Source: Capsaspora owczarzaki ATCC 30864
Taxonomy: Eukaryota; Opisthokonta; Filasterea
Direction: 5' to 3'
Assembly: GCF_000151315.2 (NCBI RefSeq)
Contig: NW_011887292.1
Span: forward strand, 3,060,063-3,124,062
Length of the DNA stretch: 64,000 nucleotides
Shown here: piece after piece, positions 1-64,000 of the stretch
Numbering within the stretch: position 1 is the stretch's first letter
Layout of the letters: the number at the start of each line of letters is the position of its first letter
Program-made: the position numbers and the translations under genes
The notes under the pieces: generated by a model
The model's input: the letters and a program-made list of their open reading frames with translations, nothing else
The model's database searches: none
Told to the model about the DNA's origin: nothing

Positions 1-1490
1 GGAAGTGGCGGGGCAGGTATGCAGACTGCTGGATCGGCACCTGTTTGGTTGGCGTTGACTTCAACGTCCGAAGCATCTTCCGAGCGGCTCGATTGTGCGG
101 CTTGAAATGCTGCTAGAACTTTGTGGCGCAGTTGGGCTTCTTTGGCTTGCAAGGCTAGACTCTTGCGCCGAATGGAAACGGGCACTGGCACGGTGACCCA
201 ATCGGCAAACAATCGATCTGTGATTGCCTCCAAGGCGTCCGCATGAGCACAAAAGACATTGTCGTCCTCTGTGTTGTACGCCCGGCAATTGGCATAGATC
301 AGGCGAATGTCAGCCTCGAAAGGGGCCCGCTCGAGATACTGCTGGCTTGAAAGCTTGCGCTGAATGAGCGAAAAATCCATCGGATGAACAATCTCGTCGT
401 AGTAGCCGGGTGCATCGCGTTTCGAGACGCGTGTTAGAAACGGATAGGCGTGGTCTCGATTGTTGCGCAAAGTCAGCACAATGTGCTCGCATTGGGTGTT
501 GAACATTTCCAAATAGTCGCTTTCATCCCGCGCTGTCTGTAGTCGTTTGACTTCCGTGTCGCTGTCATTGCCGTCGATGATGGTATTGCTGTTGTTGTTG
601 GTGGTGGTGCCGTGGGCTGGACCAGTCTGACTCGTGCCGTCAAAGTAGGACGTGACGTTCGGGAGAGTACCAGCGTCGATTTCATGCTGCCGGACTGGTC
701 TTCGGCGTAACTCGTCCATTTCGAGTTCAGCGTCCTCGCCAAGATCATCGAGAAGGATGAACACGTCCTGCAGTTCAACCAGCGCTTGGTAGCGCCCAGC
801 CGTCTGCGCATCGAACGCGGACAGCCGCTGGACAAACTCACCGTCGCTCACGGCGGTATCGAACTGTGTCGGTACTGTAGCTCTGCCTCGCTTGGTAGTG
901 TTCTGCTGTTGTTGCGCAGCTTGGCGCAGTACTTCGGATGCTCGTGCTGCTCGCTCGTGGTCGTCGTCGTGGCGTCGGCGAGGAATCGCATCGTCAATCC
1001 GATGCTGATACAGGATGGAGCGAATCCGCAGGGCAAAAATGACTGGGTCCAGAGAAAGCGCAATCAATGCGTGAAGGATGGACTCGAGCACGGTCAGATC
1101 GGCCATGGGCATGACCTCGGCAGTGACTGCGTAAGCAGCGACGAATTCGTCGGTGAGCGATCCAGTCCAAACCAGCGCAAACAGCTCCTCGCGGGACAGT
1201 CCAGACAGTGAGTCGAGCATGATACTCGGTCCTCGTGAAACTGGCATTTCGACCTCGAGGGCAGCAGAGTCGGGTTTGGGTCGCACGTCGACTGGTCGCG
1301 TCAAGACGGCGCGAAGCTGGGGCTGCAGCAGCACGGGCATCGCCAGCAACGCCTGCCAGTGCGCCTGGGACTGGAGCGCAAACACCAACGCTTGGAACGC
1401 TGGTCCGTCCAGCAGGCGGGCCCACTCGCCAGCGCGCTGCATTCGGAGCGCGAGCTCGTACACGGCCTCGTCATGATCCGAGTCGCACAT
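1..1490 (-). CDS. Spt7-like bromodomain protein (SAGA complex), partial, C-terminus off left edge
   Basis: One uninterrupted frame runs from ATG at 1490-1488 to the left edge (about 496 codons). The next in-frame codon upstream that matters is a TGA near 1557, so this ATG is the first usable start. About 300 residues in lies a bromodomain: AYPFLTRVSKRDAPGYYDEI, then HPMDFSLIQRKLSSQQY and the acetyl-lysine-binding Asn context LIYANCRAYNTEDDNVF. The phrase FLTRVSKRDAPGYYD is typical of the Spt7 bromodomain, from the SAGA histone acetyltransferase scaffold that also carries a histone fold at its C-terminus. The N-terminal 250 residues are Ala/Leu/Gln-rich, with a short Asn/Thr low-complexity stretch before the bromodomain. 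No intron is visible in the part shown. Another single-bromodomain nuclear protein is possible; the histone-fold half would decide and lies outside the window. Confidence 0.72.
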   Translation of the reverse strand, partial: MCDSDHDEAVYELALRMQRAGEWARLLDGPAFQALVFALQSQAHWQALLAMPVLLQPQLRAVLTRPVDVRPKPDSAALEVEMPVSRGPSIMLDSLSGLSREELFALVWTGSLTDEFVAAYAVTAEVMPMADLTVLESILHALIALSLDPVIFALRIRSILYQHRIDDAIPRRRHDDDHERAARASEVLRQAAQQQQNTTKRGRATVPTQFDTAVSDGEFVQRLSAFDAQTAGRYQALVELQDVFILLDDLGEDAELEMDELRRRPVRQHEIDAGTLPNVTSYFDGTSQTGPAHGTTTNNNSNTIIDGNDSDTEVKRLQTARDESDYLEMFNTQCEHIVLTLRNNRDHAYPFLTRVSKRDAPGYYDEIVHPMDFSLIQRKLSSQQYLERAPFEADIRLIYANCRAYNTEDDNVFCAHADALEAITDRLFADWVTVPVPVSIRRKSLALQAKEAQLRHKVLAAFQAAQSSRSEDASDVEVNANQTGADPAVCIPAPPL

Positions 1491-2512
1491 GAGTCGATTG
1501 GGTTTCGTGTCTCCCCGCGGTGTTGCCCTGTTCAGCTGGGATGGGTTGCGTGTTCAGTGAGTTGTAGTTTTGGAGGTGTCGGACTCGGTGAGGAGGCGAT
1601 GAGGAGACGGTCGATTGAATTTTGCGCCAAACTGGCAACAAAAAACGACTGCTCTTGTTCGAGCAGCCGAGTCCTTGAGATGGGATTTGTATTCGAGAGT
1701 CGCTGTATTCCAATAGTGTGTAAAATATTAATATCTAATAGAAATTAGAGCAGACGAGCGAGTCAGGTGGTTTTCAACCTTCGAAATGGCGTGTTGAAAT
1801 TCTGTTGGAATGCGTGCATGGTAGCGGGTGGTGAATTGCGTGAGAATTCGAGTAGGTGAAGACAGACATGTAGTGTGTACATCATTGCGTTGTTTCAAGT
1901 CTTTGATTGAACTTTCATCGCCCAATCCTGATGAAATGGCTACCTCAAGTGCTCTTCAGACAAACACAGTTGCGGACGCCGTTTGCGCAAATCTCAATCG
2001 AAATTTTTACTTTGCAAATGCGCTCGTTTCACGCCAGATCACACGATACAAACACAAAAACACACTTCAGCATACAAATACACTGATAGTGCCAGATGTC
2101 CGAGGCCACAGAGCTGAGAACTGACCTCAGAAAGTCCCTTCCAGACAAACTGTGATTTTCGTCTACAAATCAATCCTTGAACGCCCATTGTTGACTGAAT
2201 ACATCACATCATGGTGCTCATTGTATTGCATAGATCCGGCCAGCTGCATTGCTTGCTGATGATCTCAACAAATCCACTCGGAAAACCAAAAACAAAACAA
2301 CATCAATGGCTGGGCTTTTTGCCCAACAGCATGAATAGCGGCCACGTCAAGTCCACTTCAACGTCAGTCGTCGAAGAGGTAGCATACGCTCGAAGCAGAC
2401 TATCAACGTGAAGAGGAACACATGAGCACGACCGAACAAATGAACTACACAAAGTAACACAATGCGCAACACGCTACTACTGGAGCACTGCAATCGCAGA
2501 TATAAACGACAC
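1491..2512. other. Intergenic spacer, no gene recognised
   Basis: About 1.0 kb between the start of the Spt7-like gene and the 3' end of the methyltransferase gene. It is richer in A/T than the flanking exons. Short open frames here (for example on the plus strand 1828-2124) show no domain, no codon bias and no splice support. It must hold the promoter of the minus-strand bromodomain gene and the 3' end of the methyltransferase transcript. Confidence 0.6.
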
Positions 2513-3805
2513 TCACTCTGCTTTGACCGCAATGAGCGGGTCGGGGAGGGTTGGGTTTTGTTTCAGGTAGGTATGGTACCCGGACCAGGACGAAAGGTAG
2601 CCAAGAATTCCTTCCAACGAATATCTGAGCACAATGGCTCCGTCCCACCGTGCCCGGTCTTCATACGGAAGCTTGACATCGGCGTACTCGTTGTCGAGCC
2701 AAAAGCGTCTGTCGGACCAGTACGGCTTCAAAGTACCAGAGTAAAACTACCAAGCAGGACGAATCACCACCGCGCATTTCACGGTGAGTCGATGTTACTC
2801 TCCCATCAGTACCACTGTCGGCACTTGACAGTTTGGCCTGTTGTTGAGTCGCGGACAGGTACAATACCTGCTGAATCACTTTGTTCGCCTCCTGGTTGGC
2901 AAGCTTGCAGTTGCCGTAGCCAATCACTGCCAGAGTACCACCTGGTCTGAGAGTGTAAAATCAAACCACACAAACACAAGACAGTCACTGAGCATGCTCC
3001 CTCCCCATACATCATGGCACAGTTTCCTCCAAAGCCAAATGTTCGCAAAACGACAGAATTCCCGTCCGTACTTGAGCACACGATCGACTTCCGCGTAAAA
3101 CTTGGGCAAATCAAACCAATGCATTGCTGACAAGTACAAATCAAACACGATTTCTCAAGGTGAGTTTTTTTTTTGTTTCCCCCCCCCCCCAAATCAGATC
3201 GCTAAAACCGAAGTTGGGTTGTGTGTGGACACAATTTGGATCGCTGTTTTGTTACCTTGAGCCACAGTGACAACATCCGCCGTGTTTGTCTGGGCAGGGA
3301 TGGCATCGGCAGATCCGACAGTGTAGTTGATATTCGCTGCATGCCAGTGAACGATAAAATTTCACAACCATGATTCGTTGAGAGTGAGTCAGAGAGAGCG
3401 GGGGTCAAGCGGTCATCGATTTTTTCAATGCGTTTTACGAGCAGCGGCCGCCGACTTGATCTGCTCTTCGCTGACATCGAACGCCAGCACTTGCTGAAAG
3501 TGCGACGCGAGCATGCTTGTCAGCTGCCCAGATCCGCAAGCCACATCGATTGCGAATCCCGGCTTTCTGCCAAAGACGAGATCAGAGATTGAGCGACCCA
3601 AAGAACAGCGTTTTCTTCGAGCTCAAAGTGTGTCCACACCCAAAGGAGATGACGCCCCGTGCGCAGATCAAGCTTCAACAAAGACGTACTGCGTTCCCAT
3701 GAACTCTAAAAGCTCGTGGTACAGGGCGGCAGGGTAGACGGGGCGGAAGGCGGCGTACTTGGATGTGACTGCCACGCCCTGAAACAAGTGGGAGTAGCTT
3801 GCCAT
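2513..3805 (-). CDS. SAM-dependent methyltransferase, Methyltransf_11 type (yeast TMT1/CRG1-like)
   Basis: Six exons, complement join(2513..2746, 2868..2946, 3072..3126, 3256..3336, 3439..3566, 3690..3805), give 230 residues with every phase matching. Start is ATG at 3805, opening MASYSHLFQGVAVTSKYAAF. Class I SAM-binding motifs are clear: motif I AIDVACGSGQLTSMLA, motif II acidic end VLAFDVSEEQ, then NINYTVGSADAIP, the post-motif TADVVTVAQAMHWFD and LKPGGTLAVIGYG. The sequence FYSGTLKPYWSDRRFWLDNEY fits the C-terminal part of small-molecule methyltransferases related to yeast trans-aconitate methyltransferase and its Dictyostelium and animal relatives. The last acceptor was placed at TAG before 2746 rather than the AAG at 2726, because it restores the FYSGTL stretch the family normally has. 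Substrate cannot be told from sequence. It is divergent from the PKC gene, with starts 294 bp apart. Confidence 0.8.
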
Positions 3806-4099
3806 CCTTGTCAGAAAGAAGACTGGGGTGCGCAAGGTAATGCATCATCATCATTAATATAGTAGGGGTTTGTTTCGACCAACGGCAACAACAAGCAACG
3901 AGTGGCGCGTTGAGGTGTTTGGGTTGAGACAAAAAAAAAATAGTCCCAACATTGAATTTTGACAACAGACAATCAAACGGTAGAACTGCTGTACCAGCAT
4001 TTCGTCAATGTCAAACACCCGTCAAGATCCACCATTATCACCTAGAACCCCGCCCCCCAACTCCACTCTTACTTCCTTTTGACCGCGGGCGATCAAAAA

Positions 4100-5345
4100 A
4101 TGGCAGACGAGGCGACTCCCGCTGGTGGCCACCCACCGAACTTTGTCTCGATCAAAGCACAATACAACGGGTAAAGCAGGAACACAGCAGGCCGCGCTTC
4201 TTCCACTGTCGAAGGCTCTTGCTTTGTGCAGTTACATCATGTGGTGCCAGCCGCCCTCCAAACGTTGCACACTGCGACTTGTGGCACAGCAGCGGGGAAA
4301 AAAAGAAGCGAGTCGTTGGAAACAAGGGCTTTTTTTTTTTTTTTTTTTTTCGGTTTTGATGGTTTTTTTTTGTTGTTTTGTTGGTGTCCGCTTGCGGTCG
4401 TGGTCAGGGGCCCCTTTCCAAGCGCACTGTCGTTTCATGCGCGCATCGACAAAACCACCCACCGTCCAGCAGAGACCGTGAAACGAGCAAAGTGACGGAC
4501 GCAGATTTCAAAACTGGATCTTCCACTTTAATTCAAAAAAAAAAAAAAAGAAGCAAAACACTTCTCTCACAAGGCGTGAATTGGTTGGCAACCCTCGAGC
4601 CAGACGCGACGAGCAGACCAGGGCATGGATAGCGTCCCTAGTGATGTGTTTGTCTGGGTCGTGGGCTGCACGGCAACGACGGCCGCCAGAGCGGTGGGAT
4701 TTTGTCAGTTCAATCTCGACTCACAAAAAAGGGGCGTTGAACCCAAAAAAAAAAACCGAAAAAAAAAAAACCAAACACCGTCACAGTGTTGACTTTGGGC
4801 TTTGGGACAGAGTTGAGGGTCATTCTGAAGCCAAGCGAATGCACCCACAGCACTGTCTGCTTCCCAGCTTTCTCCCTTTGAGCTCTCGCCGTTAACAAAA
4901 CCAACAAAACCAACAAACCGAAAAACCAAAACAAGAACACACAATTCAAGTTTTTTTTTTTTTTTTTTTTCGCTTTGTTCCATTTTTCTGCTTCGTTGAG
5001 CACTGTGGCGGGGGGGGGGTAGTGGCGAGGTCAACACACACACACACACGACCGACTTTAAGCACACACCCTTGAGAATAAAATTGCAGGACACTGATGG
5101 ACTCGAGAGATGGTCTGCGGAACCAACTTGAACAAGCGCGCTTACTCATCTCTGCACGCGCTCCCACTCGCTCACTGTCTACTCTGCTGTCTGCGTGCTT
5201 GGTGGATGCAACGTAGGGATGTGCGTCGATTTGCCGTTGACTCGGACACGTCCAGTTTCCAGCAGTTGTGCTCCAAGCTCCGCAGCGTCTACAACATGAC
5301 CAACGAAGAGCTCGTTGTCAAGTGGATTGATGAAGAAGGTAATTT

Positions 5346-5380
<35 letters not shown>

Positions 5381-7627
5381 TGCTTGTTGCCAGCGCTCAT
5401 ATCTCACCGCTCTTTGCGGGGTTTTTGGCACCCCACCGTGATCTCTGTAGGCGACCCTTGCACCATGTCCACCGATCTTGAACTTTGGGAAGCCCTGCGC
5501 CTGTTCAAGACCAACAAGGACCAAGTTTTCCGTATCATTGGTGAGCCATATTCTCCCCCCCCAATCACATCACGCCCTCACTCCCCTGTGTGTGAAGGGT
5601 GTTTTTTGTCTCGACTGTTCGTCGATGCGACGGTAGCGCTTGTGGCGGTGAGGGCAAGTGCAAAATAGTCGCATTTGTTCTTCCAATATTCAGCATCAAC
5701 ATCCACAACCACCAACGCTTGTCATTCACTCGTTCTCCACTTTGCCCCCCTCCCCCTTCCCCTGACTCCTCTCCCTTCTCCTCATACAGTCACTGCAACA
5801 ATGTCAAGAACACTATCCATCAAAAACTCGTTCAAGCGCAAGCCAGCAGAGGCAGCAAAGCCATCGGTGCAAATCCTCGAACCCAACAACCTGCACAATC
5901 CGGCGGCCAGTCCCATGAAGCGGACGGATACCATCAACCGCGTGGGCGGCATTCGACGCGTCAAGGTGCATAAGGTGAATGGACACAGCTTCCGTGCGAC
6001 CCACTTCCACCAGCCCACCATTTGCACCCACTGCCGAGGCGTCATTTGGGGCTTGCTGAAGCAGGGCTATCAGTGCTCGACTTGCCGCGTTGTCATCCAC
6101 AAGCGCTGCCACAAATTCATTGTCACCAAGTGTCTCGCCATCGACAAGAGCGGCGGCGACAACGACAGCGTGGCTCTGGCGCCCAGCGCCCCGCTCTCGC
6201 ACACGTTCAAGGACCACAATTACATGTCCCCGACGTTCTGCGCGCACTGCGGCTCCCTGTTGGTGGGGCTGTTCCGCCAGGGCAAGAAATGCGGCGGCTG
6301 CGGCATCAACATTCACCGGCGATGCGAAAAGCGGGTGCACGCAGAGTGCAACCCCAACCGAAAGATTGCCAAGAAGGGCGCGCCGATGCCCATTGGTGGC
6401 GCTTCTCAAGTGCCGGCCCTGCAATCGGGCTCGCACTCGTCATCGCCGGCATCGCCTGCAGGCCACAGTCGTCCGGGCAGCGCACACAGCGACGGCTCCG
6501 ACCCTTCCAACCGACTGAGCACGATTAGCACTGGCACGTTCGTCTACAATGGCATCATGAAGAATGCAACCACGATTGACCGCGATCCATCGCGTCACCA
6601 CTCGAGCATTGACGAGTACAACCTCATCAAGGTGCTTGGTCGTGGCAGCTACGCCAAGGTCATGCTCGCGGAGCGCAAGAACAACCACGACGGCACCCTC
6701 TATGCGATCAAGATTATCAAAAAGGAGCGCATCATGCAGGACGAAGACATTGACTGGGTGCGGACGGAGAAGCACGTCTTCCAGAATGCTGATCACCCCT
6801 TCCTCGTTCGGATGTACGAATGCTTCCAGACCGAGGCCCGCCTGTTCTTTGTCATGGAGTATGTAAATGGCGGTGATCTCATGTTCCACATGCAACGCGA
6901 GCGACGGCTGCCAGAGGCGTCTGCTCGGTTTTACGCTGCTGAAATTGCGCTCGCGCTCCACTTTTTGCACGGACGAGGGATTATCTACCGCGATCTCAAG
7001 CTTGATAACGTTTTGCTCTTGGCGGACGGACACATTAAACTTGCCGACTACGGCATGTGCAAGGAGGGTGTCCACTACGGCCAGTCGACCAACACGTTCT
7101 GCGGCACGCCAAACTACATTGCGCCAGAGGTCCTCAAGGAGATGGACTATGGCCACTCGGTCGACTGGTGGGCGCTTGGCATTCTGCTGTTTGAAATGAT
7201 GGTGGGCCGATCCCCCTTCGAGGCCAAGTCTGAGGACGAGCTCTTCGAGGCCATCCTCGAGGACGAGGTTTTCATTCCGACGACACTGTCGCGCGACGCC
7301 AGCGCTGTCATCAAGGCCTTCCTTGTCAAGGACCCGGCCAACCGTCTCGGGTGCAAGGCAGAAAACAGCATTGCCGACATTCAAAAGCACGTCTTCTTCT
7401 CCCCGCTCGACTGGACGCGCTTGACAGACCGCACCCTGCCCCCTCCTTTCAAGCCAGAGGTTGGCACGGCCATGGATACGAGTAACTTTGATGCCGAATT
7501 CACTGCCGAGAAGGTGGCCCTCACGCCCGACGACCCATCCTCCCTCGACAATGTCGACCAAGGAGAGTTTGAAGGTTTCTCGTACATTAACATGTCTCTC
7601 ATGGGCGACGAAGAGCGGGAGGCATGA
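4100..7627 (+). CDS. Protein kinase C with PB1 domain, tandem C1 domains and an atypical-PKC-type kinase domain
   Basis: Exons 4100..4170, 5217..5338, 5451..5540 and 5790..7627 join in frame to 706 residues. Residues about 15-95 are a PB1 domain: FVSIKAQYNG, then DVRRFAVD and the OPCA-like KWIDEEGDPCTMSTDLELWE, very close to atypical PKC. A basic pseudosubstrate-like GGIRRVKVHKVNGHSF precedes two complete C1 zinc fingers (about 160-209 and 232-281), where metazoan atypical PKCs have one. After a Ser-rich linker the kinase domain starts near 371: GRGSYAKV, invariant Lys about 402, YRDLKLDN, LADYGMCKEG, activation loop TFCGTPNYIAPE with Thr about 530. DIDWVRTEKHVF and DYGMCKEG are atypical-PKC signatures. 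The hydrophobic motif is FEGFSYIN with a phosphorylatable Ser near 692, where animal atypical PKCs carry Glu. Expected roles are polarity and PB1 scaffolding (Par6 or p62 type partners), with possible diacylglycerol binding through C1. Intron 2 holds a run of about 30 A. Confidence 0.93.
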
Positions 7628-8171
7628 TGCAGCCACGACAACTAAGCCTTACTATGCTTGTTATGTGAGCTTTATTGTCTGGTTGCTTTCGTTTGATTTT
7701 TCCATTCCCGTGTCCGATCTCTTCGGTTGGCTCTCTTCTCCTGTCCCCTCTTCCAAGTATTTTTGACTCAACATTTGCTTGTGTTGTACTTGATTCAGTG
7801 CCTTTTGGATTTCTCTTGCACGATCCACTTGCGTATTTTATTTTGTTTTGTTTTTTTTGGTTGTTTTTTCGCGTTTTTTTCTTCTTTTCCCTTCGGTGTT
7901 TCCCTTCCCCCTCCTCCCCCCCCAAATTGTTTGTTACCACCCTTATATCTTCCATTGTACTACTGTTGTGCTTTGATGGGTTGTCCTGGCATCGCCCCAC
8001 GCAATACACTGAGCGAATACTTTTAACGCTTTTGGCTGCTAAAACTCTAACGCGACACACTGTGATCGACTGATCTTCCAAAAGCTGTTTTCGGCTCTCT
8101 TAAGGCTTTGAAAATGTGAATGAGAATTGAGTGGAAGACCAAGGGCCCAAAATCACAATAAATCTGTTACG

Positions 8172-8190
8172 AACTAGGCTCAGCCTAGTT
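8172..8190. repeat. Perfect 9-bp inverted repeat around a single base
   Basis: AACTAGGCT-C-AGCCTAGTT, 10 bp downstream of the AATAAA at 8157-8162. As RNA it could form only a tight hairpin, so a protein-binding palindrome in DNA is as likely as a 3'-end structure. Confidence 0.6.
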
Positions 8191-8359
8191 AGGCTTCCCC
8201 TCATTCTTCACTATATTCTTAGTACACGATACTTCCGCATTCTATTCTAGCATACTTTAGTAGTGATACGGGTTATGTTCCGGGTAAGGTCGTAACAAAA
8301 TCACAATGGTTTTTGAATGGCTTTTTGGTACTAGGGGTGATGCGCCCGAATCGGCACAC

Positions 8360-8411
8360 AAATGTGCGCTGGCATGGGTTTGGAGTGCATCACTTCATGT
8401 TGTACTAGAAA
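8360..8411 (+). repeat. 52-bp direct repeat, left copy
   Basis: Matches 9640-9691 over 52 bp with only two differences, starting AAATGTG and ending CTAGAAA. The two copies are exactly 1280 bp apart and lie outside the coding exons of the unknown membrane-protein gene between them. Confidence 0.85.
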
Positions 8412-8474
8412 CAACTCCCGAAAAAATCGATTATCAAATGAAGCCATTCCTTTATTTTGTTTTTCCAGTGCTGG

Positions 8475-9477
8475 ATGGCCTGTTCTTGTTTTTGCTGCAA
8501 GCGCTTGGTCAACTGTTTTTTTCAAACTCTTGCTTTTCTTGCTCGAACTGTTGCTTCCCTTCCTGGAACTGTTGCTTCCCTTCCTGGCCGCTTCCGAAAG
8601 TTCCTCGCAAGCTACTTGTCGAACCATCGCAAACGACTTCTGACAGTCGTTGTTGTAGTTCAATTTGTGGCGAGCATCTTCACGTTGACGGGCGCTTTTT
8701 TGACGAGTGACGACACATCGAAGGACGTTCTCATCGCCATCGGCACGGCCTTCCTTATCAGTCTTTGCATCACCCTTCAAGACGTGCTATCTTCCCAAGA
8801 AAAGACAGATTCTCTTGTAGCAGCACTCCTCAGTGAACCCGTTGAACTGGACCGTACCGTCCTGGTTCGAACTTTAGCGACCGATTCCGCTCAGCCTCTT
8901 CCACCCACCAGAGTTGGTATTGTCGACCAAGCAGGTGTAGACCTCTCACGCGCTCCGTCTCGACCTGATTCTGCCGACTTGGTATGACCACCCGTGGCGG
9001 ATATCAGCGTAAGCACATACTGCGCTTCTATGACCCTCCCCCCCCTTGAGCTGCTCTGACTCCTTTTGTCCTGGTGCAGTGCTGCAGCAGCAACCGGAAG
9101 TGCAACCCGACCAACGAGAAGCCTTCACGCTTCTGTATCGGCTCGCAAGTTTTAAAAAGAACAGCACTTTGAGCATTCGTGACTTGCAGAACGACCAAAT
9201 AGAGTTCTACCAGCTCATTCTCGACCAGCAGAGGCATGTGTTTCTGCTCAATGGAAATGGCTTTAGTTGTGTTCCGTTTCCTCTTGGAATTTCCCGCTCC
9301 GTCACTGGACCAACTTGTGTTCTCCAGAGTGATGCTTCCGTGAAGCCTGCCGGTCAGATGCGAATCTCTTTTGGTCACAGCTACTCCGGCATCATTGCCA
9401 CCGTCGTATTTTACCGGTGGAGTGCACCAAACCGAATTTTTGTGCTTGAAAACACGTACGCCATTTGGCAGCTCTAA
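8475..9477 (+). CDS. Unknown small membrane protein, two exons
   Basis: Exons 8475..8934 and 9080..9477 join in phase 1 to 285 residues. I do not recognise a family. The start region is Cys-rich (MACSCFCCKRLVNC), followed by a 21-bp in-frame tandem duplication giving the repeat ARTVASLPG TVASLPG. Two hydrophobic segments, about residues 58-79 (TVVVVVQFVASIFTLTGAFL) and 90-110 (VLIAIGTAFLISLCITLQDV), are predicted to span the membrane. The C-terminal 130 residues look soluble. A pyrimidine-rich stretch ending in CAG stands directly before TGCTGGATGG, so the true start could lie in an upstream exon I cannot identify. The gene sits between two copies of a 52-bp direct repeat. Confidence is higher that this is a gene than in its exact start. 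Confidence 0.55.
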
Positions 9478-9639
9478 ATGTGATGCAATTCATCGGATGT
9501 GCTCTGTTCCTTGTTTCAAAGAAATGCACACCACGCGTATTCATGCATGATCACTCAGCTGATAAAACGCCGTTTGTCAACAATGAGTTTTCAATTTCGT
9601 TGAAAATGAAGGCGAGTGCAGGGTAAACTCGCCTGCTAG

Positions 9640-9691
9640 AAATGTGGGCTGGCATGGGTTTGGAGTGCATCACTTCATGTTGTGCTAGAAA
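9640..9691 (+). repeat. 52-bp direct repeat, right copy
   Basis: Second copy of the repeat at 8360-8411. About 40 bp upstream is a 6-bp stem (GGCGAG ... CTCGCC, about 9611-9633), and nearby TTTTCAATTTCGTTGAAAA forms another hairpin-like inverted repeat. Confidence 0.85.
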
Positions 9692-9871
9692 AACGCCGCG
9701 TTTCCACAATCAAAACGAGTGACATTTTGAGTTCCAGGAAGATCGTCGCCATTGACGTGCTCGTCTACTCGTTGCATCGCCGTCAACATTCAGTCTATGC
9801 AACGAACGATTGCGAGTTGTGCACTCGTTTTTTTTTTTGTGTATGGATTTTTTGATGGCTTTTTTTTTTGA

Positions 9872-9902
<31 letters not shown>

Positions 9903-10848
9903 GTGGAGCGTGATTCTGGGTTGTCTTTGCATCGATCCGTCGCGCCCTGTCCCGCGTCCATGCACGCAGCACGAATCATCAGCGAGCGGTTTGGCGATCA
10001 GGAAGTGAGCGCGGGGGGGGTGAGCTGGCGGTGCTGGTGGGACGGCATTCTGCTGGTTGTTCGAAAAAACCAGAGATCGCAAAAGGACCAATTTTTTTTT
10101 CTCGCATTGTTTGTTGGTCGTGCCGTCTCGTCCGACCGTGGGTTTTGGGTGGTATGCACGCAAACCCAGCGGCCTGTTGATGATGGCGGAGCGTTTCTGT
10201 TGCCGCCGCGCGCCCGAGGCTCCTGACTGTTTGCATCTCGCACAAAGACGCCACAAAAAAAAAAAAAAAAAAAAAAGCCTTCCAGTTTGATTTTTTTTGG
10301 AAGGAAACAATAGAGAAAAAAAAAAAAAGAAAAAAAAAAGAACAAGCAATTCCTGCAGCGGGTTGTGATTGGCGGACCTGGGGGGCTGGACACGTCCCCA
10401 CGGACGCCTTGACCCCTTGAGATCGCACAGATCCGGACGGGCGGCGAAAAAGTGTGGGCGGCAACGATGCTGGGCAAGAATTGAACCGAAATAAAAAAAA
10501 AACTGGTTTAATTTTGATAAAAAAAAAAGAAAAAAAAATCGCTGTTCTGCATCTGCAAGGCCCGAGTGCGTCACCTCGCCCTCGTGTGATGTGCGAGTTG
10601 TTTTGCTGCTGGGTTGCCAGACTGAGCCGGGGTGGACGACCGGGGTCGAGATGAAGCACGCAAAGAGCTCCAGCAAACCCCGATCGCATTTCAATTCTGT
10701 TATTTTATATTTATATTTTCATTATTATTATTATTATTGAAAAAAACTCATGATGCTCAATGTTTGTATGGTCTTGCTTTTGACTGGTTTTTTTCTTTCT
10801 CGAATCCCGTCCGTGCCTGGCCAGTGAATCTAGTTTTACACACTTGCG
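9692..10848. other. Spacer with long T and A runs, upstream of capping protein beta
   Basis: About 1.15 kb with T runs near 9877-9902 and A runs near 10254-10276 and 10315-10340. The long open frames crossing these runs are homopolymer artefacts (poly-Lys or poly-Phe). The 3' part (about 10640-10848) probably holds the promoter and 5' UTR of the capping protein gene. Confidence 0.55.
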
Positions 10849-11863
10849 ATGGTAAGTTTGGATCTCCTATTGTTGTGAGCTGGCGGTCGTTCGTTCTTTG
10901 TCTCACTTGTTCATTTTTTTTTATGGTTTTTCTTGTTGACGGCAGTCGGAACAACAACTCGATTGCGCGCTCGACCTGATGCGACGCCTGCCCCCGCAGA
11001 ACATTGAGGAGAACTTGGCTGGTCTTATCGGTACGGCGAACGTCCCCCCCCCCCGCGCCTTGTCGGTGCCTGCACTCGTGATTTTTTTTATAGACTTTTT
11101 GTTCCAACTCACTTCTGCTCATCCATGCGCAGATCTCGCCCCGTCTCTCTGCGAGGACTTGCTGTCGTCCATCGATCAGCCTCTTAAGATTGCCAAGGAC
11201 AAGGAGAGCGGTCGCGACTACTTGTTGTGCGATTACAACCGTGACGGTGATTCGTACCGCTCGCCGTGGTCGAACAAGTACGACCCTCCGATCTCTGACG
11301 GCACCACTCCCTCCGCCAAGCTCCGCAAGCTCGAGGTTGAGGCCAACACTGCCTTCGACACGTACCGCGAAATGTACTTTGAGGGCGGCGTTTCGTCCGT
11401 GTACCTTTGGGATCTCCCCGAGGGCTTTGCCGGTGTCATTCTGATCAAGAAGGTCGGCGACGGCTCGCGCAAGATCAAGGGCAGCTGGGATGCCATCCAC
11501 GTCGTGGAGGTCACCGAGAAGAGCGGCGGCCAGTCCACCTACAAGCTGACCTCGACCGTCATGCTTTGGCTCCAAACCAGCAAGGCTGGCTCTGGCATCA
11601 TGAACCTTGGTGGCAGCATGACCCGACAGGCCGAAAACACGGTCACCGTCACCGACGCTGCTCCCCACATTGCCAACATTGGCCACATGGTTGAGGATAT
11701 GGAGTTGTCGATGCGTTCCACCCTGAACGAAATCTACTTTGGCAAGACCAAGGATATTGTCAACGATCTCCGAGCTGTTAGCGGTCTGGCAGACAAGAAG
11801 AAGATGGTCGACATGCAGAAGGAGATTGCCAACACTCTTAAGAAGCGAGCGGCAAAGAACTAG
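10849..11863 (+). CDS. CAPZB: F-actin-capping protein subunit beta
   Basis: Exons 10849..10851, 10946..11030 and 11133..11863 give 272 residues, the length of animal CapZ beta. The first coding exon is just the ATG, followed at once by GTAAGT. The next exon begins [20 protein letters not shown], the canonical N-terminus, and the third runs [75 protein letters not shown] and [16 protein letters not shown]. With the alpha subunit it caps actin barbed ends. The ATG-only exon is supported because reading 10946 onward without it leaves the conserved N-terminus with no start. Identification is near certain. The gene converges on Timeless. Confidence 0.97.
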
Positions 11864-12266
11864 ACGTTTTTCGGTTGTCACTCTCTCCCGCCGCCTTTTT
11901 TTTGTGTGTTTTGCTGCTTGAACAATCTGTTTCTTCTCTCCCCTCACTCCCCCTCTTAATGTGAACGTGCATACTTGCGCTCGAGCGCGCTTGTGAATCT
12001 TTTTTTCTTGTGTTTTATCAATGTCGTGTACGTTGTCTGCAATTTTTTCTTGTGAATTTCTTTTTTTTTTCCCACCCCAACTCCAACCCTTTTCTTTTCC
12101 ATGAAATTTTTTCCCAAAGTGCAATGACAGTGTGAGTTCCTATAAAGCGCCAAACTTAAACTGGGTACAGTGTCAATTTGGGGCGGTTGAAACTTTGTCT
12201 CTCATGCGAAACAATGTATTTTCAAGATAACAAATTCAGGCTGAAGACATGTCACAAGCACAGTCA
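11864..12266. other. Convergent spacer between CAPZB and Timeless
   Basis: About 400 bp of T-rich sequence holding both 3' ends. No canonical AATAAA was picked out and no RNA gene was recognised. Confidence 0.6.
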
Positions 12267-15200
12267 CTAGTAGGCGAAGGCGGGAGTCTGCCCATTATCT
12301 ACGTAGGTCTGAGGCTCGGACACTGCCGCTGGTTCAGCGGCAAATGACGGCGTTTGGTCCACATCGGCGTACGTTTCGGGCGCTGCAAATGCAGAGTCGG
12401 TCGTCGGATTACTCAAAGACTCGGTCGGGAAAATTCGACGACTGTTGTCATTCCACGCCGTATCATCGGCCTCCAAACTCGCTGCGCTCAACCTAAAGCT
12501 GTTGCTAGGCTGTGCCGCTTCTTCAGACTCGTCAGGATCGCCGGCGAGCCGCTGGCGTTTGGTGGGGCTTTCTTCCTCTCGTTGCTGGTGCCGATTGTCG
12601 CTTTCATTCTCGTCGTCTTCGTCATCGTCGCTCAGAGCGCGACGGCGCCGGCGAGCTGGTGTGGCAGGGTTGCTGGCCCGAGCCGCCAGTGTTGCAACTG
12701 GGGTTGGTGCTTCGCCATCGCTATTCTCTTCGTCGTCCGACATGACAAGAGCTCGGCGTCGGCCAGGCGCTGCCGAGATCCGATGTTCAATGACTTCTAG
12801 CGCTGTGGCTGCTGGACGGCGATCATTGTCATCATCGTCGTCGTCGTCGGGTTGCATGGCGCGTTGCCGCTCTCTTCGCTGCGACCGCTGCTGAATTCGG
12901 TCGCGTCGGCTTTGCTGCCGACGCTTCTTTTGCTTGGCTGCCATGTCATCATCATCATCATCATCATCCTCGTCGTCGTCATCTCCAGATTCTTCGTTCT
13001 CATCGCTATCGGAATCAGAGCCAGCTGCCCGTTTGGATTTTGACTGCTGCTGCTGCTTGGTTGTCGAAGCGGATGCCTTTCGACTCGTCTCGGGTGTGGC
13101 AGCCTTCGACTTGCCAGGAGTTGTTGCGGCCGCAGAAGACTTGGAGGCTGGGGTGACTGTGGCGGATGCCTTGTTGGTGCTGGAGGTGGACGTCGGATTG
13201 CGAACTGGCGCTCGCAACTCGGCGGCCCGTGCACGAGCCAGCTCAGCCGCCTGCCTCTCTCGTTCGCGCAGCTGGGCAAGTTCGTCTGTGAGCGACCAGG
13301 ACGTGTCCATTGCGGCATCCTCGTCAACAATGTCAACAGCATGTTCCTCGTGGTACTCGCTGCGATCGATGTGCCGCCCGCGAACAGTGAAGGCCTCATT
13401 CTTGTGCACTGGCATGCGAATCGAGTGCCAGAACAGCGCTTCGAGACACAGGAACGGATGGTCGCCCAGCGCTTCGAAAAACTTGCCCGCAATGAATGTG
13501 GCAAACCCTTTGATTTGCTGAATGTCCTCGCGGAGTTTGGGTTGACTCTTGCTGTCGTCCTTCTTGCTACTGCTGCTGCTGCTGCTGTTGGCCTTCCCAC
13601 GACTGGACTGCATGTCTGGGTCTTGCAGGACTGTGTTGAAGATGGTCAGCGCGGAAACGTGGAAAAAGAGCTCGACTTGATCGCAATGGACGGCGATTCG
13701 ATGGCACAGCTTGACAATGCAGTGATTGGTGAAGGGGGTGTTTGACTTAAAGTCGCGCATCAAGCGGCACAAGTGAGTCACCACGTCCGGACGCGCAAAG
13801 CGTGACTCGAACTTGGAAAAGCTAAACTCGCGCTCGACGTGTCGGATGCCAGCCTCGTCGCGATCGTCGTCTTCAAGCTCTTCTTCAAGACCCTCTTCGT
13901 CGACCAGCTTCGACGGGCGATTTTCAGCATTCGCTTCTTCCTCGTCTTCGTCCTTGTCCTCTTCGTCCTCATCCTCGACAACCCGGCTGCGCTTGCCCTT
14001 GGAGAGCTTGCTCGTCTGTTGGCCAGCTTGATCTGCTTGAGGTTGGCGAGCAGCAACGTCCTCGTGGTTTTCACCAGGAGGAGTGCTGGTAGTTTGCGGT
14101 TGACCTTGCTCCAGAGATTCCTCGTCCTCTTGAGGCGCTGCGTCAAATGCAAATCCCACAACAGCTGCGGCGTCCGCCGACTGCTGCTCTGTAGTCTCCA
14201 TGGGCGCCGTGGTCTCTGGCAGTTGCTCTGGCGCTCGTGAAGCCATTGTGCTGGACGCTGCTGCCCCGTCGGGTTCGTCGTTGTCGTCGCCATCATCATC
14301 ATCATCATCATCATCAATCACACGACGCGCGCGCACTGGTTTTTTCACTGGTGTGGTGCTGGCTTGCGCGGCGTTGCTACCGGCCTGCTCTGCTGTTGCG
14401 GACGCTGGTGGTTTGGGCGTTTCTTCACTTTGCTCGCCGTGCTGGGCCGATGCCTCCTCCGTTTCATCCTCAGAGGCCTCTGCGGAATTGTGATCTTGCC
14501 GGCCTTTCTTGGGCGTAAGCGTAGTGTCCATGGTGCTCATGGTTTTCTTGCGACGACGGGTCTTCCGCTTGGACAACACGACCATCGACGAGTGCTCCTT
14601 TGAGTAGTGCTCAAGTTGCCTGAGCAGAATATGCATCGTTTCGATCACCACACGCAGGTAGTCCTTGCTCTGGCGACGGAAATCGTACTCCTTCAGCACC
14701 TTGACCAGCGTGTCCAGCGTCTCTTCCTCGTAAAAGAGGTTGCTGTGCAGGCTGCGGGCTACGCCTCGTTGCAAGTCATCGGGAGAGGTCGACATGACTT
14801 GAACGTATTGCAAAAACTCTTGCAGAGCGAGCAGAGTCAGCTGCAAGCGACGCGTCCAGAGCGCCGCGTTGTTGCCGCGTTTCTTTCCGCCCGCAAGGGT
14901 TCCGTCAGCGGCGGTCGCCATGTCGTTGACGGCGCTTCGCTCCTTTCGATCGTTCTCAAACTCGTCGAGGTTTGTGTGCAGCTCGCGAATCAGCCGATTC
15001 ATCATGGTAGTGGTCACGACCACGCCCACCGCCGTCATGTCCAGCAGGAACTTGGGCGGCGCTTCAGGCTCGGCCATTCGCGTCTCCAGCACCGTGGGGA
15101 GTTTGGACGCAGCCTCGTACGCCTTGCGCTCGACCGCATACCGCTTGACCAAGCGCTTGTAGGCAAGCTGGCTGGCTTCGCGGTGGAGACAGAGGAAGAA

Positions 15201-16105
15201 GCGGATGGTCCAGAGGTACATGGCCTGGTGCTCTTGGTAGAACGGCGTCACGTCACCACGCTCGAGGTCTTTGCCAACGGCAACGAGCATGGGATGGAAG
15301 CACGATTCCAGGAACGCCTGGCCAAACTGCAACAGCACGACGCGGGTCTCAGCAGAGATGCGGAGCTGGCCATCTGCGAGCTTTCCGCTTGCAAATCCAT
15401 CAATCGAGCCGTCCTCGACAACGTCCAAGCTCGCGTCAGTGAGGGCCTTCAATGCGTCTGTTGCGCTGGCTTCCGACACGAGCGCGGAAGAACCGATCGA
15501 GGCACGCTTCTTGTCCACCTTCTTTTCGTCGACATTAAACTGGTTCAACGAGGCAATGGGTCGGTTGAAAAACTGCTTGGAGCCATCAAACTGTTGCAGA
15601 ACAAACGATCCGCCAAAGCGGGAGTGCCGTGCACGCCCGATATTGCCGCCTTGGCGAATTAGCTGCTCGCGTCGTTCTTGCTTGAAGCTGTCGACGATCT
15701 CGCGACTCAAATTGTCGCGGACTCGATTCCTGCTCGTACATAGTGAAGAGAGAGAGAGTGGCCGAAAGTAAGCGACAGTGAGTGATCGACTATGACAGTG
15801 GGCGAAAAACCCAACAAGGCTCGCGCGCAGACGTTCCCCTCTCATTCTACTCACTTGTCGAGCCCGCGATCCACCTCATCTTGTGCATTGACCAACGACG
15901 TGGCTGTTACATCGCGGAAAAGGAGGTAGACAATCTCCAACAGAAAGTAATTCCACTGCCCCGCCTCAATTCCCAGCTCGTTGAGCGACGCATACGTATC
16001 GTTGTTGGTGCTGATGCACGAAACAACCATGTCGAGGAAGCAAGCGTTTTGCAACATTCTGCGTTGGTCAAAGTGTCCAAAAACAGTGGGTAGAGTGGTG
16101 AGCAT

Positions 16106-16137
<32 letters not shown>

Positions 16138-17173
16138 AAAAAAAAACCATTGACGAGTCAGACAACTCAATTCAGCCGTCATCGGTCATGTTCCCCCGCC
16201 CCCCCCACACACACAATAACAGCAGAAAGCCCATCTTACTTGATGAGAGCGTCTTGCAGTGGCTCTTGCATGGGATCCGGAATATGAAGCAAGTTACGAA
16301 ACAGTGTAAACAAGATTTCCATCAGGTTGTTGTCGTTCTCGGTGCGATCAAACCGGTCCTTTGTCAGGGCGTCGCTGAGCAAGTCAATCAAAGCGTAGAT
16401 GACGTCCTCGCGGAGGAAGCTGCGCTTGGCTGCTTGCAGGTAGCGAGTGACCTCCATCTTTGCGAGCACGTCCTTGTTTGGGTCTTCATCCGGCTTGAGT
16501 TCTTCGAACGCCAGCTTGATTGGCAGTGTCAGTGTGCACAGGAGCTTGACTGTGACGAAGGCGAGCTTGGGGTTGTCCTTGGGACAAGTCAGCAGCATTG
16601 GCAGCAGGTGTTCTTGCAGCACGCACCACTCGCCCAGTTTGCGCAAAATGGAGCGCGACTAGTGTGTTGCCAATCCACAGACAACAGTGGTAGTGGGTCG
16701 GAGTTCGCGGATTTGTGATGTTCAACCATGGACGAGTGAGTGTGATTCAGCTTGTTTTTTTGTTTGGTTTTTGGCGCCAAAACCCGATGCAAGCTCGATG
16801 TTTTTGTTTCGCTCTTTGACCCCGCCCCCAACAGCCAGCACTTACCAGATCGCGCCTCAAGCATCGCAGCAGATCTTGAATGCACTCTACGAACAAGCAG
16901 ATGGACAGTGGCCCAGGCGGAGGGTGAGCATCATTGCACACGAGCAGTCGAAATGGCGGTTTTTTTTTTTGGCGGGAACTCTCTCGTCTCTCCGCTCTCG
17001 TCCCCGCAGTCTCTCACCGCCGTTTTTGTTCAATCCAACCAGAAGCCCGTACCTGCAGCTTCGTCTCCAATGACGTAGACTTCGCGGCCGTCTTCGACAA
17101 TGTTGTCACCCAAGGACGAGCAGATGGACAGCAAGTCTGCCACCATCAGACTGTCCTCCAATGCCAGCGCCAT
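12267..17173 (-). CDS. TIMELESS: Timeless / Tof1 / Swi1 replication fork protection protein
   Basis: Five exons, complement join(12267..15729, 15855..16058, 16240..16658, 16846..16886, 17053..17173), give 1415 residues with all phases matching. Residues 1-260 are the conserved Timeless N-terminus: LRKLGEWCVLQEHLLPMLLT, LMEILFTLFRNLLHIPDPMQ, WNYFLLEIVYLLFRDV, then NIGRARHSRFGGSFVLQQFD. A second conserved block has FTNHCIVKLCHRIAVH and FIAGKFFEALGDHPFL. Between and after these are long acidic and Ser/Thr-rich disordered stretches with Asp runs encoded by GAT/GAC repeats (for example near 12950 and 14290). With Tipin it stabilises paused forks and supports checkpoint signalling and cohesion. Intron 3 holds a (CA)n microsatellite at about 16108-16131. 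The start is divergent from the Rsa3-like gene 159 bp away. Confidence 0.93.
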
Positions 17174-17331
17174 TTGTGCTTGGGGAAAGTGAGAGTGATT
17201 TTCCAAGTTCGTCTTCGATTGTTTGTGTACACAGTAATGGTGATTTTCCACACGCACACACACACACATACTCGTTGTTTTGTCTGAGCGATTGAGGCGC
17301 AGTCTTTGTCGTTTGCTTCGTGTTCTTACAG

Positions 17332-18518
17332 ATGGCCAAGCGAACAGCCAAGGAAGCCGGTCACGACACGCCCGACCATCCATCCACGCCCCACACGCGG
17401 GAGACTGCCACTACTGGAACACCGCAGCGCATGACCAGGCAGGCAGCAGGATCAGCCAAGCCAACGCCCAGCAGCAAGAGCCAACAACGCAACGCGCGTG
17501 GCACCGACCGCAGCGCCAGTCCCACACAACACGTTGGCCGTGCGCACGGCGACGAGAATGATAGCGATGATAATGCCGATGATGATATGAGCATCGATGC
17601 GGCGGACAAGGGCGATGGCTCCACTGTCAGCTCAGATCAGAAGCAGGCGATCCGAGCCGATGACGCTTTAGCACCCGTCCCATCTCGTTTGCTGGCCATG
17701 ACTAAGGCTCTGGCAAGCCAGAATAGCATTGTCAATGCCTCACTCCACGGTCTTCCATCCGATCCGGCCGTGCAATCCGTGGATTTTGAGGTGTCGGTAC
17801 GTTTCCTGTCATTTTTTTCTGCTTTTGTTGCCTTGTTTCGGTGGTTGGTTTGTCGAGCTCACCTTGTCGCTTTTTGTTGACTTTGCCATCCACACTGTAG
17901 GACTCGGGGGATGCTGATAGCGGGTCATATCAGCAACGTTCGGCAGAGTCCAATTTGTGGCGAAGGCTAGCTCGCGGAAATCAGCGGCTAGGGCAAACTG
18001 TCGACAATACTGCACCAGTCTCAGCAACAAGTTCTCATTCATCTTCTGTTGCAGCGAGTGCCGACGCTGCTGTCGCAGTGGAGACGTCGCCATTTTGGTC
18101 GGCATACCTCCAGTTGAACACTGACGCATTCGCAAAAGATTTGGAGCAATTACGACAAGAGAGCGACATGACTCCCAGCAAAGTACGTCTGCTTGTAGAC
18201 TCGCTGCGGGCAGGAGCCGAACTGTGGACTGAGCAAGAGCGCCAATTATGGCAAGCCTCGTCCAATCCGGCATCCGTCAGCGCCCCGAAGCCCAAACCTA
18301 GTGCTGCCACTTCAGAGCCTGTACCCATGGATACCACCACGGACTCCAACGACTCGAGCACCGCACCAGGCGCGGATGCATCGCGCCGAGAACAAGAACC
18401 GACTGCCACCAAGCTCAAACAAGGCAGTGCTGCACCCGCGACTCCTGCCAAGCCTAACGTCAATATCGCTCCCGCTTCTACTCCGCGATCTGAAAAACGC
18501 AAAACAAACAGCAAGTAG
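17332..18518 (+). CDS. Rsa3-like ribosome assembly domain protein
   Basis: Exons 17332..17796 and 17901..18518 join in phase 0 to 360 residues. Most of the protein is low-complexity Ser/Thr/Asp/Lys-rich. One ordered segment (about residues 215-275) reads SPFWSAYLQLNTDAFAKDLE, then LRQESDMTPSKVRLLVDSLR and AGAELWTEQERQLW. This resembles the C-terminal domain of yeast Rsa3, a nucleolar factor of 60S subunit assembly (pattern of an aromatic-rich helix, DLE.LR, then a Leu-rich helix and a short tail). The match is by eye and moderate. The N-terminus is basic (MAKRTAKEAG) and fits a nuclear protein. The ATG follows directly on a TTACAG, so a 5' UTR intron may end there. The 3' end has AATAAA near 18537. 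Confidence 0.55.
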
Positions 18519-18717
18519 CTCCTGTTGGTTGTACAAATAAATCAACAAAACGAGCCAGAATAAAAAACAAAACAACACCAACATCACCACCACCACCACC
18601 ACCAACAACAACAACAAAAAACACTTTGTGATTGTGATTTCAGTTGAGCGTCGTGCATTGATTTCCGAAAAAAAAGAAAGCCACATGTGTAACAGACACA
18701 TACGCTGCTTTTGAAGA
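18519..18717. repeat. Convergent spacer with ACC and AAC triplet repeats
   Basis: A pure (ACC)n run is followed by an (AAC)n run at about 18585-18620, between the 3' ends of the Rsa3-like gene and TTF2. Confidence 0.6.
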
Positions 18718-21700
18718 CTAGAGCAAAAGTGCTTGCATCTCGGCGGCCTGCAGCTGAGCATCCTCCTGCTTGAGCGTGGTAGGTTTCGCGACAGCTCCGG
18801 CGCGAGCGCTCTGAATAATGTCCTTGCTTAGCGCACGCTTCTTTGCCTGCAGCGCTGCCACGCGTTCTTCGACCGTTCCCTTGCAGATGAGCCGATGCAC
18901 TGTCACCTTCAGCGGTTGTCCGACGCGGTACGCCCGATCGCAGGCTTGGTCTTCCAACGCAGGATTCCAATGGCCGTCTGCGATGACAACATGGTTAGCA
19001 GCAACCAAATTCAGTCCAACGCCTCCGGCAAGCAGTGACAGTAGCATCACCCGTGATCCCGTGATGAGAGGATGCTTGCTCTTCTTGTCTGTGCTGTTCG
19101 CGTTCGCTTGCTGCTGCCGAGCCAAGTCAGCAGTCCAGTTCCCGTAAAACGCCTTGATGGACTTTTCGCGCTGCTTTGAGTTCATTGAGCCGTCAATCTG
19201 GGAGAAGGTGATGCCACTCGACCGCAAATGCTGCGCTACAATGTTGAGCATGGACGTCCATTGTGAAACGACAATTGCCTTCTCACCAGCCGCAGTGACT
19301 GTTTGCAGCAGTTGCAGCAAGGCTGTGAGCTTTGCAGATCGAAAGCTTGGGTCCATCATGGGTAGGAACCGTTCCACATCTTCCAATGGACCATCCGGAC
19401 GCGACTGTTTCCTCGTTCTCGAGGTGCCGACAGCAAGCGCAGCTAGCTGCTCCGCCAACGTGTCGGCTGTGTCCACTGCGGCGGGCCGAGGTTTGGGAAC
19501 GGCCGGCTGACGGCTCGTCTTTGTCTTCTGGCGCCGCGGGGCCTTGCCCTTGGAGCGGTAGGAGGTTGAGTGCTTGTCGTCCGAGTCGTCCGAGCTGGAG
19601 TCGTCGTCCGAGCTGGAATCGTCGTCCGAGCTGGTTGAGTCGCTGTCGCTGTCACTGTCTCCATCTGCTTGATTGTCCATGTCAGGAACGCCGCCCATCA
19701 AGGCAGGATGGCAGCTGATTTGGCGCAAGCGAAGAATCTTTTCCAGCAGGTTGAGTCTCCGGTCGGTGGCGTCGGCTGTCGTCCCCGCGGCGCGCGCAGC
19801 GAGCTGTGCTTTCAATTGCGCCGCTGCGCTCGAATGCAGCTGGTCATACAGCAGTTGCTCCAAGTCTGTCAGCTGCACATCGGTTGTGAGCACGACTTTT
19901 TCTGGCAGGGCTCCAGCGGACGTCGAGGACGAGGAGGTCGAAGCCGTTGCAGATGGAGCGGCAGTGGATTGAGATGATGACACTGCGAGCGCTGCAGAGT
20001 CGCGGCGCATGTCCTCCTTGGTTCGGCGCAACACCAGGGCACGGACGAGCTGATTCATCAACGGCTCGCCTTGGTAGCTGCTACTGTATGAATACTTGTT
20101 GCGCGTCGTTGCCATAACGGTCGTCCACACTCGGCGATTGGCAAATGGCAGCACGTGCAAAAAGCGCACTGCTCCCAGCAGATCGTCTGTCGTATTGTGA
20201 ATCGGGGTGCCAGAGAGCAACCAACGACATTCACCCAGCAGCTTGCAGGCTGCCTTGCTGGTGTTCGCGATGGGATTGCGGATGGTATGTCCTTCGTCGA
20301 GCACAATGCGGTGCCAGGAGACCTCGTTCAGGACAGCGGCATGGGCACCAGCAGCTTTGCCTGCAGCACCCTTTTTCCCCTTGCTTGCAGCAGGCTTGGG
20401 GGCATCGCTACTCTCTGCAGAGGTGGACACTGCATCTCTGCTTTCCATTTCAACCATATTGTAGGTTGTCAGGATAATGTCGTACGATGCCAAATCGGCA
20501 ACGGACTTGGCGCGGGAATCGCCATGGTGGGTGAAAATGCGGAGGTAGCCCGGAGCTGTATGCTTTTCGATTTCATCGCGCCACTGGTGCAGCACGGAAA
20601 GAGGACAGACAATGAGGGTTTGGCGCAGCGCAGGCATGGCAGGGGTGCTGGGGCCTCGAGTGGACGCTTCCTTGTCCAAACACACACACGCAATGGTGGT
20701 CATTGTCTTGCCCATGCCCATGTCATCTGCCAGCAGACCGCCGCGGCACAATGTGGGTCTCGCGGGTGCGGGCGGCTTTGCGGCCTGCTGCGGGGCGGAC
20801 TGCTGCGAGGCGGATTGCTGCGAGGTGGACTGCGGCTGGGCGGGCTGTGGGGGCAGCTCGACCTTGCTGGCCCGCTCACGCCAAAGCATCCATGCCACAC
20901 CGTCGAGCTGATGCGGCAACAGCCGCGTGAGCATGTGGGCGGGTTGCATTTCTTGGCCAGCGCTCGGGAGACTGGCAGACAGAGCGGCTTCATTGCGCAG
21001 CAAGAACAGGTCCGTCGGGAGCACATGCGCCAACTCTGTGGCGTCAAGCGCCGGAATGCTATGGCCTCTTTCCGCCATGGATGTTCCACATAGGATGGAA
21101 TATTCGAGAGATTGGCTGTGGTGAAAGTCTTGGTTTCGCTGTTGGTTTGCTTCTAGTTCCCGTTTCTGCGCGGCTTGTTCCGCTGCGCGAGCTTGCTCAA
21201 AGTTCTGGCGCAAGTGAGCCTGCGCGGCTTCGCGCTTTTCGAGGGCGGCCAGCTCAGCTTCCACCGACTGGGTTTTGCTCTGGATTTTTGCCTTGATGTC
21301 AGCCGGAAAGGTATTGTACATGGAAGACGCGACCAGCTCGCGCTGCTTGGCGAGCTCGCGACGAGCCTTGTCGATGTCGACAGAAATCAAGGCATTGTAC
21401 GTTTCGGGTGTGGAAACAACAAGAGAGCTTTCCAAGCGAGACGCAAGAGCATCCGTGTCCGTCGGCGCGGTTTTGGGGCCAAGAGTTGCCTCTTTAGGGA
21501 GAGCTTTGCTCGACGACGGTGATGTGATTGCAATCCCAGAGAGCGCATCGCCGAGAGAGTCTACATCTGCTGCTGCATTCACCGAAGAATTTGCAGCAGC
21601 GACGGGGGCGGACGTGGATGGCTTGGCGAGGGAACGCAATCCCGTTTCAGACAAGGCGTTGTTCCAGTCTCGGCAGCGTTTCGCGCCACACCATGCATTG

Positions 21701-22212
21701 GCTGACGTCGCCTTGTTGCACCGAAACCGCACCAGAACGCCATCGGCAGAGTTCTCGTATCGCCGGTAGCCACAGACGGACGTCGGATGCTCGGGGCAAG
21801 GCCATGCAGCGACCTCCACAGCTGGAAGAGCGCGCGTAAAGTCGCACATCGAATCTTGGCCGCAGACCAGGAAGCTTTTGCCTGCCACCAGCATGCAACC
21901 CAAGTGAGCGACACGGCTGCAAAACTCTCAGTACAACTCAACTCCAGTGCCCGGAGCCAGACAGAGCGGGGCTCTATGTGAGCGAGTGCGTCAAAGTGCC
22001 GTTGTCGTTGCGTGTGCGAAACCGTTTCAGACCAAACCCTTCAGCAGAAGCGCGTCCCGCAGCCGTCCACTACCCCACTGCTCACAAGCACACAAGAGCG
22101 ACTGCAAAGCATCCAATAACAGACACGCATGATGAGGCGCACCTTTGGAGGGACCATCGGACAGGCCCGTGCGGACGGCGCATGGCTGGTTGTGCTTGAT
22201 ACACTTTTCCAT
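18718..22212 (-). CDS. TTF2: TTF2-like SNF2-family ATPase (transcription termination factor 2) with GRF zinc finger
   Basis: Two exons, complement join(18718..21881, 22143..22212), give 1077 residues. The short first exon (MEKCIKHNQPCAVRTGLSDG) joins at GPSK|GKSFLVCGQDSM to rebuild a GRF-type zinc finger as in the TTF2 N-terminus. The acceptor at 21882 (GCAG) was chosen because it alone restores this finger. Helicase motifs: LADDMGMGKTMTTIA (Walker A, about residue 405), IVLDEGHTIRN (motif II as DEGH), LLSGTPIHNT, VVSQWTSMLNIV, and LLAGGVGLNLVAANHVVIAD with DQACDRAYRVGQ. TTF2 releases RNA polymerase II and its transcript in an ATP-dependent way, notably at mitosis. A Ser/Asp-rich acidic insert of about 40 residues (near 19565-19660) sits between the two helicase lobes. 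DEGH instead of DEAH also occurs in Rad5-type relatives, so Rad5/HLTF was considered, but the GRF finger and lack of a RING or HIRAN domain favour TTF2. Confidence 0.9.
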
Positions 22213-22325
22213 TGCGATTTGGCACAGTTAAACTCTGTGAAATCTGGAGTGAATGGGCTCTACATTTGGTCATTTTGATATTTCTGTGAGTGTTCCAAGC
22301 AAAATCATCCCGGGCCAGTCTCATC

Positions 22326-23461
22326 ATGCTGCCGGGTTGGACGCGATTGGCGTTGGGCAGGATCCAGATTGCTTCTCACGTCATCAGGGCTCCAACCAAC
22401 GGCGCGGCATTCAGGGCAACAACCACCACCACCGCCGCCGCCCAATGCGCACCGACCACAAGACACTACACGCATTATTCTAGGAGAGTGGGCGGGTCGG
22501 CTGTCCAGTTTGCGCTGCGAGGCGCGCTGCTGGGCGTCGGGATTGTTGGTTTTGGCGCGTTCGTCGTCCAACAACACTCACAGCCGCGGCTGGTGCTTGC
22601 TCGCACCGGACTGACCACCGTATCGCCTGCTTACAAAGTCGAGCTTCCAGCAGCGTCGGTCATTCGGCAAATCTACACGGGCTCGGATGGCATCGACACT
22701 GCTGATTTTGCTGATGCGTATGCCGTTGATGTGACTGGTAATCAGATTGGTTGCCTTGGAGCACGATATCAATGATGCAAAGTTCGATGGAAGGGCTGCT
22801 CATCCATCCAATCGATGACGTTTATTGGCCTAGGAGACCAAGGTCAATTTGTGCTGGATGCAGTTTGCGACAGCCTGTTTCAAAACGCTCCTTGGTTTGC
22901 TCGCGCGCTCATGTCGTTGCGCAATTTGCTCGTACGGCCGTTGGGCCTCATCACTGCTGCATCCAAGCCCGACGATCAAGCCAAGTCCAAAGCAGACGAG
23001 ATATGCGAAACAACCGGTCGAGCTCTTTCCAAGGGTATGGTGTAGTTGTTGATGCAACCTGGAGCGTGTGCTAACACTTTTGACCGGTTTTCCCTAGTTG
23101 CTGGTGTGCTCGTGTACAACAAGATATCCGAGAATGAACTGCTGACAGGTTTGGATGACACGGTAACAACATCATCCATGCGTGCGTCTTGCTCGAACAC
23201 CATCGACGCTAACGCGATTTTGTGCCTTGTCCACCCCTTTCCTTCATTCTCCTTGTTCACCTGCCTTAGCACATGGATTTCCGGTCTACAATTCTTCTCG
23301 AGCGAGATTCACAAGGCCGTTGCACACGTGTGATTGTGAGCACCAAGACAAAGTGCAAAAACACGCTCGGCCAGCTCTATATGATTGTGATTCGTCCCTT
23401 CCATCAGTGGATTGTCCCTGCTTGTCTCGAGAGTGCAACGCAAGTCTTGGCCGCACAGTAA
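22326..23461 (+). CDS. DUF2867-domain protein with N-terminal presequence and membrane segment
   Basis: Exons 22326..22737, 22834..23034, 23098..23162 and 23270..23461 give 289 residues. Residues 1-55 are basic, Ala/Thr-rich and without acidic residues, like a mitochondrial presequence. One hydrophobic segment follows (about 62-81, FALRGALLGVGIVGFGAFVV). The rest fits DUF2867: NAPWFARALMSLRNLLVRPL, GVLVYNKISENELLTGLDDT, HMDFRSTILLE and LGQLYMIVIRPFHQWIVP. DUF2867 is mostly known from bacteria, sometimes fused to NAD(P)-binding epimerase-like domains; its function is unknown. The N-terminal extension suggests the eukaryotic copy sits in a mitochondrial membrane (inference). The gene starts 113 bp from the divergent TTF2 start. 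AATAAA occurs near 23500. Confidence 0.75.
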
Positions 23462-23660
23462 AGCATCTTACAGAGTTTTCCTTTGAGCTAAGCATGACAA
23501 AATAAAAATGCCGCGCTTCGGCCAACTTGCATCGTGAACCAGCACACCAATTCGGCCATGATTTGATACAGTTCTATGTGTATTGCACGTTAGTGTGTTT
23601 TGAACAAGAGTGTGAACGGTTTGATCGTGTCAGTCTTCTAAATAGAGCAACCCCAAAAGA

Positions 23661-25904
23661 ATGGACGAATCCGAGCCAATGGACGAGACACCCGCCGTTG
23701 CGGAGCCGAGCCGCGTCCGTGGAGCAGCCTCCACAAACAAGAACTTGCCATGGTATGCATTCTATCAACCCAACCGATGCGAGCATTGGGGAAGATCAGC
23801 GACGGGAAACATGGGCTTGTGATCCGATGGCGTTTTTGGCGGGAGTGTTTTCCCGCCTTTTTTTTTTTTTTTCCCCCTCTTGCTTCACATTGCCCGATCA
23901 TTTCGTTGAGCGACCGTCCCAATTGAAACTTGTCACCCTGAATCCCTTGACTTACATCTCATCCATGCTTGTGCACGAACGGACAGGGTTGAAAAGTACC
24001 GCCCATCGTCGCTGGACGAGCTCATTTCACACAAGGACATCATTTCGACGAGTACGATCTGGTTTCTTCGTTGTCCTGCGCTCCATCTAGGTGGCGCCAG
24101 TCCCACGGAATGTGTCATCACAAACCGTCTGTACTCGGGTCGTGGGAGATGGGGGCAACCGAGCCTGTGTTGCTGACTGACTGACGGTTGTGCGCAATTT
24201 CATGCAGTTGATCGATTCATCACCGAAGATCGCGTGCCACATCTCTTGTTCTATGGCCCGCCTGGTACCGGTGAGTTGTTGCATCCGCACTGCTGCGGTG
24301 TCTTGCGTGGTGGATTTGCTTGGTCGAAGGTGGTAACACACCGACTGACTTTGGCTTGGTGTGGATCGTCTTGTTTGAGCGCAGGCAAAACGTCAACGAT
24401 TCTGGCTTGCGCCAAAAAGATGTATGGCAATCGAATGCAATCCATGGTCCTTGAGGTATGCGCTTTAGGAGCATGATGGTTCTGACGTGTTTGCTTTCCA
24501 GACGAACTCACAAACTATCTATTGCTTTTGGCCTCCTTGCATTGCTTTCATCGCTAGCTCAACGCTTCAGATGATCGAGGCATTGGGGTCGTTCGCGAGC
24601 AAATCAAGGAGTTCGCTAGTACACGAACCATCACAAGGTACGGCAGTGTCAACAGGCTCGGCTGGTTGAGCAGCCAGAAACAACATGATTCGAAACAACA
24701 ACATGATTCTAATGACGCGTTCTACATTTGGGGTTTGACACAGCTCTGGTGGCACAAAGCTCGTCATTCTTGATGAAGCAGATGCCATGACATCAGATGC
24801 ACAAGCCGCTCTACGAAGAGGTACGTTGTTTCTGCACCCTTTGGTTGTATTGGAGTTGCCGCACAAGTCGGTCCCCCTCTCAACTGGTGTCTATTTGGAT
24901 ACAGTCATTGAAAAGTACACGCGAAACACACGTTTCTGCCTCATTTGCAATTACGTGAGCAAAATCACGCCCGCAATTCAGTCCCGTTGCACCCGGTTTC
25001 GCTTTGCTCCGCTCTCGAGCGAGCAAATGCTGGATCGCTTGAATTTTGTCATTGAAAGCGAGCGGTATGTTGTGCTTGTGCATTGCATTGGTTGGGAGGT
25101 TGGTTTTGCGTGATGAGGTGCGATTTTGACTGATTTTTTGAATTTCCTGCCTGGTTCTTAGCGTCAACGTGACTGACGACGGCAAGGCTGCACTCATGCG
25201 TCTGGCTCAAGGCGATATGCGCAAGGTGTTGAACATTTTGCAGGTACAGAGAGAGATCTTGCTTCGTGTTGCCCTTGCACGTCTTGTCAAACTGGACCAA
25301 TGCCCTCACTCGGTACAACGAAATCTCTGAACGTCTCCTCAGTCGACTGCTATGGCCTTTGATACTGTCGACGAAACGAGCGTCTACACGTGCACTGGCT
25401 TCCCGTTGCCTGCCGACATTGAGACAATCGTGCAGTGGCTGTTGAACGAGCCGTTCACATCCGCGATGGCCAGTACGTTGGCAGAGCTGCAAGCTCGATG
25501 TGCTTGTAACCTGTGGTTGCTTGATGAGAATGTATTGTCGCTCACTTGTCAAACTTCGCCACCCCGCAGACATTGGTGAGCTCAAGCTCCAGAAAGGACT
25601 CGCGCTTCAGGACATTCTTCGCGAAGTGCACGAGTTTATGGCGCGCATCGAATTCCCCGCCAATGTGCGCATCTACTTGCTGAAGCAGCTTGCCGACATT
25701 GAGTAAGTGCACGCACAGCCATGCAAAACAAACAACACGAAAACAAAAATCAGCAAAACACCACAATCCGCAATTATGCTGACGTGAAACTCTCCATGTC
25801 TCTGCTTCAGGTACCGATTATCTGCTGGCACCAATGAGCGCATTCAACTGGGCTCGCTTGTTGCCGTATTCAACACTGGCAGGGACATGGGCACCACCGC
25901 CTAA
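23661..25904 (+). CDS. RFC5: Replication factor C subunit 5 (clamp loader; yeast Rfc3)
   Basis: Eleven exons (23661..23752, 23987..24051, 24208..24270, 24385..24455, 24558..24637, 24744..24820, 24905..25064, 25162..25243, 25343..25472, 25570..25702, 25811..25904) give exactly 348 residues. Motifs: [20 protein letters not shown] (RFC box II), [20 protein letters not shown] (Walker A), [32 protein letters not shown] (Walker B), [20 protein letters not shown] (sensor 1 and SRC arginine finger motif), [16 protein letters not shown] (sensor 2), and the collar domain ending [20 protein letters not shown]. The 38-residue LP...YR and TGFPLP stretch separates RFC5 from RFC2 and RFC4. It loads PCNA onto primed DNA with RFC1-4 and also works in checkpoint and cohesion RFC-like complexes. 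It is the most intron-dense gene here. Confidence 0.97.
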
Positions 25905-26091
25905 ACCTTCTCGTTTTCAATTGCGGCGATTTCCACCTGCGATCTCCTGTTTTTATGACACTCTATTCAATACACTCTTACGCATCGGGTCGCTTTGCTT
26001 GTCCTGATTTTCTGCAATCAGCCTAAAGAACTTAACTCGAGGCTCACTCCTTTTCACTGTGCGTTCGGTTTGTTTTGTTGGAATAATTTGT

Positions 26092-26122
<31 letters not shown>

Positions 26123-27068
26123 CTGGTTGTTCGGTCTTTGCTGTTTGGCTTTTTGTTTTCTTGCAACATCCCGTGCTGGTCGCGGTGCCCTGTCTGTCCC
26201 GTTTTCCGTGCAACACCCACCCGCATCCATGCACAGACAGCGTTGTGGTTGTGGTAGATCGCGACGACCTTTTCGAGCGCACAGGCACCAGGTCGCACAT
26301 GACGCTGTTTTTTTTTTATTTTTTTATTTAATTTTTTAATTTCCGGACTCGGGTTGCAATGCTCGGGTTGCGTTGTTCAACCATCGGATCGCCCTTCTCT
26401 CGCGTCCGTCCCGCGTTTCCTCGAGCACTCTTCTTTTACGATCTCATCAGCGTTGTTGGCGATGGGCGAGTCTCGCAGGGCACTCACACTTTAAAAAGAA
26501 AAAAAAGAAAAAAAGAGAGATCGTGCGATCTCGTGAAACGGAAAATGAACGTTTCGACCAGCGATTTGGATTGCCGTTCTCACTTGAGTGGAGCGTTCAC
26601 TTGGTGTCTTGGCATTGGTGGCATTCACTCTGTTGAAGTGCATACTGCTGGAAGCCACATTGCGCTGGCTGATCCGGGCCCCACTGCAGCTATGGCTATT
26701 TGAAGGCGATCAGGACGTTTCAGCAAAAAAAAAAAGAAAAAAAAAAGAAAAAAAATCATCGAAAAAGAAAAAAGCAAAAAAAAAAAAAGAGCAAAAAAAA
26801 AAAAAAAGAGCAAAGTTCAACCCATCATCTTTTTTGACGCGTTTCTTTGGCTTGCACAATCACCCTTGTGGCTTTGGCCTTGCTGACTCTGAATCTGTCG
26901 CGTTTGTGTTCCAAAAAACAACGCAGAAATTTCCCCCCGTCTCTTCCCTCGACCTTTTGCGTTCTGTGCTCAACCCCGGTTGAAATTTCAGAACCGATTC
27001 GTCTTCGCCCGGCTAAACCGAAAACCCCTGCGCCACCAAAAAAACCCCTCTCCCCTATCTGACCAACC
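25905..27068. other. Spacer upstream of vigilin, rich in T and A runs
   Basis: About 1.16 kb with T runs near 26093-26122 and 26310-26340 and mixed A-rich tracts at 26490-26520 and 26725-26810. Open frames crossing them are homopolymer artefacts. The last 100 bp before the ATG at 27069 is C-rich and pyrimidine-rich, as expected of a 5' UTR of a highly expressed gene. No further exon was recognised, but a 5' UTR intron is possible. Confidence 0.5.
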
Positions 27069-29685
27069 ATGTCTTTCGCTGATCCCGACATTGTTGCTGG
27101 CACCGAGTCCATTGTGAGCGAGGATGACCCGATCGTCCAGTCGCACGCTCAGCAGCAGGCTCAGCAGCACGCTGCTGCCGCCGCTGCTGCCGCCCAAGCC
27201 TCGACCTCTGCTGCCTCGACCTCCTCTGGCGCCACCTACTCTGACCTCTTCCCGCCGCTTCCGACCGCCGCCCAGCGCCCCAAGGCTGCTGGCGCCTGGG
27301 CGACTGCCAAGTCTGCTTCCTCGACCGTGTCCCACACCCTGCACGTCCCCATCGACGAGCGCCGCGAGGACCGCTTTGGCGAGTCTGCCGCTGCCACGAC
27401 CTGCAAGGATGTGATGGAAAAGACTGGTGTCTCGATCGAAATGTCCTCGTCCAAGTCCAAGCACCTCGCGATTGTCATCACTGGCCGTCCCGAGAACGTT
27501 GCCAAGGCCAAGCAGCTGCTGCTGACCCGTCTCCAGACCCAGTCCACGCTCGAGGTCGTCGTCCCCAAGGAGCACCACAAGTTCATCCTGGGCAAGGGCG
27601 GCAAGGCCCTCGCCGACCTGTGCGCTGCCACTGCCACCAAGATCAACGTGCCCAAGGCCGACGAGGCGACTGACATTATCAAGATTGTCGGCACTCGCGA
27701 GAACTGCGAGAAGGCCCGCGCCGAAATCCTCTCCGTCTCGAACGCCAAGGGCAAGTTTGGCGTCATCCGCATCACGATTCCCCACGTCTACCACCCCTTC
27801 CTTGTCGGCGCGAACGGCTCGGAGATCAAGAAGCTCACCGCCGAGACTGGCGCCAAGATCAACATGCCGCCGCCCTCTGCCGAGAACCCCGACGAGATTG
27901 TCATTACCGGCGAGAAGGAGGCGATCGCCAAGGCTGCCGCCCGTCTCAACGACATTTTTGCCGACAAGCAGGCCAACACTGGCACCCTGAACGTTGACGT
28001 CAAGAAGAAGCAGCACCGCTACGTCGTTGGCCCTAAGGGCGCCTACATTCAGGAGATTCTCCAGAAGACTGGCGTCGTCATTGAGATGCCCCCGGCCGAT
28101 TCCGCGATCGAGAGCATCACCATCCGCGGACCTCAGCAAAACCTCGTGACGGCCCTCCAGCTCGTCCTCAACCGCGCCAACAGCGTCGTGACCCGCGAGC
28201 TCAAGGCCCCGCACTGGCTGCACAAGTACCTCATTGGCAAGAGCGGCGCAAACGTCAAGTTGCTCGACGCTGCCAACCCGGACGCCCACATTAACTTCCT
28301 CGAGGACAAGGACCTCGTCGAGATTGAGGGCCCCCCGGAACAGGCTGAGCGCATCTATGCCTCCCTCGCTGCCTCCCTCGCTGAGCTGACCAAGAAGATG
28401 ACCTTTGCCGAGGTTACCGTGCCCAACCAGTTCCACCGCCACATTATCGGCAAGGCTGGCCAGCACATCAACCGCATCAAGGAGGAGACTGGTGCCAACA
28501 TTGTCATCCCCAACGACGAGCTCAAGAGCGACATTATCAAGATTGAGGGCGAGGCTGCTGGCGTTGCCAAGGCCAAGAAGGAGATTCTCGAGCTTGCCAA
28601 GGCCATTGCTGAGATGCACACCGAGGAGCTCAAGTTCCCCCAAAAGTACCACAAGACCCTCATTGGCCAGAAGGGCAAGTCGATTCGCGAGATTCTCGAC
28701 CTGTACCCCGGCGTCATGATCAACTTCCCCGAGGAGAGCGAGCACAGCGACGTTGTCACCGTCAAGGGCAAGAAGCAGCTCGTCCTCCAGGCCAAGCAGC
28801 ACCTTGAGAAGCTCGTTGCCGAGATTATTGCCAACAACTACACTGTCGAGGTTTCCATCTACAAGAAGTTCCACGGCCACGTTGTCGGCAAGAACGGCGC
28901 CAACCTCAAGAAGATTCGCGAGGACACCAACACCCGCATCTCCCTTCCCGACGAGAACTCTGAGTCTGACAGCATTGTGATTGTCGGCACCAAGGCGAAC
29001 GTCGAGACTGCCAAGGAGCGCATTCTTGCCATCCAGAACGAGCTTGCCAACATTTCCACCGCCGAGGTGAGCATCCCCAGCAAGTACCAGGCCCTCATCA
29101 CCAGCCACAACGGCCGCGTTCTGCGCTCCATCTCTGAGGAGTGCGGCGGCGTGACCGTCCAGGTCCCGTCCGCTGGCAAGGGCAAGACTGCCACTGCTGA
29201 CAAGGTCGTCGTTCGCGGCCCCAGCGAGGATGTCGAGCGTGCCAAGCAGCTCCTCCTCGAGTTTGCTTCGGACAAGGGCGCGTTCGTCCCCGAGGACATT
29301 ACCGTCAAGCACCAGCACCACCGCTTTATCATTGGTCGCGCGGGTGCCACCGTCAAGCAGATCCGCGAGACCACTGGCGCTCGCATTCTCTTCCCGGGCA
29401 AGACCGAGACCGACGCCGACACTGTCACGCTTCTGGGCAAGGACACCCAGATCAAGGCTGCCAAGGAGGCCATCGCCAAGATTGTCCGCGACCTCGAGAG
29501 CGTTGTTTCCGAGGAGATGCACATTGAGCCCAAGTACCACAAGGCGTTTGTTGTCAACAAGGCCAAGCTCATCAAGAGCATTTCCGACGAGTTTGGCGGC
29601 GTGCAGATTAGCTTCCCCGCCAAGTCCAAGGGCGAGGAGGGCTCTGCCGAGGCGCCTGCTGCTGCTGCAGGGCTCTGCCGAGGCG

Positions 29686-29729
<44 letters not shown>

Positions 29730-31059
29730 CTCGTCATCCAAGCCGGATGTGGTCACCCTGAAGGGTGGCAAGGAGTTTGTCGAGCTCGCCAAGCAAAAGA
29801 TTCTCGACCTTGTCGAGGACCAGCGTCTCCAGGTCACTCGCAAGCTCACCATTGCCCCCGAGTTCCACGGCACTGTTCTTGGCAAGGGCGGCGTCAACGT
29901 CCGCACCGTCTCGGACGAATTCAACGTCCAGATCAAGTTCCCCGAGTCGCGCAAGAAGGGCGAGGCCAAGGAGGAAGGCGAGAAGGCCGAGGAGAAGCCC
30001 AAGGCCGAAAAGTCGGATGCCGACAAGGAGGACGCCAACGCCATCAAGGTCAGCGGCCGCAGCGACAACGTCGACAAGGCCATTGAGGCGCTGAAGGCTT
30101 TCGTCCCGGTCACTGCCGAGCTCGAGATCCAGAACGACTACCACCGTCACCTGATTGGCAGCGGCGGCAAGGATCTCAAGAAGGTCATTGACCTGTTCGA
30201 CGTGAACGTCAAGTTCCCGTCGGCCGACTCGAAGAGCGACAAGGTGATTGTTCGTGGCTCTGCTCCTCAGGTCGAGAAGGCCAAGGAGTACCTGCTCGAG
30301 CGCGTCAAGGCCCTCGACGGCGAGGCTGCAGACCGCGAGGCCCGCAACTTTACCCTTGAGCTCAAGGTTGACCCCAAGCACCACTCTGCCATCATTGGCA
30401 TGAAGGGCGCTGTCATCTCCAAGATCAAGGACAAGACCGACACCCGCATCTCCTTCCCCAAGGAGGGCGCCAAGGAGGAGGACCAGGCCACCATCACCAT
30501 CAAGGGCTACGAGGCCAAGGTCAACGAGGCCCGCGACGCCATCCTCAAGATTGTCAAGGACCAGGAGGACCAGGTCACCATCGAGGTCGACATTGACGTG
30601 CGCATGCACCGCCGCATCATTGGCCCCATGGGCAAGAACCTCCGCAAGATTATGGACGACTTCAACGTCCAGATCAAGTTCCCCCGCAACCCCGACGATT
30701 CCCTCGTCGCCATCAAGGGTCTGCCCGCCAAGGTCGAGGAGGCCAAGAACCACCTCAAGGATCTCTCCGAGGAGTTCCTGCTCGAGGTGCTCGAGGACGA
30801 GGAGCAGCGCGAGCTCGAGCGCGCGTGGGTCATCGACCCCCGTCAGCGTGAGAACTACAAGGAGGATTACTTTGCCTCCCTTGGCCTGTTCAACGACTCT
30901 GCCGCTGCCGGCTCCGCTGCCAGCCCCGCCAAGGGCAAGAACGCTCGCGGCTCCGCTGCCCCCGCTTCCAACGCTGGTGGCAGCCGCGACCAGTTCCCGT
31001 CGTTTGTCAACACGGCAGCGCCCGCTCCTTCCCAACCCCCGCGCTGGGTGACCAAGTAA
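27069..31059 (+). CDS. HDLBP: Vigilin, multi-KH RNA-binding protein (frame interrupted by a 31-bp tandem duplication)
   Basis: A single long exon. The frame from 27069 reads KH repeats up to about 29665, and the rest (to the stop at 31057-31059) lies in another frame. The switch coincides with an exact 31-bp tandem duplication, 29638-29668 and 29669-29699, beside a GCT (Ala) repeat. Counting the unit once gives 1319 residues, close to animal vigilin (about 1270). I count 15 KH units: 12 with an intact GxxG loop (for example LGKGGKAL, VGANGSEI, IGKAGQHI, IGPMGKNL) and three degenerate (the first, SHNG near 29105, and NKAK near 29560). The Ala run sits in the variable loop of a degenerate KH. 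Vigilin binds mRNA and tRNA on ribosomes and at the ER. Codon use is extremely biased (GAG, AAG, CTC, ATT), implying very high expression. Confidence 0.93.
29638..29699 (+). repeat. 31-bp perfect tandem duplication inside vigilin
   Basis: Two identical 31-bp units (29638-29668, 29669-29699), directly followed by more GCT triplets up to about 29724. Since 31 is not a multiple of 3, the duplication shifts the vigilin frame by one base. No GT-AG intron could remove it: I see no GT donor inside the units. Confidence 0.95.
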
Positions 31060-31566
31060 ACAGACAGAAGCTGACAAAGGCATGCGAAGACGTCCAAACA
31101 GCCACAAACAACCACGATTAGCATTTTACATTGTTTGCTGGTGGTGTTTTTTTTTTGAAGCCTCTTTCTTCTTGTTTGGCCGACCCACAGATGTTTTTTT
31201 TTTTGTTTGCTTTTGCTTGTTTTCGTTGTGTTGTGTTTGCAGTTTGTTTTACAGCTCCATCTTTGCTGACTTTTGTTCTTTTATATTCATAAATCTACTC
31301 TGAAACCATAAATCTTTTGTTTTTGGATTGCCGTTTGTCAATTTGTCGCACTCTCCACACCTTGACCATCCATGCTTTGGAGCTGACAGGCTAAGATGGC
31401 TCGTCATGAGCGAACGCTGGACGAGGCACACTTTGTGTTTTGTTTTTGTGTGTTTTTGATTAGTTTATAAGATGAAACAGCGGCACGAACATGCACTCAA
31501 AAAACAACCGACAACTGGAGGGGTCGGACAAAATGACTACACCGCACATGCCAACGTCTGGACCGC
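31060..31566. other. Convergent spacer between vigilin and GAPDH
   Basis: About 500 bp, T-rich and G/T-rich (31140-31260), holding the two 3' ends. No RNA gene or credible exon was seen. Confidence 0.6.
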
Positions 31567-33972
<2,406 letters not shown>

Positions 33973-34336
33973 TGTTTTGTAGAAGAAGTGTGACTTGATG
34001 AAAAAGTGACTGAGACGGACGGAGACGGACGAATTTGGATTTGGGAAGATTTGGGAAGATTTGGGAATGATGCGATCGGAGATCAGAGAGCATTATACCA
34101 ACCTGCACAAAGTCACACAAGCATCGCACAAACACTGAAATTTGTGAGAAAGAGGGGCGGTTTCAAAAGCTTGTCGTAAGTTTCCTCAGCGAACACCATG
34201 CATGCGTGATCGAGCTGGAATTGCAGCAACACTAGCATGTGCAAACAAGGCATGGAAGAAATCAACAACAAACAACACTAATGTACTAAGAGCAACAAAA
34301 ACCAACAAATTATCAAGCAAATCAAGAAGAACCAAG
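33973..34336. other. GAPDH upstream region and 3' end of the GPR157-like gene
   Basis: Carries a short direct repeat in the GAPDH leader or promoter: TTTGGGAAGA units repeated about 2.5 times at 34035-34067. It is otherwise A-rich, and no other feature was seen. Confidence 0.55.
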
Positions 34337-35788
34337 CTAAGTATCGCCGTAGTAACTACTATCACGGGTGCTCAGACTCGAATAGCTGCCAGGACTTGGG
34401 TCGTAGTTGGGTGGATTGACAGAGGAAGACAGGCTCGTCGAGTAGTACCCATTGTCAACGCTGCCGTGGTGGGAGGACGCGCCGCCGCCGCCGCCGCCGC
34501 CTTGCCGCAACTGCTGCTGCTGCTGGTTGTGTTGCGAGCGCGGCACAACTTGATTGAAGGAGCCTCGCCCTAGATTGGGGTAGGCACCTGACTTTGCGGC
34601 GCTGGCGGTGGTAGCAACCGAGCCAGAGTAGCGCTGCGACTCGTCCGCGTTGCTCCCGCGATACTGCGGCCAAACCAACGCAATCATGCGGTTGCGGATT
34701 TTCGGAGTGAGGACGCAAAACAGGACAAAGTTGGCAAAGCCCTGGCTCGAATCGCCAATGGCTTGGCACAGGGTCAGCCAAAACACGTCGGCCTGCTCCT
34801 GCGAGCCAATCTCGCTGATGAGGAAGCGAGTGGTGCCCCACGAGCGCACAAAGACGAACACAATGGGGATGAATGTCATCTTGCGATCGGCTTCCTGAGC
34901 CACTTGGACGGAGCGGCGAGACACGAGCTGGATTTGTTCCGCCGAGTGCAGCTCGACGCGGATTTTGCGCTTGACGAAAAAGTACAAGATTGGCACGGAA
35001 ATGTACGACGCAATTTCCCAGCCCTTGCCCGCAAACAGCTTCCAGAAGAGATCGTACTTGACGTTCGACTTGATCCAGCACCATCTGTGTTGTTGTTGAG
35101 GTCGAATAATTTTCAGTGTTGGCAATGCCAAGAGCAGCCCCAAAGAGAAACGCAAACAACAAATCATTCAGAAATGTTAGCAAGCAAACACCTACACACT
35201 GCATGTCCATGTCTACACAACGAATCGACAAACTGCAGCATGACGACGACGACGACGACGGACGTACCCAACTGTGGTTGCTGAAAAGTCGTCCGAGCCG
35301 AGGACCTCGCACGCCAGCGCGGCAATGATGATGCACGCAGGAGTCAGCCACGAAAAGACATGCAGGAACGGGATTGAGCGCGCTGCGAGTCGCTGCGATT
35401 CGCGCGCAATGGACAGGTACAGGTAGAGCGCAATGGAGGACGTCCAGAGGAAGCTGGCAATGCTCGAATAGGTCGTGAAGGAGGACTGTATGACGCAGAG
35501 GGTGCCCGTGTCGTCGGTCAGGACACCGACCATGTTGCCCATCGCAGTCACCAGATCTGCAAGCGACAGGAAGACGAGCAGCTGGCGGGATGTGGCGCGG
35601 AGGTCTTTGAGCAGCACAAAGCTCAGAATGATGAGAACGCAGCCGACAATCGACAGGCAGCACGTCGTCACGGTCGCCGCCTTCAGCGCAGTCTGCTGGC
35701 CTTCACTCCACGGCGACGCAGTTGTTGGCGTGAGCGTGTCATCGAAGGCAGACGAAGGAGCAGTCACAAACGCCGACACCTCGTCCAT
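34337..35788 (-). CDS. GPR157-like seven-transmembrane receptor
   Basis: Two exons, complement join(34337..35084, 35268..35788), give 422 residues. Seven hydrophobic segments are visible, with family-specific phrases of GPR157, a receptor related to the cAMP/secretin-like group: LRATSRQLLVFLSLADLVTA, SIASFLWTSSIALYLYLSIA, SATTVGWCWIKS (the exon join falls in GWCW), GKGWEIASYISVPILYFFVK, EADRKMTFIPIVFVFVRSWG and GFANFVLFCVLTPKIRNRM. The last 125 residues are a disordered cytoplasmic tail rich in Gly, Gln and Ser, with a poly-Gly run (GGGGGGG from CCG repeats near 34485). Human GPR157 couples to Gq and localises to primary cilia of neural progenitors; ligand unknown. It is divergent from the formin gene, with starts 239 bp apart. 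Confidence 0.85.
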
Positions 35789-36027
35789 TTTTGAACAACA
35801 AAAAAAGCTCCGTTTTCCCAACAGTTAGCAGTTGTTGTTGTTTGACAATGGATTTGAAGATAGACTGATGTCACACGTATTGTATTGAGATCAAAGCAAG
35901 CACTGTCTGTACGACGAGGAAGGACAGTTTTCATTTTTCATTTTTAGCGGGAAAACCAACTCAACAGCAACTCAGAATCCAAAAACCAACAAAAAACACC
36001 AACAAACCAAATTGCAGCAAGCTACAA

Positions 36028-39000
36028 ATGAAGTTGCTGGTGAAGCTGCTGGACGACCGCGATCCGTTCAATGCAGACGAAGCAGTGAAGGGGACCTGGC
36101 ACGTCTTTGATCCCGAGGCCGGGCTGCGCGACCAGTTTGCGACCGTGCACGCGCTCATCCGCTGCCCATTCGCACTGGAGGACAGCGCGCTGTTTGTCGC
36201 ATCCAGCAAGGTCTATCTCGATCTGGACGAGCCGCTCTCGGCTGCCGGCGACGAGGTAACTCCAATCTCATTCATTCTCATTCTCATTCTCATTCTCAAT
36301 CTCTCCAGCTGCTCTTCTCTCCCCCATTTCACCTTCTCGCGCTCTCTCTCCCACTCAGTCTCGTTGGGACGCACACTTGTCCTTGCTTTCGTTTTGCGGC
36401 TCGTTGTTGTTCCTGGCACCCCCCTCAATGCAACTCCAATGCAACTCCAATGCAACGCGTTTCCGTTAAAATTTGAATTTTTTTGATTTTTATACTAATT
36501 TTGGTGATTTCTTGGAATCTTTTTTTTTGTTTTTTGGGTCTTTTGGAACAGGCTCAGGTCAAGCCATACGCGACAGTGCTCGTGCGCCTGCAGCCAGAGA
36601 TCCAAGCGCACAAGTGCATCGAAATCCTCAACGGGGCGACCGGACGAGCGCTGCAGAAGGCGGTCAATACATTTGCAACCATGGTTGAATCTGACGCACG
36701 CCTCGCGCAAGAGTTTGCCCTCATCGACGGCCTCGACGCAATGATGCGCGTCGCTCTGTTCGGCGCGGCGCTCACGCAGCTGTATGCGCTCAGGGCGATG
36801 CGGGCCATCATCTGCCTCATTGACGGCATGAACGCGGTCATCCGATCCAACTACGTCGTTCACCAGGTCTACGCGTTGATCTCGTCGGAAATGTCCAAGG
36901 TCAGCAAAGGTGCTCTCGAAATCCTGCTTGTCATCCTGGACTTTGACGAGAAGAATCTCGCAATCGTGTCCGAAGCAGCCCAGCTGACGGCCAAGGAGCG
37001 CGCCACTCCCGCCTACGCACCGCTCGTCCACTTGCTCGATTCGCCCGATGAGGAGGTTCGCGTGTGTGCCATCTCGCTCATCAACCGCATGATCCGTGCA
37101 GTCGACACGGAAGATTCCTTCTACGACCTCACCGACGCCTTTGAGCTTGCGGGCATTGCCGATGTGATTGCCCGCGCCCTCAAAAGCACCAGCAATGCTG
37201 CCTTCAAGTCTCACCTCGAGGCCTACGAAAAGGCTCTCGAGGAGGCGGACAGCAAGACCAACGTCATCCAACCCACACCTGGCGAAGACACGCCCTCGCC
37301 CCGCATGAAGCGCGGCCTCACCAGCAGAAGCGACTCGGCTTTCGCCGTCGCTTCGTCACCGACACCGCCCAAGTCCGCTGCAAAGTCCATTCTTAAAGGC
37401 AGTGACGCGGGCCAAGCAAAGCCGAAAGGTGCTCTTCGTTTCAACGAAGCGGGCGACGACCAACCCACCAGCAGCACCCGAGGTCTCGCGCGACACCGCT
37501 CCACCGGACGCCGCCTCTCGTCACGCCGACCTGCCGCTGGCGAGGCGGATGGCTCCGACAGCTCAGATGACGACGAAGATGCCGATGAAGGTTTGTGGCT
37601 TGCGTGTTGGATGGGTTGTTGAACATCTGTCGCTAACTCTTTGGTGTGGCTCGTCACAATTGACAGGAGCCAGCCAAAGCACGACCAAATTGCAGCGGAA
37701 AACCACAGCAATGCGTACACAGCGTGCCCAGGTCTTGCTCGCTGTTGATGATGTCAGCCCCGAAGACAAGGCCAGTCTCGAGAAGGCCATAGGTTTGTAA
37801 TTGTGGTTGGCATGATTGCAAATGTTGCTTGGGCTATCCGAGCTCCATTGAGCCTTTTCAATGACTTTTTCTGTGCCAAAGCCCCTTAACCACGAAATGA
37901 CCTCACTCACTTTTTTGTGTTTGCTTGGATTTACTAACTTCATAGTCTCGATCGACGAGCGAATTGTCATTATCAAGGACTCGATTGTGGTCGAGGACCG
38001 CCTCCTCAAAGGCGCTCAGGCCATGAAGACCTTGTTCGTCAAGGAGCCCGTCAAGCTTGCAGGCGCTCAGCAAGCAGAAGCGGCGAGCCTTCAAAAGATT
38101 GCCACTTTGGAGAAGGAGTTGGGAACGGCCCAGGAGCTGCGTGCCCAGCATGCTGCCAGCCTGGAGTCCTTGAAGGCAGCCGAGGCCAAGTTGCAAGCCG
38201 AGCGCGATGAAGCCGCGCTGCGTGCTCTCGCGGAAGCGCGTGCCCATTCCGAGCAAGCGTCCAAGGCGGCTGCCGAGCGCAAGCTCCAACAACAGAAGAC
38301 AGAATCGACTCCGAAAGAGAGCGGGCTCGCTGTTCCTTCTGCAAGAGCCGGCATTGCCCCAGGCTCGATGCGCAAGTCTGTGCGAATTGCTTTCAAAGAG
38401 GCGCTCGATGATGTCGATCCGAGTGCACAATCGCAAGCATCGTCCGACAGTGGAGGTATGCATGTTTTTCATGTCAAAACGCTCTCGGATTGTTTGATGG
38501 CTCTGTTTGGTATCGCACCCAATTCCTTCACCACTCACCCTTGACGACACTGACACTCACGTGCGCTTGATGAATTTTTTGTCGTTTTGATCGACATGGC
38601 CTTCTAGCGACTGTCGACTTCCGCTTGAACATTGAGCCCGGCACAAAGCCGATTGTGCATGCTGCTGCCGCTGCTGCTCCGAAGGAACTGGTGATCCCAC
38701 CTGCCATTGCACCCACCGGGATAGAGAGCGAGCAACTGGACGACGGAACCTTGCTTCAGCTGACGGAACCCGCAACGGTCAATTTGAAGTTTGACAACTT
38801 TGATTTCGAGGACCTGACGGCGACTGACGATGTTGATCCCTGCGCCGAGCCTGTCGTCGCCGACACTGGATCCGCCGGCGGTCCGCCCCCACCCCCTCCC
38901 ATGATGGGTGGTGGACCACCTCCACCTCCTCCGCCGATGATGGGTGGTGGACCACCGCCACCGCCTCCGCCAATGATGGGAGGCGGCCCGCCACCGCCAC

Positions 39001-40532
39001 CTGGCCCGCCACCGCCGCCCGGTGCTGGTCCAGCGCCAGCTGCGGCCGCTGCTGCCAAACCGCAACTGCGCCAGCTGCACTGGACCAAGGTCAACCTTCC
39101 CAAGCGCGGCCCTTCTGAGCCCGGCAAGGATAGTGTATGGCACGATATCGACCAAGTCGACTTGGACATGGACAGCATTGTGCTTCAGTTTGCGCGCGTT
39201 GCCAAGGCGGACGCCCCTCCGCCTCCAGCTGCCACCACCACAGAGGTGTTCAAAGGCGGTCGTGCCGCGTCGGTGCTTGACCAAAAGCGTCTCCAGTCGC
39301 TTTCGATTGCCATGTCCAAGCTGCCTGCGGGAAACAAGATCAAGGACGCAGTCTTGTGCATGCACAGTCTCGATCGAGAGCTTGTTCAGCGGCTGGCACT
39401 GCTGGTGCCCACCGAAGAGGAAGTTGCTGCCATCACCTCTCGCAAATCCATGCTGCCCCCCGGTGTTGCACTCGACCCTGCTGACGATTACTTGCTGACC
39501 CTGTCCAAGATCTCGGCGCTTTCCGAGCGTCTGAATGTGTGGCTCAAAGTGCTGGAGTTTGAGGAGGCGGCTGACACTGTATCGCGCTCGCTCATGTACC
39601 TGAAAAACGCGACAGACGAGCTGCGATCCAGCCAGGCGTTCCGGGCCATTCTGGCCATCGTGCTTGCTTATGGCAACGCCTTGAACACCGGAACAGCCAA
39701 GGGCAGTGCCGATGCCTTCTCCCTCGACACGCTCAACAAGCTCACCTCCATTAAAGACGTGACTGGCAAAGCGTCCCTGCTGGATCACATTGTTCGTTAT
39801 GTTGTCGAAAAGTACCCTGCAGGTGTCACCCTCGCCGACGAAATTCCCCATGTGCTCGAAGCAGTGCGGTTTGCCGATAATGTCGAGTCTGTCGACGCGC
39901 ACATTGCTGCTCTGTCCGAGTCCGTGAAAACGGCACGCACCCAGCTTTCCGGAATCATTGTCAACGATGCGCACTCGGTCTGGAGGAGCCGCCTCCCGGA
40001 CGTGCTCCAGAGCCGATACGAAATTGTCTCTGCACTCGCCGTCATTTCGCGTCGCGCCATGCATCGCTTCCGCAGCCTCGCGATCTTCCTTGGTTACTCG
40101 ACCAGCGCAGCAGCCACAGTGACGCCCCGCGAAATGTTCCAGCTCGTTGGCGAATTTGCTCTCGAATTCAAGGCGCTCATCAAGGTAGCCGTCGAGAACC
40201 AGCAACGTGCGCTTAAAAAGTTGGAGCGCAACAAGACCTTGGGCAAGCGCATTTCCAATTTGGTCGCTGTCACTTCCAAACCAACTGCTGCCAAGCCCTC
40301 CGAGGGAGCAGCAGGTTCCGGGGCCACTCTGGCTGCCTCTGCAGGCGCCAAGGCACCCGAACATAGCAAGGCTTCCCGCACATCCAGCGTTGCTGATGGC
40401 GACGACGACATGATGTCCTGCCTGGTTGCGACTCTTGTCACCCCGACGGAAGGCAAGCGCAAGCGTCTCAAGGCGACTGTGGCGTCGATTGCGCGCAAGT
40501 CCATCCGCCGAACCATCAAGTCAAGTGTGTAA
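36028..40532 (+). CDS. FHOD-like formin (GBD/FH3-FH1-FH2)
   Basis: Exons 36028..36255, 36552..37590, 37667..37792, 37946..38455 and 38608..40532 give 1275 residues. The N-terminal 340 residues resemble FHOD formins: LLDDRDPFNADEAVKGTWHV, PFALEDSALFV with YLDLDEP, an armadillo-like region containing ALRAMRAIICLIDGMNAVIR, and VCAISLINRMIRAVDTEDSF followed by YDLTDAFE. A Ser-rich linker and a predicted coiled coil rich in Ala, Glu and Gln follow (about 500-590). FH1 (about 725-785) has three PPPPPPMMGGG units, the profilin-binding tracts. FH2 starts RQLHWTKVNLPKRGPSEPGK and includes LAIVLAYGNALNTGTAKGSA (the conserved GN.LN motif). The tail ends in basic RKRLKATVASIARKSIRRTI, like an autoregulatory DAD. 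FHOD proteins nucleate or bundle actin downstream of Rho kinases. Class assignment rests on the N-terminal half. Confidence 0.9.
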
Positions 40533-40756
40533 ACTACACCGCGCGCGGATTTTTTTTGTTCTCGCTGTCTTGAACGTTGTTTATGGTGAAGATTGTGTGC
40601 GTGAGTGTTTGAATTTTATTGTGGTTGTGTTTTTGTTTCAAATTATTGACAGCAAAATACAATTTACATGTTTTATTACAAGTTGACGTGTAGTAGATCT
40701 ACTACTTTATCTTTCAAGGGGAGAAATGACACATGAGCATGTTCGTGTGTGCTCTT

Positions 40757-43700
40757 TCACAACACCGTTGTAAGAACATTGCTCCGTGCATTTAACATAA
40801 CCACAGCGCCCAGGCCGTTGGTGAGTTGCTCGAGATGGCGCATGTAGCTGGCCTCGGCAGCTGCGTCGGTTTGGGAGGATGTTAGGAACGACTGGTCGAG
40901 CGGGTCCGCGTCGGGGAATCCTGTAAATTGCGGGCCTGCGTCAGAGGTAACAGGCGGTTCTGGACCGCACAGCAGTGGCGGGGGTGGCAGGGTGAGCATT
41001 GTGAGACCTGTGGGACGACAAACAAACCCAGTGTGTGAGAGCACAAAACAGGTAAACCAGCGACAGGAATTCAGTATGGCTTACAGGTGTTATTAGAGTA
41101 GTGTTGCAAGCAGAGTAGTGTTGCAAGCAATCGCGAAGGATGCCGAGACGACGCTCGATCGGAAGCGCGAGAAAGACCGAGTTTGTGGTGACGTCTTGAC
41201 AGTTGAGGTAGGTCGCCGATGAATCAATGATAATGCCGCTGAAACTGCTAAAGTTGGTGCTTGACCGCACTCGATCGAGCACGCCAGAGCCTCGCCCATA
41301 GTCCTCGTCGGGTTGAGACGGCGGCAGGGAATCCTTGAGCTCGTTTTCAAGCGAGACGACCTTTTCCATCAGCCCAACATTGCGCGGCAGTGAGTGACGA
41401 AATTCAACCAACAAACCAACCAGCGATAAACCACGAACCCCCCCCCCTCCCTCACCACAAAAAAAAATTAAATAAATAAAAAATAAATCCGTTGGCACTC
41501 ACCAAAATGTCGGCCTCAAAGTGTATCTCGTCGAGGAAGACTTGCAACCGATGATACTCTGCATCCAGCTCCCGATCCCGCAGCACAACCGAAACCAAGC
41601 GCATGCGGGTCGTGCTACCCCAGGAAGCAGCCATGCGGAGCGTGTGGGTCAGCTGCAGGCACAAATTGAACGAATCGTGGTAGCCAGCCCATCTGGTGCC
41701 ATGGTGCAGCTCCGTCGCAGCAGTGGAAATGCAGCACGTCCACACATCAATATGCATCTTGGGAGAGCGCCGCTCGTTCAGCTGAGCCTCGTTTGCGCGG
41801 AAAGCACGATTGGAAAACCTTGCGGCAGGCTCCACGCTGGGAGAAGACGACGACTGCAGCAATCGAGATGGTTGCAAGGCCTCAGCCTTTTTGGCAATTC
41901 GCTTGGCGCGTTCAAAGTCAAAATTGGCAAAGCTGCATGTGCGAGCGTTGGGTGAGTTCTCCCATCAAACAGCAGGTCGAAAGAATCAACCAACCCACAA
42001 TCCCAACCGCGAGCAACAAACACCCATTTCAATCTGAATGCTTACTTTTTCGCCAGCATAAAGTGCAAGTCTGTAACGAGCACATCACGAATCATGCCGG
42101 CAAAGATTGCAATCTGCTCTGCAGCCGGCCAATGTCTATCAAGAAGCCAAGTACAACCACGACAACACAAACGACAACAAAAACGACATCAGCTCGGCAC
42201 ACAAGCGGCAAAACACGACATGAGCTCGGCACACAAGCGGCAAAATGACTGCGCAAACACATACAGGACGGCAAGATTTGGTCGCATGGTGCCAAGACCG
42301 GCTGATTGTAACAAATGTTCGAGGCCAGTTCGGGCTGATTGTGCAACCACGACGATGCTGAACGCCTTCACTTTTTGGTCGTCAATGAACGCATTGAGAT
42401 TGTCCAGCTCTTGTTGTCGGGTGCTCATCGAGTTCAAGTATTCACCCAGAACTACTCGCGAAATAATGAGAAGCCCTCCTTTCTTGATGGCGTTCGCAAA
42501 TTTCCGCAGTTGCACTGTTTGAGTCACCACATGTCGTGGATGTTGCTGTGCTGGCGTCGTCACTTCAACAACGAGCAAACTGGGTCGCCAGTACTTGTCG
42601 TGAGCTTTCTTGGACGTGATGCGAAGAAGGTACTTGCGAATCTGCAACAACAACAACAACAACAAAAAAAAATCAAGAACCCACAAAACAACCACCAGAT
42701 CGAAAGACAATGGTGCGCAGCGGCGTGAGAGCTCTACAACATGGCGCGTACCTGATGGAACAAGACTGCTTGAGTAATATCGCCCCAATCTTGTGATGGC
42801 ACAGTGATGGTAAACACCACAAAGACAACCGTCGCGATCGCCAACATGCTCAAAGAGATGGTAATGTCGATCGCAAACATGGTGGCGAGTGGCAGCAGAA
42901 CGCCAATGGCAGCCACGGGCTTGGTGTGGTAGCGATAGCGGGGACGAAAGTTGGGCATGTTGAGGGCAAAGAGAATCAGCACACCGGCATTCAACACGGC
43001 CACGAGCAGCAGAAACAGGAGGGTGACGATTGGCGCAATGACATCCAAGCGGCCTGCAAAGAGCGCACACTGGACGCAAAACCAGCAAAACACCAGGTAC
43101 CACTTTTCGAAAATCGGAGGAGCAGTGGGTCTGCTAGAGTCGGTCACGGCGTCTGTCAACGGATTGGTGCCAAGGAGGTTGTTCTCTTGCACCCCCTGCA
43201 ACTGTTCTGTATCGGCTTGAATGGATGGCACAAATGGAGTGTCTGGTTGAACATGCAGCAAGCCCACGTCGTCGTACGACTGCAGCAGAGGGGTGTTCTG
43301 TTGGCTCGAGCCCGTGGACAGCCGCATATTCAGCACAGAGTGCATCTCAGCGGAGCTCGGGCGAAGCGACGATGGTGAGCGTTGGCGATGCATGCGGTAG
43401 GCTTGACTTCGACGCGCAACAACCGACTCGCGGCCTGTCGCGGACACGCTGGACGAGGTTGCAAAGGACGACGCTGACGCGAGTTGGCTCCGCGGCGAGA
43501 TGGCAAACAAGAGCCGATACACTTGCCGGGTGACAAGCGGCATGACACCATCCTCACACATACGAAAGAGCACGCGCGCGGCGCCCTGAAGATGGAAAAT
43601 GCTTGCGCCAACGGTCGAGCATGTCACTCCAGCAAAGACAATGTACTGCGAGACGCACAGGCGTTCCAGGAGCACCTGGAGCCCGCCGGCTGAAAGCGTA

Positions 43701-45007
43701 AACAGCGACGTGACACATGCAGCAATAGTGATGGCGAGCGATATGAATGTAACGACGGCCGTTGTGGATGCCAGCGCCATCCCGCGCGGAATGCTACGCT
43801 GAGGGTTTACGACTTCAGAAGAAAGATTGGTGCCGGCCAGCACACCGGTAAAGGCAGAAAAGAGCAGACCAAACGCGTCCAGAAACATGGATGCCGCGGT
43901 GGAGGAGGAGTCGTCGGAAAAGTTTGGCGTGAGGTTTGTTTGCAACGACTCTCGGCTCGGGCCGGTGAATAGGTATTCTGGCGTCACGGGGCTGACAGGA
44001 TCGTCGCCAACAAGCGAGCCCACGAGCATGGTCATGGTGGTGTTTGGAATCGGCACGTACGGGAGTGTGTCAAACCGCGGGCGAAACAGTAGACTTCCGA
44101 GCACCAGCAGGACGCTGGCGGTTTTGACAAGAAAGAGGAGGACTGCCACGCGAGCGTAAAAGCGAAACCCAATCAACGACACGACAAGGGCAAACAGGAT
44201 GGTGATGCTGCCGACAAGAAAGTTCATCCAGTAGCCAAACCCTTCCGGATTGGCAAAACCAGACCCCGAGGCGCTGGGGTCGTCGATGGTTGCGCTCATG
44301 ATGGCCGTAAAGCCTGTCACGCTGAAAGCCGCCGAGAGAATGTGCACGATGAACAGCATGGTGCCAACGGTCGAGCCCAATTCGGGCCCCAGCGTGCGCG
44401 AGATGAGAAAGTACGCGCCGCCAAACGTGACGGGTCCGCTTGAGACAATTGTAGCGGTGGCTGAAATGGCAATGGCAAGAATGACGGCGATGATCAGAAT
44501 CATGGCCAGTACCAGGTACAATCCGCAGCTTGCAATGGCGGCGGCCAAGCGCAGGAACAAGATTGGTCCAAACACGGCAAGTGTGCCTGGAACATAGACG
44601 CCAGACCACTCGGAGAGCTTGTGCGAGAAAATCCAACCCAGGGCTGCCTTCCAGCGGTTTCGATGGGGACGGTCACTCAACAGCGGCCCTCCAATGGCGT
44701 AGGATTCCGAGGGCGGCGGTTGAGCGTCAGCAGCAGCAGCAGCAGAAGTGCCACGGCGGCCGTGGGAAGATGAGGAAACGGAGCTGAAGCGGCGTTGCGC
44801 TCGCAGTGTCGCGCCGCCTGCCGCGCCGTGGTCCGCAGGCAGCAGCAGACTGGCAGACGAGTCCATAAAGTCATCTGTAAAGTCGTTGGCCTCGGAGTCG
44901 TCTCTGTCCTCAATCGCTGCGGCGCCGTGGTGGTGGTTGTGGTGCTGCACCTCCGACAAGGTCCCATCCATTCTCGATGCTGCTGCTGGAGCTGCCTGCG
45001 ACTGCAT
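40757..45007 (-). CDS. SLC12A9-like cation-chloride cotransporter family protein (frame interrupted by a 17-bp tandem duplication)
   Basis: Six exons, complement join(40757..41007, 41085..41360, 41503..41932, 42046..42135, 42265..42641, 42752..45007). Exon 1 (752 codons) has an acidic N-terminus, then the 12-helix transporter core: KLSEWSGVYVPGTLAVFGPI, FGGAYFLISRTLGPELGSTV, FTGVLAGTNLSSEVVNPQRS and QDWGDITQAVLFHQ. The soluble C-terminal domain reads IRKYLLRITSKKAHDKYWRP, AIKKGGLLIISRVVLGEYLN and, at the end, LEQLTNGLGAVVMLNARSNV, all like SLC12A9 (CIP1). Exon 5 ends in phase 0 but exon 6 needs phase 1; a 17-bp tandem duplication at 41096-41129 explains it. Counting that unit once gives 1220 residues. 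The exon 5 acceptor (AAAAG before 41360) lacks a good pyrimidine tract and is the weakest junction. SLC12A9 is an orphan of the family, proposed in endolysosomal ammonium/chloride handling. Confidence 0.85.
41096..41129 (+). repeat. 17-bp perfect tandem duplication in SLC12A9-like exon 5
   Basis: Two identical units (41096-41112 and 41113-41129; plus strand GAGTAGTGTTGCAAGCA). The unit is not a multiple of 3 and sits 11 bp from the exon 5 donor. With two copies the exon ends in phase 0; with one copy it ends in phase 1, which is what exon 6 requires. Confidence 0.95.
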
Positions 45008-45130
45008 TGTATGAAGGAATGGTCAACGCAGTCACAGAATATGTTCCAGTCAAAATCAAAAGATGCGTTGCTCGCAGCAGAGTGGTTTGAAGTCCGAGAT
45101 TCGTGATCACGTCACGACCAGCAGACTGGG

Positions 45131-45240
45131 ACTGAGCTGAAGCTGGGCTAAATCTGAGCTAAGTCTCAGCTAAATCTGAGCTAAATCTGAGCTAAGTCTG
45201 AGCTAAATCTGAGTCAGTCTGAGCTAAATCCGAGTTCAGT
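45131..45240. repeat. 11-bp tandem array in the SLC12A9-like / MDC1-like divergent promoter
   Basis: About eight head-to-tail units of consensus GCTAAATCTGA (variants GCTAAGTCTGA, GCTAAGTCTCA, GCTAAATCCGA and one 10-bp unit) from about 45147 to 45240. It ends 55 bp before the MDC1-like ATG at 45296 and about 130 bp from the SLC12A9-like ATG. The 11-bp spacing is close to one DNA helical turn, so proteins bound to each unit would lie on one face. Confidence 0.8.
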
Positions 45241-45295
45241 CTATTTATTGGGGGTTGTTTGAGCTCCACATCTCGACCAGCAAACGCAGAGCACA

Positions 45296-48200
45296 ATGGA
45301 GGACGATGACGGACTTGCAACGCCGCCACTGCGAATGGCACGACTGTTTGAAGCAGCGACCGACTCGGATTCGGCTTATGACGACGATGACAACGACAAT
45401 GACCATGATGGAGCCGCGCAGGGTGACGATGAGACGGATGATGATGATGATGACCGAGAGGATCGTCGTCGTGGAGATGGGACCTCTGCATCCCGCAGTA
45501 GCGCATCGGGAAGAGCAGCAGCTGCGTCAAGAACAGCGGCATCCGCGAGGAACAGCAGAGACGCGACTGCAGGCACAGGACGAGGAGGCGCAGCAACAGC
45601 AACAGGAGGACGAGCGACTCTCAGCAGCAGCGCGCCCTCAAGCAGCAAGCAGCGGGGCACAGCCAAGTCATCGCCAGCCAAGACGACAACTCGTGTACCC
45701 AAGCAGCGTGCCGTGCTCCGATTCATCGAGAACGGACAGGAGCGCACGCAGCCACTCGTGCAAGGTTTGTTCCGGCTTTGCTTGCAACACTCACAAACGC
45801 AAGAGAGCCCAGCCCTGCATCAAAGCTCTGTCCTGTTATGATAACAAACTGTGATGTTCGGCAGGAAAGAGAGGTCCATTCCGTAGACAATTCGAACGAA
45901 TGGATGGCAGGGGAAGGATTTGCCATTTTGCTGCGAAACAAAACGCCCGAAAGCTTACACGTTGATGGATGACTTTTGTTTCAGGTATCAACACCATCGG
46001 ACGGTCGTTGAAAAGCTCTGTTATCATTGAGGCTACAAGCGTCAGTCGCCAGCATGCCGTGATTGAGATTTCCGGACGCCACGGAGCAGACGTGTTTGTC
46101 GCCGATTTGGGGAGCACCAACCACACTCGTTTTGGCGAGGAAGGCTCTGTAAAGCGAAGATGCGCATGCAATGTGGTTTGCTGGCGATGGTCATTTTGTT
46201 TCGTGCTTCGGGTTTTGCGTTTGACGGCAGGCTGTGGGGATGGCGAGCTCACCGGATTTTTTGGTTGCGCAGAAAATGCTGCGAAAGGATGTGCGCTACC
46301 AGCTGTGTGATGGGAATCTGCTTACCTTTGGTGATGTTCAATGCCGATTGAGCCATGCTGCATCCAGAAGGACGGGAGTGGTAAGGGCCTTCTTTTCAGC
46401 GACGCACACCTTTCCCCCCCCCCCATGTTTGTTTGCTCAGCTCATTGTATGACCATTTCTCGTTTCGCACTTGAGCCAGACTGACACTGCGGTTGCAAGT
46501 GTCAAGGGATCGTCAACACCTCCCGTCAAGCCACATAATATTCGACGCGTAACCTCCTCGACCGCTTCTTTGCGTGCTTCCGGTCCAGCTGCGCAGACGT
46601 TCTCAACGCCTGTCACGAATTGCAAGCTTCACCCCGCCGAGTCCTCTACTTTCCCGGTCTCGTCGTCACTGGTTTCAACCCCCGCTGTTGACGGGGCTGC
46701 CACGCTGGCTGCAGAAGACGCGGAAGACCGCTTGGATGCCACCCAGAGCCCAACGTCCGATCTCGAGGAGGAGACTGTCAAACCTCCTGCCAAACGTGTA
46801 AGGCACAGTAGTGCAACGTGTGGATGCAGAACCTTGGAAACTTGGAGCAATGAGCATGGATGACTCACAAGCATTTGGTGATTGGGAAAATTTTGTCCTA
46901 TTTCTCTCTTAGAACTCTAACGGAGCTGTCAGACGTCTCGATTCGACTCCTCCTGTCGCTGTCGCTGTCGCTGTGGAGCAGACTGCCGCCGTTTCGGAGA
47001 CAATGACTGGTGTTTCGGAAACGATTGCAGTTGTCGCGGAAACCATGGCTGTCGACGGCGCTTCCGACGACGAGGATAACCAGCCAGCTGTAGCAGCAGC
47101 GCATAGTAGTGCTAAAAGTCGAGCTGCGATTGGTCGCGGGACTCTGCCGGTTGCAACGCAAGCCGCAACTCAAGCTGTCGATACCGCAAGCGACTCGGAC
47201 GATGCAAATGCCGTGGATGAGCGCTCTGTTCTGCTTGTCCCTACGGCAACCATTCCGATGGACGTCGGCAGCGACACAGACGTGTCCGAAGATGATGCGG
47301 CGAATGGCGCAAGCAACAAGCGTGTTGCAACGGGACATGTGACGGAAACTGCGCCAGTCGCGACGCAAGCACTCGATGTCACCGTCGCCGAAGACGACGT
47401 TGACGATACCGATGACGAAGAGCCCGATACTGGTGGACACACTACCACCACCACCACCACCACCGCAAAACGTGTCGTCACCCAACCTGAAGTGTCTGCT
47501 CCCAACAACACGTTCACTGCGTCCACTGGGTCTGAGTCAACCAACGGGCCAGTTGTTGCCATGCAAACTGACGATTTGGATGCCACCCAGGTCGACGACG
47601 ACGACACCGACAATGACAATGACAATGACAACGACAACGACAATGACAAGGCTGGAGGTGATGCACATGTGGTTGCGCCAGCGTCCAAGGCTTCAGCTTC
47701 CGGTTCAGTCGTAGCTCAGCTCCCGCCATCTCATCCTGCGACAGCTGCAAACAAGTCGTCGTTTGAAGGGAACTCCAGCTTCACTTTCGACAACCCGCCT
47801 TCGCCCGTGCTGACATTGGACGGCGCCTCGCTTCCGCTTTCCAACGAGCCATTTCGACCACCCCACGGCTCCACTTGGTCGTTTCTTGCCAGTGGCTCCT
47901 CGCGTGCCGCATCCAACTCTGCAGGCGAGTCGGTCACCCCGTCGGTCGCCCCATCGGCAAGCAAACAGGTCGAGTCTCAGCCCGAGCCAGCAGCAGTTGC
48001 TCCAGCGGTCGCTCGCAGCCGAACTTCCACAAAGCCGCAGGTGCAAGCCACTGATCCCGAGGAGACGCAGCCTCAAGACTGGGAGAATGAGCGTCCCCCT
48101 GTCCTGATGCAAGCACCCACGCCTGCCCCAGCTGTAGCAGAAGCCACCAAGCCAACCAAACTCAGAGAGACATTCTCGCGTGCATCTGCTCGCTCTTCGA

Positions 48201-49417
48201 GAGACCCAGCGGTCGTTGCGCCAGCCGCGATTACGGTTCCTTCCACCGCCGCAGTTGCCGCGTCAGCAGTCACAAGCACACCAGAGATTGCCGGCGCGAT
48301 GGAAGCGTCATCACCCGTCGCTGCCGATGACTCTGCAGCCGAGGCGCCGGCAAAGAGTAAACAACCCGCTCGCGCGAGCCGATCCAATCGACGTGACCCT
48401 CCTTTGTCGACCGCGTCCGCTCCGACCGAAGCTCCGCCTGCCCAATCGGCGGGTCGCTCGTCACGGGCCGCCAGAGGCACTAACGCGACGGCAGCATCCG
48501 CAAAAGCAACGGCATCAGCAGCAGCAGCAGCAGCAGCAGCGAACGACCCCGACGAGAAGCCGACCAAGCCGTCCGAGATCGCTCAGACACTCGCTGTGCC
48601 TCGCGTCATGTTCACTGGTGTCGACAATCCAAAGTACAACAACATTGTAACGGAGCTGGGTGGAACTCTCATCACATCTTCGGTTTTGGATTGCGACCAC
48701 CTCGTGACCGACAACGTTCGTCGAACTGTCAAGTTCCTGGCGGGAATTGGCGTGTGTCACCACATTGTTTCGCTTGGTTGGCTGGATGCCAGCCATCGCT
48801 CTGGCCGTTTTGTCAGCCCGACCAAGTACGCGCTCGTGGATAAGGCGAGCGAGGCGCAATTCGGCTTCAAGTTGGCCGACTCGTTGGCCCGTGCTCGACA
48901 AGCGCCATTGCTACGAGGCCTCGCCGTGTACGTCACAGAGAATGTCCGCCCGCCACCGCTTGGTGTCTATGAGATTGTGCGTGCAGCTGGAGGCAAACCT
49001 CTGGAGGTGCTTCCCGCGTCAATGTCGGAGGTGGCTGCTGCCACGAGCAGGGCTGTCGCCACGATTGCACGACGACAGGCGCGAGGCGCAGGCGCGATTT
49101 CAGCTTTGGACGGCGAAAATGAAGCAATCGCCGACCCAAATCCTCTAAATAACTGTGGCGTCATTGTCATCTCTTGCGCAGAGGACCAGAACGCCTGCCA
49201 AGCTCTGATTGCTGCCAACGGCGTTATTCAATCTGCGGAATTTCTGCTGTCGGGTGTGCTCAAGCAAGAGCTGGATGTGAGCTCGCATCGCTTGTTTGCC
49301 AATGCTGCTGCTGTCGAGTCCGATGCGAGCTCGGCTGACGAACTCACCACACGTGGAAGCAAGCGTGGAGCGTCACAGGAATCGACCACCACCACCAGGA
49401 AGCGCGCTCGGCGATAA
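45296..49417 (+). CDS. MDC1-like DNA-damage mediator (FHA plus tandem BRCT)
   Basis: Exons 45296..45764, 45985..46148, 46273..46380, 46480..46797 and 46913..49417 give 1187 residues. After an acidic, Ser-rich N-terminus an FHA domain spans about 145-240: GINTIGRSLKSSVIIEA, SVSRQHAVIEI and DLGSTNHTRFGEE, with LCDGNLLTFGDVQCRL closing it (phosphothreonine-binding Arg, Ser and Asn all present). About 670 residues of Thr/Ser/Asp/Ala-rich disorder follow, including Asp-Asn repeats near 47600. The C-terminus is a tandem BRCT matching MDC1: PRVMFTGVDNPKYNN, HLVTDNVRRTVKFLAGIG, GFKLADSLARARQAPLLRGL and SAEFLLSGVLKQELDVSS. Thr in VMFTG and Lys in RRTVKFL stand where human MDC1 T1898 and K1936 contact the H2AX phosphoserine tail. 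I saw no obvious array of SDT repeats or PST repeats like those of human MDC1. Confidence 0.88.
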
Positions 49418-50234
49418 ACAATTCATATTCGATCGTGTAGTTAGTTGGTTGCTGCTTTTCTCAAAATGAACGCATTTACGTCCCATTTTCCCCTTGCTCC
49501 TCCTCTCCCTCTTCCTCTCTGCCACACGTCAAACCGCAAATGACATGGTCGATGTGAATGTTCCACAGGTTTGATTTTCGTGTGACTCACTCGTGTGCAC
49601 AAATTTCCCCAAAGGGTCTGAAAATAGCTCGAAGCGTGTGCGAAATCTTCTCATTTTGTTCCCCCAAGATCGAACGTCACTTTCGTTCATCATCTGGGGG
49701 AAAACAATCCCCCACAGTGGTGAGTTCTCGCGCTTTCCTGTTCTCACAGGGCGCTCTTTTGCCCTCTCGTTCAGTGCACGGGCCCCCTGAGGCCTCGCAC
49801 AGCTGTTTGGCACCGACCAGAGATTGAATGCAAACCACGATCAAAGGGAGAGAGCGATTGATTCGGCGACTCGGGCATTATTTTGTCGTTCGACAGAAAC
49901 CACAAAATTCAACATTTTGGAACAAGACCCCCCCACGCACGCACGACCCTCCATCTTGCTCGTCAGAAGGGTGTACGCCATGCATATCGCCAACCATTGG
50001 GGGGCTCGTTTGGTGGAAAACGGCGCGGCGGGACAGTGGAAAAAAAGGGAGAGTAAGCATGAAGGCTTGGCGGGTCGTTCGTTTAAAAGGGGGCGATCAG
50101 ATCCGCTTCTTTTCGCATCACTCTTCCTTTTTGTTCCCAGCAATCAACTGCTCAGCTCTCTCCGACTCCCAGCTTCCTGCCCTGCCTTCCTGCCTTTGTT
50201 CAGATTCTAGCAACACACCTCAAAAAGCAACGAA
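49418..50234. other. Spacer upstream of the first OST-alpha-family gene
   Basis: About 820 bp without a credible exon. TTTAAAAG at 50082-50089, some 150 bp before the ATG at 50235, is a TATA-like candidate, and the following pyrimidine-rich stretch fits a 5' UTR. Confidence 0.45.
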
Positions 50235-51616
50235 ATGACGAACGGAACCTCCAGCAGTGGTGATTTCGAGCCCACCCCGGCCGAACTCTTCACCAACCCC
50301 TCCGATGGGTTTATCGCGATCGTCGCCATTGACTGCGCCGCATGGCTCTTTCTGCTCGGCGTGCACATTGTGAGCCTGGTCCGCCACTTCCGCACTCCCA
50401 ACTGCGAGAACCAGCGCTACCGCTCTGCCGTCCGCTTTGTCAACGGCGCACCCATGGTAAAGCGCAGCGCGCCTTTCGCTCGGTCCACGCCTCATCATCG
50501 CGATGACTCGACTCACTAAAACATTTTTCGCAATGCCCTGCAATGCCCTCTCCTGCTTGTCCCATTTGTGCAGTTCATGGGTACCGTTTCCTTGGCGTGC
50601 CTCTTCTTCCCTCGCGCAATGGTTTACCTGACCATGGTCCAGTCCGTGTAAGTGTGCTACATGTCGATCCTTTTTCTGCGTCGGAGAAAAAAAAATGTAC
50701 TCAATGTGTTTTTTGGCAATCGTGTCACAGCTACGAAGCGGCAAGCTTGTACTTCTTTTACCGGTCCATCTGCTCTCTGCTTGGTGAAGCTCCGCACATG
50801 CTCAAGGTGCTTTCGGCGTTGCCCGCCAAGAATTATTTCGCGGTGCCGCCATTCCGCGGTTGCTTCAAGGGCACTGGCGAATTTGTTATTGATGAGTAAG
50901 TTATATATTCGGCAGTGCACACGCGAGAGAGCTTTGAGTGGTGGTGGTGAGTTTTGAGTGGTGGGTGGTGGTGGAGCAAAGGGATTTGCAATGAAAATTC
51001 GAATCGGACAAGCGTTCAGACACTCACCGCTCATGGAACAATTGGCAGGTCCCACCTCGCCAAGATCCGCAGGGCTGTCTTGCAACTCTGCGTGGTCCGA
51101 CCCGTCATGTTGCTTGTTGCTGTGCTGATGCAGGCGTCCGGCAACTACGAGATTGGCGTCCTCAAGCTGAGCAATGGCTACTTCTGGGTGACCATAATCA
51201 ACACGATTTCTTTGATGATCACCATGTGGGCCCTGCTCGTCCTGCTGTTTGCCACGCGGTCCATTCTCGGCGAGTTCCACTTTGTCGCCAAGCTCGTGTG
51301 CATCAAGCTGGTCTTCCTCCTTTCCGTTGTGCAAAACCTGCTCCTGTCCATCCTTCACCGTGCCGGTGCCATCGAGGCCAACAGCATCTTTTCCAACACT
51401 GGTATGGCCGAGTCTTGGCTCAACTGGCTGTTGGTAATTGAGATGGCACTTCTCGCCGTCTTGTTCCTCCGGGCCTTCCCCACCTCCGAGTATGCTCTCG
51501 TCCCTGCCCCCGGCTCGCTCACGAACGCAGGGCAACTGGAACTGCAACGCCTCGCCGCCGGTTCCACCTCTCTGCTTGCCAACACCTCGGCTGGCGTTCG
51601 CGACGGGCGGGTTTAG
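50235..51616 (+). CDS. OST-alpha / TMEM184 family membrane protein, copy 1
   Basis: Exons 50235..50456, 50574..50647, 50731..50895 and 51049..51616 give 342 residues with phases 0, 2 and 2. About seven hydrophobic segments. Family phrases (Solute_trans_a, DUF300): FMGTVSLACLFFPRAMVYL, YEAASLYFFYRSICSLLGE, a CK/Cys-rich FRGCFKGTGEFVIDE loop, CVVRPVMLLVAVLMQASGNY, NTISLMITMWALLVLLFATR and KLVCIKLVFLLSVVQNLLLS. Animal OST-alpha (SLC51A) pairs with OST-beta to move bile acids and steroids; TMEM184 relatives have unclear roles. No OST-beta-like gene was seen nearby. The short hydrophilic C-tail contains a YALV motif that could act in sorting. Exons 2 and 3 have the same lengths and phases as in the neighbouring copy. 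Confidence 0.88.
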
Positions 51617-52404
51617 TGCACGACGGCGTTGGCCCCCCTTTTTTTTTGTGTGCCATGTCAATAAGCCATTGTTATCCCCATCATCATCGCTGTCTGTCTC
51701 AGTAGCCCTATGTATCGCTACTTGTTGAGTGAGCATGTGCAAGTGATTGTTTTTTAAGCAGAACATTGATCAGAATACAGTACAGTCCAGCGTTTTTTTT
51801 TTTTCTTTATTGTTTTTTTTTTTAAACAATCCGCAAGACCGAACATTCCCTCAAACCAAGTCAATCCCCACCTCCAACCAAGCTGTCTCAAGATGGTTCT
51901 CGTTGTTGGTTGTTGGATTGGCCCGATGAGCGTTCTGCTCGGCAATTGAAGTTTGTGGCATTTTCGCCTCGGTCGGACCCCCGACTCTTTCCATCGCTCG
52001 TGTTGGTGAAGTTGGATCAATCCGCTCGTATTTCGACTGCCAAATTCTCTCGCTTCTCAGGTGTCAAGTGGCGGGATTTGTTTACTTTGCGTTCATCGCT
52101 GGCACGCGCGCAGATTGCATTCCAACATCCATTTTTGATTTTTTTTTGGAGCGGTGGTTTTTGTTTCTTCTTTTTTCTTGTTGTTGTTGCTGGATTTCAT
52201 TGTCCTGCCTGTCAATCTATCTGGTTTGAATACGATACCACACAAGCTCGCAATGCTCACATCTGCACATCCGCTGTGAAGGGCGACTTTGTCTCGACTC
52301 TGCTGGTTTCTATTGTCTTCACTCTTTTTTTTTTTTTTTCCTTTATCTTTATTTATCTTTGTTTTTTTTTTCCCAATCCATTTCTAGTTGTTTGGAATCC
52401 GGCG
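51617..52404. other. Spacer between the two OST-alpha-family genes
   Basis: About 790 bp, T-rich toward its 3' end (runs near 52140, 52325 and 52365). No exon support. It holds the 3' end of copy 1 and the promoter of copy 2. Confidence 0.5.
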
Positions 52405-54425
52405 ATGCGGAACGGAACGAGCGGGGAGAGCGAGCCCTCTGTGAGGGAGCTGTTCGACCATCCCACGACCGTGTTTCTCGCGTTTGTCGGGGTTGACTGC
52501 GCGGCGTGGCTGCTGCTGCTGTGCGTGTTTGGCTGGAGCATTCTTCGTCACTGCCGGGCAGTCGCCCCCGCCAACGCCGCGTACAAGACAGCCATCTACT
52601 TTGTCATCTGCACACCCATGGTACGATTCACCCCCCCGCCCCAAGCAAAAGCGGACGGTTGGCCAAGCACAGTACAACCGCTTGTCTCCTTCCCGTTCGT
52701 TGGCCTCGCAGGCTCACCACATGAAAAGGGGGGAGCAAATAAGCGGGGAAGCGACCATCAAAAAACCGCAAAACAAAAAAACAAAAGAGCGAACGTTTTT
52801 TTTTTATTTTTTTTATTATTTTTTTTTTTTTTTGTTTTCTGCTTTCATCGACTGACTGACTCATTGCATGGTGATTGCGAGTCGCACGAACGAAACGAGA
52901 GTCGCACAAAAGTCACCAAAACAACAACCACCACCTGATGACGCTGTCACTGTGCGTGGTTGGGCTTTTCTCCATGTCGTGAACCGTTTCCATTCACCAG
53001 CGAAACGACGGCGGGTTTTTTCGCATCTTCCCTCCCCTTGTTTCGGACTTGCTTGTGCGATGGGTGTGCGAGTGTGCATGCTCATGTTTCTCCATTGTAC
53101 ACGCGACATGTCATCGAAGCGAGTGAGCGATGATGCGAGGGGGTCGAGTCCGAGTTGAAGCGGTGAATGCGAACAAACTGACCCATCTCGATCCCGCCTT
53201 ACTGCTGCTTGCCTCGCTGCTGCCGCCACTCCACAAACCGAAACGAAGCGCATGATGAGCACGACATCCACGCCCCATTCCTTTTTCAAGTTTTGCTGTG
53301 CTCATCGTTGCTTACTATGGCTCACCGATACACGCTCTCTCACGCCTCCTTCTTGTTGTTGTTTTTGTTTACTTTGTAGATCATGGCAACGCTTTCGCTC
53401 GCTTGCTTGTTCTTCCCAGAGGCAATGGTCGTCTCATCCATGGTCCAGTCAACGTATGTCGGTTGGTGGCTTTTTTTTTTTTTTTTTTTTTTTTTTGGGA
53501 GTTGCCTGTTCGCTCCAGGTGAAACTCAGGCCAGTTATTGACTCATCCGCTGCCTGTTTGTCTCCCAATTCGCAGATACGAAGCGGTCGCGTTGTGGAAG
53601 TTCTATGTGGCATTACGATGCTTGCTTGGAGACGTGCCACACATGCACAAGGTGCTCGGGGCGCTTCCACCAAAGAATTACTACTCGGTGCTCATTTTCA
53701 AGTTGTGTTGCTGGCATCACGGCAAATTTGTGATGGACGAGTAAGTGAGCAAGGCCCTTGAAGCGGGAAAAAGAAAAGAAAGACGAGAAACAAGCAGGCG
53801 GAAAGAGGAAAAAGGCATGAGGCAAACAACTTTGAATTCTGACTTGACGCTGCTGGATTTCGGCAGATCCCACTTCCGAACCTTGCGCTTGTGCGTCCTC
53901 CAAATTTGCATTGTGCGACCCGTTGTCTTGCTTGGGTCGGTCATTCTGTGGTCGTTTGGCTTGTACACGTACGGGAACTACTCCATGTCGAACGGATACC
54001 TCTACATCACAATCATCAACGCCACGTCCTTGCTTGTGACAATGTGGGCGCTGCTGGTCATCTTTTTCGCGACGCGTACCATCCTCGCCGACTTTAGGAT
54101 TGGCCTCAAGTTTACGGCCATCAAGCTCGTCTTCTTGCTCGCCATCGTGCAAAGCTTTGTCCTGTCCCTCTACAACAACGTGTTTGGGTTGAAGGGCAAC
54201 ATTTTCACGACGCACGACCAGGTCGAATCGTGGCTCAATTGGCTACTGGTCATTGAAATGTTCCTGCTGTCGCTCTTGTTTGCCAAGGCCTTCCCGGCCA
54301 GTGAATACGAGCATGTGCCAGAGCCAGGCTCGCTCTCATTATCCGCTCAAGACAGTGTGAACGGCTTCACCCGAGGTTCAGAACGGACACCTCTCATTGT
54401 TCGCGCACCTAAAGGCTTTGTCTAA
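52405..54425 (+). CDS. OST-alpha / TMEM184 family membrane protein, copy 2
   Basis: Exons 52405..52620, 53380..53453, 53576..53740 and 53867..54425 give 337 residues, with the same phases as copy 1 and identical lengths for exons 2 (74 bp) and 3 (165 bp). The proteins align along their whole length: VDCAAWLLLLCVFGWSIL, IMATLSLACLFFPEAMVVSS, YEAVALWKFYVALRCLLGDV, NYYSVLIFKLCCWHHGKFVM, CIVRPVVLLGSVILWSFGLY and TSLLVTMWALLVIFFATRTI. This points to a tandem duplication followed by clear divergence. Intron 1 has grown to about 760 bp (117 bp in copy 1) and intron 2 carries a T run of about 27. The C-tail keeps the SEYEHVPEPGS element equivalent to SEYALVPAPGS of copy 1, so this short cytosolic motif is under selection. 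Confidence 0.88.
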
Positions 54426-54749
54426 GCCAGGACTGTGCTTGTGTTCGCATTCTTGCTCGAATGATCAAGAGTGTCCACGACAAACAGAAAGTGTGCAGCA
54501 AGCGTTTTTATCCCCCCCCCTTCATTGTGAGATGCAGTTTTTTTTCGTTTTTTCATTTGCTAGTTGTTGTTGTTAATACAGAAAATACATCAATCATAAC
54601 TACTGCCGGTGTAATCCACGCAACGCTTGTCGCATTTCAGTTCCTCGGTATGGGGATCTGTGAGCACAGAAGCAACAAAGAAACCAAGGCCAAAATGAGC
54701 ACAACAGAACAGATATAGAATAGAAACCGAATAGCCTCAAAAAGCCATC
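54426..54749. other. Convergent spacer between OST-alpha copy 2 and the importin-family gene
   Basis: About 320 bp, A/T-rich, holding both 3' ends. No RNA gene seen. Confidence 0.55.
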
Positions 54750-57700
54750 TTACCGAGAAAGCACCTGCAGCACCTCCTGACGAGCTGCCTGGGCTTGTTC
54801 GAATCGAGCGTGCTCGGACATTGGCGTATCTTGGAGCATGTCAGTGGCCACGTTCGACACCAGGTTGGGGTCGATTTGCCCAAACACCTGGAGCACATGA
54901 ACAAGCGAGTTGATGCGCTTCTCGCTATTGCTGTGCTTGATACTGTCAAACAGGATGGCACGAATCATCGGCGGTGCAAACTGTGGGACGAGCTGCTGCA
55001 GCAGTGCCAATTGGACTTGCTGTTCGGCAGACAGCGCCAGTCCGTTGAGAGGGGCTTCCGCAAAGCTGGGATTCGAGTCAAACTCGAGCTCGTTCTCGCC
55101 AGGCACAGGGATGGCGGCGCGACGGTCTTGTCGCTGGGTATTGAACACTTCCACGACAAAGTGGGTGGCGGACTCGCACATCGTGTTGGAATCGGCAGAA
55201 ATGCACAGCGTGGAAATTTCGAGGGACGGCGTGAGCAAATCACACTGCAAAAAGAAGAGGGGCGCCCTGTCGACCAGCAATTCGAGCAGAGCAAACAGGC
55301 CAGCGCAGGTTTCGTGCTGGCCGTCGAGCGATTGGCGAAGCAGCGCAAACGTCACGGTGGCCACGTTGGCCACCATCGAGTACAGCGTATCGCGCACGCG
55401 ATCACGCTCTTCTTGCGGCATGGCTGCTGCGAGTGGATCGCTTGCAGGGAAGCCTTCGTCGCCCCGGAAGGAGCTCACGTCAGCAAAGGACTCGAGCAAG
55501 CGCTCGGCAAACCACAGGATTGAATAGTGGAACTGAGTTGCTGGAGTGTACAGGCTCACGACCAGTTGTGCCAAGTCGGGCAGCAGCGGCAGGCAGAGGG
55601 TGCCAGACGCACCGTTGCGGAAGAACTCGCCGAGCAACGAAATGGCCGAGTTCAGAGTATCAGCATCAAACGCAAACTGCGTCATGACATTCACAATATC
55701 AGCCCAAACCATTTGCAGCAGGCTGGGGAAGGGATGCGCGGCAGCGACGTCAATCGTGTGCCCTGCCAGCCGATTTTGGCGCTCGTGCCAGCTGCGCATG
55801 CTTGGGAATGGCTCGAGGATTTTCCGAATGCGATCCAAAAAGTGTTGGACTGTCAGCAGCGGATTGGCGACGTGAAGCTCGGATGCTTTGATGAAGCCTG
55901 CTCGCTGTTTGCGGTTGGACGTCTCAATGGCGCCTTGCGAAGCAACAGCCTGCGCCACGCAGTTTCGAAGGCCGACAAGCGTCACCTCGACAGCCTGTTG
56001 GATGGCCGGCAAGCATTCAGTGGCGGGCACTTGGCATACTGCCTGGCCGAAAGACTTGAAAATGTCCAAAAAGTCATCCGTATCGCGGAACGCCAGAGAC
56101 TCTGCATTGAGGACGAGTTGAAGGAGGTGGGGCATGAACATGGGGGCATACTCGCTGTCCAAGACCTCTGTAAAGCGATACAACGCGTATGCCGCGCGTT
56201 TGGTCACGTCCGGCTCTTGCTGTTGCAAGCCAGAGAGCAACGTCGTAAAGGCGGGCATCATGTAGGTGGGATGATTGGTGAGCCACTCGTTGGCGTTGCC
56301 AATGACGCGCATGATGGCTTTGCGCACGGACAGGGTGCGCAGGCAGGGTGGGATGTCTTCTTGCGTGACATCGACACAGAGCGCCATCAGGGTGTTGGCG
56401 AGCATCTTGTGCAGTGCTTGTGTCTCAGGATCGACGGGCTGGTTGGCCACCGGAGTGCGATCAAAGCTACCTGCGCGGCGGTAGAGCTCGCTGGCGATTT
56501 GCAGGGCGCCCTCCAGCTCTGTCCAGCTGTTTGTTTTGTAGGCGTTCTCAATGTACGGGAAACACGCTTCAACAAAAATGCGCGGCGAAAACTCTTCGAC
56601 AAACGCACGGACTAGCTTGCGGCAGGTCGAGCGCGTCGTGTCAAACACGTCGGTGACGCGTCCGTCCTCGAGAAGTGTTTCGTTGTACTCGTTCAGTTCG
56701 TTGGACTCTTCCTGAATCGTGCACATGCGAATAAAGATGCCGACCAGTTGCTGGAACCAAGGCTGGCACTCGCGTTCAATCTCGGCGAGGTCGATCTCTT
56801 CGTTGAAGGAGAAGTGCTTGCACCGCTCAATCAGCTGCTCCCAAAACTCAAACACGAGTTGGGCGTGCTTGTGTGCCGGATGCTGCGTCAAAAAGACCAT
56901 AATCTCGACAACATAGGCAAAGGGAGGGAGTGCAAACGGGAGCACATCATGCCACAGATGCAGGTACGACGTGGCGAACGAGACAAACACGGGTACAAGT
57001 CGCCCAGCGACCTGGAGCTTGTCTTCGCTGCTATCGTCTTCGGGGTTGGCCAGGTACTCTTGGATGAGTTGCTGGTAGAGCGGCAAAATGTTTTCCAACA
57101 GCCGCTTGCTCAGCACAGGAAAGAGAGTGTTGTGCGAGGCGCGCCAGGACTGGGTGAACAGGTTGGCCGCTGCTTCAGAAGCTGCAAGGCTCAAGTTGAA
57201 ATCTTGCGACAGCGCGTCGAATGGCGCCGTCAGCATGGTCGTCTGGAGAAGCTGATCGCAGCGGAAGATGCCCAACGCGACGGCCGCCGAGTAGGTCTTG
57301 AAGACAACTTCTTGCAGCGCAACGTTTGGCGCCACCATGCAGCCAAAAGTCATAGCCGCCTCCAAAAACGATAGGATGAGCAAGCCATCGTGCCGCAATG
57401 CTCGCGACATGCGGTCGCGGGTGGATCCATTGTGCCGCTGACACTCTTCAACAAACTCGCTGATGCACTTGCAAATGCCAGTCCACGCGACGAGACTGGG
57501 CGGGGCAGGCAGCTGCAGCTGTGCTTGCTGCTGTTGCTGTTCCAAGGCATACGCATGAAAGTCGAGGTCAAAGCGCTCGGAGGGTCCCGTCGGCTCGCCT
57601 TGCTGAGGGAGTGACGGATCTGGGGGGACGGAGGAAATGGTCATGGATTGCGTTCGAGCAAGGCTGGTGATGGCAAGCCGAACGAGATCGTTCCAGTTGG

Positions 57701-58240
57701 TGAGGCGAGCAGCAATGAGCGCGACAATCATGGCCAGCTGCGTGACGGTAGCCGAGTCGCCGCGCTCATCAAACAGCGCAATCCACGTCAGGACCACTTC
57801 TCGCAACTCGACAATCTGCTGCAGCTGTCCAGCGACGAGTTTGACGTCTTGCATCTGTGTGTAGGATTTGATACGTGTTCCAAGAGGGAGTCAGTTTGTC
57901 GGCGCCTGCTTTTGCGTTTTCGGTCTGAACAAAGACGAGAACTATTTTGAGTCACCTTTTTGCGCAAGAGCATCGCCGCGCCAGTAAAGATGCCTGCATC
58001 GAGTTGGCTATACGTGGCCGGGTCTTCGACGAGCTGGAGAATGCAGCGCGAGACTGCCCACCCATGGATCTGCAGCAGAGATTGGTCGAGAATGGCATGC
58101 AGTGAGCACATTGAAAGCAGATGCACGTCCCTGCCAACAACAAATTCAAGTAACGCGTTCATGCGACTGGGCCACTTCGACCAACCCTCAACCCTCCCCA
58201 ACCGTCGATCGTTTTGGGAGCTGAGAGTGCAGCGCCAAAC

Positions 58241-58280
<40 letters not shown>

Positions 58281-58868
58281 TGCAAGATGCATTGGAAAAA
58301 AAGAAAAAAAGAAAGAAAAGAAAAGGGACACGAACGCCGAGCTCGCTGCTCCAACCTCCGATGACGCACACTCACAACGTGATGGAGTCAAAGATGGTTG
58401 TTGGGAGATGGGAGAGAGAGAGGGAGAGAGAGAGAGACGAGCTGTCAAGAGCAACACACGCGCTCTTGCTCGAACGCTAGAGCTGCAGCCTGCCCCTCCC
58501 CGCCTCGCTCTTCCCACTCGGAGACCCATGTCGTAGGCTGCAGTCACAGTTGCACACACACGCATCAGACCGAGCGAGCGAGCACCGACACACCCCAAGC
58601 ACAACAACAGAAGGGTGTCCTGCCTTTTTGTTTCAAAAAGCCGTTTCTATTGTGTTTGCAGTCTGTTCCGTCTTCTCTGCCAAAAGGGCACTGTCGTTAT
58701 CCAAGATCCCGAACGTACCGAGTCTTGCAGCTCTCGAATCCACTTGGTGGCGTCCTGGAGGGAGATGTGCGCCGTGTTGCCGTACACTGAGATGTGGAAG
58801 ACAGCAATCGCTTCCTGGAGCGACGGCGGCTGGTTTGGATCCTTGCTCAGCTCGGGCAGGCGCTGCAT
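54750..58868 (-). CDS. Importin-beta family nuclear transport receptor (transportin-3 / importin-13-like)
   Basis: Three exons, complement join(54750..57854, 57956..58069, 58719..58868), join in phase 0 to 1122 residues. The N-terminus has importin-N features: SLQEAIAVFHISVYGN and DATKWIRELQDS, continuing IHGWAVSRCILQLVEDPATY and MQDVKLVAGQLQQIVELREV, then VTQLAMIVALIAARLTNW. The remainder is a chain of HEAT-like helical pairs (for example MMPAFTTLLSGLQQQEPDVT and KRAAYALYRFTEVL) without any enzymatic motif. The order and the VTQLAM.IA.LA...WND block resemble transportin-3 (SR-protein import) and importin-13. Length exceeds both (about 920-960), mainly through internal loops. Intron 1 (about 650 bp) has a 36-A run on the plus strand at 58242-58277. 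The subfamily call is tentative; the superfamily is firm. Confidence 0.7.
58242..58277 (+). repeat. 36-bp poly(A) run in intron 1 of the importin-family gene
   Basis: Longest homopolymer in the window, T-rich in the sense of the host gene. No upstream retroposon body or flanking target-site duplication was found. Confidence 0.7.
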
Positions 58869-59463
58869 CTTTTCTTTTTCCTCGTTTTGGTTAAGGTGCA
58901 GTTGGTAAGCTGGATAGAGGAGGGAGCGACGCAGAGGGGGAAGAGAAGGAGAGAAGAGAAAGCGGGTCTTGGATTCGAATGGCAGCACAAGTGAAACCGA
59001 GTTCGTTCCAAACAAAGAAAGCTCCGCCAATCGCCTCCGAAACAGGAAAAAGGAAGCGAGAAAGAGACTGGGCTCTCACACTCACACTGTGTAGGCGTCC
59101 AGCCTCCAATGAGTGCGTGTGAATAGCTTGTGGCATCGTTACCAGACGAGACCAAAGTACCTTCGACCAAGAAAGATTCCGACTTGGATCTAAAGCCAGC
59201 AAATTTTCTGCTTTTGCAGTAGATCCTTCCTTCCACCCGACAAAGAGGCAAAAACACTTGCAGCAAAAACCGTCACAGCTGTGTCGTGTTGCTCGTTGGC
59301 TTGCAGAGCCGAACAAACCACCGCAAGTCCTGTACACACAACCAACAAATCAGAGCAGCATCAGGTGCTTTGGTGGGAAACGCAGTCCCACTGAAGTGCT
59401 TTCGAGTCCGAATTTATCCATCAACACTCTTCTTTTTTGATTCTTCCCGCTGCCAAAATCGCA
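58869..59463. promoter_or_regulatory. Divergent spacer between the importin-family gene and the OpuAC receptor
   Basis: About 595 bp between head-to-head starts; must contain both promoters. No exon or repeat was recognised in it. Confidence 0.5.
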
Positions 59464-62400
59464 ATGTTCTTACAAATGCGAATCTTTGTTCTGACCCTGA
59501 CCATACTGGTTGTCGGCGCGTTGGCGACAGAGGCTGCGTACTCTGTCGGCTGCTTCCCCGCCAACGAGCGCCGTAAGGCTTACTCTTCACCCTGTCACCT
59601 TCCCCGCCCTGGTTGCCCCGAGTGCTGTCCTTACTTAACGCGAGTATTTTTGAAATCGCCGTGGGAGGATGTTGAGACCAAGGGGTGAGAAAAACATTCC
59701 AAAACCGAACAAACCGAGCGACACTTCACTTTCACTTTCGCCGAGCTCTCTCGCTCAGCAGAGAGTCTCCTCAAGGAGGGGGCTCGCTCGCACATGCACA
59801 CACGAACACACACCTCTCCATACTGTACGAGTGCTCTGCTTCAAGTGAGACGGAGGAAAGGCGTGCCCCGAACCAGCTGGTGTGAAACGAGTTCCCATCG
59901 TTGTGCAGGAAGTCGCAATTGGCAAAATTCCTTTGATTGTAACAAAATAATTGTTTTGGTTTCCCCCCTATCTGGAGTGCGAGAAACACTTTCATGGTGC
60001 CGTTGCCAACAAGTATTTCTCGCTGTTGAGAAAAACAACTCGAAAACAACAACAACAAACAACAAGCAATTCACAAGGTAGCGCACGAAAAAGACAGCAA
60101 TAAACCCGCTGATGCTTCGGTGTTTTAAGCAGCGCAACTGTTGCCAGACTCCACAACATGCAGGGGGTGAGGCGAGAGTATCGAGCAAAAGGGAGGTGCA
60201 ATGATCTCGTATGTGACTTCGACCGGCACTGTTATTGTTGCTATGTGTTGGCAAGGATCCAACACATCATCACAAATTACCAAAAAAACAACGAGTTCAC
60301 ACCAAGTTATCCGATAAGCAAACAAATAAACAAAACCATCAAAAACAACATGGAACAACGCCTAAACAAGGAGGCGCTCTAATTATGTGCTGACCTGCAT
60401 GATATTCCCGTCAACCAGTGCCCCTTCGTTCAGACCTGGAGACTATCAACATTGTGCACAACAACTGGACGACATCGCGCCTCAGCGCTGCCATTGCGAG
60501 GATCTTCCTTGAGGTTAGCATTTGTCTCGCAAACTTGTTTGCCCCCCCCCCCGCTTCCTGAGAAGATGTTTCGCTCATCGCGCGCAACAAACCTTACACA
60601 CAGGAAAAGCTTGGCTTTCGGACAACCGATACCGAGCTGGTCACCGAGCAAGAGGTGTTTGACCGTCTGCATCATGGCACGGCCGACATTTTCCTCGAAG
60701 CCAACCCAGTGGACGTTGGCGATCTTATCGAGCAATTCGTCACCGTGGAACGCAGCATCTTGGATGGTGAGTCGTTCAGTGGTCGAGCCGTGTGTGCTTC
60801 TCGGGGTGTGCTTCGCGAGAAAACTTGCATCCACTCACTGCCTCGCTGCCTCCAATCAATTTGACCAGTCGGCCCGCTCGGAGTTTACCAGGAGTTTGGA
60901 TGGTACATCCCCGATTACGTTTGGAATGTCAGCAACGTGCTGGATACATACACTGGCTTTTTGTAAGCGAGCAACGCGCAGCGTGTGTAACGCTTTTGTG
61001 CGTGCTTGTCTCACCGCGTTGGCCGCACTGTCATTGTTCATGTCATTAGCAGCGACGAGAGTGTCATTGCTTTGTTCCATCTGGATTCCGTGCCGGTCGA
61101 CTTTCAACTGGAGAACATCACTTTGATCTCGGCGTTCAAGTCCATCGACGACGTCATGGCTAGCGCCGCATGCAATTCAACCTTGAACGCGACCGTATCG
61201 GTGACCGACTGCAAAGCGGCTATCGAGGGTGTCATCACCTTCATGCGCAACGAGGCGCACTTGAACTTTGCCGACGACCTCGTCCCTTTGTGGACCATGC
61301 CCGATTCTTATGAGACCCTGGACGCCACCATCATCCGCAATCTTGGCTTGTCCATGGAAATCGTCGTCCCGATTCCCTCAAACCTCGACAAGACTCAGAC
61401 GGAAGAGGCCCTCGTTGAATTGCTTCGCGATTCGTACGCTGCCAGGAAGCCGTTCATTTCGTACTTTTGGGAGCCTCAATACCTCTTTTCACACGAGTCA
61501 CCTGTCAAGCTTCGTCGCGTACAGCTACCAGACTATGATGCTGACTATTGCAACATTTGTAAGTGATCCAAAGGCCCCAATGATAGGAAGGAGGGAGCAC
61601 TTGCGAAGATTACTCACTGTTCATCACAACAACCCTCCACGACAACAGCCAGCAGCAATTATCGGTGCGAGTATCAACCGAATGTAATGCGCAAGATGGT
61701 CTCGTCCAAGCTTCCTGCAAAGAATGAGATTGCGTTTGATCTGGCCAAAGTCCTGCACTACGATGAAAATGAGCTGGAGGACATGCTCGGTCGCATGGAG
61801 TATGATGGCATGTCTGTCGACCAAGCGGCTTGCAATTGGGTGCTCAACAACTTTGAGTCGATGGAGACACTGCTGCCCGATCCGTCTCGCCTTGTTACGC
61901 CCTCGGAGGTCAACGGCAGCTTGCGCATCGCCTTTGTCATTCTCGCCGCTCTGCTCATCGCCTTCTTCTGCGTTCTGGCTGCTGGTACCTTCCACTACCG
62001 CCGCGTTCGTGTGGTGCTGTCTGCAAGCCCCGTGTTCCTGATGCTGATGCTGCTTGGCGCTGCTTGGTCCATGTTCTGGGTCATTCTGCTCTACGACGAC
62101 GCGCCGACCGACGCGATCTGCATTGCTCGCATCTGGGCCCGCCATCTCGGCTTTAGCCTGGTGTTTGGCGCCCTTGCTCTCAAGACCTACCGCATTGCTG
62201 CCATCTTCAACGTGAAGGCCACCAAAAAGTCCCACCAGCTGACCAACGTTCGCCTTCTGGTCCGATTTGGTGAAATCAACCTCTACGTGTGCGCCTTCCT
62301 GCTGACGTGGACGGTGGCCGGCGCTCCCACAGCGACAACGCTGGTGTCTCACAACAACAGCTATGCCGTCTGCAGCATCACTTGGTGGGACAATGCCATG

Positions 62401-62967
62401 TACCTGCAAGAGCTTGCGGCCATGCTTGGCCTCGCGTTCCTGAGCTACCGCGTGCGCAAGGCACCCTCTGCGTTTAACGAGTGCAAGCACATGGCGCTCG
62501 CCGTGTACAACTGGATTATCATTGGCGTTATTCTTCAGCTCATCCTGAACTCGACCACTGGCACGGCCGACTTTTACTTTGCCATCCAGTCGCTCGAGGT
62601 GCTCGTGCCCGTTCCGATTGCCATTCTGCTTTTGTTTGTGCCCAAGTTCTACCTGACGCTGCGTGGCAAGGGCAGCGAGGTGACGACCTCCAGCTTCCGC
62701 GGATCGAATCCGAACGGCAGCCACCCCAAGACTCCTTCTGACCCGAGCAACTCGAATGCCAAGGCGGCGTCTGGCGACATGGAAATGTCGTCTGGCAATG
62801 GTGTGGATAGCGAGACTGGCAGGCCTGAGCTGAGTGGCAAGGCAGCAGCAGCTGAATACAAGAACATTCGTCGCGAGAACATTCGCCTGATGCGCGAGAT
62901 GGAGGCAATGCGCACTCAGCTTCTGCGCTTGCACAATCCTCACTCTGGCACCGTAGAAGTCATGTAG
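59464..62967 (+). CDS. Class C (GABA-B-like) GPCR with an OpuAC-type betaine-binding ectodomain
   Basis: Exons 59464..59572, 60434..60513, 60604..60766, 60869..60962, 61050..61558 and 61649..62967 give 757 residues. A signal peptide (FVLTLTILVVGALATEAAYS) leads into an ectodomain (about 38-385) matching the bacterial OpuAC/ProX glycine-betaine/choline-binding family: TINIVHNNWTTSRLSAAIAR, EKLGFRTTDTELVTEQEVFD, GTADIFLEANP, GPLGVYQEFGWYIPDYVWNV, FISYFWEPQYLF and the typical end KNEIAFDLAKVLHYDENELE with DQAACNWVLNNF. Trp residues sit at positions that commonly build the aromatic cage for quaternary ammonium ligands. Seven helices follow (about 411-652), of 7tm_3/GABA-B type (SPVFLMLMLLGAAWSMFW, RIWARHLGFSLVFGALALKT, KTYRIAAIF). 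The tail ends in a coiled coil (about 719-750) as in GABA-B receptors. Intron 4 ends in TAGCAG, giving two possible acceptors 3 bp apart (61050 or 61053). Confidence 0.88.
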
Positions 62968-63630
62968 GCTGACTTGAGTTTGTTGTCGTTGTGTTGGTGT
63001 TTTCCTTTTTGTTTGCTTTCATTTGGTTTTTGTTCGGTGCTTTTTGTGGTCGGTTGTGAAGGTGTAGTTCCGAAATTGTTTGTACATAGTGTCAGTTAAA
63101 TACACTACATCAACATTTGTGGCCGTATTTCTCCCCTGACATAGCCTGAGCAGCACAGCAATAGTCGTGTTTTGGCTGCGGTGTTTCAGACATCTCGCAA
63201 TCGTCCCAGCCCCTTTCCTCTCCTTCTTGACGTGGAGTCGTGTGAGATCTCGTCAAGCTGTTTGCATTAGCCAAACGGCATAAGTGCGGGGCAATGCTTT
63301 TCTCACGCGTGGAACTGTAGATCTAGATCCTCCAGCGGACTCACAGACACGCCTCCTCCGTCCCCCTGGCCTGGTACCGTGGCCGTTCTAGTATGTTTCC
63401 GTGGTCGCACTCGTGCGTTTCTATTGCCGCTTGACTGGAGGTTCAACCCATGGCAGTGTTGTGATTCTGCTGCTTTTGCGTTTCTGTTTTCGAGGTCGGG
63501 ATGTTTTGATTGTGTTGTATCTTGTTCATCAAGTTTGTTGTTGGGTGTTTCTCGCACTCGAGAGTTGATGTCGACACTATTCAGGGTGTCTTTCACTCTT
63601 CTTTTGCCCCCCGGAAAAATACAAATACAA
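62968..63630. other. Spacer between the OpuAC receptor and its likely tandem paralogue
   Basis: About 660 bp with the receptor 3' end (T/G-rich to about 63110) and the promoter of the next gene. The rest shows no reading frame or RNA gene. Confidence 0.5.
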
Positions 63631-63730
63631 ATGCTGCACCTTTCGAGCACTTGCATTTGGTTGTTGATGGTGCTCTTTTGCACCACCGCCACCACAAACG
63701 CTGTTGGATGTTTCCCGCCCTCTGAACGAC
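63631..63730 (+). CDS. First exon of a probable second OpuAC-type receptor, gene continues past the right edge
   Basis: ATG at 63631 opens MLHLSSTCIWLLMVLFCTTA, a good signal peptide, then TTNAVGCFPPSER and a GTAAGA donor at 63731 in phase 1. The preceding receptor gene has the same layout: a signal peptide, then AAYSVGCFPANER, and a GTAAGG donor in the same phase at the same codon. The shared VGCFP..ER motif, same strand and same splice phase argue for a tandem duplicate. The other exons lie beyond the window (intron 1 of the first copy is 861 bp), so the ligand-binding and membrane domains are not seen. Confidence 0.65.
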
Positions 63731-64000
63731 GTAAGATGCCTGTGATGCATTACAGATGCAATTGTACCCCACGCACAGTCGACGTTGTTCGTGTCCGTGG
63801 GAAGAGCGCATCCGAGTTCCCATCAACGAGAAAAGCACCGCCACAATTCGAAAGAAAAAGTCAACAAAACCCTTCGCTTCGCGTCCTGCTATTTTCCCTC
63901 GCTTTCATTCCCTACTCCTTCCTTGACTGCCTGCTGTCCCACCCCACCACTCTGCCTATCGCTCTGGATTCACGATGCTCACACCACAGCACGAGACCCA
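63731..64000 (+). other. Probable first intron of the second receptor gene
   Basis: Non-coding sequence after the GTAAGA donor; no acceptor joined to an OpuAC-like frame occurs before the edge, as expected if intron 1 is as long as in the neighbouring paralogue. Confidence 0.4.

Follow-up and report, generated by a model that had tools for sequence, protein, structure and literature searches.

Predicted class C receptors with OpuAC-type sensors, some with near-identical signalling bodies, in Capsaspora owczarzaki

Introduction

In animals, class C G protein-coupled receptors (GPCRs) and receptor cyclases often carry ANF flytraps. The locus studied here raises the question of whether a sensor from another binding-protein family could take the place of that flytrap on a class C signalling body, and what such a receptor would sense. 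It lies within a 64,000-nucleotide stretch of the C. owczarzaki genome (C1:3060063-3124062), which we call the window and which we analyzed against the 27.46 Mb of the genome in 29 contigs. The original prediction for this locus described a class C GPCR built from six exons that uses a bacterial-type OpuAC module, of the kind that binds betaine or choline for ABC importers, as its sensor.

Results

Exon structure of the window gene

The window gene, T1, occupies positions 59464-62967 of the forward strand, and its six exons join in frame as predicted, with GT/AG borders and an open frame of 762 amino acids. From Pfam matches and hydropathy, the order of the encoded parts is a hydrophobic leader, OpuAC, a full-length class C seven-helix (7TM) domain and a helical tail. 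Exon 1 (59464-59572, 109 nt) holds the start codon, the leader (residues 1-32, hydrophobic in a Kyte-Doolittle scan with a cut-off of 1.4) and the start of a CFPxxER motif, of which CFP and ER are kept in 12/12 rows of the paralogue alignment. Exon 2 (60419-60513, 95 nt) carries the first OpuAC motif, INIVHNNWTTS; an alternative acceptor at 60434 is also in frame, and the paralogues favour 60419. Exon 3 (60604-60766, 163 nt), exon 4 (60869-60962, 94 nt, with the segment GWYIPxYV) and exon 5 (61050-61558, 509 nt) encode further portions of OpuAC, and exon 5 includes an insert that is missing in all five bacterial homologues aligned. The end of the ectodomain, the 7TM domain, the tail and the stop codon all fall in exon 6 (61649-62967, 1319 nt), where the 7tm_3 domain takes up positions 61912-62646. 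Near the C-terminus, a heptad-like segment (62845-62943, residues 723-755) is kept in all 12 rows by eye, and from this reading we consider it a candidate coiled coil. Exon 1 of a tandem paralogue, T2, also lies inside the window (63631-63730, forward strand), with the rest of T2 beyond the window end.

Identity of the sensor and of the signalling body

OpuAC (PF04069) matched the T1 protein in two stretches, the better one at residues 45-145, with an E-value of 2.1e-14 and 54.2 bits against a cut-off of 21.2, while ANF_receptor gave no match to it at E<=1. OpuAC thus beats ANF_receptor in this ectodomain, as had been anticipated, and T1 has a sensor unlike the one found in known animal class C receptors. 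The same result was obtained across the 12 paralogues introduced below: OpuAC was matched in every ectodomain at E<=1 (best 3.2e-20) and ANF_receptor in none of the 12 at that threshold, leading us to reject a standard ANF flytrap as the sensor of the family. The same Pfam library does detect ANF elsewhere in this genome, next to three further class C 7TMs. In the gene models of T1 and its paralogues, OpuAC stands N-terminal to 7tm_3 in one protein. When the OpuAC profile was run on the unspliced genome it found three places only, T1 not among them, probably because the exons are short. Among solved structures, a profile of the 12 ectodomains matched five PDB sequences, with DmpX (7yle) at 1.1e-16 and 4xz6 at 2.3e-9; three betaine-type binders match it at 3.9e-6 to 3.9e-5.

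The signalling body of T1 is class C, in line with the original prediction: 7tm_3 matched residues 412-656 over nearly its whole length (profile positions 4-251 of 251) at 2.6e-39 and 135.8 bits, against a cut-off of 33.5. The count of seven helices rests on this full-length match, since hydropathy (Kyte-Doolittle, cut-off 1.4) resolves only six separate stretches after residue 400. In class C GPCRs a cysteine pair links TM3 to the second extracellular loop; C481 and C565 of T1 align with cysteines in 12/12 rows, and a disulfide between them is predicted. A phmmer search of the PDB with residues 412-660 placed GPR158/mGlyR nearest (2e-21), followed by GPR179 (5.5e-18), GABA-B2 (7.4e-11) and mGlu2 (3.2e-9). 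The description of this domain as GABA-B type was therefore right as to class and approximate as to type, with GPR158/mGlyR ahead of GABA-B2.

A family of twelve receptor genes

A genome search with the T1 ectodomain located 12 class C genes, T1 included, that carry this module; they sit at eight separate places. T1-T4 form a tandem array, three genes are on C11 (C11a-c) and two on C2 (C2a and C2b); C6 and C9 have a single gene each, and the last (C1d) is on C1 away from the array. C11a and C11b (L036/L019 and L022/L037; C11:453304-460676) are arranged head to head, ∼0.7 kb apart. Eleven of the 12 were modelled by spliced alignment to the T1 protein, and exon 1 of T2, T3 and T4 was set by hand from the CFPxxER motif. 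Every one of the 12 models has an open frame and GT/AG borders, with recurring exon sizes near 95/163/94; intron phases 1,0,1,2,1 are exact in 10/12, with C11c as modelled lacking one intron and C1d having one extra intron of 60 bases. Since these models lean on T1 as the query, small exon borders may be off. As modelled, T1 is one of 12 predicted receptors built on one shared exon plan.

The family bears directly on whether the fusion could be an artefact that joins two adjacent genes, one for OpuAC and one for 7TM. The models are known from the genome alone and those of the paralogues were built with the T1 protein as query, which leaves some room for such an error; yet the same join, with like flanking intron phases, is possible in 12/12 paralogues at the eight places. 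On the strength of this common join we reject separate genes for sensor and 7TM, and regard an artefact of this kind as extremely improbable.

Divergent sensors on near-identical bodies

Within the tandem array, the ectodomains of T1-T4 share 52-63% identity and their synonymous sites approach saturation (pS 0.66-0.78), whereas the 7TM and tail share 97-100% identity with dS of 0.09-0.19. In T1 the step in identity occurs inside exon 6 near position 61888 and the similarity ends near the stop codon, giving a homogenised tract of about 61888-62965 (borders approximate) that is near-identical in T1-T4 and lies between strongly diverged flanks. The four genes show no such likeness in intron 5 or in their 3′ flanks. 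The exon 6 counterparts of T2-T4 are in L034 and L035, and the similarity of T4 drops towards either end of the tract.

We compared fourfold sites between sensor and body in ten pairs, with p-values that take sites as independent. Between T1 and T2, 33 sensor sites are the same and 63 differ, against 190 and 12 in the 7TM and tail (p=7.5e-28), and the contrast is present in all six T1-T4 pairs (p<=1.2e-10). It is also present in C11a-C11b (p=1.8e-13) and in C11a-C2a (p=8.9e-8), but not in the control pairs C11b-C2a (p=0.87), C9-C2b (p=1.0) or T1-C6 (p=0.12); a fourth control pair, T1-C11a, gave p=0.05. Since C11a and C2a are unlinked, either conversion is not confined to adjacent genes or C2a arose later by copying of C11b. 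In the 7TM tree T1-T4 form one clade with support of 1.000; in the sensor tree the position of T1 is weak (0.174).

Synonymous constraint was rejected as the sole cause of the near-identity, given that the same region of T1-T4 has pS of 0.53-0.69 against the other clades. For the T1-T4 pattern we favour gene conversion confined to the body, as the simplest reading. A recent duplication of this segment beneath older sensors, a form of exon-segment shuffling in place of ongoing conversion, would also give near-identical bodies, and the tract does begin near the junction of sensor and 7TM and end near the stop codon. One of its borders, however, falls within exon 6 and away from any intron, the copies are dissimilar in intron 5 and in the 3′ flanks, and the spread of dS among them would fit several events. 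We consider such a duplication unlikely, though deserving some weight beside gene conversion.

Binding pocket and candidate ligands

The nearest solved sensor, DmpX from marine bacteria, is the binding protein of an ABC importer. According to the text of its description (PMC10030565), it binds DMSP via Trp35, Thr64, Trp84, Glu113, Trp152, Ala153, Tyr200 and Trp202. Mapped by alignment, these positions correspond in T1 to W53 (exon 2), T82 and N102 (exon 3), F132 (exon 4) and, in exon 5, Y241, a gap at Ala153, Y292 and W294, so that several pocket aromatics are common to both proteins while Glu113 and two of the four cage Trp are not kept. In this alignment-based mapping of a cage that varies by clade, T1 is aromatic at four of the five cage positions, the exception being Asn at Trp84. 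Of the four cage Trp, W53 and W294 are kept in T1, and the other two are replaced by Tyr and Asn. Over the 12 paralogues, F, W or Y fills 48/60 cells at the five cage positions against an ectodomain baseline of 10.1%, a count reached by 0/20000 random sets of five gap-free columns, though it is partly circular because the positions come from alignments that reward aromatic matches.

The cage differs between clades, and a ligand common to all 12 paralogues is therefore unlikely. T1-T4 keep Trp35 and Trp202 and have aromatics at the Trp152 and Tyr200 positions, with Asn at that of Trp84. C9, C2b and C1d keep Trp35 and Trp84 and have Tyr at 202; every one of the five positions is aromatic in C9 and C2b, and four are in C1d, which has Gln for Tyr200. 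In C11a, C11b and C2a, Trp35 is present, Tyr stands at 84 and Thr at 202, and C11c and C6 are without Trp35 and Trp202, each keeping only one DmpX cage Trp. Across these last five genes the Trp202 position is Thr, Ala or Gly. Outside the cage, Thr64 is kept in 6/12 paralogues and Glu113 in 0/12.

Genomic neighbourhoods of bacterial homologues provide a second view of the ligand. A plasmid tblastn search with the C9 sensor gave 46 records, mainly from alphaproteobacteria (best 4e-19), while the T1 sensor found only two, so that the link to choline genes comes via the paralogue C9. Of five bacterial loci opened, two were without annotation; a choline-sulfatase gene lies three genes away in one (L047), a choline dehydrogenase gene adjoins in another (L048), and neighbouring ATPases are annotated as betaine/proline/choline type in L047 and L049. 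A bacterial scan from bacterial queries returned close kin of the queries, with 80 kept of 207.

On these grounds a quaternary-amine or sulfonium ligand is plausible for the T1 sensor. The betaine or choline originally proposed was a fair guess, weakened by the fact that only two DmpX cage Trp are found in T1 and one in C11c and C6. It is quite possible, if somewhat short of likely, that the receptor architecture is as described and the sensors have left the quaternary-amine class for amino acids, other amines or peptides, in which case OpuAC would record descent and not ligand. The Asn at Trp84 in T1-T4, the patchy Thr64 and absent Glu113, the loss of Trp35 and Trp202 in C11c and C6, and an ectodomain identity of only 32-36% between T1-T4 and C9/C2b/C1d all point that way; the aromatics that T1-T4 retain at four positions, and the C9, C2b and C1d cages, argue for a ligand of the original class. 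The variation in pocket residues between clades would also suit an ectodomain that is a degenerate or structural remnant on receptors signalling without a small ligand. We think this very unlikely: the sensors of the 12 copies keep their frame, six invariant Cys and many further invariant residues despite mostly large divergence at synonymous sites, and in the pairs compared dN is lower than dS.

OpuAC and other sensors elsewhere in the genome

OpuAC probably also occurs on a second, unrelated body. At about C2:2648000-2652300, on the minus strand (L001:700-2691 and L044:1-1335), there is an OpuAC ectodomain that lies in one open frame (1.6e-9), with one apparent transmembrane stretch (by eye). 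After it come a kinase-like segment (a 90-residue fragment, 1.3e-22) that reads HRN where kinases usually have HRD, and a nucleotidyl cyclase domain (3e-58). This is probably a single gene, as read from the sequence. In the PDB the cyclase domain is matched best by adenylyl cyclases (AC5, 3.7e-64), ahead of ANP receptor 1 (3.9e-48), and its KIKTIG and YDLWG motifs presumably point to the adenylyl type. A similar arrangement, with ANF, is seen in the receptor guanylyl cyclases of animals.

The genome search with 7tm_3 gave 34 matches, which we merged by eye into at least 29 class C genes (one weak, at 34 bits). Seventeen of the 29 are outside the OpuAC family, and ten of these loci were scanned with Pfam over the locus extent: nine gave an ectodomain family and one (L006) only 7tm_3. 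An eleventh gene, on C14, has an ANF match just upstream, which makes it one of three non-OpuAC class C 7TMs with ANF either within their own protein frame or immediately before it. Two further ANF matches, on C15, have no 7tm_3 match beside them. Class C genes at L025, L029, L032, L024 and L004 carry ectodomains with TIG and Laminin_G_3, 5_nucleotid_C and Ephrin_rec_like, or Beta_helix. A further class C receptor (L011:754-3765, minus strand) has a Peripla_BP_5 ectodomain (3.9e-19) with no ANF_receptor at E<=0.001, and may represent another binding-protein variant used as a sensor.

Discussion

For this species, the best explanation draws on sequence comparison, namely on the join of OpuAC to a complete 7TM, the 12 paralogues with their shared exon plan and the near-identity of 7TM and tail in the tandem copies, and we hold it, taken as a whole, to be likely. 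T1 encodes a predicted class C GPCR in which an OpuAC-family ectodomain, of the bacterial ABC-importer type, replaces the ANF/LIVBP flytrap that is common among animal class C receptors. Dimers are general for class C GPCRs, and these receptors would presumably form them too. The ectodomain may close on a small cationic solute of the betaine, choline, DMSP or TMAO class, and this closure would be passed to the 7TM and then to a G protein. Gene conversion would keep the signalling body uniform while the sensors diverge, such that different copies could read different ligands through one pathway.

Other class C receptors share parts of this design. GPR158/mGlyR, the animal metabotropic glycine receptor with the nearest solved 7TM, also joins its class C body to a sensor other than ANF, here a Cache domain with an EGF-like domain (PMC12716839) and not OpuAC. 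GABA-B and mGlu receptors have a class C 7TM like T1 but an ANF flytrap (PMC12716839) and no OpuAC. That 2025 eLife survey reports that class C receptors outside the Metazoa vary in their extracellular domains; its text does not name OpuAC among them, although its figures or supplements may list it. The closest precedent is the fungus Allomyces macrogynus, where the text of Krishnan et al. (2012, PMC3251606) places OpuAC in the N-terminal part of six named class C receptors, an arrangement like that of the T1 family. The swap of ligand module proposed for T1 agrees with its sequence and has this precedent. For the OpuAC members, that text does not describe a tandem family, an exon plan, 7TM homogenisation or a pocket analysis. 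For C. owczarzaki it counts 20 class C receptors and reports TIG, 5_nucleotid_C and ANF among them. In the openly licensed literature we found OpuAC class C receptors only in the Allomyces report, and no report of a eukaryotic OpuAC-adenylate cyclase or of gene conversion in class C GPCRs. OpuAC-class C fusion is thus already known, and what we did not find in print is the 12-gene family, the homogenisation of its bodies and the probable OpuAC-cyclase gene.

Taken further, the two OpuAC bodies could belong to a system of variable sensors on constant bodies, with conversion keeping the GPCR bodies uniform and the sensors specialising on cationic solutes or choline-type head groups; we offer this as a speculative and rather doubtful proposal. 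If true, the OpuAC receptors would be candidates behind the response of Capsaspora to lipids with phosphocholine head groups. As the text of PMC13171883 gives it, two-tailed phosphocholine lipids are active in Capsaspora, and choline, phosphocholine and lyso-lipids are inactive; with free choline inactive, this link is only a lead. T1-T4, and C11a against C11b and C2a, with closely similar bodies and differing sensors, would form a natural set for matching sensors to ligands. More generally, the family suggests that, in a single-celled lineage near animals, class C receptors could exchange their ligand module for one from another branch of binding proteins.
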